The notes under the pieces are model-generated. The model searched no databases. It was not told the DNA's origin and saw nothing but the letters and a program-made list of their open reading frames with translations. 64,000 bases of DNA from Thioclava marina (GTDB lineage: Bacteria; Pseudomonadota; Alphaproteobacteria; Rhodobacterales; Rhodobacteraceae), in NCBI RefSeq assembly GCF_002020135.1, contig NZ_MPZS01000001.1, forward strand, positions 1,798,001-1,862,000. The letters are read 5' to 3'. Every line of letters starts with the position of its first letter. Positions within the stretch are counted from its first letter, which is position 1. A program made the position numbers and the translations under genes. Positions 1 through 64,000 of the stretch are shown here, one piece after another.

Positions 1-111
1 CTGAACGTTTTTGCGCCCGATCACCAGCCAGACGATCAGAAGGGCAATGATCGCCGCCCCGACCGAAGTCAGGGAGATCAAAGCAGCTTCAAGCCATGCG
101 CTGTTCATCAT
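1..111 (-). CDS. N-terminus of an unidentified membrane-anchored protein (truncated by window edge)
   Basis: An open frame of 37 codons runs off the left edge on the minus strand. It starts at ATG 111 (or the adjacent ATG at 108), with GGAG seven bases upstream. The peptide begins MMNSAWLEAA and then has one hydrophobic segment (about residues 9-32) ending in a basic GRK, as expected for an N-terminal membrane anchor. It lies 89 bp downstream of regB on the same strand. Too little is visible to assign a family; an RmuC-like protein with an N-terminal anchor is one guess, no more than that. Confidence 0.5.
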   Translation of the reverse strand, partial: MMNSAWLEAALISLTSVGAAIIALLIVWLVIGRKNVQ

Positions 112-200
112 CGGGCGACTCCAACCTGTCCGGGTCGGAGCTTGTCGCTGAAATGGTTAATTCCGGGTTAAACCCAAATTTGCGGCGCTGTCCGTAGGTC

Positions 201-1583
201 TCAGAGCTCGATCGGCTGATTGAACCCCAGCGCTCCTTCCTTCTGCGCGAGGATGCGTTGGGCAGGCCAAACCACTTCGACCACCGCACCGGAACGGGTC
301 GGGTTGTCGGAAGCCGAGGCATAGGGCGCATCGCCATTGGCAAAACTGAGCCGCCCGCCGGTGCGTTCGATCAGCGTCTTGGCAATGAACACGCCAAGCC
401 CCATTCCCTCGTAATCCTTGCGCTCCGACGCGTTCGAGCGCGGTTGCAGGAACGGATCTCCGATACGGTTGAGGACATTGGCCGGAAAGCCCTTGCCGTC
501 GTCGATAACCCGCACCGTGATCCGCTCGGCATCCCATTCGGCCTCGACCCAGACGGTCGAGCGCGCGAAATCCACCGCGTTCTGAATGAAATTGCGCAGC
601 GCATGGATCAGCTCGGGATAGCGATAGATCGTCGGCTGGCGTTCAGATCCGCCCTCGGCGGGATGCGCATCGAAGACGATCTCGATTCCGCGCTCAAGAT
701 GCGGATCCGCCGCCTCGCGCAGCACCGCCAGGAGCGGCGCGGTGCGCATATGCAGATCGTCTTTTCCGACACGTCCCATCGAGTGAAGGATATCGCGGCA
801 CCGATCAGCCTGCTCGCGGATGAGCAGCGCATCGTCGCGCAGCTCGGGCTTGTCGTCGAGTTCGTCGGCAAGCTCGGAGCTTACCAGCTTGATCGTCGCA
901 AGCGGCGTACCCAGCTCATGCGCTGCGGCAGCCACGACCCCACCTAGATCGGTGAGCTTCTGCTCGCGCGCGAGCGCAAGCTGGGTCGCGCGCAGGGCGT
1001 CCCCCATCGAGCGTACCTCGGTCGAGACCTTGTGCGCATAAGCCCCGAGGAAGGCCACCCCGATGATGATCGCAAGCCAATAGCCGAATTCGAAGACGTC
1101 CGGCACGGCGATCACCTCGCCGGTCTTGCTGACCAGAGGCAGGTAAATGACGGCCACGATCGAGATCATCACCATCGTCGAGAGGCCGAGGAAGATCGTT
1201 GCCGAACGCTCGAGAGCGGTCGCGGCGATCGTGACCGGAACCAGGATGAGAAGGGCGAAGGGATTGTTCATCCCGCCGGTGATCGACAGGAGCAGCGCCA
1301 GTTGCGCCATATCGAACAGAAGCGTCGCCGCGGCCTCGGTCTGGGTCAGCCGCTTGGTGTCGGGAAAGAGGAAGATCGCGACGAGGTTGGCCGCGACCGC
1401 CGCACCGACCGTCGCAAGACAGAGCGGCAAATCAAGGGCGATATCATAGACATAATAGGTGACGAGAATCGCGCCGAGCTGCCCGAGGATCGCCGTCCAG
1501 CGCAAGATTATGAGTGTGCGCAGCCGCACCCAGTCGTGATGCGTCTCGGCCGGGCCGGGCTCGGCTTCCAGGCGTTGGGCCAT
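201..1583 (-). CDS. regB: Redox sensor histidine kinase RegB/PrrB
   Basis: 460-residue membrane histidine kinase that senses redox state and phosphorylates RegA. The N-terminal half has about six membrane segments and the quinone-binding motif GGMNNPF at residues 103-109. The H-box AAAHELGTPLATIK carries the phosphorylated His at about 222. A cysteine in the sequence ADRCRDIL (about 262) matches the redox-active Cys265 of Rhodobacter RegB. The ATP-binding boxes IQNAVDFA, VIDDGKGF and GMGLGVFIAK follow. The start at 1583 is chosen because GGAGGAAAC precedes the ATG; an upstream in-frame extension to 1664 has no such signal. It is divergent from senC-regA across 110 bp, the arrangement known from Rhodobacter. 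Motif-level identification is firm. Confidence 0.95.
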   Translation of the reverse strand: MAQRLEAEPGPAETHHDWVRLRTLIILRWTAILGQLGAILVTYYVYDIALDLPLCLATVGAAVAANLVAIFLFPDTKRLTQTEAAATLLFDMAQLALLLSITGGMNNPFALLILVPVTIAATALERSATIFLGLSTMVMISIVAVIYLPLVSKTGEVIAVPDVFEFGYWLAIIIGVAFLGAYAHKVSTEVRSMGDALRATQLALAREQKLTDLGGVVAAAAHELGTPLATIKLVSSELADELDDKPELRDDALLIREQADRCRDILHSMGRVGKDDLHMRTAPLLAVLREAADPHLERGIEIVFDAHPAEGGSERQPTIYRYPELIHALRNFIQNAVDFARSTVWVEAEWDAERITVRVIDDGKGFPANVLNRIGDPFLQPRSNASERKDYEGMGLGVFIAKTLIERTGGRLSFANGDAPYASASDNPTRSGAVVEVVWPAQRILAQKEGALGFNQPIEL

Positions 1584-1693
1584 GTTTCCTCCGCGTCGAA
1601 ACCGCGCAACGTGAAACAAACGCCGCACGAAAACATTGATAATCGGCCCTCTTCGCGCGATCAATGCACCGCGGACACGAGGGAGACGAGCAA

Positions 1694-2356
1694 ATGAACA
1701 CTGTCGCGAAATTTTCGGCCATCGGGGCCGCGATTGCCGTGGTGGCGGGTTTGGGGATCACCTGGTTTGCCAGCACACGCGTCGCGAATGACGATATCTT
1801 CGCGCAATGCCGCTCGAGCGTGGTTGCGGGCGGCACCGGCCAGATCGGCGGGCCTTTCACCCTCACGGACGAGAACGGCAAGACGGTGACCGACAAGGAT
1901 GTGATCACCGAGCCGAGCATCATCTATTTCGGTTATACCTATTGCCCCGATGTCTGCCCGCTCGACAGCGCGCGCAACGCCGAAGCCGTCGCCATCCTGG
2001 AAAGCCGCGGCTACTCGGTCACGCCGGTCTTCATCTCGGTCGATACCGCGCGCGACACGCCCGAAACGCTACGCGCCTTTACCGAACTCATGAGCCCGAA
2101 AATGATCGGCCTCACCGGCACGCCCGAGCAGATCCGGAAAGCCTCCCAGGAGTATCGGACCTATTTCAAGGTTCAGGATCCGGACGACCCCTATACGCTG
2201 ATCGATCATTCGACGCAGAGTTATCTCGTTTTCCCGAAAATCGGCTTCGTCGAATATTTCAATCGCGACACCACGCCCGATCAGATGGCCGACAAGGTGG
2301 CTTGTTTTGTCGATGCCTGGAAGAAAGCCGGCGAGACCGCCGCAAGCGGAAATTGA
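1694..2356 (+). CDS. senC: SCO1/SenC/PrrC family copper-binding thioredoxin-fold protein
   Basis: 220-residue protein anchored by one N-terminal membrane segment (about residues 7-26), with a periplasmic thioredoxin fold. The copper ligands of the SCO family are present: CPDVC at residues 84-88 and the distal His at about 172 (LIDHSTQ). The family helps load copper into cytochrome oxidase, and in Rhodobacter SenC/PrrC is linked to RegB signalling. The start follows GGGAGACGAGCAA; the frame is open further upstream but without a comparable ribosome site. It is 54 bp upstream of regA and probably cotranscribed with it. Confidence 0.93.
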   Translation: MNTVAKFSAIGAAIAVVAGLGITWFASTRVANDDIFAQCRSSVVAGGTGQIGGPFTLTDENGKTVTDKDVITEPSIIYFGYTYCPDVCPLDSARNAEAVAILESRGYSVTPVFISVDTARDTPETLRAFTELMSPKMIGLTGTPEQIRKASQEYRTYFKVQDPDDPYTLIDHSTQSYLVFPKIGFVEYFNRDTTPDQMADKVACFVDAWKKAGETAASGN

Positions 2357-2410
2357 CCCCGAAGGGTCAAGAGCTTAAAACCGAAGCAGGAAAACAGGAC
2401 GGGGGTTTCC

Positions 2411-2965
2411 ATGGTCGAGGATAACAGCGCGGATATCGGACCGGACAAGTCACTTCTCATCGTGGATGACGACGTTCCGTTCCTGACGCGGCTCGCCCGC
2501 GCGATGGAAAAACGTGGCTTCGAACCGCAAACCGCGGAAACGGTGGCCGCCGGACGCGCAATCGTTCAATCCAACCCGCCCGCCTATGCGGTGATCGACC
2601 TGCGTCTTGAGGATGGTAACGGGCTCGACGTGGTCGAAGCGCTGCGCGAGAAGCGTGCCGATGCGCGGATCGTGGTTCTGACGGGCTATGGGGCGATCGC
2701 CACCGCCGTCGCCGCAGTGAAAATGGGCGCAACCGATTACATCGCCAAGCCGGCCGATGCGACCGATGTCACCAATGCCCTTCTTGCCAGAGGTGAAACC
2801 GCCCCGCCGCCGCCGGAAAACCCGATGAGCGCCGATCGCGTGCGCTGGGAACATATTCAGCGCGTATACGAATTGTGCGACCGCAACGTCTCGGAAACCG
2901 CGCGCCGTCTGAATATGCATCGCCGCACGCTTCAGCGTATTTTGGCGAAACGCAGCCCGCGTTAA
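2411..2965 (+). CDS. regA: Redox response regulator RegA/PrrA
   Basis: 184-residue response regulator of the ActR/RegA/PrrA type. The receiver domain (about 13-125) has the acidic pair at 20-21, the phospho-acceptor Asp63 in VIDLRLEDGNG, and the conserved Lys in YIAKPAD. A proline-rich linker (TAPPPPEN) leads to a Fis-like helix-turn-helix at the C-terminus (about 156-180, ETARRLNMHRRTLQRI), which is almost invariant in the family. It is the cognate regulator of RegB, encoded divergently. In relatives it controls photosynthesis, carbon and nitrogen fixation, and terminal oxidase genes. Confidence 0.95.
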   Translation: MVEDNSADIGPDKSLLIVDDDVPFLTRLARAMEKRGFEPQTAETVAAGRAIVQSNPPAYAVIDLRLEDGNGLDVVEALREKRADARIVVLTGYGAIATAVAAVKMGATDYIAKPADATDVTNALLARGETAPPPPENPMSADRVRWEHIQRVYELCDRNVSETARRLNMHRRTLQRILAKRSPR

Positions 2966-3001
2966 TAAAAAATCGGTTGAAATTAATTCCTGTATGCTAT
3001 C

Positions 3002-3028
3002 AATGCTCCGGAAAAATTCCGGAGCATT
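3002..3028 (+). promoter_or_regulatory. Perfect 12-bp hairpin burying the hvrA-like ribosome binding site
   Basis: Bases 3002-3013 pair without mismatch to 3017-3028 around an AAA loop. The 3' arm contains GGAG (3021-3024), the only Shine-Dalgarno candidate for the gene starting at 3033, eight bases ahead of its ATG. The structure could block translation until melted or bound, or be a weak terminator for regA, since the following TTTCTC is only a poor U-tract. Confidence 0.7.
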
Positions 3029-3032
3029 TCTC

Positions 3033-3338
3033 ATGAATCTCGACACGATGTCGCTCGACGAACTGAAAACCCTGCGCAAACAGGTCGACAAGGCGATTGC
3101 CGGTTATGAAGACCGCAAGAAAAAGGAAGCGCTCGAGCAGCTTGAAAAAGCCGCCCGTGATATGGGTTTCTCGCTGGCAGAGCTGACCGGTGGCTCGTCC
3201 AAGCCGCGCCGCACCGTTGCGCCGAAATACGCCAACCCCGCCGATTCCAGCCAGACCTGGACCGGCCGCGGCCGTAAACCGCGCTGGGTCGAAGAGGCGC
3301 TCGCCTCGGGTAAATCCCTGGATGATCTCGCGATTTAA
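3033..3338 (+). CDS. hvrA: H-NS family nucleoid protein, HvrA/Spb-like regulator
   Basis: 101-residue H-NS family DNA-binding protein. The N-terminal half is a charged coiled coil (about residues 5-50). The C-terminal half carries the DNA-binding core YANPADSSQTWTGRGRKPRW (about 70-89), close to the family consensus TWTGRGRxPxW. In Rhodobacter, HvrA/Spb sits in this same place after regA and adjusts photosynthesis gene expression. The ATG at 3033 is used because the protein then begins MNLDTMSLDEL, as in relatives; the longer frame would run through the upstream hairpin. It is followed by a strong terminator. Confidence 0.9.
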   Translation: MNLDTMSLDELKTLRKQVDKAIAGYEDRKKKEALEQLEKAARDMGFSLAELTGGSSKPRRTVAPKYANPADSSQTWTGRGRKPRWVEEALASGKSLDDLAI

Positions 3339-3367
3339 AACTCGCGCCTTGATTGAAATCTGAATTG

Positions 3368-3395
3368 AAAATGCCCGCAAATCGCGGGCATTTTT
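3368..3395. terminator. Bidirectional rho-independent terminator
   Basis: An 11-bp stem (AAAATGCCCGC with GCGGGCATTTT) around a 5-base loop is flanked by A-rich and T-rich tracts. It sits between the convergent hvrA-like gene and the HD hydrolase, so it can end transcription from both sides. Confidence 0.9.
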
Positions 3396-3399
3396 ATTT

Positions 3400-3984
3400 T
3401 CAGATTTCCGCCAATAGAGCCTCGTGCCGCGCCGTATAATCCTTCCGGACTTCCGAAGGAGGACGCAAATGGATTTTGAACCGCTCGGTATATTCCGGAC
3501 CGATCTTGCCGAAAATCTTGTCGGCCTCCTTGGTCGAAAATCCCGCGATCTGTTCCGCTTCGAGCCGCGCGGAGACGATATCGGCCTTCTTGATCGCCCG
3601 CTTGATTTTCACCGGCAATGCCGCGGGCAAACCGAAGCGGATATGCACCGCCGCATCGAGCTTCGCATCGAGCACCCCATAGCCTTCCCCGATTGCCGCC
3701 TTCACCGGGCTGATCATGTCGCCCAGCACATATTCGGGCGCATCATGCAGCAGCGCCGCGAGTTTCCAGCGCGGCTCGATCTTCGGGTTCTGATGGCTGA
3801 AGATCTGTTCGACCAGCAGCGAGTGCTCGGCCACCGAATAAGGCCAGTCGCCGAAAGTCTGCCCGTTCCAGCGGGCCACGAAGGCGAGCCCATGCGCGAT
3901 ATCCTCAATCTCGATATCGACGGGCGTCGGATCCAGCAGGTCAAGCCTGCGCCCCGAAAGCATGCGTTGCCAGGCGCGTTTCAT
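3400..3984 (-). CDS. HD-domain phosphohydrolase (YfbR-like)
   Basis: 194-residue soluble protein with an HD metal-dependent phosphohydrolase domain. The metal ligands are visible as YSVAEHS (about 46-52), ALLHDAPE (the HD pair, about 72-79) and a later Asp in KKADIV. This resembles the 5'-nucleotidase YfbR and related hydrolases; the substrate cannot be read from the sequence. The start at 3984 follows a GAGAGG ribosome site; the longer open frame back to 4152 has none. It is convergent with the hvrA-like gene. Confidence 0.82.
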   Translation of the reverse strand: MKRAWQRMLSGRRLDLLDPTPVDIEIEDIAHGLAFVARWNGQTFGDWPYSVAEHSLLVEQIFSHQNPKIEPRWKLAALLHDAPEYVLGDMISPVKAAIGEGYGVLDAKLDAAVHIRFGLPAALPVKIKRAIKKADIVSARLEAEQIAGFSTKEADKIFGKIGPEYTERFKIHLRPPSEVRKDYTARHEALLAEI

Positions 3985-4133
3985 GCGAGCCTCTCTGAAT
4001 GGTGTCGTCAGCGCTTTGGACAGCTTTGCCGTGACTACCCAAAGCACCTCCGCCTGTAAACGGCAGAGCCTGCGGGAACATTTTCCCGCCTTTCTCGTTT
4101 CAATGTCGACAAGGAGAGAGAAGGAGGACGCAG

Positions 4134-4631
4134 ATGCACGCCTCAAAGACATCCATTCTTACCGCCGGAATCGTGGCCCTCACCATTCCCGCGACGATCG
4201 CGATCGCCAAGGTCACGAATGAGGTCGCTCCGTTGGAGCAATCCCCGCGGCAGATCATGCTGAACGGGTACGAGGGCGATGGGCGTCCGATGGACGATAT
4301 CGGCTCGAACATTCCCTATGGCGACCTTTCCGCCTTCGACAAGATTACGACGATCGGCGCGGCACAGAGCCCCGACGTGCCCTATTGCGACGAGCGTGCG
4401 GCCTTGCTGAAAACGCTCGATCACGATTTCGCCGAGAGTCCCCGCGTCAAGAAAGCTCTTGGCGACAACCGTTCGGTCGAGCTTTGGGCATCCTCTGTCA
4501 TGGGCACCTGGACGGCGGTTTACACCCGTGCCGATGGCGTGTCTTGCGTGGTCTCGTCGGGAATGGGCTGGGAACAGGGTGACAACCCGGTCGCTCTGCT
4601 CGGTCGCGAGGGCATCCTCCCCGCGACGTGA
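4134..4631 (+). CDS. Hypothetical secreted protein
   Basis: 165-residue protein of no family I recognise. The first 25 residues look like a Sec signal peptide (hydrophobic TAGIVALTIPATIAIA after a short polar start). The mature part has two cysteines, in VPYCDER and GVSCVVSS, which could form one disulfide in the periplasm. The end is rich in Gly and Trp. AAGGAGG lies seven bases before the ATG, so the start and expression are well supported. It lies between the HD gene (divergent) and ahcY. Confidence 0.75.
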   Translation: MHASKTSILTAGIVALTIPATIAIAKVTNEVAPLEQSPRQIMLNGYEGDGRPMDDIGSNIPYGDLSAFDKITTIGAAQSPDVPYCDERAALLKTLDHDFAESPRVKKALGDNRSVELWASSVMGTWTAVYTRADGVSCVVSSGMGWEQGDNPVALLGREGILPAT

Positions 4632-4680
4632 CGGCACGGCAGGCTTCATTGCCGGTTCACCAATGCAGTGCTACATAGCG

Positions 4681-4698
4681 CCCAAATTCAGATTTGGG
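4681..4698 (+). promoter_or_regulatory. Small hairpin in the ahcY leader
   Basis: CCCAAAT pairs perfectly with ATTTGGG around a TCAG loop, ending eight bases before the ahcY ATG, so part of the GGGAG ribosome site is in the stem. A second possible stem, CGGCA with TGCCG, lies just upstream (about 4637-4660). Both suggest translational control but do not prove it. Confidence 0.4.
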
Positions 4699-4706
4699 AG
4701 CCGCAG

Positions 4707-6098
4707 ATGGCCGACTACATCATCAAGGATATCGCCCTGGCGAATTACGGCCGCAAGGAGCTCGACATTGCCGAAACCGAGATGCCGGGCCTGATGGCCT
4801 GCCGCGCCGAATTCGGCGAGAGCCAGCCGCTGAAAGGCGCGCGGATTGCGGGCTCGCTGCACATGACGGTGCAGACCGCCGTGCTGATCGAGACGCTCAA
4901 GGCGCTCGGCGCGGATGTTCGCTGGGCCTCGTGCAACATCTTCTCGACGCAGGATCACGCGGCGGCGGCGATCGCCGCGGGCGGCACCCCGGTCTTCGCA
5001 ATCAAGGGCGAGACGCTGGAGGAATACTGGTCCTACACCGACAAGATCTTCCAGTTCGAGGAAGGCACCTGCAACATGATCCTCGACGATGGCGGGGATG
5101 CGACGCTCTATATCCTGATGGGTGCCCGCGTCGAGAATGGCGAGACCGGCCTGATCGAAGTACCCACGTCGGAAGAGGAAGAGGCGCTTTTCGCCCAAAT
5201 CAAGAAGCGCATGAAGGAAAGCCCCGGCTGGTTCACACAGCAGCGCGACGCGATCAAGGGCGTCTCGGAAGAGACCACGACCGGCGTGCATCGCCTCTAC
5301 GATCTGCACAAGAAGGGCCTCCTGCCCTTCCCGGCGATCAACGTGAATGACTCCGTCACCAAATCGAAATTCGACAACAAATACGGCTGTAAAGAGAGCC
5401 TCGTGGACGGCATCCGCCGTGCCACCGACACGATGATGGCCGGCAAGGTCGCCGTCGTGTGCGGCTATGGCGATGTGGGCAAGGGCTCGGCCGCTTCGCT
5501 ACGCGGCGCAGGCGCCCGCGTGAAAGTGACCGAAGTCGATCCAATCTGCGCGCTTCAAGCCGCGATGGACGGGTTCGAAGTCGTCGTGCTGGAAGACGTC
5601 GTCGACAGCGCCGACATCTTCATCACCACCACCGGCAACAAGGACGTCATCCGCATCGAGCATATGCGCGCGATGAAGGACATGGCGATCGTCGGCAATA
5701 TCGGCCATTTCGACAATGAAATTCAGGTGGCGAGCCTGAAGAACCACAAATGGACCAACATCAAGGACCAGGTGGACATGATCGAGATGCCCTCGGGCGC
5801 GCGCATCATCCTTCTGTCGGAAGGCCGCCTGCTGAACCTCGGCAACGCCACCGGCCACCCGAGCTTCGTGATGTCGGCGAGTTTCACCAACCAAGTGCTG
5901 GCGCAGATCGAACTGTGGACCAAGGGCGAGGAGTATGCGCCCGGCGTCTACATCCTGCCCAAGCATCTCGACGAAAAGGTCGCGCGCCTGCATCTCAACC
6001 GGATCGGCGTCAAACTCACCGAGCTGCGCCCCGATCAGGCGGAGTATATCGGCGTCACGGTCGAAGGGCCCTTCAAGCCCGAGCATTACCGCTACTGA
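4707..6098 (+). CDS. ahcY: S-adenosylhomocysteinase
   Basis: 463-residue cytosolic NAD-dependent enzyme that splits S-adenosylhomocysteine into adenosine and homocysteine, keeping methylation reactions running. Visible signatures include [13 protein letters not shown] near residue 75, the substrate-binding segment with [15 protein letters not shown] (about 215), the Rossmann motif [11 protein letters not shown] (about 252-263), and the C-terminal PFKPEHYRY, typical of the family. The start MADYIIKD follows GGGAGCCGCAG. The gene lies near the regA-hvrA cluster as in Rhodobacter, although two unrelated genes intervene here. Confidence 0.98.
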
Positions 6099-6120
6099 TC
6101 GACGCGACTATCGCATCGAC

Positions 6121-6150
6121 AAGGCCGCGCCTCCGGGTGCGGCCTTTGTT
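6121..6150 (+). terminator. Rho-independent terminator of ahcY
   Basis: AAGGCCGC (6121-6128) pairs with GCGGCCTT (6139-6146) and is followed by TTGTTTGT. It lies 22 bp after the ahcY stop. Confidence 0.8.
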
Positions 6151-6352
6151 TGTCGCAAGCCCCCTGTCGCGCTAGGCTGAGGCAATCCCGCAGCCCGCCT
6201 CGACCCCGACCCGACCTTTATCCAGCGCCTCTCGTGTCGCGGGGGAAAGTGACGCCGCTTTTCCCCAAGATTTTGGCTTTGTATTTTCTTTATCCGGGCT
6301 TACCCTGCGCCTGCCACAATTTCGAATGATCTAACTTCAACAGGTGGGACTC

Positions 6353-6694
6353 ATGGGTAAAAGAGACGAGCTGATCGAGAAATATGCTGACGATCTGAAA
6401 ACCAAATGCGGCATGACGCCGGATATGGATCTGCTGACCAAGGTCACGATCGGCTGCGGCCCCTCGATCTACGATGCGGATGCCTCGACCGTCGCCGGTT
6501 CGGACAAGGGCGAACTGGAAACCGTCAAGAACAACTTCCTCGTCAAGAAGCTCGGCCTCGCCGATGGCCCGGAACTGATGGACGCGATCGACAGCGTGAT
6601 CGAGACCTACGGCCGTTCGGAGCGCAACAAGTATCGCGCCGTCGTCTATTACATGCTGACCAAGCATTTCGGCAAAGAGAGCGTCTACGCCTGA
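6353..6694 (+). CDS. DUF2853 family protein
   Basis: 113-residue soluble, mostly helical protein that I recognise as DUF2853, a small family common in alphaproteobacteria and Bacteroidetes with no settled function. It begins MGKRDELIEKYADDL and ends KHFGKESVYA. AGGTGGGAC precedes the ATG at 6353; an in-frame ATG nine bases upstream is less well placed. It is a single-gene unit between ahcY and the convergent crotonase. The 250 bp upstream contain the ahcY terminator and probably its own promoter. Confidence 0.8.
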   Translation: MGKRDELIEKYADDLKTKCGMTPDMDLLTKVTIGCGPSIYDADASTVAGSDKGELETVKNNFLVKKLGLADGPELMDAIDSVIETYGRSERNKYRAVVYYMLTKHFGKESVYA

Positions 6695-6749
6695 GCGGAC
6701 CCTCTTTCGCAATGCTTACGGCCCGGGGATGACCCGGGCCGTTCGCGTT

Positions 6750-7367
6750 TCAGGGGATAAGACCCTTGATCCCCGCGACATGGGACGGTTTGGCCCCGCG
6801 CGCATCGGCCGCGAGACCTGCCACGGTCTCCATCAGAGCCTCGGGCGCCACGATCCGGTCGATCAGCCCCCAACCCAGCGCCTCCTCGGCCTCGATCTTC
6901 TGACCCGCCATCAGGATCATCTTCGCCCGCGCGGGCCCGATCAGAGCGGCCATGCGCGGCGGGTCCGAAGGCTGCGGCAAAAAGCCCAGCTTCATCACCG
7001 GGTAGAAGAACTTGGCCCCCGGGACCGCGATGCGCAGGTCGCAGGCCAGAACCATTCCCATCGCGCCTCCCGCCAGCGTGCCATTGAGCGCCGCGATCGT
7101 CAGGCAGGGCAGCGCCGCGATCGCGCCCGAGAGCCGCTCCCAAACCGGATCGGTCGCCAACGTGCCGCTACGCGCCTCATCCAGATCCGCCCCGGCGGAA
7201 AACACTTTCCCGATGCCCGTCAGCACGAAAACCCGCGCCTCCTCGGCCTTGGCGCGTTCGGCCAGATCCGCGATTTCATTCAGCATCGCCTGCGTGAGCG
7301 AATTGGCCTTTTCGGGCCGGTCAATCGTCACGGTCCAGAGCCCGTCCTCGATCTGGTGGCGGATCAT
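6750..7367 (-). CDS. Enoyl-CoA hydratase/isomerase (crotonase) family protein, atypical
   Basis: 205 residues, shorter than the usual 255-265 of the family. Crotonase fold signatures are present: TIDRPEKANSL near the start, VFSAGADLDEA for the oxyanion hole region, and LNGTLAGGAMGMVLACDLRIA. The two glutamates that act as acid and base in true enoyl-CoA hydratases seem absent: the first is replaced within GGAMG and the second by Val in YPVMKLGFLP. It may therefore be an isomerase, a dehalogenase-like or another CoA-handling variant. The start at 7367 has GGAG six bases upstream; ATG 7388 has its GGGAGG directly abutting, so I prefer 7367. Confidence 0.8.
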   Translation of the reverse strand: MIRHQIEDGLWTVTIDRPEKANSLTQAMLNEIADLAERAKAEEARVFVLTGIGKVFSAGADLDEARSGTLATDPVWERLSGAIAALPCLTIAALNGTLAGGAMGMVLACDLRIAVPGAKFFYPVMKLGFLPQPSDPPRMAALIGPARAKMILMAGQKIEAEEALGWGLIDRIVAPEALMETVAGLAADARGAKPSHVAGIKGLIP

Positions 7368-7482
7368 CACAATCTCCAGCTTTGGCATCCTCCCTTCGAT
7401 CTAACAGCGATACCGGGCCTTGACCATCGCGCATCCCCACGGGAGGATGTGCCGATTTTGTTTTCTATCGAAAGGTATCGTC

Positions 7483-8970
7483 ATGTCCTGGTTGAAACCC
7501 GCCGGAACCGGCGCGGTGATTGTCACGCTTCTTTCGACCACAGCCGGGTTCGCGGATGTCACGCCCGAGCAGGTCTGGGACGGCTGGCAAAAAGGCTATC
7601 AGAGCTATGGCTATGACGTGATGGTCGGCAACTCCGACCGCAGCGGCGATACGCTTACCGTCACGGATGTGAAGATCACGAACGAGATGGACGATTCCAG
7701 CTTCACGATGACGATCCCCGAGCTGAAGCTGCGCGATCGCGGCGATGGCACGGTGGAAGCCACGATGTCGGAGAAGATGACCGGCGTGGCGAGCTCGGAC
7801 CTGCCCGATCAGCCGGCGATGTCGCTCGACATGGTGATGACGCAGACCGACAGCTCGATCGTGGTCTCGGGAACGCCCGAGGACATGATCTACGCCATCG
7901 ACGCGCCCAAGGTGACGGTCGAGATGGACCAGAGCGGCGATGCGGGCGATCAGTCCATCCCGGTCAAGATCTGGCTCGCGATGGAAAACACCACCGGCAC
8001 CTACGAGATGAAGCTGGGCGAGGCGCATGACGTGACCTCTGCGATCAAGACCGGTCTGGTGAAATTCACCGCATCGGGCGCCGATCCTGAGGGCGGCGGC
8101 ACTTTCAACTTCGATGGTCAGGTCTCGGATGTCACCTATGACGGCCGTTTCGTGCTGCCCAATGGTGTGCCGATGGAGAAGCTCGACGAGGCGCTCAATG
8201 CCGGTGCGAATATTCAGGTCGCGCTGAAATACGCGGCCTCGGAATACGCGATGAACGTGGACAGCCCCGACGGGCCGGTCTCGCAAAAGACCACCGACAG
8301 TGGCGGCGCGCTTGATATCGGGATGTCGAAGGACGGTATCCACTTCGCCGGCACGAGCGAGGGCAGCAAGGTCGAAATGACCACGAAAGAACTGCCCTTC
8401 CCGGTCAATCTGGCGCTGGAATCGGCGAATATGGATTTCGCGATGCCGGTGTCGAAGGGTGATGCGGATCAGGACTTCAAGGCGAAGTTCGCTCTCAACG
8501 GGCTGACCGTCTCCGATGATCTGTGGAACATGTTCGATCCGGGCCAGAACCTGCCGCGCGACCCGGCGACGCTGAGGATCGACGTGACCGGCAAGATGAC
8601 GCTGTCCGATGATCTCTTCTCTCCGGCCGTCGCCGCCATGCCGGCACCGCCGATGCAGGTGAATTCGGTCGACATCAAGGACGTGCACCTGTCCGTCGTG
8701 GGTGCCGAGTTGAACGGCTCGGGTGCGCTGGAAATCCAGAATGACGGGCCGATGCCGATGCCCAAGGGTGCGATCGACCTGAGCCTGACCGGAGCGAACG
8801 CGCTGATGGACAAGCTCGTCGCGATGGGTCTGGTGCCGCAAGATCAGATCATGTTCGGCCGGATGATGTTGGGCCTCTATGCCAAGCCGACCGGCGATGA
8901 CGCCTATGAATCGAAGGTCGAGTTCAAGGATGGCGGGGAAATCCTCGTCAACGGCCAGCGCGTCCAGTAA
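7483..8970 (+). CDS. DUF2125 domain-containing secreted protein
   Basis: 495-residue protein with a Sec-type signal peptide (about 1-22, ending TAGFADV). The body is a long series of beta-strand-like repeats rich in Asp, Met and Gly, matching DUF2125, a family found mainly in alphaproteobacteria. Function is unknown; the family is probably periplasmic or envelope-associated. The start at 7483 is chosen because the signal peptide begins there; its ribosome site (AAAGG) is weak. A frame back to 7420 is open but would spoil the signal peptide. It stands alone upstream of pmbA. Confidence 0.82.
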   Translation: MSWLKPAGTGAVIVTLLSTTAGFADVTPEQVWDGWQKGYQSYGYDVMVGNSDRSGDTLTVTDVKITNEMDDSSFTMTIPELKLRDRGDGTVEATMSEKMTGVASSDLPDQPAMSLDMVMTQTDSSIVVSGTPEDMIYAIDAPKVTVEMDQSGDAGDQSIPVKIWLAMENTTGTYEMKLGEAHDVTSAIKTGLVKFTASGADPEGGGTFNFDGQVSDVTYDGRFVLPNGVPMEKLDEALNAGANIQVALKYAASEYAMNVDSPDGPVSQKTTDSGGALDIGMSKDGIHFAGTSEGSKVEMTTKELPFPVNLALESANMDFAMPVSKGDADQDFKAKFALNGLTVSDDLWNMFDPGQNLPRDPATLRIDVTGKMTLSDDLFSPAVAAMPAPPMQVNSVDIKDVHLSVVGAELNGSGALEIQNDGPMPMPKGAIDLSLTGANALMDKLVAMGLVPQDQIMFGRMMLGLYAKPTGDDAYESKVEFKDGGEILVNGQRVQ

Positions 8971-9039
8971 GGACAACACATAACGGCGCGGAGCCGTCCG
9001 GGACACCCGGGCGGCTCCGGTCTTTCTCAAGAGGTGGAA

Positions 9040-10389
9040 ATGTCCGAGCAGTCCCTGTCCGATCTGACCCAGGCGCTTCTGGAAGCGGCGAAACGCGCGG
9101 GCGCCCCTGCGGCGGATGCGATCGCGGTGGACGGACGCTCGGTCGCGATCGACGTTCGCGAAGGCAAGCTCGAACAGGCCGAGCGCTCCGAAGGGATCGA
9201 GATCGGTCTGCGCGTGCTCTTCGGTGGCAAGCAAGCCTGCGTATCCGCCTCCGATATCTCCAGCCGCACGCTTGACGAGATGGCGCAGCGCGCGGTCGCG
9301 ATGGCTCAGGAAGCGCCCGATGATCCCTTTGCCGGTCTCGCCGATCCTTCGCAGCTGTCGCAGACCCGCGATGCCGCCGGGATGGAGCTTGCCGATCCGA
9401 GCGCAGAGCCGTCCGCCGTCGATCTGCAACGCGACGCTCTGGAGGCCGAGGCGGCGGCGCTGGCCGTAGACGGGGTCTCGCAGGTGCAATCCGCCTCGGC
9501 CGCCTATTCCTACCGCCGGATGCACCTCGCCGCGTCGAACGGGTTCGAAGGTGGCTACGATCGCAGTGCGCGGTCGGTCTCGGCGGTCGCGATCTCGGGC
9601 GAAGGCCTGTCGATGGAGCGCGACTGGGCCGCCGAAAGCCGCGTGTTCCAGGCCGATCTGCCCAGCGCGCGCGAGGTGGGCCAACTGGCCGGCGAACGCG
9701 CCGTGGCCCGCGCCAATCCGCGCCGCCCGAAAACCGGCGCCTATCCGGTGCTGATCGACGAGCGCGTCTCGGGCAGCCTGATCGGGCATCTTCTCTCGGC
9801 GATCAACGGCCAGTCGATCGCACGCGGGGCCTCGTGGCTGCGCGACGCGATGGATCAGCCGGTACTGCCCGATCATCTCTCGCTAAGCGAGGAGCCGCAT
9901 CGCAAACGGGTCTCGGGCTCACGCCCCTTCGACGCCGAAGGCCTGCCGACCACGCGTCGGATGATCGTCGAGAACGGCGTTTTGAAAAGCTGGACGCTCG
10001 ATCTCGCGACCGCGCGCAAGCTCGGGCTGCAATCGACGGCCAATGCCGGGCGCGGCACCTCTGCCCCGCCCTCGCCCGGTGTCGGCAACGTTACCCTGAC
10101 CCAGGGCGAGCAGAGCCGCGAGGAGCTACTGGCCGAGATGGGCACCGGCCTTCTCGTGACCTCTTTCATCGGTGCCACGATCAACCCCAATACAGGCGAT
10201 TACTCGCGCGGAGCCTCGGGCTATTGGGTCGAGAATGGCGTGCCCGTCTATCCGGTCAACGAATGCACCATCGCAGGCAACCTGCGCGAGATGCTGCGTA
10301 GCCTGCGGCCCGCCAATGACGCGCGTCTGCATTTGAGCCATATCGTGCCCTCGCTACTTCTCGAAGGGATGACGCTTGCCGGAGACTGA
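9040..10389 (+). CDS. pmbA: TldD/PmbA family metalloprotease subunit
   Basis: 449-residue member of the TldD/PmbA (TldE) family. In E. coli, TldD and TldE form a heterodimeric protease that matures microcin B17 and trims unfolded peptides; PmbA/TldE is the subunit without the metal site. The sequence agrees: the N-terminal GIEIGLRVLFGGKQA and the C-terminal SPGVGNVTL and FIGATINPNTGDYSRGASGYWVENG regions match PmbA, and no HExxxH is present. ATG 9040 has AGAGG five bases before it. Its 3' end overlaps the next gene by 14 bp. No tldD partner is in the window. Confidence 0.92.
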   Translation: MSEQSLSDLTQALLEAAKRAGAPAADAIAVDGRSVAIDVREGKLEQAERSEGIEIGLRVLFGGKQACVSASDISSRTLDEMAQRAVAMAQEAPDDPFAGLADPSQLSQTRDAAGMELADPSAEPSAVDLQRDALEAEAAALAVDGVSQVQSASAAYSYRRMHLAASNGFEGGYDRSARSVSAVAISGEGLSMERDWAAESRVFQADLPSAREVGQLAGERAVARANPRRPKTGAYPVLIDERVSGSLIGHLLSAINGQSIARGASWLRDAMDQPVLPDHLSLSEEPHRKRVSGSRPFDAEGLPTTRRMIVENGVLKSWTLDLATARKLGLQSTANAGRGTSAPPSPGVGNVTLTQGEQSREELLAEMGTGLLVTSFIGATINPNTGDYSRGASGYWVENGVPVYPVNECTIAGNLREMLRSLRPANDARLHLSHIVPSLLLEGMTLAGD

Positions 10390-11161
10390 TCTGACGCTGC
10401 TGACAGAGGCCGCGAAGGAGGCCGGGAAGCTCGCCCTGAAATATTGGAAGAAAGCGCCGACCTCATGGGAGAAGGATGGCGGTGCGGGACCTGTCTCCGA
10501 GGCCGACCTCGCCGTCAATGACCTGCTCGAAGAGCAGCTGCGTGGCGCGCGTCCCGATTACGGATGGCTGTCCGAGGAAAGCGCGGACGATCCGGCGCGT
10601 CTGGCGGCGCCCGCGACCTTCATCGTCGACCCGATCGACGGCACCCGCGCCTTTCTCAACGATGATGGAAGTTTCGCCCATGCGCTTGCGGTGGCCCGTG
10701 GGGGCGAGGTCGTGGCGGGCGTCGTTCACCTGCCGGTGCATGACCTCACCTATACCGCGACGATCGACGGGCCGGCCCTGCTCAATGGCGAGCCGATTGC
10801 CCCGGCAGCGCGTTCCGAGCTGGAGGGCGCAAGCGTGTTGACCTCGAGGCTTTCGGACAACCCCACCCTTTGGAGACACGGGCTGCCGGGGTACAAACGC
10901 AACTTCCGTTCCTCTCTCGCCTGGCGGCTCTGCCTCGTGGCAGAGGGCAAATTCGATGCGACGATTTCTCTGCGCAAGGCATGGGAATGGGATATTGCGG
11001 CGGCAAGCCTGATCGCGCGGCGCGCCGGGCTGCTGGCGACGGACCGGCACGGCAAGGAGCTCCACTTCAACCGCGCGCCTCCGCTGTCGAACGGGTTGAT
11101 CGTGTCGAATGCGGCCCTGCACGCCGCTTTTCTCGAAAACCTCGCATTTTGGCCGGAATAG
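10376..11161 (+). CDS. Inositol monophosphatase family phosphatase (CysQ-like)
   Basis: 261-residue Mg-dependent phosphatase. Family motifs are complete: GWLSEES (63-69), the metal-binding DPIDGTRAF (85-93) and WEWDIAAAS (about 203). The family covers inositol phosphatases and 3'(2'),5'-bisphosphate nucleotidases (CysQ); the short length and the sequence around the metal site favour the CysQ-like branch, but the substrate is an inference. The best start is TTG at 10376 inside the end of pmbA, preceded by GAAGGGATGACGC. No ATG is available before the conserved helix. It overlaps pmbA by 14 bp, implying cotranscription. Its end is 3 bp from the convergent anti-sigma gene. Confidence 0.85.
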   Translation: MPETDLTLLTEAAKEAGKLALKYWKKAPTSWEKDGGAGPVSEADLAVNDLLEEQLRGARPDYGWLSEESADDPARLAAPATFIVDPIDGTRAFLNDDGSFAHALAVARGGEVVAGVVHLPVHDLTYTATIDGPALLNGEPIAPAARSELEGASVLTSRLSDNPTLWRHGLPGYKRNFRSSLAWRLCLVAEGKFDATISLRKAWEWDIAAASLIARRAGLLATDRHGKELHFNRAPPLSNGLIVSNAALHAAFLENLAFWPE

Positions 11162-11164
11162 ACC

Positions 11165-11794
11165 CTACCAGCGTAGCAAGAGCCGTCCCAGAAGCGCCCC
11201 TGCGATCACGGTGATCGCGATCCCTGCGCCATACCAGGTTACATAGAAAAGCGGGCTGTCCTCGGTGCAATGGAGCGCATAGATCGCTGTGCCGAGCCCT
11301 CCGGCGGCAAGCCCGGCGGCTGCCCCCGCGCGCTCGGGTGCCATCACCGCGCCCTGACGCAGGCTGGTGAGCACGGCTGCGAGGATAGGCGCGGAAAACA
11401 TCGGGATCGAAAGCAGGCAGGGCAGGATCGTCTTGCCGCGAAAATCCATCATGCGCTGGCTTTCGGGCGTGGTGAGATAGGCATAGCCGATCAGAAGCAG
11501 CCCGATCACCGGGAATATCCACACCCAGCTCAGCCGGGCGCGCGCAAGCGGACGGGCGAATTTCAGCGCGACCGGCATTGCGATCACCCCGAGCAGAAGC
11601 GGCAGGTAGAATTTCGGGGCAATATCCGGCGTCATCAGGGTCTTTTCCATCGGAAAGCGAACCCCCAAAAGCCCCGCCATCGCGAGCGCCGACAGGATCA
11701 GCGCCGGGATCAGCCAGTGCCAGAGCACCCTTCCCGCATGCGGCTCGCGCAGCTCGTCCTTCTCCAGTAATGCCAACAGATCTTCGGTCTTCAT
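11165..11794 (-). CDS. nrsF: NrsF-type membrane anti-sigma factor (DUF1109)
   Basis: 209-residue protein with about six membrane segments (roughly 25-45, 60-78, 90-108, 125-145, 155-172, 185-205), matching DUF1109/NrsF. In Caulobacter NrsF holds the ECF factor SigF inactive at the membrane until metal or redox stress. The N-terminal cytoplasmic stretch [18 protein letters not shown] would contact the sigma factor. Cysteines in ILPCLLS and ALHCTED are candidates for the sensing pair. The start overlaps the sigma factor stop by four bases (ATGA), so the two are translationally coupled. Confidence 0.88.
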
Positions 11795-12342
11795 ATCTCG
11801 ATCAGTCTCTCTCGAAGCGCGGCCAGTTTCTTGAGCGAGCGGTGCAGCATCACGCGCACCGCCCCCTCGCTCATATCCATCGCGTCACCTATCTCGGCGA
11901 TGCTTTTCCCTTCCAACCCGATCGCCCGGACCAGTTGCTCGGCCCTCGGCTCCAGATGGCTCAAAAACGTCTCAATATCGGCCTGCTCGGTCGGATCAGC
12001 CTCGGGCGCCGCAGGCAGGATCTCGGCGAAATCCTCAACCGGAAGGTGGATCCGACGGCCCCGCTTGCGAAACGCATCGACCACCTTGTGCCGGGCGATC
12101 GCATAACACCAGGGCGCGGCCGGTTCGTCCTCGCGCCAAGTGTGGCGCTTGAGATGGATCGCGAGCAGAACCTCCTGCAAGACATCCTCGCAATCGGCCT
12201 CCGGCAGGCCCGCCCCGCGCGCCCGCACGACTGCGCGCAGCACCGGAGTCACCGCGTTCAAAAACAGACCGTAGGCGCGCGCATCGCCTGCGTTGGCGGC
12301 CCTGAGAAGCCGCGTCCAGTCTGCCTGCCGATCATGCATCAT
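11791..12342 (-). CDS. sigF: ECF sigma factor, SigF-like
   Basis: 183-residue extracytoplasmic-function sigma factor. Region 2 is visible from DARAYGLFL to [13 protein letters not shown], followed by [20 protein letters not shown] (region 2.4). Region 4 is [21 protein letters not shown] plus [14 protein letters not shown]. It is paired with an NrsF gene and divergent from a bufferin operon, as in Caulobacter SigF systems. The same promoter motif precedes this gene and the bufferin operon, suggesting autoregulation. The start could be either of two adjacent ATGs (12342 or 12339). The putative -10 element is only nine bases away, so the mRNA may be nearly leaderless. Confidence 0.9.
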
Positions 12343-12351
12343 CGCCTACCC

Positions 12352-12377
12352 TTCGTTGCCGATCATGCCTTCGTTAC
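12352..12377 (-). promoter_or_regulatory. Putative ECF (SigF-type) promoter of sigF-nrsF
   Basis: On the minus strand, GTAACG (12377-12372), 16 bases, then CGAA (12355-12352). The same motif with the same spacing drives the divergent bufferin operon. It is close to the GTAACC-N16-CGAA pattern I recall for Caulobacter SigF. Confidence 0.75.
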
Positions 12378-12420
12378 GGTGCGCGGGAAAAACTTTTTTC
12401 GATCACGGAAGCGTGAGCCT

Positions 12421-12446
12421 GTAACGCCGCCGCGATCCACCCCGAA
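12421..12446 (+). promoter_or_regulatory. Putative ECF (SigF-type) promoter of the bufferin operon
   Basis: GTAACG (12421-12426), 16 bases, CGAA (12443-12446). This places a start site near 12452 and gives a leader of about 47 bases before the ATG at 12499. The motif is identical to the one on the opposite strand for sigF. Confidence 0.78.
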
Positions 12447-12498
12447 GAGAGGTCAGGACCGCAACGGGTCCGATACAGATCCAATCAGGGAGATCACC

Positions 12499-12771
12499 AT
12501 GAAGACCGAAACCACCCTTGGCATTGCTGCCGCTCTGAGCTGCGCGATGGGCATCGCGAGCGCTGCACATGCCGACGAGATGAAGATGGAGAAGTGCTAC
12601 GGCGTCGCGATGGCGGGCCAGAACGACTGCGCGGCGGGCCCCGGCACGACCTGCGCCGGTACTGCAACGAAGGATTATCAGGGCAACGCCTGGAAACTCG
12701 TCCCGGCGGGCACCTGCGAGACGATCGAGACGCCGCACGGGATGGGCTCGCTCATGCCGAAGGAGATGTGA
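12499..12771 (+). CDS. bufA: Bufferin-type RiPP precursor (DUF2282)
   Basis: 90-residue DUF2282 protein. Residues 1-25 form a Sec signal peptide ([15 protein letters not shown] then D26), so the product is exported. The mature part has four cysteines, at 33, 44, 52 and 73, in EKCYG, NDCAAG, TTCAGT and GTCET, the bufferin 1 pattern. From memory, in Caulobacter the two central cysteines are converted to thiooxazoles by the neighbouring MNIO enzyme and its partner, and the peptide then binds copper in the periplasm. It is the first gene of the operon bufA-bufB-bufC-doxX, behind a SigF-type promoter. AGGGAGATCACC precedes the ATG. Confidence 0.9.
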
Positions 12772-12823
12772 TCACAGGTCGGGGCGGGCCTGTCCCGCCC
12801 CTCCTCTGTTAAGGGAGGCCACC

Positions 12824-13666
12824 ATGACGCTGCCGCGCAAACCGGGACTGGGATTCAAGCCCGAGCATTTCCCCACCATCGCCGAAACCAGGCCCGATCT
12901 GGGGTTTTTCGAAATCCATGCCGAGAATTACATGGGCGCGGGTGGTCTGCCCCATGCGATGTTGCAAAGGCTGCGAGAGGATTACGCGCTGTCGGTTCAT
13001 GGCGTTGGCCTGTCTATCGGCGGGCCAGATCCGCTCGATCGCGGTCACCTTGCGCGGCTCAAAGCGCTTTGCGATCGCTACGATCCGGAGAGCTTTTCCG
13101 AACATCTCGCCTGGGCGAGCCATGGCGGGGCCTGGATGCATGACCTGCTGCCACTACCCTATACTCAGGAGACGCTGAATCTCGTATGTGATCACGTAGA
13201 CGAGGTGCAAGAGCATCTGGGGCGTCAGATGCTGCTCGAAAACCCCGCCACCTATGTTCTCTTCGATAATTCCGACATTCCCGAGACCGCGTTTCTGTCC
13301 GAGATCAGCCGGCGCACCGGCTGCGGGCTGCTTCTCGATGTGAACAACGTTTTTGTCTCCTGCGTGAACCATCGGCAGGATCCGCGCGCCTATCTCGCGG
13401 AGTTCCCGTTGGCGCAGATTGGAGAGGTTCATCTGGCCGGGCATGAAGAGGAAGATCTGCCCTCCGGACCATTCCTGATCGACAGCCACGGGCGGGAAGT
13501 CGCAGAACCCGTTTGGGCACTTTATGCTGAAATAGTCTCGAAAATTGGGCCTCTTCCCAGCCTGATCGAATGGGACAATGACGTTCCTGCCTTCCCGGTT
13601 CTGATGGCCGAAGCAGAGCGTGCGCGCACCATATTGGAAGGGCAAAGCCATGCTCTCGCATCGTGA
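12824..13666 (+). CDS. bufB: Multinuclear non-heme iron oxidase (MNIO, DUF692) BufB
   Basis: 280-residue DUF692/MNIO TIM-barrel enzyme. Metal-ligand motifs along the chain are [11 protein letters not shown] (28-38), [11 protein letters not shown] (about 57-67), FSEHLAW (about 90), LLENPATYV (about 135), [10 protein letters not shown] (about 170), VHLAGHEEE (about 205) and [10 protein letters not shown] (about 252). MNIO enzymes oxidise cysteines of RiPP precursors. The gene order makes the upstream DUF2282 peptide the likely substrate. AGGGAGGCCACC precedes the ATG. The start codon of bufC lies inside its end (17-bp overlap), so enzyme and partner are probably made together. Confidence 0.93.
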
Positions 13667-14423
13667 TTTCGCGCGCAGCTTTCGTGATGCGATCAGGGGC
13701 GGCGTCGCGCCCGAGAACGCAACCGCGTGCCAGCCTGCCGAGACAGAGCGGCGTTTTGACGTCTACCGCAATAACGTCGCGCACAGCCTCTCGCAGGCCC
13801 TTGCACGCCATTACCCGGTGATCGAGCGGCTACTGGGCGAGGAGTGTTTCAATGGGACGGCACGGCTTTTCATCGACCAGTATCCACCGCGAACACCGGT
13901 CTTGACCGAGTGGGGCGAGGAATTCGCAGCGTTCCTCGCCGAAATAGAGACGTTTCAGTCGCTGACCTACCTGCCCGACGTTGCGCAGATCGAATGGGCG
14001 CGCAGTCGCGCCTATCACTCGGCCGATGCGGACCCAATGATGCCTCGGGATCTGCAGGCGATTGCGCAAGAGGCCGGGGAGAAACTGCGGCTTTTCCTCC
14101 ACCCGTCGGTGCAGGTTTTACAAATGCTCACTCCGGCGGGGTCGATCTGGGCGTCGCAACAACCCGGCGGAGCGCCCGCACCGACAGCTGCGCAATGGGC
14201 GCCTGAGACGGTTTTGATCGCGCGCAAAGGGCTCGCCGAAGTCGTCACCCGCACCGTGCCCGCACCGATCGGGCGCTTCATTTCCGCCCTGCTAAACGGC
14301 CGAACCTTCGCCGAGGCCCAGGCATCCGCTGGAGAGGGATTCGAGTTGAACGCAGCATTTCTGCTGCTTGTCGAAAACGCGCTGATCGTTGGCGCGGGCC
14401 GAAAGGGAGGGAATGGGAAATGA
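13650..14423 (+). CDS. bufC: RiPP-recognition partner protein BufC (DUF2063)
   Basis: 257-residue protein with the N-terminal DUF2063 domain (about 5-95: [38 protein letters not shown]), typical of the partner of DUF692 enzymes. Related proteins (HvfC, MbnC-like) bind the precursor peptide and complete the oxidase. The C-terminal half is helical with no motif I can name. The start at 13650 follows GGAAGGGCAAAGCC and lies inside bufB. The stop overlaps the start of the DoxX gene (ATGA). Confidence 0.9.
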
Positions 14424-14887
14424 CCAGCGCAATCGGAGCAAGACCACAGAAAAAGGGTCTATTCCACCTCTATCGAGGAATCATCCGAGCGACATCCCTT
14501 ATCCCTCGTGAGCTGCCCCTGATCGCCGCCCGGATCTTTCCGGCGGCAGTGTTCTGGATGTCGGGACGCACCAAGGTCGAGGGGATCAGGATCAAGGACT
14601 CGACCTTCACCCTATTCCAGTACGAATACGCCCTCCCCTTGATCCCTCATAATTGGGCGGCGGTCTTGGCAACATTTGCCGAGCATTTCTTTCCGGTCCT
14701 TCTCATCCTCGGCCTGGCGACACGGCTCTCGGCGCTGGCACTACTGGGAATGACGCTGGTCATTCAGATCTTCGTCTATCCCGGCGCCTGGGTGACGCAT
14801 GGGCTCTGGGCCGTGGCATTGCTCACCGTGATCACGCGAGGCCCGGGGCGGTTTTCTCTCGATCGGGTGATCGGATTGGAGCGCTGA
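14420..14887 (+). CDS. DoxX family membrane protein of the bufferin operon
   Basis: 155-residue DoxX family protein with about four membrane segments (roughly 35-50, 75-98, 102-120, 122-140) and the typical SGRTKVEG loop after the first helix. DoxX proteins often end DUF2282-DUF692-DUF2063 operons; a role in the redox state of the quinone pool or envelope, or in electron supply, is speculative. It is translationally coupled to bufC through a 4-bp overlap. The flavin reductase gene starts 51 bp later and could be a separate unit. Confidence 0.85.
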
Positions 14888-14938
14888 GCCTTGCCCTCCC
14901 CGCCCGGGCCATTATGTCTGTGCCCAAAGGGAGATCGG

Positions 14939-15505
14939 ATGAGCGAAAGCGACGATATCGATGCCGCCATGAACCGGGCGGAGCGCGCGGTACGTGGCGG
15001 GGAAATGCCCGACCCGTCCGAGACCCGACGTCTGCGCAACGCTCTGGGGCGCTTTGCGACCGGTGTGACCGTGATCACGGCCTGCGAATGCGACGACCAT
15101 CTCGGTCCGGTCGGCATGACGGTCAACAGTTTTGCCTCGGTCTCGCTCGATCCGCCCCTGATCCTGTGGTCGGCGGCGCGGAGCTCGATCCGCCATGCGC
15201 ATTTCACCAAAACCCCGTCCTTCGCGGTGCACGTGCTGCGCCACGATCAGGAATATCTCGCGCATCGCTTCACCCGCCGCGGCACCGGGTTTTCCGGGCT
15301 GGATTATACGCAGAACGAGGCGGGCGTGCCGCTTCTGGCCGACCCGCTCGCGCGGTTCGAATGCGTCACGGAGGCACGCCATGACGGTGGCGATCACACG
15401 ATCATCATCGGCCGGGTGACACGTTTCGAAAGCGCTGCGGAAGGCACACCGCTCATCTTCTCGGGCGGACAGTTCGGCAGCTTCCGCCCCGATCAGTCGA
15501 GCTGA
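14939..15505 (+). CDS. Flavin reductase family protein
   Basis: 188-residue FMN-binding split-barrel protein of the flavin reductase (HpaC/DIM6) family. Recognisable parts are LRNALGRFATGVTVIT (about 30), GPVGMTVNSFASVSLDPPLILW (about 60, the flavin phosphate region) and a C-terminal DHTIIIGRVTRFE strand. Such proteins supply reduced flavin to a two-component monooxygenase or act alone; no monooxygenase partner is next to it. AAAGGGAG precedes ATG 14939. Its 3' end overlaps the convergent pqiC gene by 13 bp. Confidence 0.9.
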   Translation: MSESDDIDAAMNRAERAVRGGEMPDPSETRRLRNALGRFATGVTVITACECDDHLGPVGMTVNSFASVSLDPPLILWSAARSSIRHAHFTKTPSFAVHVLRHDQEYLAHRFTRRGTGFSGLDYTQNEAGVPLLADPLARFECVTEARHDGGDHTIIIGRVTRFESAAEGTPLIFSGGQFGSFRPDQSS

Positions 15506-16056
15506 GCGATCCGCCGCGCGAGAACGGTCACCGCGGCGCTCTGCGCCTTGGCGATCGTACCCGGCTCCTGATCCGCGATCGGTACGGTGAAATCGAAGCG
15601 CCGCACGACATCGCGCCCGCCTTCGTAGCCAGCGGGCGTCACAAAATAGACCCCAGCGACATGCAACTGACCATCCGCACCGGGCAGCATCTGCTCGATC
15701 CGGACCTCGACACGGCGCGAGGGCGGATCGGCGAGCGGCCAAGGCTCGGAGATCACCGTCGCCCCCGAGAGCGCCGAGATCTGGCGTGCCAGTGACAGTG
15801 TGAAGGCACGTGACGGATCATCCGCCCACAGATTGTCCGGGTTCGAACGCAGCGCGCCATCGGCGGTCTGGAAGGCGATTTCCTGCGCCGTCGCGTATTG
15901 CGGCATCGAAACCTCACGCAGCTCCGCACGCCCCAACCGGTTCGGCAGCGCCTTCTCGGCAGTGGGCGGATCGATCGGGTAGCGCGCGATCTTTTCGGGA
16001 TCCGAGCAGGCGGCAAGAGCCAGCAGGCAGAGCGGCAAAATCTGGAAGGGTTTCAT
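15493..16056 (-). CDS. pqiC: PqiC-type outer membrane lipoprotein (ABC-type transport auxiliary)
   Basis: 187-residue lipoprotein. The signal peptide ends in the lipobox LALAAC with the lipidated Cys at residue 17. The rest is an ABC-type transport auxiliary domain (formerly DUF330), the partner of PqiB in lipid transport between membranes. It is the last gene of the pqiA1-pqiA2-pqiB-pqiC run, 12 bp after pqiB. The second ATG (16056) is chosen because AGGAG is six bases before it; the first ATG (16062) abuts the ribosome site. Confidence 0.87.
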   Translation of the reverse strand: MKPFQILPLCLLALAACSDPEKIARYPIDPPTAEKALPNRLGRAELREVSMPQYATAQEIAFQTADGALRSNPDNLWADDPSRAFTLSLARQISALSGATVISEPWPLADPPSRRVEVRIEQMLPGADGQLHVAGVYFVTPAGYEGGRDVVRRFDFTVPIADQEPGTIAKAQSAAVTVLARRIAQLD

Positions 16057-16068
16057 CGTCATCTCCTG

Positions 16069-18108
16069 TCAGCGGCCCAGAATGAAGGACTGCGGATTGC
16101 GCTCGATCATCCGCGCGAGCGATCCGATATCGGCAATCGACCGGCGCAGCTCTCGCAGCATATTGACCGTCTCGTTCGAGAAATTCGAGCCCCGGCCATA
16201 GGTCGCGACCAGCGCCTGCGCCTGATCGACGAGCGATTGCAATTGCCGGGTCAGCTCGGGCAAGCGATCACTCGCCTTCGAGACGGATTGCGCGGCACTT
16301 TGCGCGGCGTCGAGCGTTTCGTTGAGCTTCTCGGCCGCGCCCGCCTGGCGCAGTTGCTCGAGGATCGCCGCGGTTTGTTCCAGCGTGGCGTTGAGCGATT
16401 GCGGCAGATCCTGCGTGCCGGGCTTGTTCAGAAGCCCGTTGATATCGGCAAGGATCGCATCAAGCTTGTCACCCATATCCTTGAGCGGCATATCCGCGAT
16501 GGCCGAGGCCGCGCGATCGGCGGAGGCCAGCGTCTGATCGAGGCCCGAGATTTCCTCCAGCACCGAAGAGGCCGCCTCCGTCACCCGATCGAGCGCGGCG
16601 ACGGTCTTGTCGGCCGCATCCTTTTCGTTGAGATCGGACGCGAAGGTCTTGAGCTGTTCGAGAAGCCCCGACAGTTCACCCGGCACCTTGCGCGTGTCCT
16701 CGCTCTCGGCCACGGCGGAGATCGAGTCGAGCGTGCGGATCGCGGAGTTCATCAGATCCTCGATCGGCAGACCCTCGATCCGCTTGAATACGCCCTTGGC
16801 CGATTTCGCCAGATCGTTCTCGGCTGCCGGCGCGGTCGGGATTGACGGGAAGGGCTGGGTGTCGAGGTTCATCTCGGCGGCAGCCACATCTGGGACATCC
16901 GAAAGCTCGATCACCATTGTCCCGCCCAGAAGACCGATTGCCGCGATCCGGGCACGCAGCCCGCCCTCGACCTCGCCTTGCAGGAACTGCGTCACCGATT
17001 CCGCATCGGCATCCCGCGCGAGCCCCAGCCGGTCGGGCGAAAGGGCGATCGTCACCTGCTGTTGGGCATAGCGCTGCCCCGACGCATCGGTATGGATCTT
17101 GATCGCGAGCGCGGTCACCTCACCCGCCTCGACGCCGCGGAACTGCACCTTGGAGCCGATCTCCAGCCCCTGCACGGGGTCATCGAACAAAAGCGTGTAA
17201 CGCGGCGGGTCGACCACATCCGACTGGAAGACAGAGTTTTCGGCCGTATCCTTGCTGCCATAGAGCCGGAACGCATGGCCATTCTCGACAAGATCACCAC
17301 CCGAGGTGAAGGTCTCGAACTCCACCCCGCCCTGCACCAGAGTCGCCAGCGAGCGCACGTCAAGCGTAAGCCCCGACGCATCGAACTTCACCGAGAAGCC
17401 GGACGTGTCCCAGAACCGCGTCGCGGTGGTCAGAAGCTGGTTATGCGGCGCCTCGATGAAAGCGTCGACCACGACACCCGAGCCGTCCTTGTCGAGCCGC
17501 AGGTTCTGCAAATGGCCCACCGTCAGCCCGTGATAGAGCACCGGCGCACCATCGACGATCCCGCCCGCATCCTTGGCGCGCAGCTCGATGATCGTGCCGC
17601 GCGTCGGGTCTGGGGAAATCGGCGGTTGCTCGAGCCCTTCGAAGCGGGTCTGCGGTGCCGCTGCCTTGTCGTTCCAGAAGCCCTCGATATAGGTGCCCGA
17701 CAGCACCGTGCCGAGATTTTCGATCCCGCGCGCGGAGACCTCGGGACGCACCAGCCAGAACTTGGTTTCGTTATCGACATAGGGCGCGACATCCTTGTCG
17801 ACCCTCACGCCAAGCCGCACCTTGGTCAGATCCGGCGTGAATCCGATCGTTTCGACCTTGCCGACCTCGACCTCGCGGAATTTCAGCGGCGTGCCGATCT
17901 CGACACCGGTGGCATCCTTGAAGTCGATCTCGATCAGCATGCCCCGGTCGGAAAACGTCTTCCACGCAACCCCGAGCGTAATCAGAAGAGCGATCAGCGG
18001 CACCACCCAGACGACCGAAAGCCGCGTCCAGATCGGGCGCGGAGCCTCGGAGGTTTCAAGCTGGGCCGGCATGGGCTCTGAGGAGCCGGGGTCGGAATTG
18101 TCACTCAT
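16069..18108 (-). CDS. pqiB: Intermembrane lipid transport protein PqiB (MCE domains)
   Basis: 679-residue protein with a cytoplasmic N-terminus, one membrane segment (about 29-48, VVWVVPLIALLITLGVAW) and three MCE/MlaD domains (about 50-150, 165-270 and 290-420; entry motifs such as GVEIGTPLKFREVEVGKVE, GGIVDGAPVLYHGLTVG and GLEIGSKVQFRGVEAGEV). A long C-terminal helical region (about 450-670) would form the tunnel needle seen in E. coli PqiB. It carries lipids across the periplasm with PqiA and PqiC. The start overlaps the pqiA2 stop in TGATG. Confidence 0.93.
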   Translation of the reverse strand: MSDNSDPGSSEPMPAQLETSEAPRPIWTRLSVVWVVPLIALLITLGVAWKTFSDRGMLIEIDFKDATGVEIGTPLKFREVEVGKVETIGFTPDLTKVRLGVRVDKDVAPYVDNETKFWLVRPEVSARGIENLGTVLSGTYIEGFWNDKAAAPQTRFEGLEQPPISPDPTRGTIIELRAKDAGGIVDGAPVLYHGLTVGHLQNLRLDKDGSGVVVDAFIEAPHNQLLTTATRFWDTSGFSVKFDASGLTLDVRSLATLVQGGVEFETFTSGGDLVENGHAFRLYGSKDTAENSVFQSDVVDPPRYTLLFDDPVQGLEIGSKVQFRGVEAGEVTALAIKIHTDASGQRYAQQQVTIALSPDRLGLARDADAESVTQFLQGEVEGGLRARIAAIGLLGGTMVIELSDVPDVAAAEMNLDTQPFPSIPTAPAAENDLAKSAKGVFKRIEGLPIEDLMNSAIRTLDSISAVAESEDTRKVPGELSGLLEQLKTFASDLNEKDAADKTVAALDRVTEAASSVLEEISGLDQTLASADRAASAIADMPLKDMGDKLDAILADINGLLNKPGTQDLPQSLNATLEQTAAILEQLRQAGAAEKLNETLDAAQSAAQSVSKASDRLPELTRQLQSLVDQAQALVATYGRGSNFSNETVNMLRELRRSIADIGSLARMIERNPQSFILGR

Positions 18109-18740
18109 CAAATCACTCTTTCGGGGCCGCGCCAGATCAGGCGCGGGTCAAAGCTTTGGGCGGAAAGCATGGTGAATGCAACCGACAGGGCAAAGGACGC
18201 CGCGGCCGGTCCGGGATGGATCGAGGCGACAAATCCCAGTTGCACCAGCGCCGAGAGGATCGCCACCACGAACACGTCGATCATCGACCAGCGGCCAATG
18301 AACTCGACCACCTCAAAGAGACGCAGATGCGGATGCCCGCCGCGGCGTTTCTCGTTGCCCACCGCAAGCGCGAGATAGGCGACCGCGATGAACTTGCCGA
18401 TCGGGATCATCACCGAGGCAACGAAAATGATCAGCGCGACGCCGTAATTGTGATGCCGCCAGAGCTCGATCGCACCGCCGACGATGGTGTTTTTCTGCTC
18501 CGCGCCAAGCGTTGCGGTGCGCAGCATCGGATAGAGGTTTGCCGGGATGTAGAAAATCAATCCCGCCAGCCACCACGCCCAAACCGCTTGCAGGCCATGG
18601 GTGTCCACCTTGCGCAGTTTTGCGCCGCACCGCTCGCAATAGCTGTGATCGCGCGTCCAGACCTTGCCGCAGCGCGTGCAGCCGATCAGCCCCGCATCGG
18701 TCGCGGTGAGCACGTTTACTTGCGTTCGATCGCGTCCCAT
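18108..18740 (-). CDS. pqiA: PqiA-like inner membrane protein, second half-length copy
   Basis: About 210 residues. It has a zinc-ribbon-like start, CTRCGKVWTRDHSYCERCGAKL, then four membrane segments matching one repeat unit of E. coli PqiA (SIDFY-like helix starting LIFYIPANLYPML, then IIFVASVMIPIGKFIAV). In E. coli PqiA is one protein of two such units; here the units are separate genes. The start is uncertain: ATG 18740 overlaps pqiA1 by 25 bp, whereas GTG 18713, just after the pqiA1 stop, would remove nine residues. Neither has a strong ribosome site. Confidence 0.82.
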   Translation of the reverse strand: MGRDRTQVNVLTATDAGLIGCTRCGKVWTRDHSYCERCGAKLRKVDTHGLQAVWAWWLAGLIFYIPANLYPMLRTATLGAEQKNTIVGGAIELWRHHNYGVALIIFVASVMIPIGKFIAVAYLALAVGNEKRRGGHPHLRLFEVVEFIGRWSMIDVFVVAILSALVQLGFVASIHPGPAAASFALSVAFTMLSAQSFDPRLIWRGPERVI

Positions 18741-19351
18741 ATCGTCCACTTGCTGACAAAGGAATCCTTCAGGGCGATCACGATGATCAGCGCGCAAAAC
18801 GCCCAGAAGGCGGGCCCGAGCGAGACCTTGGCGAGCCCCGCGAGCTTCACCAGTGCCACTGCGGTCCCGATGATGAAGATCTCGGCCATCGCCCAGGGCT
18901 GGCTTTCTTCGGCCAGCCGGAACATCGTCGCGGCATGCGGCCAGGCGGGCCGTCCGTTTGCCAGAGGCCAGAGCGTGTAGATCAACGCCACGAAACGGAA
19001 GATCGGCAGTGCCACGATCATCGACAGAACCGCGAAGGCCAACGGCGCGAGCCACCCTTCCGAAAACGCCATCGCAACGCCGAAGATCGAGCTTTCATGA
19101 TGAAGACCACGCGCCGAAATCTCGAGGAACGGGAAGAAGATCGCCCCGATCATCAGGATCATGCCCGTAAAGGACAGCGCGATCACATGCAGGAAGGACC
19201 GTTCTCGCGGCGAGATCAGGACCGTCCCGCAACGTCGGCAGCGCGCACGCTTGCCGTCTGGCAGATGCTGGGCCTGGTGCAACGCATCGCATTGCGGACA
19301 AGCCATCAGCTGTGCCGGATCGAGTTCAAGTGGGGCGGACTGAAAGCTCAT
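18716..19351 (-). CDS. pqiA: PqiA-like inner membrane protein, first half-length copy
   Basis: 211 residues, with an N-terminal zinc ribbon CPQCD and CRRCGTVL (about 18-45) followed by four membrane segments beginning FLHVIALSFTGMILMIGAIF. It is the first repeat unit of a split PqiA. It heads the operon that continues to pqiA2, pqiB and pqiC. No Shine-Dalgarno sequence is visible before ATG 19351; instead an inverted repeat abuts the start. Confidence 0.85.
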   Translation of the reverse strand: MSFQSAPLELDPAQLMACPQCDALHQAQHLPDGKRARCRRCGTVLISPRERSFLHVIALSFTGMILMIGAIFFPFLEISARGLHHESSIFGVAMAFSEGWLAPLAFAVLSMIVALPIFRFVALIYTLWPLANGRPAWPHAATMFRLAEESQPWAMAEIFIIGTAVALVKLAGLAKVSLGPAFWAFCALIIVIALKDSFVSKWTIWDAIERK

Positions 19352-19352
19352 T

Positions 19353-19373
19353 GGACAAATTTAGTGATTGTCC
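19353..19373. promoter_or_regulatory. Inverted repeat at the pqiA1 start, possible operator
   Basis: GGACAA (19353-19358) and TTGTCC (19368-19373) form a perfect dyad with a 9-base spacer, ending one base before the pqiA1 start codon. It lies between the divergent pqi operon and motB. No regulator is known to me for this motif. Confidence 0.4.
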
Positions 19374-19475
19374 GTTCCACGACAAGCAATCCGCGAAATA
19401 GCACGCATTTTATCCGTCAACGGGCTGTTAATGCGGCATTGCTACATCGGTCTTCGGGTGAAAAGAGGTGGTGGG

Positions 19476-20324
19476 ATGAGCAACCGCGACAATGCGGCGC
19501 CAATCATCATCAAGCGCAAGAAGATTTCGGGCGGCGACGGTCACCACGGCGGGGCATGGAAAGTTGCCTATGCCGATTTCGTCACCGCCATGATGGCCTT
19601 CTTCATGCTGATGTGGTTGCTGAACGCGACAACCGAGAAACAACGCAAGGGGATCGCGGATTACTTCAATCCGACGGTCCCGATCAACCGGATCTCCGGC
19701 GGCGGCGAGGGCGCATTCGGAGGTGATTCCGTCTTTTCCGAAGACCAGATCGCGCAGACCGGAACCGGTGCGGCCTCATACCGCCCCACCGAAGAACGAC
19801 AAGCCCGCGGGCAAAGCTCTGCCGAGGACAAGCAGGAAACCGACAAGGCGCAGTTCGACCAGATGTCGAAGTCGATCGAACAGGCGCTCACCGGGGTGGG
19901 TGGCGAGTCGATGGTCACCCAGCAACTCGCGCGCCACATCGTTACCAGGCTCACCGACGAAGGCCTGATCGTCGAGTTCTTCGATCTTCCCGGAGAACCA
20001 CTGTTCTTCGCCGACAGTGCGGCACCAGAACCGATCCTCGAAGAGCTGGCGACCATGCTTTCGCGGGTATTCGGACTCGTGCAAAGCGATCTCGCGATCA
20101 ACGGGCATACCCGCGCCTATCCGCAAATGCTCGCGCAAGACCCCGCCTGGGAACTTTCGAGCGCCCGGGCCCAGGCGATGCGCGGCCTGCTCGAAGGCGC
20201 CGGTTTCGAGAAACGCCGGATCCAGCGCGTCACCGGTTATGCCGACCGAAAACCTTCCGTGAAACAACCGATGGACGGGCGCAACAACCGGCTGGAAGTG
20301 ATCTTGCTGCGCGACCGCCGCTAA
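19476..20324 (+). CDS. motB: Flagellar motor stator protein MotB
   Basis: 282-residue stator subunit. The N-terminal part is KVAYADFVTAMMAFFMLMWLLN (about 29-50): one membrane helix with the proton-binding Asp in YADF. A proline- and charge-rich linker follows, then an OmpA-like peptidoglycan-binding domain (about 165-280: LAINGHTRAYP, ELSSARAQAMRGLLEGAG, GRNNRLEVILL). The start at 19476 follows GAGGTGGTGGG and fits the cytoplasmic tail; the frame is open to 19368. No motA is adjacent. It precedes flgE and probably belongs with the flagellar block. Confidence 0.93.
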   Translation: MSNRDNAAPIIIKRKKISGGDGHHGGAWKVAYADFVTAMMAFFMLMWLLNATTEKQRKGIADYFNPTVPINRISGGGEGAFGGDSVFSEDQIAQTGTGAASYRPTEERQARGQSSAEDKQETDKAQFDQMSKSIEQALTGVGGESMVTQQLARHIVTRLTDEGLIVEFFDLPGEPLFFADSAAPEPILEELATMLSRVFGLVQSDLAINGHTRAYPQMLAQDPAWELSSARAQAMRGLLEGAGFEKRRIQRVTGYADRKPSVKQPMDGRNNRLEVILLRDRR

Positions 20325-20421
20325 CCGTGTTTTCGGATTCTCGCGACTGTTAGGGGGATCTTAAACACCCGTGCGCCAGTGTGGCTGCCAATTTCGGACG
20401 CAGCAGCAGAAAGGCGCACTC

Positions 20422-21756
20422 ATGTCCATTTCCTCCTCGCTGAACGCGGGCGTTGCCGGTCTGGCCGCGAATGCCACCCGGCTCGCCACGATCTCGGACA
20501 ACATCGCGAATTCGGGTACATATGGCTACAAACGGGCAATCGCCGAATTCGAGAGCATGGTGATCAACCAGGCACGCGGCGCAGGCTCCTATTCGGCTGG
20601 CGGCGTACGCGCGGCGACAACGCGCCTGATCGAAGAACGCGGGTCGCTCGTCTCCACCGCCAATGCGCTCGACATCGCCGTGGCGGGGCGCGGCATGCTT
20701 CCGGTGATCCCCTCGGTATCGCTCGACAACACCACCGGCGATCAGCCGATGATGATGACAACCACAGGGGCCTTCCGCACCGATGCCGACGGCACGCTGA
20801 AAACGGATTCGGGGCTGGTTCTGCTCGGCTGGCCAGCCAATGCAGATGGAACGATCCCGGTCCTGCCGCGCGACACGACCTCTGGGCTCGAACCCGTGGT
20901 GATCAATGCCAACCAGACCGCTGGCGATCCAACGACGCGGATGAACCTCGGGGTGAATCTGCCCGCGGTCGATACCGATGCCGGCGCAACCGGAGAGGCA
21001 CTGCCGCTGTCGGTCGAATATTTCGGCAACCTCGGCACTTCTGAGACGCTTGATGTCAGCTTCACGCCCACGATCCCGGCCACCGGTTCGTCGAACACCT
21101 GGACGATGGTGATCCGTGACAGCGCGACCGTCGACGATCCGGCGACCGTGGCGACGGATGAAAGCATCATCGGCGAATATACCCTGACCTTCGACGACAG
21201 CCGCGGCGCGGGCGGCACGCTGGCTTCGGTCACTGTGGTTTCTGGCGGCACCTACGATACGGCGACAGGCGCGCTCTCTCTCACCGTCGCGGGCGGTCCG
21301 CTCGAAGTGACGATCGGCAAGATCGGTGACACCAACGGACTGACCCAGCTCTCCGACAGTTTCGCCCCCACCTCGATCACCAAGGATGGCTCGCCCGTGG
21401 GCAATCTCACCGCGGTCGAGATCGACGAGAACGGCTATATCAAGGCGACCTACGACACCGGTTTCATTCGCACGGTCTACCAGATCCCGCTGGTCGATGT
21501 GCCCAACCAGAACGGGTTGATCGCGCTCGACAACCAGACCTTCCAGGTCTCGCCTACCTCGGGGTCGTTCTTCTTGTGGGATGCCGGCGACGGCCCGACC
21601 GGCTCGGTCGAGGGTTACGCACGCGAGGGATCGACCGTCGATGTCGCGCAGGAACTTACCAATCTGATCCAGACGCAACGCGCCTATTCCTCGAATGCGA
21701 AGGTGATCCAGACAGTCGACGAGATGTTGCAGGAGACGACGAATATCAAGCGCTGA
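20422..21756 (+). CDS. flgE: Flagellar hook protein FlgE
   Basis: 444-residue hook protein. The N-terminal flagellar rod/hook signature is SLNAGVAGLAANATRLATISDNIANSGTYGYK, split here as SSLNAGVAGLAANATRLA then TISDNIANSGTYGYK (residues 4-36). The conserved C-terminus is VDVAQELTNLIQTQRAYSSNAK then VIQTVDEMLQETTNIKR. The middle is variable, as usual. It polymerises outside the cell via the flagellar export apparatus. AAAGGCGC precedes the ATG. flgK follows after 30 bp. Confidence 0.93.
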   Translation: MSISSSLNAGVAGLAANATRLATISDNIANSGTYGYKRAIAEFESMVINQARGAGSYSAGGVRAATTRLIEERGSLVSTANALDIAVAGRGMLPVIPSVSLDNTTGDQPMMMTTTGAFRTDADGTLKTDSGLVLLGWPANADGTIPVLPRDTTSGLEPVVINANQTAGDPTTRMNLGVNLPAVDTDAGATGEALPLSVEYFGNLGTSETLDVSFTPTIPATGSSNTWTMVIRDSATVDDPATVATDESIIGEYTLTFDDSRGAGGTLASVTVVSGGTYDTATGALSLTVAGGPLEVTIGKIGDTNGLTQLSDSFAPTSITKDGSPVGNLTAVEIDENGYIKATYDTGFIRTVYQIPLVDVPNQNGLIALDNQTFQVSPTSGSFFLWDAGDGPTGSVEGYAREGSTVDVAQELTNLIQTQRAYSSNAKVIQTVDEMLQETTNIKR

Positions 21757-21786
21757 TCCTGACCGGATCGGCTCACGGAGGCCATC

Positions 21787-23241
21787 ATGAGTATCTCTCA
21801 GTCCCTTTCCAATGCCGTGTCGGGCCTCAACGCGGCCTCGCGCATGGCCGAGGTCGTGGCCTCCAACACCGCCAACGCGCTGACCGAAGGCTACGCCAAG
21901 CGCGAGATCCGCCTGGGCGCGCAGGTGTTGGGGGGCAACGGCGCGGGTGTGCGCGTTCTGAGCGTCGACCGCATGGTGAATGAAGGCCTGCGCAGCGACC
22001 TGCGCCTCGCCGATGCAGCGGCCGGAAACGCATCTCTGCGCAGCGAATTCCATGCACAGCTCGAGGGCTGGCTTGGAACGCCCGAGGATCCGAACTCTCT
22101 GTCACAGAAACTTGCTGATTTCGAAGCGACACTTGTCGAAGCTGCAAGCCGCCCCGACAGTGACGCGCGCCTCGCCGCCGTTCTCGAAAGCGCAGATGCG
22201 ATCGCCACTCATCTCAACAGCGTTTCGCGCAACCTTCAGGAAACCCGGATCGACGCCGATCAACAGATCGCGAAGCAGATCGACTTTCTCAACGACACGC
22301 TGACACAGATCGACGATCTGAACGCCACCATCCTCGCCGAGCGCGCCTCCGGCCACGACGCCAATGCGCTTCTCGACCAAAGGCAGGCACTCGTCGATCA
22401 GGTGTCGCAAATCGTGCCGGTACGGCAGGTCGCGCGCGAGAACGATCAGATCGCACTTTTCACCACCGGCGGCGCGATCCTGCTCGAGGGTACCCCCGCC
22501 CGGATCGGCTTTACTCCGACGGGCATCATCACTGCGGATATGACTGAAAACGGCGGGGCGCTTTCCGGGCTCACGCTGAATGGAATGGAAATTTCCAGCG
22601 CCGATGAGCGGGTGATGGGCGGCGGTACACTCGGCGCGCTCTTCGCGATCCGCGACGAGATTGCTCCTGACGCCCAAAGCCAGATCGACGCTTACGCCCG
22701 CGATCTGATCGGACGTTTTTCCGATCCTGCGCTCGATCCCACGCTCGCAAGCGGTGTGCCGGGTCTGTTCACCGACAATGGCGGCCCGGCCGATCCTCTC
22801 TCTGAGACCGGTCTCGCGAGCCGCATCGAGATCAACGCGCGGGCCGATCCCGCCCAAGGGGGCGCCCTCTGGCGCCTTCGCGACGGGCTAGGGGCAATTG
22901 CCCCGGGCCCGGTCGGAAATTCCGAGCATCTCTCTGCTCTGGTTGATGCGCTTGCTCGGGAATCCTTGCCCGTCTCGGGGGATTTCGGACCTTCCCTGCG
23001 TAGCAGTTCCGGTCTCGCCGCCGATCTGCTTTCCCGCGTTTCAACTGCTCGCCAGTCCGCCCAGTCACGCGAAATCTTCTCCGCAACGCGCCATGAGACC
23101 TTGAATACGATGGCGCTCTCCGAGGGCGTCGATACCGATCAGGAAATGCAGAACCTCCTTCGGGTCGAAGAACTTTACGCCGCCAATGCCCGCGTCATTC
23201 AAACCGTCGACGCCCTGATCCAACAGCTTCTGGAGTTGTGA
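21787..23241 (+). CDS. flgK: Flagellar hook-associated protein 1 FlgK
   Basis: 484-residue hook-filament junction protein. It shares the N-terminal axial-protein signature (SLSNAVSGLNAASRMAEVVA, then SNTANALTEGYAKREI) and the C-terminal coiled region ending MQNLLRVEELYAANARVIQT. The central segment LNDTLTQIDDLNATILAERASG with LLDQRQALVDQVSQIVPV is characteristic of FlgK and separates it from FlgE. CGGAGG precedes the ATG. flgL starts two bases after its stop. Confidence 0.94.
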   Translation: MSISQSLSNAVSGLNAASRMAEVVASNTANALTEGYAKREIRLGAQVLGGNGAGVRVLSVDRMVNEGLRSDLRLADAAAGNASLRSEFHAQLEGWLGTPEDPNSLSQKLADFEATLVEAASRPDSDARLAAVLESADAIATHLNSVSRNLQETRIDADQQIAKQIDFLNDTLTQIDDLNATILAERASGHDANALLDQRQALVDQVSQIVPVRQVARENDQIALFTTGGAILLEGTPARIGFTPTGIITADMTENGGALSGLTLNGMEISSADERVMGGGTLGALFAIRDEIAPDAQSQIDAYARDLIGRFSDPALDPTLASGVPGLFTDNGGPADPLSETGLASRIEINARADPAQGGALWRLRDGLGAIAPGPVGNSEHLSALVDALARESLPVSGDFGPSLRSSSGLAADLLSRVSTARQSAQSREIFSATRHETLNTMALSEGVDTDQEMQNLLRVEELYAANARVIQTVDALIQQLLEL

Positions 23242-23242
23242 G

Positions 23243-24247
23243 ATGAACTACCTTTCCGTCGGTGACATGGCGCAGAGCTTTCAGATGCGGCAGCATAACC
23301 TGCAACTGAAGACCGCCATGACCACGCTGACCGAAGAAGTGATCAGCGGGATCAAGCAGGATCTCGGCGCCGCGGTTTCCGGCGATTTCATCTCCCTTGC
23401 CGGGATAGATCGCAGCCTCACAATGCTTGAATCCTACGATATCGCCACGACCGAAGCCGACCTGATTGCCGGGACCATGCAGCAATCGCTGCAAACGCTC
23501 CGTTATCTTAATGACGGCATTGGCGTAGCCCTGCTATCGGCCGCGACGACCGCGACAAAGCCTATGATCGATGCGACCGTCAACGACGCGGCGACGCGGT
23601 TTGATACGTTGATATCGACCCTGAACACGAATCTGGCCGGTCGATATCTTTTCTCTGGCGCTGCGACCGATACAAGGCCTCTGCCCGGGGCCGACGTGAT
23701 CCTGGCCGCCCTTTCTTCCGAACTCTCCGGCGTTACCGATGCCAGTGACGCAATCACGCGGATCGACAACTGGTTCGATGATCCCGCGGGGTTCGCCGCC
23801 ACACAGTATCAAGGTGACGCGTCACACTCTCAAATCCGGATCGCGGAGGGTGAGGTCACGCGGATCGAGATCACCGCGATCGACCCCGCGCTTCGCGACG
23901 CGATGAAGGGGTTCGCCATGGCGGCTCTGTTGGCGGAGGGCTTGTTTTCGGGCGATCTGGAAGCCCGGAGCAGCCTAGTGACCGCCGCAGGCGAGCGGGT
24001 GATCCAAGGAGACGACACACTCGCCGGTCTCGCGGCAAATCTCGGCACGGTCGAGGCCAGGATCGCCGATGCCAAGGTGAGAAACGGGGCCGAACGTTCC
24101 GCGCTCGAGATCGCGCGCACAGAATTGATCGGCGCCGATCCGTACGAAAGTGCAAGCGCGCTCGAAGCGGTTCGAACCCAGTTGGAAACTCTTTACACGC
24201 TCACATCGCGGCTTTCGTCGCTGTCGATGACGGATTATCTGCGATGA
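23243..24247 (+). CDS. flgL: Flagellar hook-associated protein 3 FlgL
   Basis: 334-residue flagellin-like junction protein. The helical N-terminus MNYLSVGDMAQSFQMRQHN and the motif NLAGRYLFSGAATDTRPL (about 130-147), typical of FlgL, are visible. The C-terminal helix ends LETLYTLTSRLSSLSMTDYL, resembling flagellin. It links FlgK to the filament. The start is two bases from the flgK stop and the stop overlaps the flgI start by four bases, so the genes are coupled. Confidence 0.92.
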   Translation: MNYLSVGDMAQSFQMRQHNLQLKTAMTTLTEEVISGIKQDLGAAVSGDFISLAGIDRSLTMLESYDIATTEADLIAGTMQQSLQTLRYLNDGIGVALLSAATTATKPMIDATVNDAATRFDTLISTLNTNLAGRYLFSGAATDTRPLPGADVILAALSSELSGVTDASDAITRIDNWFDDPAGFAATQYQGDASHSQIRIAEGEVTRIEITAIDPALRDAMKGFAMAALLAEGLFSGDLEARSSLVTAAGERVIQGDDTLAGLAANLGTVEARIADAKVRNGAERSALEIARTELIGADPYESASALEAVRTQLETLYTLTSRLSSLSMTDYLR

Positions 24248-25341
24248 AAATCTTCCTTCTTCTCCTCACTTTGCTCCTCCCCGAGTTCGCAAGTGCCGCA
24301 CCGATCCGGATCAAGGATCTCGTCGAATTCGACGGCGTCCGGGGCAACGATTTGATTGGCTACGGGCTCGTGGTCGGGCTCAACGGCACCGGCGACGGGC
24401 TGCGCAATGCGCCTTTCACGGAAGAAATCATGTCGAACATGCTCGAGAGGCTTGGCGTTAACGTTACTGGAGAGCAATTCCGACCGAAGAACGTCGCCGC
24501 CGTGATGATCACCGCGACACTTCCCCCCTTCGCCCGCGCTGGAAGCCAGATCGACGTTACGGTCTCGGCGATCGGCGACTCAAAGAGCCTGCTCGGCGGG
24601 ACATTGGTGATGACACCGCTCAAGGCGGCGGACGGCGAGATTTATGCCGTTGCGCAGGGAACGATCATCGCCGGGGGCGCGAGCGCCGGGGGCCAGGGGG
24701 CCTCGGTCACGCAAGGTGTGCCGACATCGGGCAACATCCCCTCGGGCGGACGGGTCGAACGCGAGATTGATTTCACGATCAATGATCTCGCGACCATCCG
24801 TCTTGCCCTACGCACGCCCGATTTCACCACCGCCGCGCGGATCGAGGGCGTCATCAATCGTGAATACGGCAGGCGAGTCGCCGAGATGATGGATGGCGGG
24901 ACGGTCGCGCTGAACATCCGTTCGACCGGGGCGCGCTCTGTCGCCCATGCGATCGGCCGGGTCGAGAACCTCTCGGTGGAGCCAGAGCAGCGCGCGCGTG
25001 TCGTCGTCGATCAGCGCTCCGGTACGATCGTCATGGGGCAGAACGTTCGTATCTCCCACGTCGCCGTCAGTCAGGGGAACCTGACACTGAAAGTCGAGGA
25101 GCATCCCCTCGTCGTACAGCCGAACCCGTTTTCGCAAGGCGAGACGGTGATCGTACCGCGTTCACAGGCAAGCCTCACCGAAGAGCCCGGACTCCGTATG
25201 GCCGAAATCGCGGAAGGCAGCACACTTTCGGAGGTGGTTTCGGGGCTCAACGCGCTCGGCGTGAGTCCCCGCGACATGATCGACATCCTCAAGAGCATCA
25301 ACTCCGCCGGTGCGTTGCATGCTGAATTCATCGTGAATTGA
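24244..25341 (+). CDS. flgI: Flagellar P-ring protein FlgI
   Basis: 365-residue periplasmic P-ring subunit, with a signal peptide (MKIFLLLLTLLLPEFASAA). Family motifs follow at once: RIKDLVEFDGVRGNDLIGYG and LVVGLNGTGDGLRNAPFT (about 22-62), then DVTVSAIGDSKSLLGGTLVMTPL (in the ORF about 102) and the C-terminal SLSEVVSGLNALGVSPRDMI-like end with ILKSINSAGALHAEF. It surrounds the rod in the peptidoglycan layer. It is translationally coupled to flgL by a 4-bp overlap. A bidirectional terminator follows 100 bp later. Confidence 0.95.
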   Translation: MKIFLLLLTLLLPEFASAAPIRIKDLVEFDGVRGNDLIGYGLVVGLNGTGDGLRNAPFTEEIMSNMLERLGVNVTGEQFRPKNVAAVMITATLPPFARAGSQIDVTVSAIGDSKSLLGGTLVMTPLKAADGEIYAVAQGTIIAGGASAGGQGASVTQGVPTSGNIPSGGRVEREIDFTINDLATIRLALRTPDFTTAARIEGVINREYGRRVAEMMDGGTVALNIRSTGARSVAHAIGRVENLSVEPEQRARVVVDQRSGTIVMGQNVRISHVAVSQGNLTLKVEEHPLVVQPNPFSQGETVIVPRSQASLTEEPGLRMAEIAEGSTLSEVVSGLNALGVSPRDMIDILKSINSAGALHAEFIVN

Positions 25342-25442
25342 ATATGCGATTGAACATGCAAGCCCCGATGGTTGCATGATTGTCCCGCGGCGCAAGTTTC
25401 AGCCAAACGCCCTTTAGCGCGCATTTCGCAATGATCGAAACG

Positions 25443-25472
25443 AAAGCAGCCGCCCCTGAGGGCGGCTGCTTT
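25443..25472. terminator. Bidirectional terminator between flgI and tRNA-Thr
   Basis: A 13-bp perfect stem (AAAGCAGCCGCCC with its complement) around a CTGA loop, flanked by A's and T's. It can end transcription of flgI from the left and of the tRNA from the right. Confidence 0.9.
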
Positions 25473-25493
25473 TCGACTATCTTCTGAGGATAG

Positions 25494-25569
25494 TGGTGCC
25501 GGTGAAGGGACTCGAACCCCCGACCCCATCATTACGAATGACGTGCTCTACCAGCTGAGCTACACCGGC
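25494..25569 (-). tRNA. tRNA-Thr (anticodon CGT)
   Basis: 76-base minus-strand gene with a full cloverleaf. The acceptor stem is GCCGGTG/CACCGGC, the D-arm contains GCTCAGCTGGTAGAGC, and the anticodon stem CGTCA/TGATG encloses the loop TTCGTAA, giving anticodon CGT for ACG codons. The T-arm is GGGGGTTCGAGTCCC-like. The 3' CCA is encoded (25494-25496). Confidence 0.97.
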
Positions 25570-25621
25570 ACTGTGGCGGGCGATTAGCATGCCATTTCGG
25601 GGATGTGTAGCCCCAAAATGC

Positions 25622-27091
25622 TCACTTCGTCGCGGTTTCCGCCTCTTGCTGTCCTTCCTCCACGCCGTCGACGATCTCCGCCTCGGGAATTTCGGCCTCG
25701 ACCACCGGCTCGCTCGGCTTGCCCACGATCAGCGGAAGCATCTCCGCCCCATGCGGCAGCGGTGCAGCCCCCTTTTGGGGCTCGCGCCAGCTCAGCGTGT
25801 CGAAGCCACCGCAATTGTCACAGACAGGGGACCAGTCCGCCTGAATGTTCTGACACTTGTCGCAGCACCATTGCGGGCCACGCGGCGCGGTGAGCGCCCG
25901 GGCAAGCCAGCCGCGCACGACCACGTCGTCCGCGCCTTCGCCCCTTTCGACTGCCGCCATGATGGTCAGCACGCGTGCGGTTGGGTGAGTCTCGACCAGA
26001 TCGCCCAGAGCGCGGCGCGCGGCCGGGAAGTCCTCGGCCGCGATGTTCAGCTCGGCTTTCAGCAGGCGCGTCTCTTCGTGATCGGGTCGCGCCGACAGGA
26101 GGGTCGCAAAGCGCTTGAGCCGCGCCTCGGCAGTCTCGTCGGGTTTGATCTCGGCATAGGCGGCAGCTAGGTCGGGATGCGGTTGCGCCTCCCAGGCCTT
26201 GCGTAGAATCCGCTCGGCCGCGCGCGGCTTGCCCTTGTCGATATAGGCGCGCGCCGCCATCACCACGGCCGGGATCAGGTCGGGCGAGGATTTCGCCGCC
26301 GCGATCGCCGCCTCGCGGGCTTCGACGCTCGCGCCTTCCTCCATCACGCCTTTCGCCTCCTGCAACGCCAGCACGGCGTCACGACGCTTATGCAGGTCGC
26401 GCGGCAATTCGCCTTGGCGCAGTTTGGCCTGAAGGATCTCGCGCGCACCCTTCCAGTCACCTTTCTCGGTCTGAAGCGACAGCAGCGTGTCCTGCATCTC
26501 GCGATGACGCGGCTTGAGCGCATAGGCTTTCTGCGCCAGCTTCAGCGCGGTTTCGGTATCACCCTCGTCGAGCTTCTGTCGCAGCAACCCGCGGATGCCG
26601 ACAAATCGCGTGCGATTATCCGACAGCAGCCGTTTGTAGCCTTCGGTGGCGCGCTTCTTGTCGCCAGCGATCTCGGCCGCCTGCGCCATCAGGAGGTTCG
26701 TCAGCTCGGGCCGCTGCAAGTAGCGCTCGGCCTTTGCCGCCTTCGAGAGCGCAAGCCGCCCCTCGCCCGAAGCCGCTGCGAGCATCCCTTCGGAAAGCGC
26801 CTGATAGCCCTTGCGTTCACGATTACGGTCGAAGTAGCGGGTAATCGCCGTCTCGTCGCCCGCGAGGAACCGCAGGAAGGCGACCACGAGACCAACGACC
26901 TTGATCACCAGCCAGATCAGAAGGAAGACGACGATCGCCGCGATCACTGCCTGAAGCGGGCCGAGAGTAAACTCCATGCCCATCGTGGTGAGCCGCAGTC
27001 CGCCCGACATATCCGCGAGATGGGCGAGGCCCAGCGTGGCCGCCGCGACGACGATCAGGAAGAGCGCGATTTTGATGAAAGACCAAAGCAT
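25622..27091 (-). CDS. hemY: HemY family tetratricopeptide membrane protein with C-terminal zinc ribbon
   Basis: 489 residues. Two N-terminal membrane segments (about 3-20 and 40-68, with LIWLVIKVVGLVVAFLRFL) form the HemY N-terminal domain. TPR-like helical repeats follow (about 100-400), and a zinc ribbon sits near the C-terminus (CCDKCQNIQADWSPVCDNCG, about 410). An acidic tail ends the protein. HemY proteins occur beside hemD in proteobacteria and are thought to scaffold or regulate haem synthesis; biochemical function is not settled, and this is not the Bacillus HemY oxidase. AAGGAGACGCAG precedes ATG 27091. It follows the mitofilin-like gene by 10 bp. Confidence 0.87.
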   Translation of the reverse strand: MLWSFIKIALFLIVVAAATLGLAHLADMSGGLRLTTMGMEFTLGPLQAVIAAIVVFLLIWLVIKVVGLVVAFLRFLAGDETAITRYFDRNRERKGYQALSEGMLAAASGEGRLALSKAAKAERYLQRPELTNLLMAQAAEIAGDKKRATEGYKRLLSDNRTRFVGIRGLLRQKLDEGDTETALKLAQKAYALKPRHREMQDTLLSLQTEKGDWKGAREILQAKLRQGELPRDLHKRRDAVLALQEAKGVMEEGASVEAREAAIAAAKSSPDLIPAVVMAARAYIDKGKPRAAERILRKAWEAQPHPDLAAAYAEIKPDETAEARLKRFATLLSARPDHEETRLLKAELNIAAEDFPAARRALGDLVETHPTARVLTIMAAVERGEGADDVVVRGWLARALTAPRGPQWCCDKCQNIQADWSPVCDNCGGFDTLSWREPQKGAAPLPHGAEMLPLIVGKPSEPVVEAEIPEAEIVDGVEEGQQEAETATK

Positions 27092-27101
27092 CTGCGTCTC
27101 C

Positions 27102-28412
27102 TTACTGCGCCGCGCCAAGCTGGTTGGCCGCGTCGAGAGCCGCCACCCGTGCCTGCGCCTTGCTCACCCAATCGGCCAGCGGTGCTTGCGCCGGCTCGGG
27201 CAGTTTGCCGATCTCGTCAAGCGCAGCAGCGATCTGCCCCGCATCCACGTCCGCCTGTGCTCGCGAAAGCACCGCATCAGCCCCGTCCCCCTCTTTCGGC
27301 GCAACCGAGCGCGCGCCGATTTGCGACATCAGGAAGGCACCGGCGCGATCGCCGAGGCTCGTGCCAGCTTCGGCGCGACGCGCCGCATCGAGCGCCGCCC
27401 GCGCCGCATCGGGAAAGCTCGCCTGCAGCGATTGCAGAGTGGGAATATCACCAGAGAGCGCGGCAGGAACCGCAATCCCGGCTGCACGCAGATCCGCCAG
27501 CGGCGAATCGAGCGGGGCGCCCGCATCAAGCGCGGCCTTCACACGCGCCGCCGCGGCCTGGGTCATTGTCGCCTTGGCCGCAGCCTCGGACTGCGCCTTG
27601 AGAGCCTGCGCCTGCTCTTCGGCCTGTTTGATCCGCTCTTCGGCCGCCTTCGCGGCAGCCTCGATCCCGGCCTGTGCGGCGCCATTATCGCCTTGAACCA
27701 TGCCGGCAATCTGGGTCTTCAGGTCTTCGACCGCGGATTTGTTGCCGCGAACCTCCGCCGATATCTGATCGAGCGCGGTCTGCACGCCCGAGAGATCCGG
27801 GGCCGGTGGCTGTACTGATTTGAGGCTCGCAAGATCTTCGCCCAGCGCATCGATTTTCTTGGCCTCCGCGTCGAGTTTGGCCTCGAGCGCCGCGAGCCGC
27901 TCAGCATCCTGGGTCGAACCAGCGAGCCCGAGTTTTTCGATCATGGACGGCGGCAACTGCGGCAATGCGTAGATCGCGGCCCCCGCGCCGATCACCGCGG
28001 CCACGACGCCACCGATCAAGGCAGAGCCGAAGCCGCCCTTCTTGACCACGACCTGTTGAGGTGCCGCCACGGGTTCCGGTGTCGGCTCGGCCGGAGGTTC
28101 AGCTTCCGGCTCCACGCTCTCTTCGGGCTCCGACGTGTCGATCGTCTCCGAATGGTCTTCGGCGCTGGTCTCGGTTACGCTTTCCGCATCCGTGGCGGTG
28201 GTCTCCGCGGCATCACTCTCAAGCGTCTCACTCTCGGTGGGCGCGGAGACAGGTTCCGCCGCCTCGACGGCCTCTTGCGCCGAAACATCCTCGGAAGGCT
28301 TCACCTCGTCAGTCGCGGGCGCCTCTACCGCAGTCTCTTCGAGGGCCGCGTTTTCCTGCAGATCTCCCGGCTTATCCTCGCTCTTCGAGCTCCGGGTTGT
28401 TCGTTTCGCCAT
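27102..28412 (-). CDS. Mitofilin/Mic60-like inner membrane protein (COG4223)
   Basis: 436 residues: an acidic, Glu/Thr/Ala-rich N-terminal region (about 1-130), one membrane segment (about 131-155, ALIGGVVAAVIGAGAAIYAL), a long coiled coil (about 160-290) and a C-terminal helical domain with DALLRAQADV-like repeats. This is the layout of alphaproteobacterial Mic60/mitofilin homologues, which sit between hemD and hemY and help shape intracytoplasmic membranes in Rhodobacter. GGAGGGTGCAGATC precedes the ATG. The low-complexity start makes homology there unreliable; the rest fits well. Confidence 0.82.
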   Translation of the reverse strand: MAKRTTRSSKSEDKPGDLQENAALEETAVEAPATDEVKPSEDVSAQEAVEAAEPVSAPTESETLESDAAETTATDAESVTETSAEDHSETIDTSEPEESVEPEAEPPAEPTPEPVAAPQQVVVKKGGFGSALIGGVVAAVIGAGAAIYALPQLPPSMIEKLGLAGSTQDAERLAALEAKLDAEAKKIDALGEDLASLKSVQPPAPDLSGVQTALDQISAEVRGNKSAVEDLKTQIAGMVQGDNGAAQAGIEAAAKAAEERIKQAEEQAQALKAQSEAAAKATMTQAAAARVKAALDAGAPLDSPLADLRAAGIAVPAALSGDIPTLQSLQASFPDAARAALDAARRAEAGTSLGDRAGAFLMSQIGARSVAPKEGDGADAVLSRAQADVDAGQIAAALDEIGKLPEPAQAPLADWVSKAQARVAALDAANQLGAAQ

Positions 28413-28481
28413 GATCTGCACCCTCCACTGCCGCGCCGAAATTGCGCGTCGAAATCAATCTAGAAGCCTGCCTCGTTCGGC

Positions 28482-29204
28482 TCAACCCGCCTTTTGCGTA
28501 CGCAGCAAGGTCGCGATCGCGCCGAGCATCCCCTCCGCGTCGGGTCTGGGTGCGACCTGGATCGCTGTGAAACCAGGATTTTCACAGGCTTTGGCCACGG
28601 ATTCGCTCATCGCCGCGGCCCACAGAGGCGCGGTCTTCACCGGCAAGATTTCGCACAGGCGCCGCGCCGCGTTGGGTGAAAACAGCGGGATAAGACAGGG
28701 CGCGTCGCCCTTCAACGCAGCCAGCGCCGCGTCGCTCGGCGGTACCGGTTCCTGACGGTACAAAACCACCTGTTCAGTCTCTATTCCTGCGGTATCGAGC
28801 CACTTCGCAAGATCGAAAGCCACCTCTTCGCCGCGGGCAAACAGCAAGCGTCCACGCGGCTTTTCCGCGGCAATCAGCTCTCCGAGGGCCTGCGCATCGC
28901 CCGGGCCGGTCACCGGAGTGAACCCCGCCGCGCGGGCCGCCTCTGCGGTGCGTTGGCCCACGCAATAGGCGACCCTGCCTGCGCCTGCCTCGCGCGCAGC
29001 CAGACCCGCAACCGCGTGCTGTGAGGTGAAGATCACGGCATCGGCCGGGGGAATATCCGCTTCAATTTGCCCTATCCGCATGAGGGGCGAGATCACGATG
29101 GGCCAGTCGTCACCGAATCTTTCGCGAAACCGCGCGGCAAAGCGCTCTGCCCCGGCGCCGGGCCGGGTCACGAGAAGAATCGGTCGCGCGAGCTCCTGGA
29201 CCAT
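28482..29204 (-). CDS. hemD: Uroporphyrinogen-III synthase
   Basis: 240-residue enzyme that closes hydroxymethylbilane into uroporphyrinogen III for haem, sirohaem and cobalamin. HemD is poorly conserved, but key parts are clear: LLVTRPGAGAERFA at the start, DAVIFTSQHAV (about 55), YCVGQRTAEAARAAGF (about 80), LLFARGEEVAFDLA (about 120) and LIPLFSPNAARRLCE (about 172). It heads the operon hemD-mitofilin-hemY. It is divergent from tsaD across 73 bp, as in related genomes. Confidence 0.9.
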   Translation of the reverse strand: MVQELARPILLVTRPGAGAERFAARFRERFGDDWPIVISPLMRIGQIEADIPPADAVIFTSQHAVAGLAAREAGAGRVAYCVGQRTAEAARAAGFTPVTGPGDAQALGELIAAEKPRGRLLFARGEEVAFDLAKWLDTAGIETEQVVLYRQEPVPPSDAALAALKGDAPCLIPLFSPNAARRLCEILPVKTAPLWAAAMSESVAKACENPGFTAIQVAPRPDAEGMLGAIATLLRTQKAG

Positions 29205-29277
29205 TCGCCGCCCCGGGATTGTGTGAACGCTCCCCCGGTGTTACCTGCGTTGAAACACCCACGCAACATGGCGCCGG

Positions 29278-30372
29278 ATGACGAAGACGCTCACCTTTCT
29301 CGGTCTGGAATCGAGCTGCGACGATACCGCGGCGGCGGTCGTGCGCGTCACGGATGGCCAGCCCGAGATCCTCGCGTCGGTTGTAGCCGGCCAGACCGAG
29401 CTGCACGCACCCTTCGGCGGCGTCGTCCCCGAGATCGCGGCGCGGGCCCATGCCGAGAAGCTCGATCTCTGCGTCGAAGAGGCTTTGGAGCAGGCCGGTC
29501 TCGGGATCGATGCGCTTGACGGGATCGCCGTGACCGCCGGTCCGGGGCTGATCGGTGGCGTGATGTCGGGAGTGATGTGCGCCAAAGGCATCGCCGCCGG
29601 ATCGGGGCTGCCGCTGGTCGGGGTAAATCACCTCGCGGGTCACGCTCTGACGCCGCGCCTGACCGATGGGCTGGCCTTTCCCTACCTGATGCTGCTCGTC
29701 TCGGGCGGGCACTGCCAGTTCCTGATCGCGCACGGGCCAGAGGAGTTCACCCGCCTCGGCGGCACGATCGACGATGCACCCGGCGAGGCCTTCGACAAGG
29801 CTGCGAAACTGATGGCGTTACCACAACCGGGCGGGCCCTCTGTCGAGGCCGAAGCTGCGAAAGGCGATCCAAAGGCCTTCGCCTTCCCGCGCCCGCTGCT
29901 CGATCGTCCGGGATGCGACATGTCCTTCTCGGGGCTCAAGACCGCGCTGCTGCGAGCCTGCGATCAGGTCGTGGCCGAACATGGCGGACTGCCGCGTCAG
30001 GTCCGTTCCGATCTATGCGCGTCGTTTCAACAGGCCGTGGCAGATGTTCTGGTCGAGAAATCGCGCCGGGCCTTGAGTGACTATCTCACCCACGAACCGG
30101 ATCATCCGGGCTTCGCCGTGGCGGGTGGCGTGGCCGCGAACAAGGCCATTCGCGCTGGTTTAGAGACCATTTCCAAGGAAATGGGCGCTGAATTTCACGC
30201 CCCGCCCCTGCGACTTTGCACCGATAATGCGGCAATGATCGCGTGGGCCGGGATCGAACGCTTTCAAAGTGGCGCGCGTGACGGGATGGATCTGATGGCA
30301 CGTCCGCGCTGGCCGCTCGACAAATCCGCGGCCCCCCTTCTGGGCTCGGGCAAGAAGGGGGCGAAAGCATGA
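29278..30372 (+). CDS. tsaD: tRNA threonylcarbamoyladenosine transferase TsaD
   Basis: 364-residue ATPase-fold protein that transfers threonylcarbamoyl to A37 of ANN-decoding tRNAs. The N-terminal [15 protein letters not shown] (8-22), the metal-binding His pair in [11 protein letters not shown] (about 121-131), [10 protein letters not shown] (about 140) and the C-terminal [20 protein letters not shown] are diagnostic. The Shine-Dalgarno sequence before ATG 29278 is poor, but the protein begins where relatives do. Its stop overlaps the gpsA start (ATGA). Confidence 0.96.
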
Positions 30373-31325
30373 GTATCGCGGTTCTTGGAGCGGGTGCTTT
30401 CGGAACGGCCCTCGCGGTCAGCTACGCGCAGAAAGGCCCAGTCACGCTCTGGGCGCGCGACCCCGATCAGGCGGATGCGATGCGTCAAACGCGCGAGAAT
30501 ACGCGGCGGCTTCCGGGCGTGAAATTGCCCGAAAACGTCTCTGTCACAGCGGAAACCGCGACCGCTTTCACAGCCGAGACCCTCCTCCTCGCGATGCCGA
30601 TGCAGCAGATGGCGGGCTTTCTGAAGGCTCATGCCGCGACGCTTTCGGCGAAGACGCTGGTGTCGTGTTCAAAGGGGATCGACCTTGCGACGGGACAGGG
30701 ACCGACCGGGCTGATCCGCTCGCTCGTGCCGGGCTCGCGTGCCGCCGTCCTGACCGGGCCGAGCTTTGCCGCCGATATCGCGCGCGGGCTTCCCACCGCT
30801 CTCACACTGGCCTGCGCGGATCATTCCGAGGCGCTTCAGGCCGAGCTGTCGACCCCGACGCTTCGCCTTTACCGCACCACCGACACGACCGGGGCGGAAC
30901 TGGGCGGCGCGCTGAAGAATGTCTACGCGATTGCGGCGGGAACGGTCATCGGCGCGGGTCTGGGCGATTCCGCTCGAGCAGCCCTGATGACCCGTAGCTT
31001 TGCGGAGATGCTGCGCGTCGCACTGGCGCTCGGCGCGCGAGCCGAAACACTCTCGGGCCTCTCGGGGTTCGGTGATCTCGTATTGACCTGCACCTCCGAG
31101 CAATCGCGCAACTTCAGACTAGGCCATGCGCTGGGTTCCGGAGCTGGCTTCGATCCTTCAATCACCGTCGAGGGCGTCGCCACCGCAGAAGCCCTCAACG
31201 CTCTGGCAAAGAAACATCAGATCGAAATCCCGGTCGCGGCGATGGTAACCGCCCTGACCCAGCAGAAAATCAGCGTGAGCGAAGCAATGAAAATCCTGCT
31301 CGCACGTCCCTTGAAGGAGGAATGA
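30369..31325 (+). CDS. gpsA: Glycerol-3-phosphate dehydrogenase [NAD(P)+]
   Basis: 318-residue cytosolic enzyme that reduces dihydroxyacetone phosphate to sn-glycerol-3-phosphate for phospholipid synthesis. It has the Rossmann motif [11 protein letters not shown] (5-15), [13 protein letters not shown] (about 99), [18 protein letters not shown] (about 130), the catalytic Lys in [13 protein letters not shown] (about 180) and [13 protein letters not shown] (about 233). It is coupled to tsaD by a 4-bp overlap. GAAGGAGG at its end serves as the ribosome site of the next gene. Confidence 0.97.
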
Positions 31326-31326
31326 C

Positions 31327-31596
31327 ATGTATTTTGCCGTCATCTGCCGCGACAAACCCGGCGCGCTTCAGATCCGCCTCGACACCCGCGAGAAGCACCT
31401 CGCCTATATCAAGGAGACCGGCATCGTCTTCATGGCGGGCCCGTTCATCGAAGAGGGCCAGATGGCCGGTTCGCTGGTGATCCTCGAAACTGACAGCCTT
31501 GAGGCCGCGAAGGACTGGGCCGCGGGCGACCCCTATGCCGCCGCAGGCCTTTTCGAAAGCGTGAGCGTGCAGGAATGGAAGAAGGTGATCGGCTGA
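31327..31596 (+). CDS. YciI family protein
   Basis: 89-residue protein of the YciI family (ferredoxin-like fold). It begins MYFAVICRDKPGAL and has the conserved His in REKHLAYI and the Asp/Gly region AAGDPYAAAGLFESV. The family has a putative active-site His-Asp pair but no agreed reaction. It starts one base after the gpsA stop, preceded by GGAGGAATGAC. Its stop overlaps the EVE gene start (TGATG). Confidence 0.9.
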   Translation: MYFAVICRDKPGALQIRLDTREKHLAYIKETGIVFMAGPFIEEGQMAGSLVILETDSLEAAKDWAAGDPYAAAGLFESVSVQEWKKVIG

Positions 31597-32018
31597 TGCG
31601 CTACTGGCTGTTCAAATCCGAACCCAACAAGTTTTCCTGGGACGATCTCGTCGCCAAGGGAGATGCGGGCGAGGAGTGGGACGGGATCCGAAATTATCTC
31701 GCGCGCAACAACATGCGCGAGATGAAGATCGGCGATCGCGGGCTCTTCTATCATTCGAATATCGGTAAGGAAGTCGTGGGGGTCTGCGAGGTCGTTGCCG
31801 AGAGCCATCCCGATTCGACGACCGATGATCCGCGCTGGGATTGCGTGGATCTCAAGGCGGTGCGCCCCTTCACCAAGCCGGTCACGCTGGCCGATGTGAA
31901 GGCCGAACCGCGTCTTTCAAACATGTCGCTGGTGACCTCCATGCGTCTATCGGTACAGCCCGTGACCGAAGAAGAATGGAACATCGTCTGCGCCATGGGC
32001 GAGACCGATCCGCACTGA
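31596..32018 (+). CDS. EVE domain-containing protein (modified-base reader)
   Basis: 140-residue EVE domain protein of the PUA-like fold. MRYWLFKSEPNKFSWDDL, then EEWDGIRNYLARNNMREMK (about 28-46) and FYHSNIGKEVVGVCEVVAE (about 53) are the family hallmarks. EVE domains bind modified cytosines or RNA bases; the specific ligand here is unknown. The start shares its A with the YciI stop. The end precedes a 246-bp gap with a stem-loop. Confidence 0.93.
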   Translation: MRYWLFKSEPNKFSWDDLVAKGDAGEEWDGIRNYLARNNMREMKIGDRGLFYHSNIGKEVVGVCEVVAESHPDSTTDDPRWDCVDLKAVRPFTKPVTLADVKAEPRLSNMSLVTSMRLSVQPVTEEEWNIVCAMGETDPH

Positions 32019-32026
32019 AAAGACAT

Positions 32027-32058
32027 GGAGGGTTCCGGCACCCCTACCAGAACCCTCC
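32027..32058 (+). terminator. Stem-loop after the EVE gene, possible terminator
   Basis: GGAGGGTTC (32027-32035) pairs with GAACCCTCC (32050-32058). There is no T-run, so it may stabilise the mRNA end or need Rho. The rest of the gap to 32264 is AT-richer and probably holds the promoter for the next gene. Confidence 0.5.
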
Positions 32059-32264
32059 GTCACCCACGCGCACCCCTTCGCACCACACGTGAAACTGTAA
32101 ATCGGGTCTGGCCATCCTAGCCGGTCTCTTTTGCATAGCGGACCGACCGGCTTCGCGCAAATTTATAGTCCTGCAAATCTTTCTCAAATTCAGGCCGTTA
32201 ATCTTTTTCCGCTGCGAGTCCCGAGTCGATTGCACATCACTCAAACGCCGCTAGTTTATTCGCC

Positions 32265-32951
32265 ATGAACCCGGTCATCCTCATCGCGCACGGCTCTCCG
32301 TCAGACCCCGAACCGCAGGAAGAGGCGCTTCGCGCTCTGGCGGGGGCGGTTGGCGCGCTTCTGCCCGGCCGTGAGGTCCGAGGCGCGACGCTGGCGATGC
32401 CTGGCTCGCTCGAAACCGCTCTCGAAGGGCTCGAATCGCCGTGGATCTATCCGTTCTTCATGGCCGAAGGCTGGTTCACACGCACGGAACTTCCGCGCAG
32501 ACTGGCCGCGCTGGGGGTCGAGGCCCGCCAACTCGCGCCGTTTGGCGTTGATCCGGCCCTGCCCGATCTGATCACGCGAGTGCTCAAGGCTGCGGCGCGC
32601 GAGACCGGCAAGCCGCTGACCGACTCACCGCTGATCCTCGTCGCGCATGGGTCCAAAATTGCGCGCAAATCGCGCAATTCCGTTTACGAAATGGCCGAAA
32701 CGCTCGGCAGAAATCCCGGTATGTCCCCGATTCATGTCGCGCTGATCGAGGAGCCGCCCTTCCTGAAAGACGTGGCCGAAACGGTTTCAGACGGGCTATG
32801 CCTGCCCTTCTTCGCCCTGCGAGCGGGTCACGTCATGGGCGATATTCCCGAGGCGCTTCAAGAGGCTGGCTATCACGGACGGCTCTTGCCCGAGATCGGC
32901 GCCCATCGTGAAGTTCCCGCCCTTATCGCGCAGGCGATTTCGCGCGGTTGA
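32265..32951 (+). CDS. CbiX/SirB-like chelatase family protein
   Basis: 228 residues with two CbiX-like halves. The first half starts VILIAHGSPSD (4-14) and the second LILVAHGSKIARKSRN (about 123-138), each carrying the AHGS metal-ligand motif of class II chelatases (sirohydrochlorin ferro- or cobaltochelatase). A further ALRAGHVMGDI supplies a second ligand His. It could insert iron or cobalt into sirohydrochlorin; which metal cannot be read. It stands alone, upstream of the phosphate operon. Confidence 0.82.
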   Translation: MNPVILIAHGSPSDPEPQEEALRALAGAVGALLPGREVRGATLAMPGSLETALEGLESPWIYPFFMAEGWFTRTELPRRLAALGVEARQLAPFGVDPALPDLITRVLKAAARETGKPLTDSPLILVAHGSKIARKSRNSVYEMAETLGRNPGMSPIHVALIEEPPFLKDVAETVSDGLCLPFFALRAGHVMGDIPEALQEAGYHGRLLPEIGAHREVPALIAQAISRG

Positions 32952-32976
32952 TCACGGTCATTCACGGCGGCGTGGA

Positions 32977-32994
32977 TTGTCATTATTCTGTTAC
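32977..32994 (+). promoter_or_regulatory. PHO box (PhoB operator) upstream of pstS
   Basis: TTGTCAT-TATT-CTGTTAC is the 7-4-7 direct repeat bound by PhoB (consensus near CTGTCAT-N4-CTGTNAC). It lies 88 bases before the pstS ATG, and phoB itself is the last gene of the operon, consistent with autoregulation. Confidence 0.8.
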
Positions 32995-33081
32995 AAAAGG
33001 TTTGCATAAGCGTCACGCTAGCGCCGTAGGACCCCCTCGAGGCCCAAGTTGGCCCGAGTATTTGAACACTGGGAGTGATCC

Positions 33082-34122
33082 ATGAAATCCGTGAAACTCG
33101 CCGTCTCCGCGATCGCGATCGTCGCCGCCACCGGCACCGCCGCCTTCGCCCGCGACAACATCCAGGTCGCCGGTTCCTCGACCGTGCTGCCCTACGCCTC
33201 GATCGTCGCCGAAGCTTTCGGCGAGAACTTCGACTTCCCGACCCCGGTCGTGGAATCGGGCGGCTCGTCCTCGGGCCTGAAGCGCTTCTGCGAAGGCGTT
33301 GGCGAAAACACGATCGACGTGGCAAACGCCTCGCGCAAGATCAAGGACAAGGAAATCGCGACCTGCGCCGAGAACGGCGTGACCGATATCATGGAAGTCC
33401 GCATCGGCTATGACGGCATCGTCTTCGCCAGCCAAAAAGACGGCCCGGCATTTGACGCCTTCAACCCGGCCGACATCTATAACGCGCTCGGCGCGAAGGT
33501 GATGAAAGACGGCCAGCTCGTCGACAACACCTATGCCAAGTGGAACGAGTTCAACTCGGCCCTTCCCGACGCCGACATCATCGCTTTCATCCCGGGCACC
33601 AAGCACGGCACCCGCGAAGTCTTCGAAGAGAAGGTTCTCGAGGCTGGCTGTGAAGCCACCGGCGCCATGGAAGCCTATGTCGCCTCGGGCATGGACGAGA
33701 AAGCCGCCGCGAAAGAGTGCATGAAAGTGCGCACCGACGGCAAAGCCGTGGACATCGACGGCGACTACACCGAAACCCTCGCCCGTATCGGCTCGAACCC
33801 GAACGGCATCGGCGTCTTCGGTCTGGCCTTCTATGAGAACAACACCGACAAGCTGAAAGTCGCGACCATGTCGGGCGTGAGCCCCTCGACCGAGACCATC
33901 GCTTCGGGTGACTACCCGGTGTCGCGTCCGCTCTTCTTCTACGTCAAGAAGGCGCATATCGGTCAGATCCCGGGCCTGAAGGAATACGCCGAGTTCTTCG
34001 TCTCCGACGATATGGCCGGCGCCGACGGTCCGCTTGCTCAGTACGGCCTCGTGTCGGATCCGGAACTGGCCAAGACCCAGGAAGCCGTGGCCGCCGAAAC
34101 AACGATGAACTCGGGCATGTAA
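33082..34122 (+). CDS. pstS: Phosphate ABC transporter substrate-binding protein PstS
   Basis: 346-residue periplasmic phosphate-binding protein. A signal peptide (1-23, ATGTAAFA then RDN) is followed at once by IQVAGSSTVLPY (the phosphate-binding loop), VVESGGSSSGLKRFCEG (about 55-70) and the GTKHGTREVFEEK loop (about 172). The C-terminal region is typical of the long alphaproteobacterial PstS. TGGGAGTGATCC precedes the ATG. It is the first gene of pstSCAB-phoU-phoB, behind the PHO box, with a strong stem-loop after it. Confidence 0.96.
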   Translation: MKSVKLAVSAIAIVAATGTAAFARDNIQVAGSSTVLPYASIVAEAFGENFDFPTPVVESGGSSSGLKRFCEGVGENTIDVANASRKIKDKEIATCAENGVTDIMEVRIGYDGIVFASQKDGPAFDAFNPADIYNALGAKVMKDGQLVDNTYAKWNEFNSALPDADIIAFIPGTKHGTREVFEEKVLEAGCEATGAMEAYVASGMDEKAAAKECMKVRTDGKAVDIDGDYTETLARIGSNPNGIGVFGLAFYENNTDKLKVATMSGVSPSTETIASGDYPVSRPLFFYVKKAHIGQIPGLKEYAEFFVSDDMAGADGPLAQYGLVSDPELAKTQEAVAAETTMNSGM

Positions 34123-34132
34123 TTCTTGCCCC

Positions 34133-34155
34133 GGGGGCGGCCCAGTGCCGCCCCC
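34133..34155 (+). terminator. GC-rich stem-loop between pstS and pstC
   Basis: GGGGGCGGC (34133-34141) pairs perfectly with GCCGCCCCC (34147-34155), followed by ACTTCCTTTT. It probably acts as an attenuator or 3' stabiliser, letting pstS be expressed above the membrane components. Confidence 0.75.
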
Positions 34156-34194
34156 ACTTCCTTTTAGGTCCTTTTCCAAAGACAAGAGTTCCCG

Positions 34195-35403
34195 ATGGCT
34201 GTTTTGTGGATTGCTGTGCTCCTCGCGGCACTGACGCTTGGCGGGTTCTTCGCCGGGCGCATGCGTGCGTTGCAAACCGCAGGTGGCGATCCGCGCCTGC
34301 TGCATTCCCTGCCGAGCTATTCGGGAACACTGGTTGCGATGGCGACGCTGCTGCCCGCGCTCATTCTCTACGTCCTTGTTGTCGTCTTCCGTGCCGATCC
34401 GGTTCTGCAAATCGTGGTCACGGTGGTCGGCGCGCTGATCGGCCTCGCGCTGAGCCTTCGCCTGATCGCGCGCGATTTCCGTGCGCGCAACGCGGTCGAA
34501 GCCGGAATCAAGGGTCTGCTGATCGCGGCGGCAAGCCTCGCAATCCTGACCACGATCGGCATCGTTCTCTCGCTCGTCTTCAACACGATCGAGTTCTTCC
34601 GCCTCTACCCGATCACCAAGTTCTTCTTCGGCACCGAATGGACCCCGAGCTTCGGTGGCGGGTCGGAGCTAGGGATCCTGCCGCTTCTGTGGGGCACGCT
34701 TTACATCTCCTTCATCGCACTGGCTGTCGCCGTGCCGATCGGGCTGTTCGCCGCGATCTACCTCTCCGAATACGCGACGCGCTCGGTACGCGGCGTCGTC
34801 AAACCGCTGCTTGAGGTGCTCGCGGGTATTCCGACGATCGTTTACGGTCTCTTCGCGCTTCTCACCGTCGGCCCGTTCCTGCTGTCGATCTTCGGTCCCG
34901 CTGGCCCCACGGCCGCCTTCGCCGATGGCGGTTGGATGCATGCGGGCACCGCGGTGATGACGGCGGGTCTCGTGATGGGGATCATGCTCATCCCCTTCGT
35001 CTCCTCTCTTTCGGATGACATCATCAACGCGGTGCCGCAAAGCCTGCGTGACGGCTCTTACGGGCTGGGCGCGACGAAATCCGAAACCATCAAGCAGGTC
35101 GTGCTGCCCGCCGCCCTTCCCGGCATCGTCGGCGCGGTTCTGCTGGCTGCGTCGCGCGCCATTGGTGAGACGATGATCGTCGTGCTCGGCGCGGGCGCCG
35201 CGGCCCGTCTCAGCATGAACCCGTTCGAAGCGATGACCACCGTCACCGCGAAGATCGTCAGCCAGCTCACCGGTGACGCGGACTTCGCCTCGCCCGAGGC
35301 GCTGGTCGCCTTTTCGCTGGGCATGACGCTCTTCATCCTGACGCTGGGGCTCAACATCTTCGCGCTCTACATCGTGCGCAAATACCGGGAGCAATACGAA
35401 TGA
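34195..35403 (+). CDS. pstC: Phosphate ABC transporter permease PstC
   Basis: 402-residue inner membrane permease. There are about eight hydrophobic segments, including an N-terminal extension (about 1-110) common in alphaproteobacterial PstC. The transport-domain EAA loop is NAVPQSLRDGSYGLGATKSE (about 279-298) followed by TIKQVVLPAALPGIVGAVLL. The start at 34195 has AAGAG eight bases upstream. The stop overlaps the pstA start by four bases. Confidence 0.95.
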   Translation: MAVLWIAVLLAALTLGGFFAGRMRALQTAGGDPRLLHSLPSYSGTLVAMATLLPALILYVLVVVFRADPVLQIVVTVVGALIGLALSLRLIARDFRARNAVEAGIKGLLIAAASLAILTTIGIVLSLVFNTIEFFRLYPITKFFFGTEWTPSFGGGSELGILPLLWGTLYISFIALAVAVPIGLFAAIYLSEYATRSVRGVVKPLLEVLAGIPTIVYGLFALLTVGPFLLSIFGPAGPTAAFADGGWMHAGTAVMTAGLVMGIMLIPFVSSLSDDIINAVPQSLRDGSYGLGATKSETIKQVVLPAALPGIVGAVLLAASRAIGETMIVVLGAGAAARLSMNPFEAMTTVTAKIVSQLTGDADFASPEALVAFSLGMTLFILTLGLNIFALYIVRKYREQYE

Positions 35404-36749
35404 GCGACGCGACCCTGCACGACGCGCAGCCGACGAAACGCTCGCTGCACCAGATCGACGCGCGCACCAAGCGCCGCAACGCCGCCGAATCCCGCTTCAA
35501 GATGCTCGGCATCGGCGCGATCGGCATCGGCATCGCCTTCCTGGTGATCCTGCTCTCGACGATCGTCGTGAATGGCGTCTCCGCCTTCCAGCAGAGCTTT
35601 CTCGAAGTGCCGGTCTATCTGGACCCGGCCAAGCTCGACAAAAAGGGCAACCGCGACCCGGCCGATCTGAAGAAAGCCACGACTTTCACCTATGCGCCGC
35701 TGATCGAGAAGGGTCTCCTCGAAGTCGTGCAAACGGCCGGGATCGAGACTCCGCTCTCGAAGACGAAGGACATGAAGAACCTGATCTCCAGCTCGGCCGC
35801 CGCCCAGCTGCGTGACCGCGTTCTCGCCGATCCCTCGCTGATCGGGCAGACGGTGACGGCGAAGATCCTCGCCTCCTCGCGCGTCGACGGCTACCTCAAG
35901 GGCCGCGTGCACCGCGCCGAGATCGCTCAGGACAAGAACATCACCGTCGAACAGCTTGATCTGGCCGACGCGCTGATCAAGGCCGGGATCCTGCACAAGA
36001 GTTTCAATCTCGATTTCATCCTCGGCTCCGACGCCTCGGACAGCCGTGCCGAGCAAGCCGGGATCGGGGTGTCGATGCTGGGCTCGTTCTACATGATGCT
36101 GGTGGTGCTGGTGCTGGCGCTGCCGATCGGCGTCGCCGCTTCGATCTATCTCGAGGAATTCGCGCCGAAGAACCGCTTCACCGACCTGATCGAGGTGAAT
36201 ATCTCGAATCTCGCGGCTGTTCCCTCGATCGTCTTCGGTATTCTCGGCCTCGCCGTCTTCATTCAGTTCGCGCACCTGCCGCAATCGGCCCCGCTGGTCG
36301 GTGGCCTCGTGCTGACCCTGATGACGCTGCCGACGATCATCATCTCCACCCGCGCCGCGCTGAAGGCCGTGCCGCCCTCGATCCGCGATGCGGCACTGGG
36401 GATCGGCGCCTCGAAAATGCAGGCTACGTTCCACCATGTGCTGCCGCTCGCGATGCCCGGCATCCTGACCGGCACGATCATCGGCCTCGCGCAGGCTCTG
36501 GGGGAAACCGCTCCGCTCCTGCTGATCGGGATGGTGGGCTTCATCGCCACGAATGCACCTGACGGGTTCTGGGACGGTTTCGTCTCTCCGAACTCGGCCA
36601 TGCCTGCGCAGATCTACGAATGGGCCAAGCGCGCCGACCCGGCATTTTACGAACGCGCCTGGGGGGGTATCATCATTCTGCTGATCTTCCTTCTGGGCAT
36701 GAACATCATCGCCATCATCCTGCGCCGCAAGTTCGAGCGCCGCTGGTAA
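35400..36749 (+). CDS. pstA: Phosphate ABC transporter permease PstA
   Basis: 449-residue permease, longer than the E. coli protein (about 296). The extra length is an N-terminal cytoplasmic tail (about 1-35) and a large periplasmic insertion between the first and second membrane helices (about 65-220), as in other Rhodobacterales. The EAA loop KAVPPSIRDAALGIGASKMQ (about 322-341) and IYLEEFAPKNRFTDLIEVNI are clear. It is coupled to pstC by ATGA and followed 12 bp later by pstB. Confidence 0.95.
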   Translation: MSDATLHDAQPTKRSLHQIDARTKRRNAAESRFKMLGIGAIGIGIAFLVILLSTIVVNGVSAFQQSFLEVPVYLDPAKLDKKGNRDPADLKKATTFTYAPLIEKGLLEVVQTAGIETPLSKTKDMKNLISSSAAAQLRDRVLADPSLIGQTVTAKILASSRVDGYLKGRVHRAEIAQDKNITVEQLDLADALIKAGILHKSFNLDFILGSDASDSRAEQAGIGVSMLGSFYMMLVVLVLALPIGVAASIYLEEFAPKNRFTDLIEVNISNLAAVPSIVFGILGLAVFIQFAHLPQSAPLVGGLVLTLMTLPTIIISTRAALKAVPPSIRDAALGIGASKMQATFHHVLPLAMPGILTGTIIGLAQALGETAPLLLIGMVGFIATNAPDGFWDGFVSPNSAMPAQIYEWAKRADPAFYERAWGGIIILLIFLLGMNIIAIILRRKFERRW

Positions 36750-36761
36750 GGAGGCAGGATC

Positions 36762-37559
36762 ATGAACGATATGACGTTTACGGAGAGAGCCGTGACTACG
36801 GACGAGATCAAGATCACCGCGCGCGACGTGCAGGTCCATTACGGCGAGACCCACGCCATCAAGGATGTCAGCGTCGATATTCTCGACAAGACGGTCACCG
36901 CCTTCATCGGCCCCTCGGGCTGCGGGAAATCGACCTTCCTGCGCTGCCTGAACCGGATGAACGACACGATCGACATCTGCCGCGTCGAGGGGGATATCCT
37001 GCTCGATGGCGAAGATATCTACGACAAGCGCGTCGACCCGGTGCAGTTGCGCGCCAAGGTGGGCATGGTGTTCCAGAAACCGAACCCCTTCCCCAAGTCG
37101 ATCTACGACAATGTCGCCTACGGGCCGAAGATCCACGGGCTGATCCGCTCGCGTGCGGAACTCGACGAGGTCGTCGAAAGCTCGCTGCGCAAGGCTGCGC
37201 TCTGGAACGAGGTCAAGGATCGCCTGCACGCACCCGGCACCGGCCTTTCGGGCGGCCAACAGCAGCGCCTGTGCATCGCCCGCGCCGTGGCAACCTCGCC
37301 CGAAGTGCTTCTGATGGACGAGCCCTGCTCGGCACTCGACCCGATCGCAACCGCCCAAGTCGAGGAACTGATCGACGAGCTTCGCGCCAATTTCTCGGTG
37401 GTGATCGTGACGCACTCGATGCAGCAGGCCGCGCGCGTCTCGCAGAAAACCGCATTCTTCCACCTCGGCAATCTGGTGGAATACGACGATACCGACAAGA
37501 TTTTCACCAATCCGACCGACCCGCGGACGGAAAGTTACATTACCGGCCGAATCGGCTGA
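36762..37559 (+). CDS. pstB: Phosphate ABC transporter ATPase PstB
   Basis: 265-residue ATPase with Walker [10 protein letters not shown] (about 48-56), Q-loop [15 protein letters not shown] (about 102), signature [14 protein letters not shown] (about 164-177), Walker [14 protein letters not shown] (about 183-195) and the H-loop [14 protein letters not shown] (about 215). The PNPFP and PCSALDP segments are typical of PstB. GGAGGCAGGATC precedes the ATG. A slightly later start is possible, as the first 20 residues are not conserved. Confidence 0.97.
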
Positions 37560-37571
37560 GGAGGAACAGGC

Positions 37572-38273
37572 ATGAGCGAGCATATTCTTTCCGCCTTTGA
37601 CCGCGACCTGGAAAAAGTTCAGGCGCTGGTCGTGAAAATGGGCGGCCTCGTCGAGGAACAGATCCTCGAGAGCGCCCGTGCACTCGAAGAGCGCGACGGC
37701 GAACTCGCACAGCGTGTCCGCGATCAGGACAAGGCTGTCGATGCGCTGGAAGAAACGATCAACGACGAGGCCGCGCGCCTCATCGCGCTGCGCGCCCCGG
37801 CGGCTCGCGACCTGCGCGTGACGCTCTCGGTGATCAAGATCTCCGCCAGCCTCGAGCGTGTCGGCGATTACGCCAAGAACATCGCGAAACGCAGCCAGGT
37901 CCTGCTTGAAAGCCCGCAAATCAACGGCACCGCCGCCGCGATCCGCCGCATGGCTCAAGCGACCGAGTCGATGCTGCGGGATTCGATCGACAGCTATATC
38001 CAGCGCGATGCGCAACTCGCCGCGGATGTGCGCGGGCGCGATATCGAAGTCGACCAGATGTATAACGCGCTGTTTCGCGAATTCCTGACCTACATGCTGG
38101 AAGATCCGCGCAATATCACGCCCTGCATGCACCTGCATTTCATCGCCAAGAACATCGAGCGCATGGGTGATCACGCGACCTCGATCGCCGAGCAGGTGAT
38201 CTACCTCGTTACCGGCGAACTGCCCGAGGAATCTCGCCCCAAGAGCTCGAGCGTGGTGAAGACGGAGGCCTGA
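37572..38273 (+). CDS. phoU: Phosphate signalling complex protein PhoU
   Basis: 233-residue helical protein with two PhoU repeats, each with the metal-binding signature: ISASLERVGDYAKNIAKRS (about 95-113) and FIAKNIERMGDHATSIAEQ (about 192-210). It connects Pst transport activity to the PhoR/PhoB signal and limits phosphate uptake. AGGAGGAACAGGC precedes the ATG. phoB starts three bases after its stop. Confidence 0.96.
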   Translation: MSEHILSAFDRDLEKVQALVVKMGGLVEEQILESARALEERDGELAQRVRDQDKAVDALEETINDEAARLIALRAPAARDLRVTLSVIKISASLERVGDYAKNIAKRSQVLLESPQINGTAAAIRRMAQATESMLRDSIDSYIQRDAQLAADVRGRDIEVDQMYNALFREFLTYMLEDPRNITPCMHLHFIAKNIERMGDHATSIAEQVIYLVTGELPEESRPKSSSVVKTEA

Positions 38274-38276
38274 TAG

Positions 38277-38969
38277 ATGTCGCCCGCCCAACAGCCCTGC
38301 GTTCTTGTCGTAGAGGATGAATCCGCGCAGCGCGAGGTTCTCAGCTACAACCTCGAAGCCGAAGGATTCCGTGTCGTGATGGCGGAGAACGGCGACGAGG
38401 GGCTGCTGCTCGTGAACGAGGAAAAGCCAGACCTGATCGTGCTCGACTGGATGCTGCCCAATGTCTCGGGAATCGAGATCTGCCGCCGCGTGAAGGCCAA
38501 TTCCGAAACCCGCAACATCCCGATCATCATGCTCTCGGCGCGTTCCGAAGAGGTCGATCGGGTGCGCGGACTGGAAACCGGCGCCGACGATTATGTCGTG
38601 AAACCCTACTCGGTCGTCGAGCTGATGGCCCGCGTGCGCACCCAGCTGCGCCGTACCCGCCCGGCCACGATGGGCGAACGGCTGAGTTTCGAGGATATCC
38701 TTCTCGATGCCGAGGAACACCGCGTCTTCCGCGATGGCCAGCCGCTGAAACTCGGGCCCACCGAGTTCCGTCTGCTCTCGACCCTGATGGAGAAACCCGG
38801 CCGCGTCTGGACGCGTGATCAGCTTCTCGACCGGGTCTGGGGCCGCGACATCTATGTCGATACCCGCACCATCGACGTGCATGTCGGACGGTTGCGCAAG
38901 GCGCTGATGGCCTATGGCGGATCGGACCCGGTGCGCACGGTGCGCGGAACCGGTTACGCTCTCGGCTGA
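38277..38969 (+). CDS. phoB: Phosphate regulon response regulator PhoB
   Basis: 230-residue OmpR-type regulator. The receiver domain has the acidic EDE at 13-15, the phospho-acceptor Asp57 in LIVLDWMLPNVSG and the Lys in YVVKPYSVVEL. The winged helix is DNA-binding (about 130-228), with KLGPTEFRLLSTLMEKPGR and VDTRTIDVHVGRLRKAL. It should bind the PHO box before pstS. No kinase gene phoR is adjacent in this window. Its 3' end overlaps the convergent ribokinase-like gene by 16 bp. Confidence 0.96.
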   Translation: MSPAQQPCVLVVEDESAQREVLSYNLEAEGFRVVMAENGDEGLLLVNEEKPDLIVLDWMLPNVSGIEICRRVKANSETRNIPIIMLSARSEEVDRVRGLETGADDYVVKPYSVVELMARVRTQLRRTRPATMGERLSFEDILLDAEEHRVFRDGQPLKLGPTEFRLLSTLMEKPGRVWTRDQLLDRVWGRDIYVDTRTIDVHVGRLRKALMAYGGSDPVRTVRGTGYALG

Positions 38970-39838
38970 GCGGCGAGGAAATCAGCGACCTCGGCTCCGG
39001 TCGGGATCGCATCCGCCGTGCCCGGCCGCGTGACCTTCAGCGCGGCGGCAGCCGCAGCGACCCGCATCGCGTCGTTCACGGCCAACCCTTCAGAAAGGCT
39101 CGCGACGAGATAGCCCGCATAGGTATCGCCCGCTCCGGTCGTGTCGACCGCGTCGACGGGAAAACCCTTTACCCGGATCTCATGGCCCCGCGCGACATCG
39201 TGCCAGACGGCACCCTTGGCCCCCAGCGTCACCAGAACGTTCTCGACCTCAAGCTCCCCAAGCGTGACGCCCAGCGCCGAGCAAAGCTGCGCCGCCTCAA
39301 CCTCGTTCACGATCAGAAGCGAGACATGGGGCAACACCGCGCGCGTGGCTTCCGCATCGAAAGGCGCGGCCGAATAGATCACGAACAGACCCTGTTCCTG
39401 CGCAAAACGGGCTGCTTCCACCTGCCCGCCTGTCTCGTTTTGCATGATCAGTGCATCGCCCGCCCCGGCACCGTCCAGCGCCTGTTTCACGTGGGACAGC
39501 GGGATCTCCCGGTTCGCGCCCGCATGGATCACGATGGCATTCTCGCCAGCCGCATCGACGGTGATGATGGCATGGCCTGAGGCCCCTTCGACCTCGGCGA
39601 TATGGGAACAATCGACCCCGGCCGCTTCGAGACGCTCGACCATCCAGCGCCCATCAGCCCCGACCGCCCCGATATGGCGCACCTTCGCCCCGGAGCGCGC
39701 GATCGCGACAGACTGGTTCGCGCCCTTTCCACCCAGACCCAGCGTATAGCTCTGAGCCGCAAGCGTCTCTCCCGGCGCGGGAAGATGCTCCAGCCGATAG
39801 AGGTGATCGGCATTGATCGACCCGAAATTGAAGATCAT
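38954..39838 (-). CDS. rbsK: Ribokinase-type PfkB family sugar kinase
   Basis: 294-residue PfkB family kinase. The first signature, GLGGKGANQSVAIARSGA (about 34-51), and the second, VDTTGAGDTYAGYLVASL (about 238-255, with the catalytic Asp in GAGD), are intact. MIFNFGSINADHLYRLEHLP at the start is typical of ribokinases. Ribose is a plausible but unproved substrate, since no transporter or isomerase is nearby. Its end overlaps phoB; an 82-bp gap with a repeat separates it from maeB. A degenerate parS-like sequence lies inside (39483-39498). Confidence 0.85.
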   Translation of the reverse strand: MIFNFGSINADHLYRLEHLPAPGETLAAQSYTLGLGGKGANQSVAIARSGAKVRHIGAVGADGRWMVERLEAAGVDCSHIAEVEGASGHAIITVDAAGENAIVIHAGANREIPLSHVKQALDGAGAGDALIMQNETGGQVEAARFAQEQGLFVIYSAAPFDAEATRAVLPHVSLLIVNEVEAAQLCSALGVTLGELEVENVLVTLGAKGAVWHDVARGHEIRVKGFPVDAVDTTGAGDTYAGYLVASLSEGLAVNDAMRVAAAAAALKVTRPGTADAIPTGAEVADFLAAQPRA

Positions 39839-39854
39839 CGCCGCACCCCTTCGA

Positions 39855-39907
39855 CTTGGAGAAAAATATCCCGGGGGCCGCGCGGTAGCGCAGCGGGGCA
39901 GAGCCCC
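39855..39907. repeat. Intergenic palindromic repeat, copy 1
   Basis: It starts CTTGGAGAAAAATATCC, continues CGGGGG, and ends in the stem GGGGC-AGA-GCCCC (39895-39907). It shares the order CTTG..GAAAAATA..C-CGGGGG then a GC hairpin with copy 2 at 44959. It lies between maeB and the sugar kinase gene. Confidence 0.6.
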
Positions 39908-39920
39908 TCCCCGGCCCGGA

Positions 39921-42188
39921 TCAATCCTTCAGGCAGAGCTTGCACGACGCCAGCGCCGCCATGTTCAGGATATCGTTCACCGTCGAGGAGGTGGAACAAA
40001 GCTGGATCGCGTGGCTCGTCCCGGTCAGGATCGGCCCGATCACCGTGGCTCCCGCCATCTCCTGCATCAGCTTGACCGAGATCGAGGCCGAGTGGCGCGC
40101 CGGCACGACGAGAATATTCGCCGGGCCCGTCAGACGGCAGAACGGATAGTTCTTCATCTGCTCCATGTTCAGCGCCACATCGACGGTCATCTCGCCATCA
40201 TATTCGAAATCCGCCCCGCGCTCGTCGAGCACTTTCGGCGCGACATGCATTTTCGTGGCACGCTCCGACACCGGATAGCCGAAGGTCGAGAAAGAGCAGA
40301 AAGCCACCCGCGGTTCAAGACCCAGGCCCCGTGCGACATGAGCGCCCGCCGTCGCGATATCGGCCAGATCGTGTTCATCGGGCCATTCATGCACCAGCGT
40401 ATCGCCGATCAGCACGACCCGGCCCTTGTTCAGGACCGCGGTGATACCGACAGCCCCGTCCGAGGGCTTGGCATCGACCACCTTGTTGATCAGTTCCAGC
40501 ACATGGGCCGATTTCCGCGTGGCCCCCGTGACCATCCCGTCGCCATGGCCATGCACCAGCATCAGCGCGGCAAAGACATGCCGGTCGCGCGTGGCGAGTT
40601 TGTGGGCGTCTTCCTTGTCGACGCCCTGACGTTGCAGGCGCGAATAAAGGAAGTCCTTGTAAGTCTCGATATGCTTGGAATTGGCCGCGTTGACGACACG
40701 CAACTCGCGATAGGCATCGCCGAGCCCCGCCGCTTCGAGCTTTTCCTTGACGTCCTGCTCCCGGCCCACGACCAGAGCCTGCCCCATGCCCGAGCGCTGA
40801 TAGGCGACGGCAGCGCGAAGGACGCGCGGATCGTCACCTTCCGCAAAGATCATCTTCGCCTGCGCCTGACGGGCACGGCTATGGATGCCTTGCAGGATCG
40901 AGGCGGTCGGGTCCATGCGGGCTTTCAGGCTTTGCGCATAGCCCTCCATGTCGATGATCGGGCGGCGGGCCACGCCGGTATCCATCCCCGCTTTCGCCAC
41001 CGCCGGCGGAATCACGTGGATCAGGCGCGGGTCGAAGGGCGTCGGGATGATGTAGTCACGGCCGAAGCTCAACTTGCGGCCATAAGCCATCGCGACCTCG
41101 TCGGGCACATCCTCGCGGGCAAGTTCGGCCAGCGCATTGGCGCAGGCGATCTTCATCTCGTCATTGATCGCGCGGGCATGGATATCGAGCGCGCCGCGGA
41201 ACAGGTAGGGAAAGCCCAGGACGTTGTTCACCTGGTTGGGGTAATCCGAACGCCCCGTCGCCACGATCGCATCGGGGCGCACGGCATGGGCCTCTTCCGG
41301 CGTGATCTCGGGATCAGGGTTCGCCATCGCGAAAATCACCGGATTGTCGGCCATCGCCTCGACCATCTCGGGCGTCACGGCACCCTTCGCGGAGACGCCC
41401 AGGAACACGTCGGCGCCAACCATCGCCTCTTCCAGCGTGCGCGCCTCGGTCACCGCCGCATGGGCCGATTTCCATTGGTTCATGCCTTCGGTGCGGCCTT
41501 GATAGATCACGCCCTTGGTGTCGCACATGATGCAATTGTCGTGCTTCGCACCCATCGCCTTCACGAGTTCCAGACAGGCGATCCCGGCCGCGCCCGCGCC
41601 ATTGAGCACGATCTTGCAGTCCTCGATCTTCTTGCCCGACAGCTCCAGCGCGTTGATGAGACCGGCCGCGCAGATCACCGCGGTGCCGTGCTGGTCATCA
41701 TGGAACACCGGAATGTCCATGATTTCCTTGAGCCGCTGCTCGATGATGAAGCACTCCGGCGCCTTGATATCCTCGAGGTTGATCCCCCCGAAGGTCGGCC
41801 CCATCAGTTTCACCGCGTTGATGATCTCGTCGGCATCCTCGGTATCAAGCTCGATATCGATCGCGTTCACATCCGCGAAACGCTTGAAGAGAACCGCCTT
41901 GCCTTCCATCACCGGTTTCGACGCCAGCGCGCCGAGATTGCCCAGCCCGAGAATAGCCGACCCGTTCGATATCACCGCAACCATGTTGCCCTTGACCGTG
42001 TAGTCATAGGCCAGCTCGGGGTTCTCCGCGATCGCCTCGACCGGAACGGCGACGCCCGGGCTATAGGCCAGCGAAAGATCGCGCTGTGACGTCATCGGTT
42101 TCGAGGCCGTGATGTCGTATTTTCCCGGATGCGGGTCGAGGTGATAAGCCAGCGCCTCTTCGGGCGTGATACGGTTCTTGGTGGGCAT
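39921..42188 (-). CDS. maeB: NADP-dependent malic enzyme with C-terminal phosphotransacetylase-like domain
   Basis: 755-residue two-domain protein. The malic enzyme domain (about 1-430) has LAYSPGVAVPV (about 37), GNMVAVISNGSAILGLGNLG (about 64-83) and the NADP-binding VLNGAGAAGIACLEL (about 195). The C-terminal half (about 435-750) is phosphate acetyltransferase-like but usually catalytically inactive and regulatory in this family. It makes pyruvate and NADPH from malate. The start MPTKNRITPEEAL is placed at 42188, with GGAGGAGC about ten bases upstream; the longer frame to 42242 is unlikely. It is divergent from mutS. Confidence 0.95.
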   Translation of the reverse strand: MPTKNRITPEEALAYHLDPHPGKYDITASKPMTSQRDLSLAYSPGVAVPVEAIAENPELAYDYTVKGNMVAVISNGSAILGLGNLGALASKPVMEGKAVLFKRFADVNAIDIELDTEDADEIINAVKLMGPTFGGINLEDIKAPECFIIEQRLKEIMDIPVFHDDQHGTAVICAAGLINALELSGKKIEDCKIVLNGAGAAGIACLELVKAMGAKHDNCIMCDTKGVIYQGRTEGMNQWKSAHAAVTEARTLEEAMVGADVFLGVSAKGAVTPEMVEAMADNPVIFAMANPDPEITPEEAHAVRPDAIVATGRSDYPNQVNNVLGFPYLFRGALDIHARAINDEMKIACANALAELAREDVPDEVAMAYGRKLSFGRDYIIPTPFDPRLIHVIPPAVAKAGMDTGVARRPIIDMEGYAQSLKARMDPTASILQGIHSRARQAQAKMIFAEGDDPRVLRAAVAYQRSGMGQALVVGREQDVKEKLEAAGLGDAYRELRVVNAANSKHIETYKDFLYSRLQRQGVDKEDAHKLATRDRHVFAALMLVHGHGDGMVTGATRKSAHVLELINKVVDAKPSDGAVGITAVLNKGRVVLIGDTLVHEWPDEHDLADIATAGAHVARGLGLEPRVAFCSFSTFGYPVSERATKMHVAPKVLDERGADFEYDGEMTVDVALNMEQMKNYPFCRLTGPANILVVPARHSASISVKLMQEMAGATVIGPILTGTSHAIQLCSTSSTVNDILNMAALASCKLCLKD

Positions 42189-42305
42189 TGGGCCGGTGCT
42201 CCTCCTGCAGTCCGCCCCTCTTAACGTCCCGTGAACGTCCACTCAACGGAATTGCGCCCGAATCCGGGGTTTTGTAGGGTCGCCCGACAGCGATTTGGGG
42301 GGCAC

Positions 42306-44951
42306 ATGGCCAAGCCGACCGTCACACCGATGATGGAGCAATATCTGGGGATCAAGGAGGCCAATCCGGGCGCGCTCCTGTTTTACCGGATGGGCGACTT
42401 CTACGAGATGTTCTTTCAGGATGCGGTCGATGCGGCGGCCGCCCTCGATATCGCCCTGACTAAGCGCGGCCAGCATCTGGGCGAGGATATCGCGATGTGC
42501 GGCGTGCCGGTTCACGCCGCCGAGGGCTACCTGCTGACCCTGATCCGCAAGGGCTTCCGCGTCGCGATCGCCGAACAGATGGAAGATCCGGCCGAGGCGA
42601 AGAAGCGGGGCTCGAAATCGGTCGTGAAGCGCGACGTGGTGCGGTTGGTGACCCCCGGCACGCTGACCGAGGAAAGCCTGCTCGAAGCACGCCGCCACAA
42701 CTTCCTCGCCGCCTGGGCAGAGGTCCGCGACGAGGCCGCGCTGGCTTGGGTCGATATCTCCACGGGCGAGTTTCGCGTAACACCCTGCCCGCTGTCGCGA
42801 CTGGGACCCGAGCTTGCGCGCCTCGCCCCGCGCGAAGTGCTTGTCAGCGATGCGAAAGAGGCGGATTGCGCTGAAATAGTATCTGATATGCGCGCCGCGA
42901 TGACCCCACTTTCGCGCGCGAGCTTCGACAGTCAGGCCGCCGAGACGCGGCTGCAAACGCTCTATTCCGTCGGCTCGCTCGACGCTTTCGGCAGTTTTAC
43001 CCGCGCCGAAATGGCGGCGATGGGCGCGATCGTCGATTACCTCGAGATCACCCAGAAAGGGAAACTTCCCCTGCTGCGCCGCCCGATCCACGAGGAAAGC
43101 GGCGCCGCGATGCAGATCGACGCCGCGACCCGGCGCAATCTGGAACTGACGCAGGCCTTGTCTGGCGGGCGCGACGGCTCACTTCTCAACGCGATCGACC
43201 GCACCGTGACTGCTGGCGGTGCGCGACTGCTCGAACGGCGTCTGTCCGCGCCTTCCCGCAAGCTCTCGGAAATCCACGCCCGTCACGATGCCGTCCGCTT
43301 CCTGCTCGAAGCGACCCGTTTCGCCGAGGATCTGCGCGCCGATCTCAAACGCTGCCCCGACATGGACCGCGCCCTGTCGCGCCTCGCGCTCGATCGGGGC
43401 GGCCCGCGTGACATGGCCGCGATCCGCAATGGTCTGGAACAGGCCGAACGGATCGCCGGGGCGCTTGGCTCGGTCGATGCACCGGATCTTCTCTCCGGTG
43501 TGGCCAAGGCATTGGTCGGCCATGAAAGCCTGACCGCGCTTCTCGATGCGGCCCTGATCGCCGAACCGCCGCTGCTCGCGCGCGACGGCGGCTTCATCGC
43601 CGCTGGCTATGACGACGAGCTCGATCAAACCCGACAGCTGCGCGACGAAGGCCGCGGCGTGATCGCGAAAATGCAGGCCGACTATATCGAGGCCACGGGG
43701 ATCAATTCGCTCAAGATTAAGCACAACAATGTTTTGGGCTATTTCATCGAAACCACGGCCACCCATGCCGAGAAGATGCTTGCTCCTCCGCTGTCAGAGC
43801 GCTTCATCCATCGCCAGACCACCGCGAACCAGGTGCGTTTCACGACCGTCGAACTGAGCGAGATCGAGACCCGCATCCTGAACGCGGGCAACCACGCGCT
43901 CGAGATCGAAAAAAGGCTCTATTCCAGCCTCAAAAGCGCCATTCTGGATCACGCCGGCCCGATCAACGAAGCCTCGCGCGCCCTGGCCGAGATTGACCTT
44001 GCAACTGCCTTTGCGACGCTCGCGCGGGCCGAGGACTGGGCAGAACCACAAGTCGATGACAGCCGCGCCTTCGTCATCGAGGGCGGACGCCATCCGGTCG
44101 TCGAAGCCTCGCTGAAGAGGTCCGGCGAGCCCTTCATTGCCAATGACTGCGAACTAACCGAAGGCACGACGCCCGCGATCTGGCTGCTCACCGGTCCGAA
44201 CATGGCCGGTAAATCGACCTTCTTGCGCCAGAACGCCCTGATTGCGCTCCTCGCACAGGCCGGCAGCTTCGTTCCGGCGAAATCCGCGCATATCGGCCTC
44301 GTCTCGCAGCTCTTCAGCCGCGTCGGCGCGGCGGACGATCTCGCGCGCGGGCGCTCGACCTTCATGGTGGAAATGGTGGAAACCGCCGCGATCCTGAATC
44401 AGGCGGATGACCGCGCCCTCGTCATCCTCGACGAAATCGGCCGCGGAACAGCCACCTATGACGGGCTCTCGATCGCCTGGGCAGTGATGGAACATCTGCA
44501 CGGCGCGAACCGTTGCCGCGCGCTTTTCGCCACCCATTACCATGAGATGACCGCGCTTTCGGCCAAGCTCGACGGTGTGGAGAACGCCACCGTCGCGGTG
44601 AAGGAATGGGAAGGCGAGGTGATCTTCCTCCACGAGGTCCGCAAAGGCGCCGCCGATCGTTCCTATGGGGTTCAGGTCGCCCGCCTCGCGGGCCTGCCTA
44701 ATTCCGTCGTGGAGCGTGCCCGCGTGGTGCTCGATGCGCTGGAAAAAGGCGAGCGTGAAGGGGGCGGCAAGAAACAGGCGGTGATTGATGATCTGCCGTT
44801 GTTTTCAGTCTCTAATTCACCGCAGCCGGCACCAAAGCCGCAAGGCAATACAGAGCTCGAAGAGCGGCTGAAAACGCTGATTCCCGATGACATGACGCCC
44901 AAGGAAGCGCTCGACGCTCTTTACGAGTTGCGCGCCCTTCTCAAGGAGTGA
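42306..44951 (+). CDS. mutS: DNA mismatch repair protein MutS
   Basis: 881-residue mismatch sensor ATPase. The mismatch-binding N-terminal domain has the LFYRMGDFYEMFFQDA motif (about 24-39, with the Phe-x-Glu wedge). The ATPase domain has GPNMAGKSTFLRQNA (Walker A, about 633), the ST-S region VEMVETAAIL, DEIGRGTATYDG (Walker B, about 710) and FATHYHEMTAL. The C-terminal helix-turn-helix region is MTPKEALDALYELRALL. The start at 42306 has GGGGGG before it and matches the family; an in-frame extension to 42231 is rejected. Confidence 0.97.
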   Translation: MAKPTVTPMMEQYLGIKEANPGALLFYRMGDFYEMFFQDAVDAAAALDIALTKRGQHLGEDIAMCGVPVHAAEGYLLTLIRKGFRVAIAEQMEDPAEAKKRGSKSVVKRDVVRLVTPGTLTEESLLEARRHNFLAAWAEVRDEAALAWVDISTGEFRVTPCPLSRLGPELARLAPREVLVSDAKEADCAEIVSDMRAAMTPLSRASFDSQAAETRLQTLYSVGSLDAFGSFTRAEMAAMGAIVDYLEITQKGKLPLLRRPIHEESGAAMQIDAATRRNLELTQALSGGRDGSLLNAIDRTVTAGGARLLERRLSAPSRKLSEIHARHDAVRFLLEATRFAEDLRADLKRCPDMDRALSRLALDRGGPRDMAAIRNGLEQAERIAGALGSVDAPDLLSGVAKALVGHESLTALLDAALIAEPPLLARDGGFIAAGYDDELDQTRQLRDEGRGVIAKMQADYIEATGINSLKIKHNNVLGYFIETTATHAEKMLAPPLSERFIHRQTTANQVRFTTVELSEIETRILNAGNHALEIEKRLYSSLKSAILDHAGPINEASRALAEIDLATAFATLARAEDWAEPQVDDSRAFVIEGGRHPVVEASLKRSGEPFIANDCELTEGTTPAIWLLTGPNMAGKSTFLRQNALIALLAQAGSFVPAKSAHIGLVSQLFSRVGAADDLARGRSTFMVEMVETAAILNQADDRALVILDEIGRGTATYDGLSIAWAVMEHLHGANRCRALFATHYHEMTALSAKLDGVENATVAVKEWEGEVIFLHEVRKGAADRSYGVQVARLAGLPNSVVERARVVLDALEKGEREGGGKKQAVIDDLPLFSVSNSPQPAPKPQGNTELEERLKTLIPDDMTPKEALDALYELRALLKE

Positions 44952-44958
44952 TCTTCAT

Positions 44959-45000
44959 CTTGCGAAAAATACCTCGGGGGTCTGGGGGCAGCGCCCCCAG
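44959..45000. repeat. Intergenic palindromic repeat, copy 2
   Basis: It starts CTTGCGAAAAATACC, continues TCGGGGG, and ends in the stem CTGGGGGC-AGC-GCCCCCAG (44982-45000). It sits between the convergent mutS and grpE genes. Similar elements are, in my experience, scattered at gene ends in Rhodobacteraceae genomes and may act as terminators. Confidence 0.65.
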
Positions 45001-45009
45001 CCTATCCGA

Positions 45010-45558
45010 TCAGCTCTTCGGCGTGGAGCTCACGCCCACTTTCGCCGGCCGCAGCAGCCGGTCGTGGATCATGAACCCGTTTTCCATGACCTGAATAATA
45101 TCTCCGGCCTTTGTGCCGGGCACCGGTGCTTCGAACATCGCCTCATGCATTTGCGGGTCGAATTTCTCGCCCAGCTCGGGCTTGACGGCGGTGATGCCGT
45201 GGCGTCCGAAAACATTCAGAAGCTCGCGCTGTGTCAGCTCGACACCTTCGACGAGCGCGCCTGCTTGGGCACGCACCTCTTCATTCGCTGCCTCCAAGGC
45301 CCGCGAGAGCGCGTCGAACACCGGCAGCATGTCACGTGCGAGGCGCGTGCCCCCGTAGTTCGAGGCCTCCTGACGTTCCTTGTCCGCCCGCTTGCGCGCA
45401 TTCTCGGCATCGGCCAGCGCGCGCATGAATCGGTCGCGAAATTCGTCACGCTCGGCCCGCAACGCCTCGAACTCATCAGCCTCTTCGGCCATCACATCTT
45501 CGAACGTCTCGTCAATCTGCGCCTGATCTTCGGCAATCTCGTCTTTCTTCTCGCTCAT
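45010..45558 (-). CDS. grpE: Nucleotide exchange factor GrpE
   Basis: 182-residue cochaperone that releases ADP from DnaK. A long N-terminal coiled coil (about 15-75, ERDEFRDRFMRALADAENAR) leads to the beta domain with the signature LNVFGRHGITAVKPELGEKFDPQMHEAMFE, split here as FGRHGITAVKPELGEKF and DPQMHEAMFE (about 115-145). The C-terminus is GFMIHDRLLRPAKVGVS. ATG 45558 is preferred (AAAGGG eight bases before); a GTG three codons earlier is possible. It lies just downstream of hrcA, as in many heat-shock operons. Confidence 0.94.
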   Translation of the reverse strand: MSEKKDEIAEDQAQIDETFEDVMAEEADEFEALRAERDEFRDRFMRALADAENARKRADKERQEASNYGGTRLARDMLPVFDALSRALEAANEEVRAQAGALVEGVELTQRELLNVFGRHGITAVKPELGEKFDPQMHEAMFEAPVPGTKAGDIIQVMENGFMIHDRLLRPAKVGVSSTPKS

Positions 45559-45563
45559 GCCAT

Positions 45564-46625
45564 TCACCCTTTGCCCTGGCCGGAAATCATCCGCCCGACC
45601 AGTTGCGCTGTGTAATCCACGATCGGCACGATCCGCCCGTAATTGAGCCGCGTGGGCCCGATCACACCGACCGCACCGATGATCTTTCGGTCAGCGTTCA
45701 TATATGGAGAGACCACCAAAGAGGAACCCGAAAGAGAGAAAAGTTTGTTCTCCGAGCCAATAAAAATGCGCACGCCTTCGCCATCTTCGGCCAGATCGAG
45801 GAATTCGGCAATGTCGCGTTTGCGTTCGAGGTCATCGAAGAGCGAGCGAATGCGGTCGAGATCGTCCTCCGAGCCCAGCAAATTCGCCCGTCCGCGTACG
45901 ATCAGTCGCTCGTAGCTCTCGCCCTTGTTCTCCCAGGCGGCCAGGCCGCTGTCGATCAGTGCTGTCGCGAGCGAATCGATCTCGGAACGGTGCTTGGCGA
46001 TTTCGCGCTGGATATGGCCGCGCAGCTCCGAAAGTGTGCGCCCCTCGGCCATCGCATTCAGGAAATTCGCGGCCTCGCGCATCGAGGACGGTGTCTGACC
46101 GATCGGGGGTGTGAAAACCCGGTTCTCGACCTGCCCATCGGCGAAGACCAACACGACCAGTGCCCGATCGGGCGCGAGCGAGACGAACTCGATATGCCGG
46201 ATCGGCGCTTCGTGTTTTGGCGCGAGCACGAGGCTCGCCCCTTGCGTCATCCCCGAAAGCGCGTTCGACACGCGATCCAGCAAAGACCCTACATCGCCGG
46301 AATTCGCGCCCATCGTCGCATCGAGCGCGGCGCGGTCCTCATCTCCGAGATGGTTCACCTCCATCACCCCGTCGACGAAAAGCCGCAGCCCCATCTGCGT
46401 CGGAATCCGCCCCGCCGAGACATGCGGACTGTCAAGAAGCCCGAGATATTCGAGATCCTGCATCACGTTGCGGATCGTCGCCGCCGAGAGCTTCTCGCTC
46501 ATCGCGCGCGTCAGCGTGCGCGAACCGACCGGGTCGCCGGTCGACAGATAGCCCTCGACCACCCGGCGAAACACTTCGCGGGAGCGGTCGTTCAATTCGG
46601 AGAGAATGTTGTTCTGTTCACTCAT
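45564..46625 (-). CDS. hrcA: Heat-inducible transcription repressor HrcA
   Basis: 353-residue repressor that binds CIRCE elements. The winged helix at the N-terminus includes YLSTGDPVGSRTLTRAM (about 25-41) and SAATIRNVMQDLEYLGLLDSPHVSAGRIPT (about 48-77, read in parts). The C-terminal regulatory domain has LVVSPYMNADRKIIGAVGVI and GPTRLNYGRIVPIVDYTAQL. It is transcribed with grpE (5-bp gap). No CIRCE sequence is visible in the 120 bp between hrcA and rph, so it is probably not self-regulated through that site. Confidence 0.95.
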   Translation of the reverse strand: MSEQNNILSELNDRSREVFRRVVEGYLSTGDPVGSRTLTRAMSEKLSAATIRNVMQDLEYLGLLDSPHVSAGRIPTQMGLRLFVDGVMEVNHLGDEDRAALDATMGANSGDVGSLLDRVSNALSGMTQGASLVLAPKHEAPIRHIEFVSLAPDRALVVLVFADGQVENRVFTPPIGQTPSSMREAANFLNAMAEGRTLSELRGHIQREIAKHRSEIDSLATALIDSGLAAWENKGESYERLIVRGRANLLGSEDDLDRIRSLFDDLERKRDIAEFLDLAEDGEGVRIFIGSENKLFSLSGSSLVVSPYMNADRKIIGAVGVIGPTRLNYGRIVPIVDYTAQLVGRMISGQGKG

Positions 46626-46745
46626 CGCGCTTCATCCATGTTGAATTAAAGCTGCGTGAAGCCGGAGGTCAATCGCGGCAGAGGGGTTGCATCGCATCTC
46701 CGGCACGATCAAATGAGGCCGTAACCACGAAGAGAGGACCACACC

Positions 46746-47459
46746 ATGCGCCCTTCCGGCAGAGAGTTAAGTGAACTTCGCCCGATTTCAATCGAGACTG
46801 GTGTGACGAAACACGCTGAAGGCTCGTGCCTGATCAAGATGGGCGACACCCATGTGCTGTGCACGGCGACGATCGAGGATCGTGCGCCTTCATTCCTGAA
46901 GGGCTCGGGCCTTGGCTGGGTGACGGCGGAATACGGGATGCTGCCGCGCGCGACCAACACCCGAAACCGCCGTGAAGCGGCTGCGGGTAAGCAAGGCGGC
47001 AGAACCGTCGAAATTCAACGCCTTATCGGTCGTGCACTGCGCGCTGGCGTCGATCGTTCCGCGCTGGGTGAGCGTCAGATCGTCGTCGATTGCGATGTGA
47101 TCCAGGCTGATGGCGGCACGCGCTGCGCCTCGATCACCGGCGGTTGGGTCGCCCTGCGTCTGGCGGTGAACAAGCTGCTGAAGACCGGCGCCTGCACTTC
47201 CGATCCGCTGATGGACCATGTCGCGGCGATTTCCTGCGGCATCTATGCGGGCCAGCCCGTCGCCGATCTCGATTATGCCGAGGATAGCGAAGCGGGCACG
47301 GACGGGAATTTCATCATGACCGGCGCGGGCAAACTGATCGAAGTACAGATGTCGGCCGAGGGCGCGACTTTTTCGCGCGATCAGATGACCAGGCTGCTCG
47401 ATCTGGCCGAGGCAGGTGTCGCCCAGCTCGTGACCGCACAAAAGGCCGCTACCGCATGA
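46746..47459 (+). CDS. rph: Ribonuclease PH
   Basis: 237-residue phosphorolytic 3' exoribonuclease that trims tRNA precursors. [19 protein letters not shown], then [20 protein letters not shown] (about 58-77), [20 protein letters not shown] (about 80-99) and [19 protein letters not shown] (about 116-134) cover the catalytic core. GAGAGGACCACACC precedes the ATG. Its stop overlaps the rdgB start by four bases (ATGA). Confidence 0.97.
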
Positions 47460-48064
47460 GGGCCTTCACCGACAAGAAACTGCTGGTCGCCACGCATAAC
47501 GCGGGCAAGCTCGAGGAGATCAAGGCGATCCTCGAGCCCTTCGGCATCGAGGTTGTCGGCGCGAAGGAGATGAACCTCCCCGAGCCCGAAGAGACCGAGA
47601 GCACCTTCGTCGGCAATGCCCGGATCAAGGCCCATGCCGCGGCGAATGCGACCGGCCTGCCCGCTTTGGCCGATGATTCCGGGATCGAGGTCGATTGCCT
47701 GAACGGCGCGCCGGGCGTTTACACCGCCGATTGGGCGACCACGCCGACCGGGCGCGACTTTACCATGGCGATGGAAAAGACCTGGAAAGCTTGCGACGAG
47801 ATCGCTGCGCCCGCGCCGCGCACCGCCCGGTTCCGCGCGACGCTCGTTCTTGCCTGGCCGGACGGGCACGATGCAGTGTTCGAAGGCCGCGTTGAAGGTC
47901 AGCTCGTCTGGCCGATGCGCGGCAAGCTTGGTCATGGCTACGATCCGATGTTCCAGCCCGACGGTTACGACCTGACTTTCGCCGAGATGGACGCCGAGCA
48001 GAAGAACGAGATCTCGCATCGCGCAGATGCTTTCCGCAAATTCGTGAAAATTTTCGAGGCCTGA
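47456..48064 (+). CDS. rdgB: dITP/XTP pyrophosphatase RdgB (HAM1 family)
   Basis: 202-residue nucleotide-sanitising enzyme that hydrolyses XTP and ITP. Recognisable are [18 protein letters not shown] (9-26, substrate-binding start), [20 protein letters not shown] (about 73-92, with the catalytic Asp) and [20 protein letters not shown] (about 158-177). It is the second gene of the rph-rdgB-ridA-hemW-DUF454 run and is coupled to rph by overlap. Confidence 0.96.
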
Positions 48065-48065
48065 C

Positions 48066-48449
48066 ATGTCCAAGCGGCAAAATATCTCGGGCGGTTCGCC
48101 CTATGAGCCGAAACTCGGCTATTCGCGCGCCGTCGTTCAAGGCGACTGGTGCTTCGTTGCGGGCACCACTGGCGCGGACCCGGAAACCAAGGTTCTCCCC
48201 GATTCCGTGCTGGAACAGGCTCGAAATACACTCGCGACGATCCGCGGCGTGCTGGAAAAGGCGGGCTTTTCGATGAGCGATGTCGTCCGGGCGAATTACA
48301 TCATCACCGACCCGTCCTACGTGGAAGAGATCATCCCCGCGCTCGGCGATGCATTCGGTGAGATCCGCCCCGCCGCCACGATGATCGTCGCTGGTCTGGT
48401 GAACCCCGCGATGAAGGTCGAGATCGAAGTCACGGCTTTCCGCGGATGA
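48066..48449 (+). CDS. RidA family protein (YjgF/YER057c/UK114)
   Basis: 127-residue small trimeric family protein. YEPKLGYSRAVVQGDWCFVAGTTG (about 13-36) and PAATMIVAGLVNPAMKVEIEV (about 102-122, containing the region where RidA keeps an arginine) are visible. In true RidA an Arg here deaminates reactive enamines; in this protein the corresponding stretch lacks an obvious Arg, so it may be a non-deaminase subfamily member. It begins one base after rdgB ends; the stop overlaps hemW (ATGA). Confidence 0.88.
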   Translation: MSKRQNISGGSPYEPKLGYSRAVVQGDWCFVAGTTGADPETKVLPDSVLEQARNTLATIRGVLEKAGFSMSDVVRANYIITDPSYVEEIIPALGDAFGEIRPAATMIVAGLVNPAMKVEIEVTAFRG

Positions 48450-49603
48450 TCGAAGATTGGCGGCATGGGGGCTTTGGCCTCTATCTTCACTGGCCGTTCT
48501 GTGCCGCCAAATGCCCCTATTGCGACTTCAATTCGCATGTCGCGACCACGATTGACCAGAAACGCTGGCAATCTGCCTACCTGACCGAAATCGACCGCGC
48601 CGCACGGGAAACCGAAGGCCGAATTCTGAACACGGTCTTCTTCGGTGGGGGCACGCCCTCGCTGATGGATCCCGATCTTGTCGCCGCGATCCTCGACAGG
48701 ATCCGCGCCTCCTGGCCACTTTCGAACGATCTCGAAATAACCCTTGAGGCAAACCCCACAAGTATCGATTCAGGCAAGTTTAGAGCCTTTTCCGAGGCTG
48801 GCGTGAACCGGATTTCGATGGGGATGCAGGCGTTGAATGATGACGATCTCCGTCGTCTCGGGCGAATGCACTCGGTGGCCGAGGGACGCCGCGCGTTCGA
48901 TATTGCACGCAACCAGTTCGACCGCGTCAGCTTCGACCTGATCTATGCGCGCCAGCATCAAACGCCCGATGCCTGGGGCGCGGAATTGAACGAAGCACTG
49001 AGCATGGCGATCGACCACCTGTCGCTCTATCAGCTGACGATCGAACCTGGCACGGTTTTCGGTGCTCGTCACGATTTGGGCAAGCTTCCCGGGCTGCCAC
49101 AGGACGAAAGCGCGGCGGATATGTATTTTCTGACGCAGGAAATCTGTGAAAAGCACGGTTTTCCAGCCTATGAGACCTCTAATCACGCGCATTCGGGCGC
49201 GGAAAGTCGGCACAATCTGATCTATTGGCGCTATGGCGACTATGTCGGGATCGGCCCGGGTGCCCACGGGCGGCTAACGATAGACGGTCGCCGCCACGCG
49301 ACCGAAACGCCGAAAGCGCCTGGTGAGTGGCTCAAACGAGTCGAAGAAACAGGGAGCGGCGAAAACACGCGGGAAGCGCTGGATGACGCGGAGCAGGCGA
49401 TCGAGTATCTTCTGTTTTCGATGCGACTGTCCGAGGGGCTTGAAATGGCGAGGTTCGAGCAGATTTCCGGCGCTCCGCTTGACCCGGATGCTATCGCTCA
49501 TCTCGAAGAAATCGGCATGATTACGCAGCAACAGGGTCGAATTTGTGCGACAAAGGATGGCCGACCGGTTCTCAACGCCATCATTCGGGAGCTGATGCCC
49601 TGA
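48446..49603 (+). CDS. hemW: Radical SAM haem chaperone HemW
   Basis: 385-residue radical SAM protein. The iron-sulfur motif CAAKCPYC is at residues 19-26 (Cys 19, 23, 26), followed by the HemW hallmark CDFNSH. FFGGGTPSLM (about 65-74), NRISMGMQALND (about 125) and the conserved HNLIYWRYGDYVGIGPGAHG (about 253-272), which differs from coproporphyrinogen dehydrogenase HemN, confirm the family. HemW is thought to insert haem into proteins rather than make it. It starts inside the end of the RidA-like gene (ATGA) and its stop shares the A of the next gene (TGATG). Confidence 0.94.
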   Translation: MIEDWRHGGFGLYLHWPFCAAKCPYCDFNSHVATTIDQKRWQSAYLTEIDRAARETEGRILNTVFFGGGTPSLMDPDLVAAILDRIRASWPLSNDLEITLEANPTSIDSGKFRAFSEAGVNRISMGMQALNDDDLRRLGRMHSVAEGRRAFDIARNQFDRVSFDLIYARQHQTPDAWGAELNEALSMAIDHLSLYQLTIEPGTVFGARHDLGKLPGLPQDESAADMYFLTQEICEKHGFPAYETSNHAHSGAESRHNLIYWRYGDYVGIGPGAHGRLTIDGRRHATETPKAPGEWLKRVEETGSGENTREALDDAEQAIEYLLFSMRLSEGLEMARFEQISGAPLDPDAIAHLEEIGMITQQQGRICATKDGRPVLNAIIRELMP

Positions 49604-49956
49604 TGCGCATCCTCTGGCTCATCCTTGGCATGGTTTCTTTCGCGATTGGAGTGATCGGGATATTTCTTCCACTCTTACCGACCGTGCCGCTGATGCTGCT
49701 TGCGGCTTTCTTCTTCGGCAAATCCTCCGAGCGGCTGCACCAATGGCTGATCACCCACCCGCGCTTCGGACCTTCCATCCAAGATTGGCAAGAGCGCCGC
49801 GCGATCTCGAAGCGCGCCAAGATTGCGGCGTCGATCTCGATTGCGGCAGCTTTCGCCATTTCGGTGGTGATTGGATTGAAGCCGATGCTTTTGGCGATTC
49901 AGGCGGCGACTCTCATCGCCGTCTCCATCTTCATCTGGACGCGGCCGAATAGCTGA
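49603..49956 (+). CDS. DUF454 (YbaN) family membrane protein
   Basis: 117-residue inner membrane protein with three hydrophobic segments (about 3-22, 25-40 and 78-112). IGIFLPLLPTVPLMLLAAFFFGKSSER (read in parts, about 18-45) is the DUF454 signature. Function is unknown. It is coupled to hemW through TGATG. Its stop abuts the convergent parB stop with no spacer (TGATCA). Confidence 0.88.
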   Translation: MRILWLILGMVSFAIGVIGIFLPLLPTVPLMLLAAFFFGKSSERLHQWLITHPRFGPSIQDWQERRAISKRAKIAASISIAAAFAISVVIGLKPMLLAIQAATLIAVSIFIWTRPNS

Positions 49957-50838
49957 TCAATGGCCACCGCTGAGGAGTTGGCACAGCCGATCGAGCTCCT
50001 CAAGATCGTCATATGACACCACCAGCTTGCCTGAGCCGTTGCTGCTGTGTTCGATTGCGACCTTCATCCCGATTGTCGCCGAAAGATCCCCTTCCAGCGC
50101 CCGCGTGTCCGCATCCTTCTGAGGCTTCGGTCGCGGAGCGCGCTCCGGCGTCTCAGCTTTCTTTGCCAAACGCTCGACGTCGCGCACCGACAGCGATTTC
50201 GTCACAGCCTGGCGCGCGAGCGCGACCGGATCGGGCGCGGTGATCATTGCCCGCGCATGTCCGGCCGAAAGTTTGCCCTCGCGCAGATACGTCTGCACTT
50301 CTTCGGGCAATTGCAGGAGACGCATCAGGTTCGCGATATGGCTGCGACTCTTCGAGAGCGCCTCGGCTAGCTTCTCTTGTGTATGGCCGAACCGCGACAT
50401 CAACTGCTTGTAGGCAAGCGCCTCTTCCAACGGATTGAGATCGGCGCGCTGAATGTTCTCGATGATCGCGACTTCGAGCACTTCGGTGTCATTGAACTCG
50501 CGCAGGATGATCGGCAGCTCATGCACTTTGGCCATCTGAGCCGCGCGCCAACGACGTTCGCCGGCAACGATCTCGAAATGATCCGGCTTCGACGGGTGCT
50601 TGCGAACGATCAGCGGCTGAATGACGCCCTTCTCGCGAATCGAAGCCGCCAGCTCTTCCAGCGCTCCGGGTTCGAAATCGCGGCGCGGCTGGTCAGGATT
50701 GGGTTCGATCCGCTCGACCGGCACATATTGCTCGGCGCGACGCGGCGCAGCGCTCGGCTCGCGCGGATTGAGATCGACATCGGCCATAAGCGCCGACAGA
50801 CCACGCCCGAGACCCCGTTTTTCGCGCTTTTCCGCCAT
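49957..50838 (-). CDS. parB: Chromosome partitioning protein ParB
   Basis: 293-residue parS-binding CTP switch. The N-terminal tail GLGRGLSALMAD (8-19) is the ParA-contact motif. IEPNPDQPRRDFE (about 45) starts the CTPase domain, with GERRWRAAQMAKVHELPII (about 95-113) carrying the GERRxRA motif. The helix-turn-helix is TQEKLAEALSKSRSHIANLMRLLQLPEEV (read in parts, about 152-180). The C-terminal dimer domain follows a Pro-Lys-rich linker. It should load at the two parS sites 1.4-4.2 kb away. It is transcribed after parA, three bases downstream. Confidence 0.97.
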   Translation of the reverse strand: MAEKREKRGLGRGLSALMADVDLNPREPSAAPRRAEQYVPVERIEPNPDQPRRDFEPGALEELAASIREKGVIQPLIVRKHPSKPDHFEIVAGERRWRAAQMAKVHELPIILREFNDTEVLEVAIIENIQRADLNPLEEALAYKQLMSRFGHTQEKLAEALSKSRSHIANLMRLLQLPEEVQTYLREGKLSAGHARAMITAPDPVALARQAVTKSLSVRDVERLAKKAETPERAPRPKPQKDADTRALEGDLSATIGMKVAIEHSSNGSGKLVVSYDDLEELDRLCQLLSGGH

Positions 50839-50841
50839 GGA

Positions 50842-51657
50842 TCATGCTCCCTTTTTCACTGCCGCATGGCGCGAGATCAGCTCATTCGCCAAAGCGCGAT
50901 ACGCAACCGCCCCGCGCGACGCGGTGTCATAGCTGAGCACCGGCATCGCGTAAGATGGCGCTTCGGATACCCGCACGTTACGCGGAATCATCGTCCGAAA
51001 CACCAACTCTCCCAACGTCGCGCGCGCATCCGCCTCCACCTGCTGCGAGAGGTTGTTGCGCACATCATACATCGTCAACACGATGCCCTCGATCCGCAGG
51101 CTGCGATTGGCGCTTTGCCGGATCTCACGGATCGTCAGCATCAGCTGCGAAAGACCTTCGAGTGCGAAAAACTCTGCCTGGAGGGGCACCAGAACCGAAT
51201 GCGCCGCGACCATCGCGTTAACCGTCAGGAGACTGAGCGACGGCGGGCAGTCAATCAAGATGTAGTCGAATTCATACGTATCAACATCAGGATGTCGTAG
51301 GGCATCGTGAAGAAGATAGCTGCGCTTCTCGGTCGAGACGAGCTCCATATCCGCAGAAGACAGGTCGGTTGTGGCCGGACACAGGTAGAGCCCCTCGATC
51401 TCGGTTTTATGCAGAACAGCCGAGACCGGCGCGTCTTCGATCAGAAGATCATAGGTCGTCATATCGCGCTGATCGGGTTCGATACCAAGTCCTGTGGAGG
51501 CATTTCCCTGCGGATCAAGGTCGATCAGCATCACTTTCCGCCCGGATTCGACAAGCGCGGCCGCCAGATTGATCGCCGTCGTCGTCTTGCCCACCCCACC
51601 CTTCTGATTCGCGATCGCTATGATCTTCGGCTCTTTCACGCGAATTGGATCAGACAC
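50842..51657 (-). CDS. parA: Chromosome partitioning ATPase ParA
   Basis: 271-residue Walker-type ATPase. The deviant P-loop IANQKGGVGKTTTAINLA (16-33), the Asp in LIDLDPQGNAST (about 45-56) and YILIDCPPSLSLLTVNAM (about 133-150) are complete. It segregates the origin-proximal parS/ParB complex on the nucleoid. Its start overlaps the rsmG stop by eight bases, and parB follows at three bases, giving an mnmE-mnmG-rsmG-parA-parB run like that of Caulobacter. Confidence 0.97.
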   Translation of the reverse strand: MSDPIRVKEPKIIAIANQKGGVGKTTTAINLAAALVESGRKVMLIDLDPQGNASTGLGIEPDQRDMTTYDLLIEDAPVSAVLHKTEIEGLYLCPATTDLSSADMELVSTEKRSYLLHDALRHPDVDTYEFDYILIDCPPSLSLLTVNAMVAAHSVLVPLQAEFFALEGLSQLMLTIREIRQSANRSLRIEGIVLTMYDVRNNLSQQVEADARATLGELVFRTMIPRNVRVSEAPSYAMPVLSYDTASRGAVAYRALANELISRHAAVKKGA

Positions 51658-52267
51658 GCTTGGCTCCGTTTATCTTGAGGACAACACTGTTCGGATCACT
51701 CAGGCTTGGGTTCGCCTCGCAATCAAAGGACCAGCTTTCCCGTGCTTGTGCAAGTTCTTCCTGCCAGCGTGCGCCTTTCGGAAAGAGCGCGATCCCATCG
51801 TGGCGCAAGTGACGCTCTGCAAATTCCAGAAGCTGTACGAGCGGTGCAAGCGCGCGAGCGGATAGGATTTCGACGCCGAGCGGTTCGATTTCCTCAATTC
51901 TTTTGGCCAGAACCCGGGTTTTTAACCCGAGTTCGCGACTCACTGTCGAGAGAAACGCGGATTTACGCAGGTCGGATTCCACGAGAACAATCTCACGCTC
52001 GGGCGCTTTCTCTAGCGACAAAACGGCAATAACGAGGCCCGGAAAGCCGCCCCCTGCCCCAAGATCCGCCCAGGATTGTGCTTCTACCGGCGCCAGGTCG
52101 AAAAGTTGGGCCGAATCGAGAAAATGTCGCGACCACGTATCTGCCAAGGTTGATTTCGAGACGAGGTTGATCGCCGGATTCCATTTCGCAAGCAGCGCCT
52201 CATAGGCTTCAAGCCGCTCCAATGTTTCACGTGAAACATCGAAGCGCTCCGCCTCGATCTGGCTCAT
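51650..52267 (-). CDS. rsmG: 16S rRNA (guanine527-N7)-methyltransferase RsmG (GidB)
   Basis: 205-residue SAM-dependent methyltransferase acting on G527 of 16S r[22 protein letters not shown] (about 34-52), [17 protein letters not shown] (about 67-83, SAM-binding) and [17 protein letters not shown] (about 134) fit the family. The residues DVSRET at 9-14 are encoded by a perfect parS palindrome, a sequence imposed by segregation rather than by enzyme function. It is coupled to mnmG by a 4-bp overlap. Confidence 0.96.
52223..52238. other. parS centromere site within rsmG
   Basis: TGTTTCACGTGAAACA is a perfect 16-bp palindrome, identical to the ParB-binding consensus. It lies in the first 50 bases of the rsmG coding region, 1.4 kb from parB and about 5 kb from the oriC candidate. 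Confidence 0.96.
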
Positions 52268-54126
52268 GCCGTTCTTTCCCGCTTGGCCTGGCGAAGCTTG
52301 GCGAGGATCAGCGTGAGTGCTGCCGGGGTCACGCCGTCCACCCGTCCGGCCTGGCCGAGCGTATGCGGGCGGGCGCGCTCCAGCTTTGCCTTGAGTTCAT
52401 TCGACAGCCCATTGAGCGCGGAATAGTCGAACCCCTCCGGAATTTCCCAACCCTCGTCACGCTTAAGAGATGCGGCATCAAGCTGCTGGCGCGCAACGTA
52501 ATTGGCATAAAGCGCATCGATCGAGAGCTGCCCCGCCACATCAGGCGGCAGTTCAGCGAGCTCAGGCAGCGCCTCTTGCAGCTGATCCATCGTGATATCG
52601 GGAAAAGACAGAAGGTCGAACGCCGAGCGGCGACTCCCGTCCTGATTGACCTTGAACCCTTTATCCTTCGCAGCCTTCGGCGTGAGGACAATCGACTCCA
52701 TCAGCTCACGACCCACCGTGAGCCCGTCCATCTTCGCTTCGAAGGCAGTGCGCCGCGCGTCGCCAACACACCCCAAATCGATCCCCATCTGCGTCAGACG
52801 CTGATCAGCGTTATCCGCGCGCAGCGTCAGTCGGAACTCGGCCCGCGAGGTGAACATGCGATAGGGTTCGGTCACGCCGCGCGACACGAGATCGTCGATC
52901 ATCACGCCGATATAGCTTGAGGTCCGGCTGAAATGAACCGGCTCCGCATCGCGGGCGGCAAGCGCCGCATTGAGGCCTGCGACCAAGCCTTGCGCTGCTG
53001 CCTCCTCATATCCTGTGGTTCCATTGATCTGACCCGCAAGATATAGACCTGGAAGCGCACGCAGCTGCAAAGAGAGATCGAGCGCACGCGGATCGACGAA
53101 ATCATATTCGATCGCATACCCGGGCTGGAGAATCCTCGCATCCTCCAGACCGAAGATCGAGTGAACGTAATCCTCCTGAACCTCGACCGGCAGAGAGGTG
53201 GAAATCCCGTTCGGATAGATCGTGTCGTCGTCGAGCCCTTCCGGCTCGAGGAAGATCTGGTGCGAGGTCTTCTCGGCAAACCGCACGATCTTGTCCTCGA
53301 TCGAAGGGCAATAACGCGGCCCTACTCCCGAGATGTGGCCGCCATACATCGCAGAACGATCGAGGTTCGTCCGGATGATCTCATGCGTTTTCTCGTTCGT
53401 GTGGGTGATCCCGCAAGCGATCTGCCGCACGGACGGTTTCCGGTTCAGGAAAGAAAACATCACCGGATCATCGTCGCCCGGCTGCGTCTCCAGTCGCGAC
53501 CAGTCGATCGTTTTCCCATCGAGCCGCGGTGGCGTGCCCGTTTTGAGCCGTCCAAGCGGAAGATCCAGCGACTTCAGCCGCTCTGCCAGAGCGACCGATG
53601 GTTTATCGCCGATCCTCCCACCAGCGCGTTTCTGATCCCCGATATGGATGACACCGTTCAGGAACGTCCCGGAGGTCAAAATGGCAGCGCGGCAATCAAG
53701 CTGCACGCCATCGGCCAGACTTACACCGGTCACACGGCCGCCTTCGACGCGAAGATCAGTAACCTCCCCCTCGATCACCGTCAGATTCGGTTGAGCTTCG
53801 GTCAAACGCTGCGCCGCTTCGCGGTAGAGTTTGCGGTCGGCCTGAGCGCGCGGGCCTTGCACGGCAGGCCCCTTCCGACGGTTCAGCAAGCGAAACTGAA
53901 TTCCTGCCTCGTCCGCGATCCGCCCCATAACGCCATCCAGCGCGTCAATCTCGCGCACGAGGTGACCCTTGCCTAGCCCGCCAATCGCCGGGTTGCACGA
54001 CATCACCCCGATCGCATCGGCCCGCAAGGTCACCAGCGCAGTATTCGCGCCCATCCGGGCCGCCGCATGGGCTGCCTCGGTACCGGCGTGCCCGCCGCCA
54101 ATCACGATGACGTCGTAATGTTTCAC
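52264..54126 (-). CDS. mnmG: tRNA uridine-5-carboxymethylaminomethyl modification enzyme MnmG (GidA)
   Basis: About 620-residue FAD enzyme that, with MnmE, modifies U34 of several tRNAs. The FAD-binding start is [20 protein letters not shown] (near residues 5-24). [15 protein letters not shown] (about 270) and [20 protein letters not shown] (about 360-379) are GidA signatures. The start is ambiguous: GTG 54126 has AAGGAG at eight bases, while GTG 54135 (MFHVKH...) abuts it. In either case parS spans the start region. It lies three or twelve bases after mnmE and is coupled to rsmG. Confidence 0.95.
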
Positions 54127-54134
54127 GTGAAACA
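54119..54134. other. parS centromere site at the mnmG start
   Basis: Second perfect TGTTTCACGTGAAACA palindrome. It lies between the mnmG Shine-Dalgarno sequence (AAGGAG, minus strand) and the preferred start codon, or encodes residues 2-6 (FHVKH) if the upstream GTG is used. Confidence 0.96.
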
Positions 54135-54138
54135 CTCC

Positions 54139-55422
54139 TTACTTGCCGATGCAGAAGCTCGAGAAAATCTCATCCAGAAGGTTCTCGACATCCACCCGAC
54201 CGAGCAGCGCCTCCAGCGCCCACGTGGCCTGGCGCAGCGATTCCGCCGCCAGCTCACTCCGGTCAGACCCGCGCAATACCTCATCTCGCGCTGATTCCAA
54301 AGCCCCGAATGCACGCTCCATCGCAACCCTGTGGCGCTCACGCGTCATGACCCCTGCACCCGCGCTGAGCCCGGACAGCCGCTCTTCGATTGCCGCCAGA
54401 AGTGCCGTCAGCCCCGCCCCGGTCTTACCGGAGACGCTCAACCCTTTGTTCGGCGCGACATCGGCCTTGCCGTGAACGACCAGATCGCCCGGCTCGGGCG
54501 TGATCAGGGGGACTTCCGCTCCGTCGAGCAGAAACAGCCGCAGGTCGGATTGTCGTGCCCGGTCGAGCGCACGCTCCACTCCGATCGCTTCCACCACGTC
54601 CTCGGTTTCGCGCAAGCCTGCGGTGTCGAGCAAAGTAACCGCCTGTCCGCCGATCTCCATGCGCACCTCGATCACATCGCGCGTCGTACCCGCAATCTCC
54701 GAGGTGATCGCTGCCTCGCGACCCGCGAGCGCATTGAGCAGCGTGGATTTCCCGGCATTCGGCCGCCCGACGATCGCCACCTCGAAGCCTTCGCGAATAC
54801 GTTCCGCTGCCCCGATCCTCCGCAATTCGTCGCGCAACCCTGAGGCCACAGCGTCAATCAGTTCAAGCACTTCGGGCGAAACATCGACCGGCACCTCTTC
54901 ATCGGCAAAGTCGATCGTCGCCTCGATCAGAGCCCCCGCCCGGATCAGTTTCGCGCGCCAATCTTCAACCAGATCACCCACCGCGCCCGACAGAACCTTC
55001 AGCGCCTGTTTACGCTGCGCCTCGGTCTCGGCTTCGATCAGATCGGACAGGCCTTCGACCTGTGACAGATCCAACCGCTCATTTTCCAGTGCGCGCCGGG
55101 TAAACTCCCCCGGCTCGGCCAAGCGTAGACCGTCGATCTGCCCCAAGGCCCGCAGCACAGCCGAAACGGTCGCGATAGCGCCGTGGATATGCAACTCAGC
55201 GACCTCTTCGCCGGTAAAGCTCGCGCCCTGCTCGAAGCACAGCACGACAGCCTCATCGAGCTCTTCGCCCGCCAGCCGCAGCTTGCGCAGCCCGGCCAGA
55301 CGCGGCTCCGGCAGCGATCCTGCCAGCGCGCGCGCAGCCTCCCAGGCCAGCGGTCCCGAAATACGAATGACGGCCACGCCCGCTTTTCCGCGGGCCGTGG
55401 CCAGAGCAAAGATCGTGTCCAT
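54139..55422 (-). CDS. mnmE: tRNA modification GTPase MnmE (TrmE)
   Basis: 427-residue K+-dependent GTPase, partner of MnmG. The N-terminal tetrahydrofolate-binding domain starts [24 protein letters not shown]. The G domain has [14 protein letters not shown] (G1, about 220), the G2 segment [13 protein letters not shown] (about 243) and [10 protein letters not shown] (G3, about 267). The C-terminus ends CIGK with the conserved Cys (CxGK motif). The G4 motif is a degenerate HGKAD. AGAGG precedes the ATG. It lies 34 bp after rho. Confidence 0.96.
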
Positions 55423-55456
55423 CGCAATCCTCTTCCCAAGGGAAGATAGGACGGCC

Positions 55457-56728
55457 TCAGCCGTTCATCGAGTCGAAGAATTCCGAGTTCGTCTTGGTCT
55501 GCTTGAGCTTCGAGATCAGGAACTCGATCGCATCCGTGGTGCCCATCGGGTTCAGGATGCGGCGCAGCAGATAGGTCTTCTGCAGATCTTTCTGATCGAC
55601 GAGCAGATCCTCTTTCCGGGTGCCGGACTTGAGAATGTCCATTGCCGGGAAGACGCGCTTGTCAGCGACCTTGCGGTCGAGCACGATTTCCGAGTTACCC
55701 GTACCCTTGAACTCTTCGAAGATAACCTCGTCCATGCGCGAGCCGGTATCGATCAGCGCGGTCGCGATGATCGTCAGCGAGCCACCCTCTTCGATGTTCC
55801 GCGCCGCACCGAAGAAGCGCTTGGGGCGTTGCAGCGCGTTGGCGTCCACACCACCCGTCAGCACCTTGCCCGAGCTGGGAACAACGGTGTTGAAGGCGCG
55901 ACCCAGACGGGTGATCGAATCGAGCAAGATCACCACGTCGCGCTTGTGTTCGACCAGACGCTTGGCCTTCTCGATCACCATCTCCGAGACGGCCACGTGA
56001 CGCGTTGCCGGTTCGTCGAAGGTCGAGGAGATCACCTCACCCTTCACCGAACGCTGCATGTCGGTCACCTCTTCCGGGCGTTCGTCGATGAGCAGAACGA
56101 TCAGGTAGCACTCGGGGTGATTGCGCTCGATCGAATGCGCGATGTTCTGGAGAAGAACCGTCTTACCCGTACGCGGCGGCGCCACGATCAGCGAGCGCTG
56201 CCCCTTCCCGATCGGTGCGACGAGGTCGATGATCCGGGCCGAGCGATCCTTGATCGTCGGATCCTCGATTTCCATCTTCAGACGCTCATCGGGATAAAGC
56301 GGCGTGAGGTTGTCGAAGGCCACCTTGTGGCGCGCTTTCTCAGGCTCTTCGAAGTTGATCTGCTCGACCTTGGTCAGCGCGAAGTAACGCTCATTCTCAC
56401 CCGGCGCGCGGATCACACCCTCGACCGTGTCACCGGTGCGCAGGCTGTGCTGGCGGATCATGTCAGGCGAGACGTAAATGTCATCCGGGCCCGGCAGATA
56501 GTTCGCTTCGGTCGAACGCAGGAAGCCGAACCCGTCCTGCAGAACTTCGAGCACGCCATCCCCGCCGATGACCCAGTCATCCTCGGCGTGCTCCTTCAGG
56601 ATCGAGAACATCATCTCGCCCTTGCGCATCGTCGAGGCGTTTTCGACGTCCCATTCTTCGGCCAGGGCCAGCAACTCCTTGGGGCTCTTGGCTTTGAGAT
56701 CGGAGAGATTGAGGCGGGTTTCGCTCAT
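55457..56728 (-). CDS. rho: Transcription termination factor Rho
   Basis: 423-residue hexameric RNA helicase. The N-terminal helix [20 protein letters not shown], the cold-shock-like RNA-binding domain (about 50-125, [20 protein letters not shown]), P-loop [16 protein letters not shown] (about 178-193), Walker [18 protein letters not shown] (about 205-221) and the Q/R loops ([14 protein letters not shown], about 265) are intact. AGGTGATGCC precedes the ATG. Rho beside hemJ and the origin is a common alphaproteobacterial order. Confidence 0.98.
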
Positions 56729-56865
56729 GGCATCACCTGAAGCAGGCGCCTCACCGGGCGGTCCGGAGGCGCGGAAGATTGTCTATGGTCTGAAAAACCG
56801 GTCGGCCAGGACGGCCGGGGCTTAAAGCGGGAGATAAGCGCAACAGCGCTCGGAGTCAATGAAAC

Positions 56866-57330
56866 TTAGAATTTCACGATCACCGAGGACACGATCACGA
56901 TCATGAAGATCGTCGGCACCTCGTTCATCATCCGGTAATAGCGACCCGTGCGATCGGCCGACCCGTCGGCCAGCGCTTTGCGTTCCTTCGCGCACCACAT
57001 GTGAAACCAGGTCATTCCGAGGACCGCGACCGCCTTGGTCCAGGGCCAGATCGTCGACCAGTCCACGATCCCGGGGGTAAAGACCAGCATCAGACCAAAG
57101 AGCCAGCTCGCGATCATACCCGGATTCATGATGGCTTTCAGAAGGAGGCGTTCCTGGTGGCGAAACAAAAGCTCCTGGTCCGTATCGCGCACGATGCCTT
57201 TCTTGTTCAGCCCCTCGACGTGGTAGACGTAAAGCCGAGGAAGATAGAACAGCCCAGCCATCCACGTGATGATCGACATAACGTGCAAGGCTTTGATCCA
57301 AGGGTACCAGTTGCTCAGGAAATCGGTCAT
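56866..57330 (-). CDS. hemJ: Protoporphyrinogen IX oxidase HemJ
   Basis: 154-residue membrane protein with four hydrophobic segments (about 8-30, 60-75, 83-102, 132-152). WIKALHVMSIITWMAGLFYLPRLYVYH (read in parts, about 11-37), with the conserved His and Tyr, and GMIASWLFGLMLVF match HemJ, the oxygen-independent oxidase used where hemG and hemY oxidases are absent. ATG 57330 follows GGAGGCGAG; the frame is open six codons upstream. It is the last gene before the oriC candidate and is transcribed away from it. Confidence 0.92.
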   Translation of the reverse strand: MTDFLSNWYPWIKALHVMSIITWMAGLFYLPRLYVYHVEGLNKKGIVRDTDQELLFRHQERLLLKAIMNPGMIASWLFGLMLVFTPGIVDWSTIWPWTKAVAVLGMTWFHMWCAKERKALADGSADRTGRYYRMMNEVPTIFMIVIVSSVIVKF

Positions 57331-57732
57331 CTCGCCTCCGGGAGTCATCTCCTCTTCTTCTAAAATAAAGAAATAAGAAAAGAGATGATGTTGTTGTTGG
57401 TCCTGTTGATGATGTGGATTAACACTTTATCACCAATTTCTCCACAGTTGGAAAAGCCGCACCCTCGGGGAATTATTTCTTCGTCGGATGAGACGTAACT
57501 ATCTGAAATAAAAAGACATATGAAAATTTTACGCTTAGGTCATCCTGTGGATAAACCTATGGATGATTTTCTGGATCAACGATTTTTTCCCCACCCGGGG
57601 AAAAGCGCATTCCCCAGGTGGAAAACTTTCGTAAACTTGCCCTGAACGTGCCGGATTTTGTGGAGATATCGGTCGAACCCGGTTATGCCCAGTTTCGCCC
57701 AGAGAGTTCTACAGCCCCTTATCCACAGTTTC
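57331..57732. other. oriC: Candidate chromosome replication origin (oriC)
   Basis: This 402-bp gap without a gene is AT-rich by comparison with its surroundings. It has two perfect DnaA boxes TTATCCACA (57546-57554 minus, 57719-57727 plus), two one-mismatch boxes (57413-57421 minus, 57438-57446 plus) and several weaker ones (for example TTTTCCACC near 57617 on the minus strand). AT-rich stretches at 57361-57390 and 57504-57536 could be unwinding regions. The flanking order rho-hemJ | maf-aroE-coaE-dnaQ and nearby parAB with parS match the Caulobacter origin. Confidence 0.82.
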
Positions 57733-58326
57733 ATGAACATCCTTCTCGCTTCCGCCTCCGAAATCCGCGCCCAGCTGTTGCGCAATGCCGGTCTGAGCGT
57801 GACGGCCGAGCCGGCGCGCATTGACGAAGAGGCGATCAAACGCAGCCTCGAGGCAGAGGGTGCAAAGCCGCGGGACGTGGCGGATTTCCTGGCGGAAATG
57901 AAGGCGGCGAAGTTGTCCTCACGCAATCCGGGTATCCTGGTGATCGGGGCCGATCAGGTGCTCGAACTCAAGGGCGCGGTGTTTTCGAAGCCCGGCACGC
58001 CCGAAGAGGCGAAGGAACAGTTGCGCGCCCTGTCGGGTCAGACGCACAAGCTCCTGTCCGCCATGGTCGCGATCCGCGATGGCGAACCGCTTTGGCGCCA
58101 TGTGGGCGAGGTGCGACTGACGATGCATGAGTTGTCCGACGCTTTCATCGACGATTACGTGACGCGGAACTGGGACAGTATCCGGTGGTCGGTTGGCAGC
58201 TACAAACTGGAGGAAGAAGGCGTTCGGCTTTTCTCCCGCGTTCAAGGCGACTACTTTGCGGTTCTGGGCCTGCCCCTGATCGAATTTCTGAATTGGCTGC
58301 ATGCCCGAGGAGAGCTGACGACATGA
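57733..58326 (+). CDS. maf: Maf family nucleotide pyrophosphatase
   Basis: 197-residue Maf protein, a pyrophosphatase acting on non-canonical or modified nucleotides. [16 protein letters not shown] (1-16) contains the substrate-binding SAS-R motif. [12 protein letters not shown] (about 75-86, with the Asp), and [19 protein letters not shown] (about 153-171) follow. In this gene the usual GGY-x-I-x-G region reads [12 protein letters not shown], a family variant seen in proteobacteria. No Shine-Dalgarno sequence is clear; a DnaA box ends six bases before the ATG, so origin and leader overlap. It is coupled to aroE (ATGA). Confidence 0.92.
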
Positions 58327-59162
58327 GTGATCATCCGAGGATTCCCCTGGCCGGTGTCATTGGCTCTCCGATCGCGCATTCCCGCTCGCCCGTTCTGTTT
58401 CGTCACTGGCTCGATCAATACGGGATCACGGGATATTACGTGCCGATCGACGTGGCTGCGGATGATCTCGAGACCGTTCTGCGCACCCTGCCCAAGGCTG
58501 GGTTCGTCGGGGTGAATGTCACGATTCCCCACAAGATCCGTGCGCTTGAAATCGCCGACGTAATTTCAGACCGCGCCGCTCTGATCGGCGCCGCCAACAC
58601 GCTGATCTTTCGCCCGGATGGAAAGATTTACGCTGACAATACGGATGGCTACGGATTCATCGCCAATCTGAAACAGAATGCACCCGGCTGGGATGCCGCG
58701 ACCGGACCGGCGGCCGTTCTCGGCGCAGGGGGGGCTGCGCGCGCGATTGTGGCGTCGCTTCTCGAAAGCGGTGCACCCGAGATCCGGATCTCGAACCGTA
58801 CTCGCGCCCGTGCCGATGCGTTGCGGGCGGAATTCGGCGCACGGCTCGTCGTCTACGACTGGGTTCAGGCTGGCAATATGCTGGAAGATGCGACGACGGT
58901 GGTGAACACGACCTCGCTCGGAATGGTCGGCAAGCAGGAATTCCGCGTGCCACTCGATGCGCTCAAGCCCGGTGCGACGTGCTGCGACATCGTCTACACG
59001 CCGCTGAAGACGAAATTCCTCACCGAGGCCGAAGAGGCTGGCTGCGTAGTCGTCGATGGTCTCGGCATGCTTCTGCATCAGGCCGTCCCCGGTTTCGAAC
59101 GCTGGTTCGGTCAGCGCCCCGAAGTCACGGATGGCTTGCGCGACGCGGTCCTGAACGCATGA
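58323..59162 (+). CDS. aroE: Shikimate dehydrogenase
   Basis: 279-residue NADP enzyme of the aromatic amino acid pathway. [18 protein letters not shown] (9-26, shikimate-binding SxS), [13 protein letters not shown] (about 62-74, catalytic Lys), [10 protein letters not shown] (about 102-111) and the Rossmann motif [16 protein letters not shown] (about 130-145) are clear. It starts within the maf stop (ATGA) and overlaps coaE in the same way at its end, giving a coupled maf-aroE-coaE set. Confidence 0.96.
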
Positions 59163-59746
59163 GCCGCCCCTTCCTTCTCGGGCTGACAGGTTCGGTCGGG
59201 ATGGGCAAATCCACGACCGCCGCGATGTTCGCCGAGGAAGGCGTTCCGGTCTGGGATGCGGATCGCACCGTGCATGAGCTCTATGAAAAAGGCGGGGCCG
59301 CGGTCGCCCCAATTGCTGCGGTTTTTCCTTCTGCGATCATCGAGGGTGCGGTCGATCGTGGCGCGCTGAAAGAGATCCTTTCCGCCGATAAACAGGCTCT
59401 ATCCCGCCTTGAATCGATCGTACATCCGCTGACTACCGCGTCACGTGAAGCATTCATCGCGGATCACCGCAGCGCCGATCTGATCTTGCTTGATATCCCG
59501 CTTCTGTTCGAGACCGGTGCCGATAAAAGCTGCGACGCGACGCTTGTGGTCTCGGCCCCGGCCGAGGTGCAACGCGCTCGCGTCCTTGCCCGTCCCGGCA
59601 TGACCGAGGATCAGCTCGATTTCATCCTTTCGCGGCAGATGCCCGACGCCGACAAACGCGCCCGCGCGACTTACATTATCGAGACAGTGAACCTTGAGGA
59701 CACCCGCCGAGATGTGCGAAACCTGATTGCGAAACTCAGGGGGTAG
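59159..59746 (+). CDS. coaE: Dephospho-CoA kinase
   Basis: 195-residue kinase that completes coenzyme A synthesis. P-loop LGLTGSVGMGKSTTAAMF (6-23), DADRTVHELYEKGGAAV (about 34-50), and the C-terminal LSRQMPDADKRARATYIIET (about 158-177) define CoaE. The start ATG is in the aroE stop (ATGA). dnaQ follows after four bases. Confidence 0.96.
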   Translation: MSRPFLLGLTGSVGMGKSTTAAMFAEEGVPVWDADRTVHELYEKGGAAVAPIAAVFPSAIIEGAVDRGALKEILSADKQALSRLESIVHPLTTASREAFIADHRSADLILLDIPLLFETGADKSCDATLVVSAPAEVQRARVLARPGMTEDQLDFILSRQMPDADKRARATYIIETVNLEDTRRDVRNLIAKLRG

Positions 59747-59750
59747 CACC

Positions 59751-60449
59751 ATGCGAGAGATCGTTCTCGATACCGAAACCACCGGCTTCGAGCCCGAGGA
59801 AGGACACCGCATCGTCGAGATCGGCGCGGTCGAGCTGTTCAATCACATGCCGACGGGCAACACCTATCACCAATATATCAACCCCGAACGCTCGATGCCG
59901 CAGGAGGCCTTTCAGGTTCACGGGTTGGGCGACGAATTTCTCTCGGACAAACCGAAATTCGCGCAGATCGGCCTGGAATTTCTTGAATTCATCGGCACGG
60001 ATTCCGTGCTAGTGATCCACAACGCCAGGTTCGACATGAAATTCCTCAACGCCGAGCTCCGCTGGGCCGGGATGCCGCTGATCGAGGATCAGCGCGCGCT
60101 CGACACTCTGGCGATGGCGCGACGGAAGTTTCCGGGCTCGCCCGCGACGCTTGATGCGCTTTGCCGCAGGTTCAGCATCGACAACTCGTCCCGGACTTTG
60201 CACGGCGCATTGCTTGATAGCGAGATTCTGGCCGAGGTTTATCTTGAGCTGATCGGTGGGCGCCAGCCGGGATTTGGATTGCAACCCGTTGATACCGGAC
60301 GGAAATCCGGCGCCGGATCTCAGGAAGCCTGGCGCCCGAAACCCCGTCCAGAGCCCCTTCCGCCCCGGCTCACCGCCGAGGAAACAGAAGCACATGCCGC
60401 CTTCGTCGCGAAGATCGGAGAGAGTGCGATCTGGCATCGCTACGACTGA
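59751..60449 (+). CDS. dnaQ: DNA polymerase III epsilon subunit (proofreading exonuclease)
   Basis: 232-residue 3'-5' exonuclease. Exo I DTETTGFEPEEGHRIVEIGA (6-25, with Asp and Glu), Exo II HNARFDMKFLN (about 93-103) and Exo III HGALLDSEILAEVY (about 148-161, with His and Asp) are complete. The C-terminal region after about 170 is a flexible Pro-Arg-rich tail ending WHRYD, which would hold the polymerase contact. AGGGGG seven bases before ATG 59751 sets the start; the frame is open eight codons upstream. A stem-loop follows. Confidence 0.95.
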   Translation: MREIVLDTETTGFEPEEGHRIVEIGAVELFNHMPTGNTYHQYINPERSMPQEAFQVHGLGDEFLSDKPKFAQIGLEFLEFIGTDSVLVIHNARFDMKFLNAELRWAGMPLIEDQRALDTLAMARRKFPGSPATLDALCRRFSIDNSSRTLHGALLDSEILAEVYLELIGGRQPGFGLQPVDTGRKSGAGSQEAWRPKPRPEPLPPRLTAEETEAHAAFVAKIGESAIWHRYD

Positions 60450-60460
60450 AAACTCCATTT

Positions 60461-60478
60461 TTGCGGGCTTTCCCGCAA
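60461..60478 (+). terminator. Stem-loop after dnaQ
   Basis: TTGCGGG (60461-60467) pairs with CCCGCAA (60472-60478) around CTTT, preceded and followed by short T-rich runs. It may end the maf-dnaQ transcript before nadA. Confidence 0.6.
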
Positions 60479-60551
60479 CTTTCCCATTTAACCGGGCGTC
60501 AACAATCTTTAAATCCAAGGTCTGTTCCGGGCACCAGGGAGAGGAAGACCC

Positions 60552-61604
60552 ATGCTGGACCTGACCGAAATGCGCGCCACGCTGGCCGAGAGCTACGATC
60601 TCGCGCCGTCGATCGAACTGGCCGAGGAGATGCACGAGATCCATGAGAAAATGGACCGTGTGATCCCCCTGCCCGATTTCGCGCGTTACGCCCCCTATAT
60701 CCGCGAAATCAATCGCCTCAAGCGTGAGAAGAATGCGGTGATCCTGGCGCATAACTACATGACGCCGGAAATCTATCACGGCGTTGCCGATGTTGTGGGC
60801 GACAGCCTTCAGCTCGCGATCGAGGCGACGAAGGTCGAGGCTCAGACCATCGTGCAATGCGGTGTGCATTTCATGGCCGAGACCTCGAAGATCCTGAACC
60901 CGTCGAAGACGGTTCTGATCCCCGACATGAAGGCGGGCTGTTCGCTTGCGGAATCGATTACCGCCGAAGGCATCGCCGAGATGCGCGCGAAATATCCCGG
61001 CGCCCCGGTAGTGAGCTATGTGAACACCACCGCCGAGGTGAAAGCGGCGTCCGATATCTGCTGCACCTCGTCGAATGCCGCGCAGATCGTCCGCGCCCTG
61101 CCCGAGCACACCATCATCATGACGCCTGATCAGTATCTTGCGCAGAATGTCGCGAACCAGGTGCCTGAGAAGAACGTGGTCTGGTGGGCGGGCTCCTGCA
61201 TCGTGCACGAGCAATATACCGCGAAGGATATCAACGACTTCCGCGCCCTGCACCCGGATACGCGCATCATCGCGCATCCCGAATGCCCGCCCGATGTCGT
61301 CGCGGCGTCGGACTTCTCGGGCTCGACCTCGGGCATCATCAACTATGTTGCGAGCGAGAAGCCGAAAGAGGCAATGTTGGTCACCGAATGCTCGATGGCT
61401 TCGAACATTGCCGACGCGCTGCCCGAAGTCGATTTCGTGGGCCCGTGCAACATGTGTCCCTACATGAAGAAAATCACACTCGAGAAAATCCTCTGGTCGC
61501 TCCATACCGGCACCGAAGAGGTGATCGTCGATCCGCAAATCGCCGAAAAGGCGCGTGTTGCAGTGGAACGTATGATCGAGCTTTCGCAGGCGACCGCGAA
61601 GTGA
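60552..61604 (+). CDS. nadA: Quinolinate synthase NadA
   Basis: 350-residue [4Fe-4S] enzyme that condenses iminoaspartate with dihydroxyacetone phosphate to quinolinate. Cluster cysteines sit in TIVQCGVHFMAETSK (about 105), WWAGSCIVHEQYT (about 217) and GPCNMCPYMKKITLEK (about 300). ILAHNYMTPEIYHGVADVVGDS (read in parts, about 66-87) is the substrate region. GGGAGAGGAAGACCC precedes the ATG. Its stop overlaps the GTG start of nadB. Confidence 0.97.
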   Translation: MLDLTEMRATLAESYDLAPSIELAEEMHEIHEKMDRVIPLPDFARYAPYIREINRLKREKNAVILAHNYMTPEIYHGVADVVGDSLQLAIEATKVEAQTIVQCGVHFMAETSKILNPSKTVLIPDMKAGCSLAESITAEGIAEMRAKYPGAPVVSYVNTTAEVKAASDICCTSSNAAQIVRALPEHTIIMTPDQYLAQNVANQVPEKNVVWWAGSCIVHEQYTAKDINDFRALHPDTRIIAHPECPPDVVAASDFSGSTSGIINYVASEKPKEAMLVTECSMASNIADALPEVDFVGPCNMCPYMKKITLEKILWSLHTGTEEVIVDPQIAEKARVAVERMIELSQATAK

Positions 61605-63151
61605 TCGAGACGCAGCGGATCGTCATTGTCGGAGCGGGGCTCGGTGCACTTTACGCAGCCCTAAGCCTTGCGCCGCGCCCGGTTCTGGTAATCTCGCCCG
61701 AAACCTTGGGCGAAGGCGCGTCTTCTGCCTGGGCGCAGGGTGGCGTTGCAGCGGCGATGTCGGTTGGCGATACGCCCGCTTCGCATGCACGTGACACCAT
61801 GACCGCCGGCGCGGGCACCGTTTCTCCCGAGATTGCCCGTCTGGTGACCGAGGATGCGCGTCGGCATATCCTTGCGTTGACTGAACTCGGCACACCGTTC
61901 GATCGCAATGACGCGGGCGACTACGTCATGTCGCGCGAAGCCGCGCACAGTCAGGCGCGCGTCGTGCGGGTGAAAGGCGATCAGGCCGGCCGCGAGATCA
62001 TGCAAACCTTGATCGCTGCGGTTCGACAGGAGCCGTCGGTGCAGGTGCTTGAGGGCGTTCTGGCTTCCGGGCTCGAAGTCGAGGACGGCCGCGTGACCGG
62101 CGTCTGGATCGAGCGCGCTTTTGAGCCCTCCGGGGCTATTCTGGTGAAATGCCCTGCGGTTTTGCTGGCGGGCGGGGGCTCGGGTGGCCTTTTTGCCGTC
62201 ACGACGAACCCGCCGCGCATTCGGGGCCAGGTTATCGGGATGGCCGCGCGTGCCGGCGCCCGGATTGCCGATCCGGAATTCGTGCAGTTCCATCCCACCG
62301 CGATCGCGAGCGGCGAAGACCCTGCCCCGCTCGCGACCGAAGCTCTACGTGGCGAAGGCGCCACGCTGATCAACAATCGCGGCGAGCGGTTCATGATCCC
62401 GGTCCATCCCGATGCCGAACTGGCTCCGCGCGATATCGTCGCCCGCGCCGTCTATGTCGAACGGCAAGCGGGCCGCGAGCCTGCGCTCGATACACGGGCC
62501 GTTCTGGGTGAAGAAGTGCTCACGCGCTTCCCGGCCGTGGCCGATGCGTGCAAACGCGCCGGAATAGACCCTGTTTTGCAGACCATTCCGGTCGCGCCCG
62601 CCGCGCATTACCACATGGGCGGCGTCGATACGGATGAACATGGGCGCAGCTCGCTTGATCGTCTTTGGGTTTGTGGCGAGGCGTCGTCGACCGGGCTGCA
62701 CGGGGCCAACCGTCTTGCATCGAACGGGCTTCTCGAGGCGCTGGTCTTTGCGCGGATCTGTGCATTGGGTATCGCGGCGGAGCTTGGAAGTCTCGACGCG
62801 GCGCCCGAGATTGCGCCGGATTTCCCATCCGGCGATATTCCGGTGAACGAAGCGGCGCTGCAACGGATGCGCAAGGCGATGACCGATGGGGTGGGCGTGG
62901 TGCGCGATGCGGCGGGGCTGAAATCGGCCTTGCGCGTCATCGCCGAGGTCGAAGCCAACGCCATGACCGAAACGATGCGGAACATGACGGCGACCGCGAC
63001 GCTGATCGCGGCAGCTGCGCTCGCGCGTGAGGAAAGCCGCGGCGGGCATTTCCGCTCTGATTTCCCCGAAGCTGACCCTAAAATGGCCCATAGAACGAAA
63101 ATGACGCTGGCCGAGGCGCTGAAAATCCGCGCCGCCGCCCTGGAGGACTGA
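61601..63151 (+). CDS. nadB: L-aspartate oxidase NadB
   Basis: 516-residue FAD enzyme producing iminoaspartate for NadA. The FAD motif IVIVGAGLGALYAALSLA (7-24), SSAWAQGGVAAAMSVGD (about 44-60), EFVQFHPTA (about 226-234), HYHMGGVDTDEHGRSSLDRL (about 340-359) and GEASSTGLHGANRLASNGLLE (read in parts, about 363-383) match the succinate dehydrogenase/aspartate oxidase family. The start is GTG 61601, overlapping the nadA stop (GTGA); no ATG lies before the FAD motif in frame without entering nadA deeply. nadC follows after one base. Confidence 0.95.
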   Translation: MIETQRIVIVGAGLGALYAALSLAPRPVLVISPETLGEGASSAWAQGGVAAAMSVGDTPASHARDTMTAGAGTVSPEIARLVTEDARRHILALTELGTPFDRNDAGDYVMSREAAHSQARVVRVKGDQAGREIMQTLIAAVRQEPSVQVLEGVLASGLEVEDGRVTGVWIERAFEPSGAILVKCPAVLLAGGGSGGLFAVTTNPPRIRGQVIGMAARAGARIADPEFVQFHPTAIASGEDPAPLATEALRGEGATLINNRGERFMIPVHPDAELAPRDIVARAVYVERQAGREPALDTRAVLGEEVLTRFPAVADACKRAGIDPVLQTIPVAPAAHYHMGGVDTDEHGRSSLDRLWVCGEASSTGLHGANRLASNGLLEALVFARICALGIAAELGSLDAAPEIAPDFPSGDIPVNEAALQRMRKAMTDGVGVVRDAAGLKSALRVIAEVEANAMTETMRNMTATATLIAAAALAREESRGGHFRSDFPEADPKMAHRTKMTLAEALKIRAAALED

Positions 63152-63152
63152 C

Positions 63153-63989
63153 ATGCTGCCCGATCTGCTGCTCGAACCGATTGTCCGTGCCGCTCTGGTG
63201 GAAGACCTCTCGCCGATGGGCGACGCGACGACGAAAGCGGTGATCCCGGCGGGAAAGACCTATTCGGCGCGGCTCAATGCACGTGAAGATGGCGTTGTCT
63301 CGGGAATGCAGGTCGCGGCGATGGCGTTCCGTCTGGTCGACCCGGGTCTGCGGATTGCGGTTCTCGTGGGCGATGGAAAACCCTGCAAAAAGGGTGAGAC
63401 GCTGATGACGATCGACGGCTCGGCGGCCTCGATCCTGATGGGAGAGCGCGTGGCGCTCAATTTCGCGGGTCGCTTGAGCGGCATCGCGACGAAAACGGCG
63501 GGCTTCGTCGAGAAAACCAGGGGAACGAAAGCGCGGATCACCTGCACGCGCAAGACGACACCGGGTCTGCGTGTTCTGGAAAAGGCGGCAGTGACCCATG
63601 GCGGCGGGTTCAATCACCGCTACGGCCTGTCCGATGCAATTCTGATCAAGGACAATCACGTCGCGGCGGCGGGCGGGATCCGTCAGGTGCTCGAGGCGGC
63701 GAAGGCCGCGCGCAGCCATATGATGCGGATCGAGCTTGAGGTGGATACGCTGCGCCAGATGGAAGAGGCGCTGAAGATCGGTGGAGCGGATGTGATCCTG
63801 CTCGACAACATGGATACGTCGGAATTGCGCGCTGCCGTGGCTCTGAATGCGGGCCGTGTCGTGCTGGAAGCCTCGGGCAACATGACGCTGGAGCGCATCG
63901 CGGAAGTCGCGGCAACTGGTGTCGATTACATCTCGTCGGGCGCGCTGACCCACTCGGCGCGCACCCTCGACCTGGGCCTCGATTTCTGA
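63153..63989 (+). CDS. nadC: Nicotinate-nucleotide pyrophosphorylase (quinolinate phosphoribosyltransferase) NadC
   Basis: 278-residue enzyme that turns quinolinate and PRPP into nicotinate mononucleotide. ARITCTRKTTPGLRVLEKAA (about 127-146), THGGGFNHRYGLSDAILIKDNH (read in parts, about 148-169) and VILLDNMDTSELRAAV (about 213-228) are signature regions. Last gene of nadABC, starting one base after nadB ends, with GGAGG at the end of nadB as its ribosome site. It stops 11 bases before the window edge. Confidence 0.97.
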   Translation: MLPDLLLEPIVRAALVEDLSPMGDATTKAVIPAGKTYSARLNAREDGVVSGMQVAAMAFRLVDPGLRIAVLVGDGKPCKKGETLMTIDGSAASILMGERVALNFAGRLSGIATKTAGFVEKTRGTKARITCTRKTTPGLRVLEKAAVTHGGGFNHRYGLSDAILIKDNHVAAAGGIRQVLEAAKAARSHMMRIELEVDTLRQMEEALKIGGADVILLDNMDTSELRAAVALNAGRVVLEASGNMTLERIAEVAATGVDYISSGALTHSARTLDLGLDF

Positions 63990-64000
63990 AGATTCAGCCG

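What the first reader, a model, noticed from the sequence alone, without database searches (positions are those of the whole stretch)
11165..14887. Bufferin-type copper RiPP operon with its own ECF sigma/anti-sigma pair
The sequence shows a DUF2282 precursor with a signal peptide and four Cys (33, 44, 52, 73), a DUF692/MNIO enzyme, a DUF2063 partner and a DoxX protein, coupled by overlaps, divergent from an ECF factor with an NrsF anti-sigma gene. Established work on Caulobacter bufferins (as I recall) shows MNIO-made thiooxazoles and copper binding in the periplasm. Inference: this organism makes an exported, Cys-modified metal-buffering peptide under SigF control. The full unit in a marine-type Rhodobacterales genome would be worth testing.
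Basis: partly seen in the sequence, partly recalled or inferred. Interest (0 to 1): 0.8.

Follow-up and report, generated by a model that had tools for sequence, protein, structure and literature searches.

The report
Copper-buffering peptide operon with own sigma
This looks like a standard bacterial gene set for making an exported, chemically modified copper-binding peptide, switched on by its own metal-stress regulator; the same set is already described in Caulobacter, so it is largely ordinary.

Summary
Six genes lie at 11165-14887: nrsF and sigF on the minus strand; a DUF2282 precursor (bufA), an MNIO enzyme (bufB, above NCBIfam's bufferin-maturase cut-off), a DUF2063 partner (bufC) and doxX on the plus strand. 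The four cysteines are invariant in all 107 BufA sequences aligned.

Both sides of the divergent intergenic region carry the published Caulobacter sigma-F element, kept in 12 of 12 genomes of the genus with this SigF (own included). A third site precedes msrPQ in 11 of 11 such genomes with msrP, and 0 of 4 without SigF; outside the genus it is mostly absent.

This is a Buf1 bufferin cluster of the published SigF/NrsF type. In the family DUF2282 is common (211 of 295), NrsF less so (18 of 120).

Corrections: bufA does not overlap bufB, and the expected loss is 4 Da per modified Cys, not per pair.

One feature I did not find in print: a hairpin without T-tract after bufA (60 of 107 loci at z < -2; 12 of 95 background gaps). 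I read it as keeping precursor mRNA in excess. Chemistry and copper binding were not tested.

The parts
11165..11794 (-). nrsF, membrane anti-sigma factor (209 aa; C126, C176)
   Evidence: Pfam NrsF E 2.5e-48; C126 in 56 of 57 and C176 in 57 of 57 aligned sequences, window included; below the NCBIfam AntiSigF_NrsF equivalog cut-off, 71.6 against 300
11791..12342 (-). sigF, ECF sigma factor (183 aa); 4-nt overlap with nrsF
   Evidence: Sigma70_r2 and r4_2; NF009165 221.4 bits, above its cut-off of 198
12352..12377 (-). SigF-type promoter element GTAACG-N16-CGAA in front of sigF
   Evidence: kept in 12 of 12 genomes of the genus with this SigF, own included
12421..12446 (+). SigF-type promoter element GTAACG-N16-CGAA in front of bufA
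   Evidence: kept in 12 of 12 genomes of the genus with this SigF, own included
12499..12771 (+). bufA, Buf1/DUF2282 precursor (90 aa), putative Sec signal ending AHA(25), C33, C44, C52, C73
   Evidence: Pfam DUF2282 E 6.4e-27; four Cys in 107 of 107 aligned sequences, window included; the signal peptide is my reading of the sequence
12781..12801 (+). hairpin (8-bp stem, 5-nt loop) in the bufA-bufB gap, no T-tract
   Evidence: window gap z -1.94; a stem-loop is predicted in 12 of 12 genus loci, no shuffles run there; 60 of 107 loci at z < -2 against 12 of 95 background gaps
12824..13666 (+). bufB, MNIO enzyme (280 aa)
   Evidence: MNIO_BufB equivalog, 387.5 bits against a cut-off of 310; PDB relatives 3bww, 8hci_D (DUF692 family), MbnB
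13650..14423 (+). bufC, DUF2063 partner protein (PME type 1, 257 aa)
   Evidence: Pfam DUF2063; AlphaFold2 model pLDDT 95.7; best PDB folds 8hci_A and 8hi7_A of the TglHI complex, then 3dee
14420..14887 (+). doxX, DoxX-family membrane protein (155 aa)
   Evidence: Pfam DoxX E 2.5e-17; below the NCBIfam HvfX cut-off, 53.1 against 80

Best explanation
A Buf1 bufferin (captophorin) gene cluster with an ECF16-type sigma/anti-sigma switch that has its own element in front of it. Shown by sequence: the six genes, the invariant cysteines, and sigma-F elements before sigF, bufA and (elsewhere in the genome) msrP. Inferred from relatives: thiophilic metal acts on the two NrsF cysteines, NrsF releases SigF, and SigF transcribes bufABC-doxX, sigF-nrsF and msrPQ. 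BufB with BufC turns the two central cysteines (C44, C52) into thiooxazoles in the cytoplasm, with the signal peptide acting as leader. Sec exports the peptide, C33 and C73 form a disulfide, and the product binds surplus copper in the periplasm while MsrPQ repairs oxidised methionines there. The hairpin after bufA probably keeps precursor message in excess over enzyme message.
For: Families and cut-offs; four Cys in 107 of 107 sequences; BufC model fold shared with TglHI-complex chain A (TM 0.57-0.61) and NGO1945/3dee. Promoters: the Caulobacter sigma-F sequence GTAACC-N16-CGAA is published (PMC3511200). Here 6 exact GTAAC-N17-CGAA sites exist genome-wide (reversed-pattern control 10+9), and three of the six are in front of sigF, bufA and msrP, whose Caulobacter counterparts carry the element (CC3253, CC3254, CC2748). 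Genus test: sigF 12 of 12, bufA 12 of 12, msrP 11 of 11 with SigF and 0 of 4 without, own genome included. In Caulobacter the regulon is copper-induced and a sigF mutant grows poorly in copper (PMC8224329).
Against: No expression, mass or metal data for this organism. Only 33 of 58 relatives with divergent SigF have the exact element before bufA and 23 of 58 before sigF; 19 of 58 have neither. The msrP site is mostly missing outside the genus: none of 29 family genomes has it exactly; 1 of 9 with NrsF has a one-mismatch site, another of the 9 has one with a spacer one base shorter, and 0 of 20 without NrsF have a one-mismatch site. The four genus genomes without SigF are also its more divergent members, so the msrP contrast is partly confounded by ancestry. 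Caulobacter sigF is not strongly autoregulated under metal stress, and its regulon was found with Cr and Cd. In Cupriavidus metallidurans the cluster does not affect copper resistance, though other copper systems could mask it.
Confidence: 0.93

Rival explanations
1. Same genes, but the natural role is a response to another thiophilic or oxidising stress (Cd, Cr, Au/Ag, HOCl); copper binding is secondary.
For: Caulobacter SigF is induced by chromate and cadmium; gig operons respond to Au, Ag and Cu, and in C. metallidurans without effect on copper resistance (PMC8224329); ECF16 regulons elsewhere share Msr genes and answer ROS or reactive chlorine (PMC8315932); msrP carries the element here.
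Against: In Caulobacter sigF loss harmed growth in copper, while sensitivity to Cr and Cd was unchanged.
Confidence: 0.25
2. The DUF2282 protein is exported unmodified and buffers metal through free thiols; BufB/BufC act on something else.
For: Sizeable proportions of bufferin precursor genes are not associated with MNIO genes (PMC12452194).
Against: In the loci examined bufA, bufB and bufC sit together in nearly all (they were fetched through bufA or bufB, so this is not an unbiased sample); one DUF2282 and one MNIO match in the genome here.
Confidence: 0.04
3. The hairpin after bufA is a by-product of GC-rich intergenic DNA with no role.
For: The window's own gap scores only z -1.94; 47 of 107 loci do not reach z < -2; 60 nt before bufA also fold somewhat better than shuffles, 25 of 106 at z < -2.
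Against: 60 of 107 loci at z < -2 after bufA, against 12 of 95 other same-strand gaps in 80 of these loci plus the window, 6 of 106 in the end of bufA and 4 of 106 in the start of bufB; a stem-loop is predicted in 12 of 12 genus loci although its sequence changes.
Confidence: 0.2

Closest known systems
Caulobacter sigF-nrsF / bufferin operon (CC3252-CC3257) with regulon gene CC2748 (yedY)
   Same: Same gene kinds (DUF2282, DUF692, DUF2063, DoxX), SigF/NrsF, near-identical promoter element, msrP-type target (PMC3511200).
   Different: One DUF2282 and one MNIO match here; Caulobacter has a second operon, CC2907-CC2905.
Buf1 bufferin BGC with sigma/NrsF (PMC12452194)
   Same: Core precursor, MNIO, DUF2063 and DoxX genes; sigma and NrsF genes reported in Buf1 clusters.
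   Different: The words hairpin, stem-loop, terminator and attenuat- do not occur in that main text.
HvfABC / oxazolin and other captophorins (PMC12668002, PMC13419390)
   Same: MNIO plus DUF2063-type partner installing thiooxazole on Cys; in Hvf the precursor has a Sec signal.
   Different: Precursor here is DUF2282, not a repeated Lys-Cys type; BufC and DoxX fall below the Hvf cut-offs.
ECF16 systems controlling msr genes (Brucella BcrS/AbcS, Azospira SigF, Bradyrhizobium EcfF)
   Same: NrsF-type anti-sigma (Brucella) and Msr targets, as told in PMC8315932 (passages).
   Different: No bufferin genes named in the passages I saw; 'DUF692' has 0 occurrences in that paper.

Membership tests
Buf1 bufferin | DUF2282 domain with four conserved Cys | tested here: met
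   Pfam 93.7 bits, cut-off 22.4; four Cys kept in 107 of 107 sequences
Buf1 bufferin | MNIO enzyme of the BufB type next to the precursor | tested here: met
   NF050167 387.5 bits, cut-off 310
Buf1 bufferin | DUF2063 plus RRE-type partner (PME type 1) | tested here: met
   Pfam DUF2063 over residues 8-96; 257 aa; model matches TglHI-complex chain A (TM about 0.6) and, more weakly, 3dee (E 1.2e-3, TM 0.47-0.57), a DUF2063-RRE protein per PMC12452194
Buf1 bufferin | N-terminal Sec signal peptide | tested here: inconclusive
   hydrophobic stretch and AHA(25) seen by eye; no signal-peptide predictor was run
Buf1 bufferin | first and last Cys in a disulfide, central Cys as thiooxazoles | not testable with these tools
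Buf1 bufferin | binds copper, raises copper tolerance | not testable with these tools
   stated for bufferins in PMC12452194; no data for this organism
SigF/NrsF (ECF16) | ECF sigma with NrsF/DUF1109 anti-sigma bearing two conserved Cys | tested here: met
SigF/NrsF (ECF16) | GTAACC-N16-CGAA element before its targets | tested here: met
   sites with one change at the sixth base: GTAACG before sigF and bufA, GTAACA before msrP
NCBIfam AntiSigF_NrsF equivalog | score above the curated cut-off of 300 | tested here: not met
   71.6 bits; the Pfam family cut-off is met
NCBIfam HvfC / HvfX equivalogs | scores above the cut-offs (142, 80) | tested here: not met
   56.7 and 53.1 bits, so these are not filed as Hvf proteins

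The most novel reading that the evidence does not exclude
Bufferin operons carry a stem-loop, kept in structure rather than sequence and without a T-tract, right after the precursor gene. It protects or processes the mRNA so that the short precursor message greatly exceeds the enzyme message, in contrast to the mostly overlapping bufB-bufC-doxX genes. In this genus the same SigF also couples the copper peptide to periplasmic methionine-sulfoxide repair (msrPQ).
Probability: 0.5. Interest if true: 0.35.

Novelty: new member of a known kind. Interest (0 to 1): 0.27.

Why it matters
It places one more genus in the SigF-bufferin group, with a testable three-promoter regulon (sigF-nrsF, bufABC-doxX, msrPQ). 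The hairpin gives a simple, testable account of how bufferin operons could make far more peptide than enzyme. The main system itself is already published.

Tried and rejected
A fourth exact promoter site ends 64 nt upstream of a TetR gene (Pfam) followed by a frame that looks HlyD-like by eye (G000:C1:1726342, L004; its profile scan failed and was not repeated). It matches the Caulobacter consensus exactly, but none of the five other TetR homologues compared from the genus (two at 93% identity, three at 49-59%) has it, even with one mismatch, so I treat it as chance. The other two genome sites (L002, L003) fall inside long open frames.

An intrinsic terminator after bufA was considered: at least 5 T in the 8 bases after the longest stem occurs in 3 of 107, and the terminator scan of 11000-15000 did not list the site (4 others listed, 3.0 expected). 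No sigma-70-like promoter was found there (0, expected 0.8). PDB sequence search gave nothing for BufC at E <= 0.01 and only chance-level hits for BufA (best E 0.15).

The msrP link was tested outside the genus and largely not found.
Full report
What is there. The window lies in a 3.65-Mb genome of 5 contigs, rated 100% complete. Six genes occupy 11165-14887: nrsF and sigF on the minus strand, and bufA, bufB, bufC and doxX on the plus strand. Overlaps are 4 nt (sigF/nrsF), 17 nt (bufB/bufC) and 4 nt (bufC/doxX); bufA and bufB are 52 nt apart.

Genes against families. BufB passes the NCBIfam bufferin-maturase equivalog (387.5 bits, cut-off 310); BufA passes DUF2282; BufC passes DUF2063; DoxX and NrsF pass Pfam; SigF passes NF009165. 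BufC and DoxX do not pass the HvfC and HvfX equivalogs, NrsF does not pass the AntiSigF_NrsF equivalog, and NCBIfam has no match for BufA. BufA has C33, C44, C52 and C73 plus C15 in the putative signal peptide. In an alignment of 107 BufA proteins (window included; identical or cut-off copies left out) the four are invariant and C15 is in 14. BufB keeps H59, H94, E139, D172, N174, N175, H203, D220, H222 and E249 in at least 95% of 107; that these include the iron site is inferred from the match to 3bww and from the HvfB site-3 residues N175, D242 and H244 named in PMC13419390 (passages). AlphaFold2 of BufC is confident (pLDDT 95.7); its only PDB matches at E <= 0.001 are chain A of two TglHI entries (8hci, 8hi7; TM 0.57-0.61), followed by 3dee (E 1.2e-3, TM 0.47-0.57). 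Since 8hci chain D is the DUF692 protein, chain A should be its partner TglI. The BufA model is weak (72.5).

Promoters. PMC3511200 (passages seen) gives the Caulobacter sigma-F sequence as GTAACC-N16-CGAA, with the element before sigF, two bufferin-type operons and CC2748 (YedY). It also says that sigF is not strongly autoregulated under metal stress. I searched this genome for GTAAC-N17-CGAA: 6 sites, with 10+9 for the reversed control pattern; a simple base-composition estimate is 16. Two of the six sit back to back between sigF and bufA, correctly oriented (12352-12377 minus, 12421-12446 plus), where about 0.0006 would be expected. A third ends 56 nt before the start of an msrP-like gene (Oxidored_molyb) that is followed by an msrQ-like frame (msrP and msrQ are my naming from the sequences).

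Genus test. 16 genomes were searched, own included. SigF orthologues of 82% identity or more are in 12 (in one, G296, as two pieces in different frames, the second 76%). The other four have only ECF matches of 30-43% and were counted as lacking it; NrsF was not searched in them. The element precedes sigF in 12 of 12 and bufA in 12 of 12. msrP was found in 15 of 16 (in G297 only 68 residues matched). The element begins 76-83 nt before it in 11 of 11 genomes with SigF and is in 0 of 4 without. The two boxes stay while much of the spacer changes. Against this, the four genomes without SigF are the more divergent ones (68-75% MsrP identity), so ancestry could explain part of the contrast.

Wider test. 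Of 109 relatives' loci (L009-L117) 106 were scored; those left out had no BufA match or repeated another locus. With divergent SigF: element before bufA 33 of 58, before sigF 23 of 58, both 17, neither 19. Without divergent SigF: 8 of 48 and 0 of 48. Control patterns in the SigF group: 1 and 1 hits for the two reversed patterns, and 0, 11, 0, 0 for spacings of 15, 16, 18 and 19 instead of 17; in the other group 0, 0 and 0, 2, 0, 0. So the element is enriched but not universal. For msrP outside the genus: of 29 family genomes none has the exact site; with one mismatch 1 of 9 with NrsF and 0 of 20 without, and one more of the 9 has a site with a shorter spacer. So msrPQ membership is shown at genus level only.

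How common. DUF2282 is in 211 of 295 genomes drawn across the family, NrsF in 18 of 120; both counts include the own genome. The SigF/NrsF form is thus a minority form in the family, but many named relatives have all six genes. The landscape paper (PMC12452194; outline with abstract, sections 4, 14, 18 and passages seen) reports sigma and NrsF genes in Buf1 clusters and the precursor, MNIO, DUF2063 and DoxX genes as the core. PMC8224329 (passages) reports induction of the SigF regulon by copper and poor growth of a sigF mutant in copper in Caulobacter, and also that the cluster does not affect copper resistance in Cupriavidus metallidurans, where other determinants could mask it. The original bufferin paper was not among the listed hits; I know it only through these citations and recall. 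So this is a known system in another organism.

Mass expectation. In fontiphorin a 4-Da loss was localised to each Lys-Cys motif (PMC12668002, passages). Two thiooxazoles and one disulfide in BufA therefore predict about -10 Da, not 4 Da per Cys pair as the finding says.

The hairpin. In the window the bufA-bufB gap holds an 8-bp stem at 12781-12801. Over the loci the gap has a median of 66 nt and no gap or an overlap is seen in 2 of 106 pairs, whereas bufB/bufC overlap or abut in 48 of 75 and bufC/doxX in 43 of 61. The 60 nt after the bufA stop fold better than dinucleotide shuffles at z < -2 in 60 of 107 (window included; mean -2.3), against 6 of 106 for the last 60 nt of bufA, 4 of 106 for the first 60 nt of bufB and 25 of 106 for 60 nt before bufA. 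Other same-strand gaps of 30-250 nt in the 80 named loci and the window give 12 of 95 (genes there were long open frames picked by a simple rule; Fisher p about 9e-11, not corrected for relatedness). In 12 of 12 genus loci a stem-loop is predicted although its sequence differs; no shuffles were run on those. At least 5 T in the next 8 bases occurs in 3 of 107, so it is unlike an intrinsic terminator. Against: the window's own gap scores only -1.94, and 47 of 107 do not reach -2. The terms hairpin, stem-loop, terminator and attenuat- have no occurrence in the main texts of PMC12452194 and PMC3511200, and one library search (10 papers, 8 listed) showed none joining bufferins with such a structure; this is a limited search. 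I read the hairpin as an mRNA-stability or processing element that raises precursor over enzyme; this is inference.

Verdict. A well-supported Buf1 bufferin operon with a SigF/NrsF switch: a new member of a known kind, of modest interest. The recurrent hairpin and the genus-level msrPQ link are the useful additions.

Noticed in passing
12781-12801 and L009-L117, L194-L205: Stem-loop without T-tract directly after the bufferin precursor gene, significant in 60 of 107 loci.
   Followed up: yes
L007 (G000:C1:2096902-2096927): SigF-type element in front of an msrP-msrQ-like pair elsewhere in the genome, conserved in the genus with SigF.
   Followed up: yes
L058, L061, L065, L068: In these relatives sigF-nrsF lie downstream of doxX on the same strand instead of divergent; three of the four still have the element before bufA.
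   Followed up: partly
L205/L210 (G296): The sigF orthologue matches in two pieces in different frames: a broken gene or an assembly error, though the promoter element is intact.
   Followed up: no
L162 (G297): Only the first 68 residues of msrP match; the promoter element before it is kept.
   Followed up: no
G007:C18:55492-55990: Two DUF2282 matches about 340 nt apart on one strand: probable tandem bufferin precursors.
   Followed up: no
201-2965: Open frames that look like a RegB/PrrB sensor kinase, a SenC/Sco1-type copper chaperone and a RegA/PrrA regulator, about 8 kb from the operon (named by eye, no profile run).
   Followed up: no
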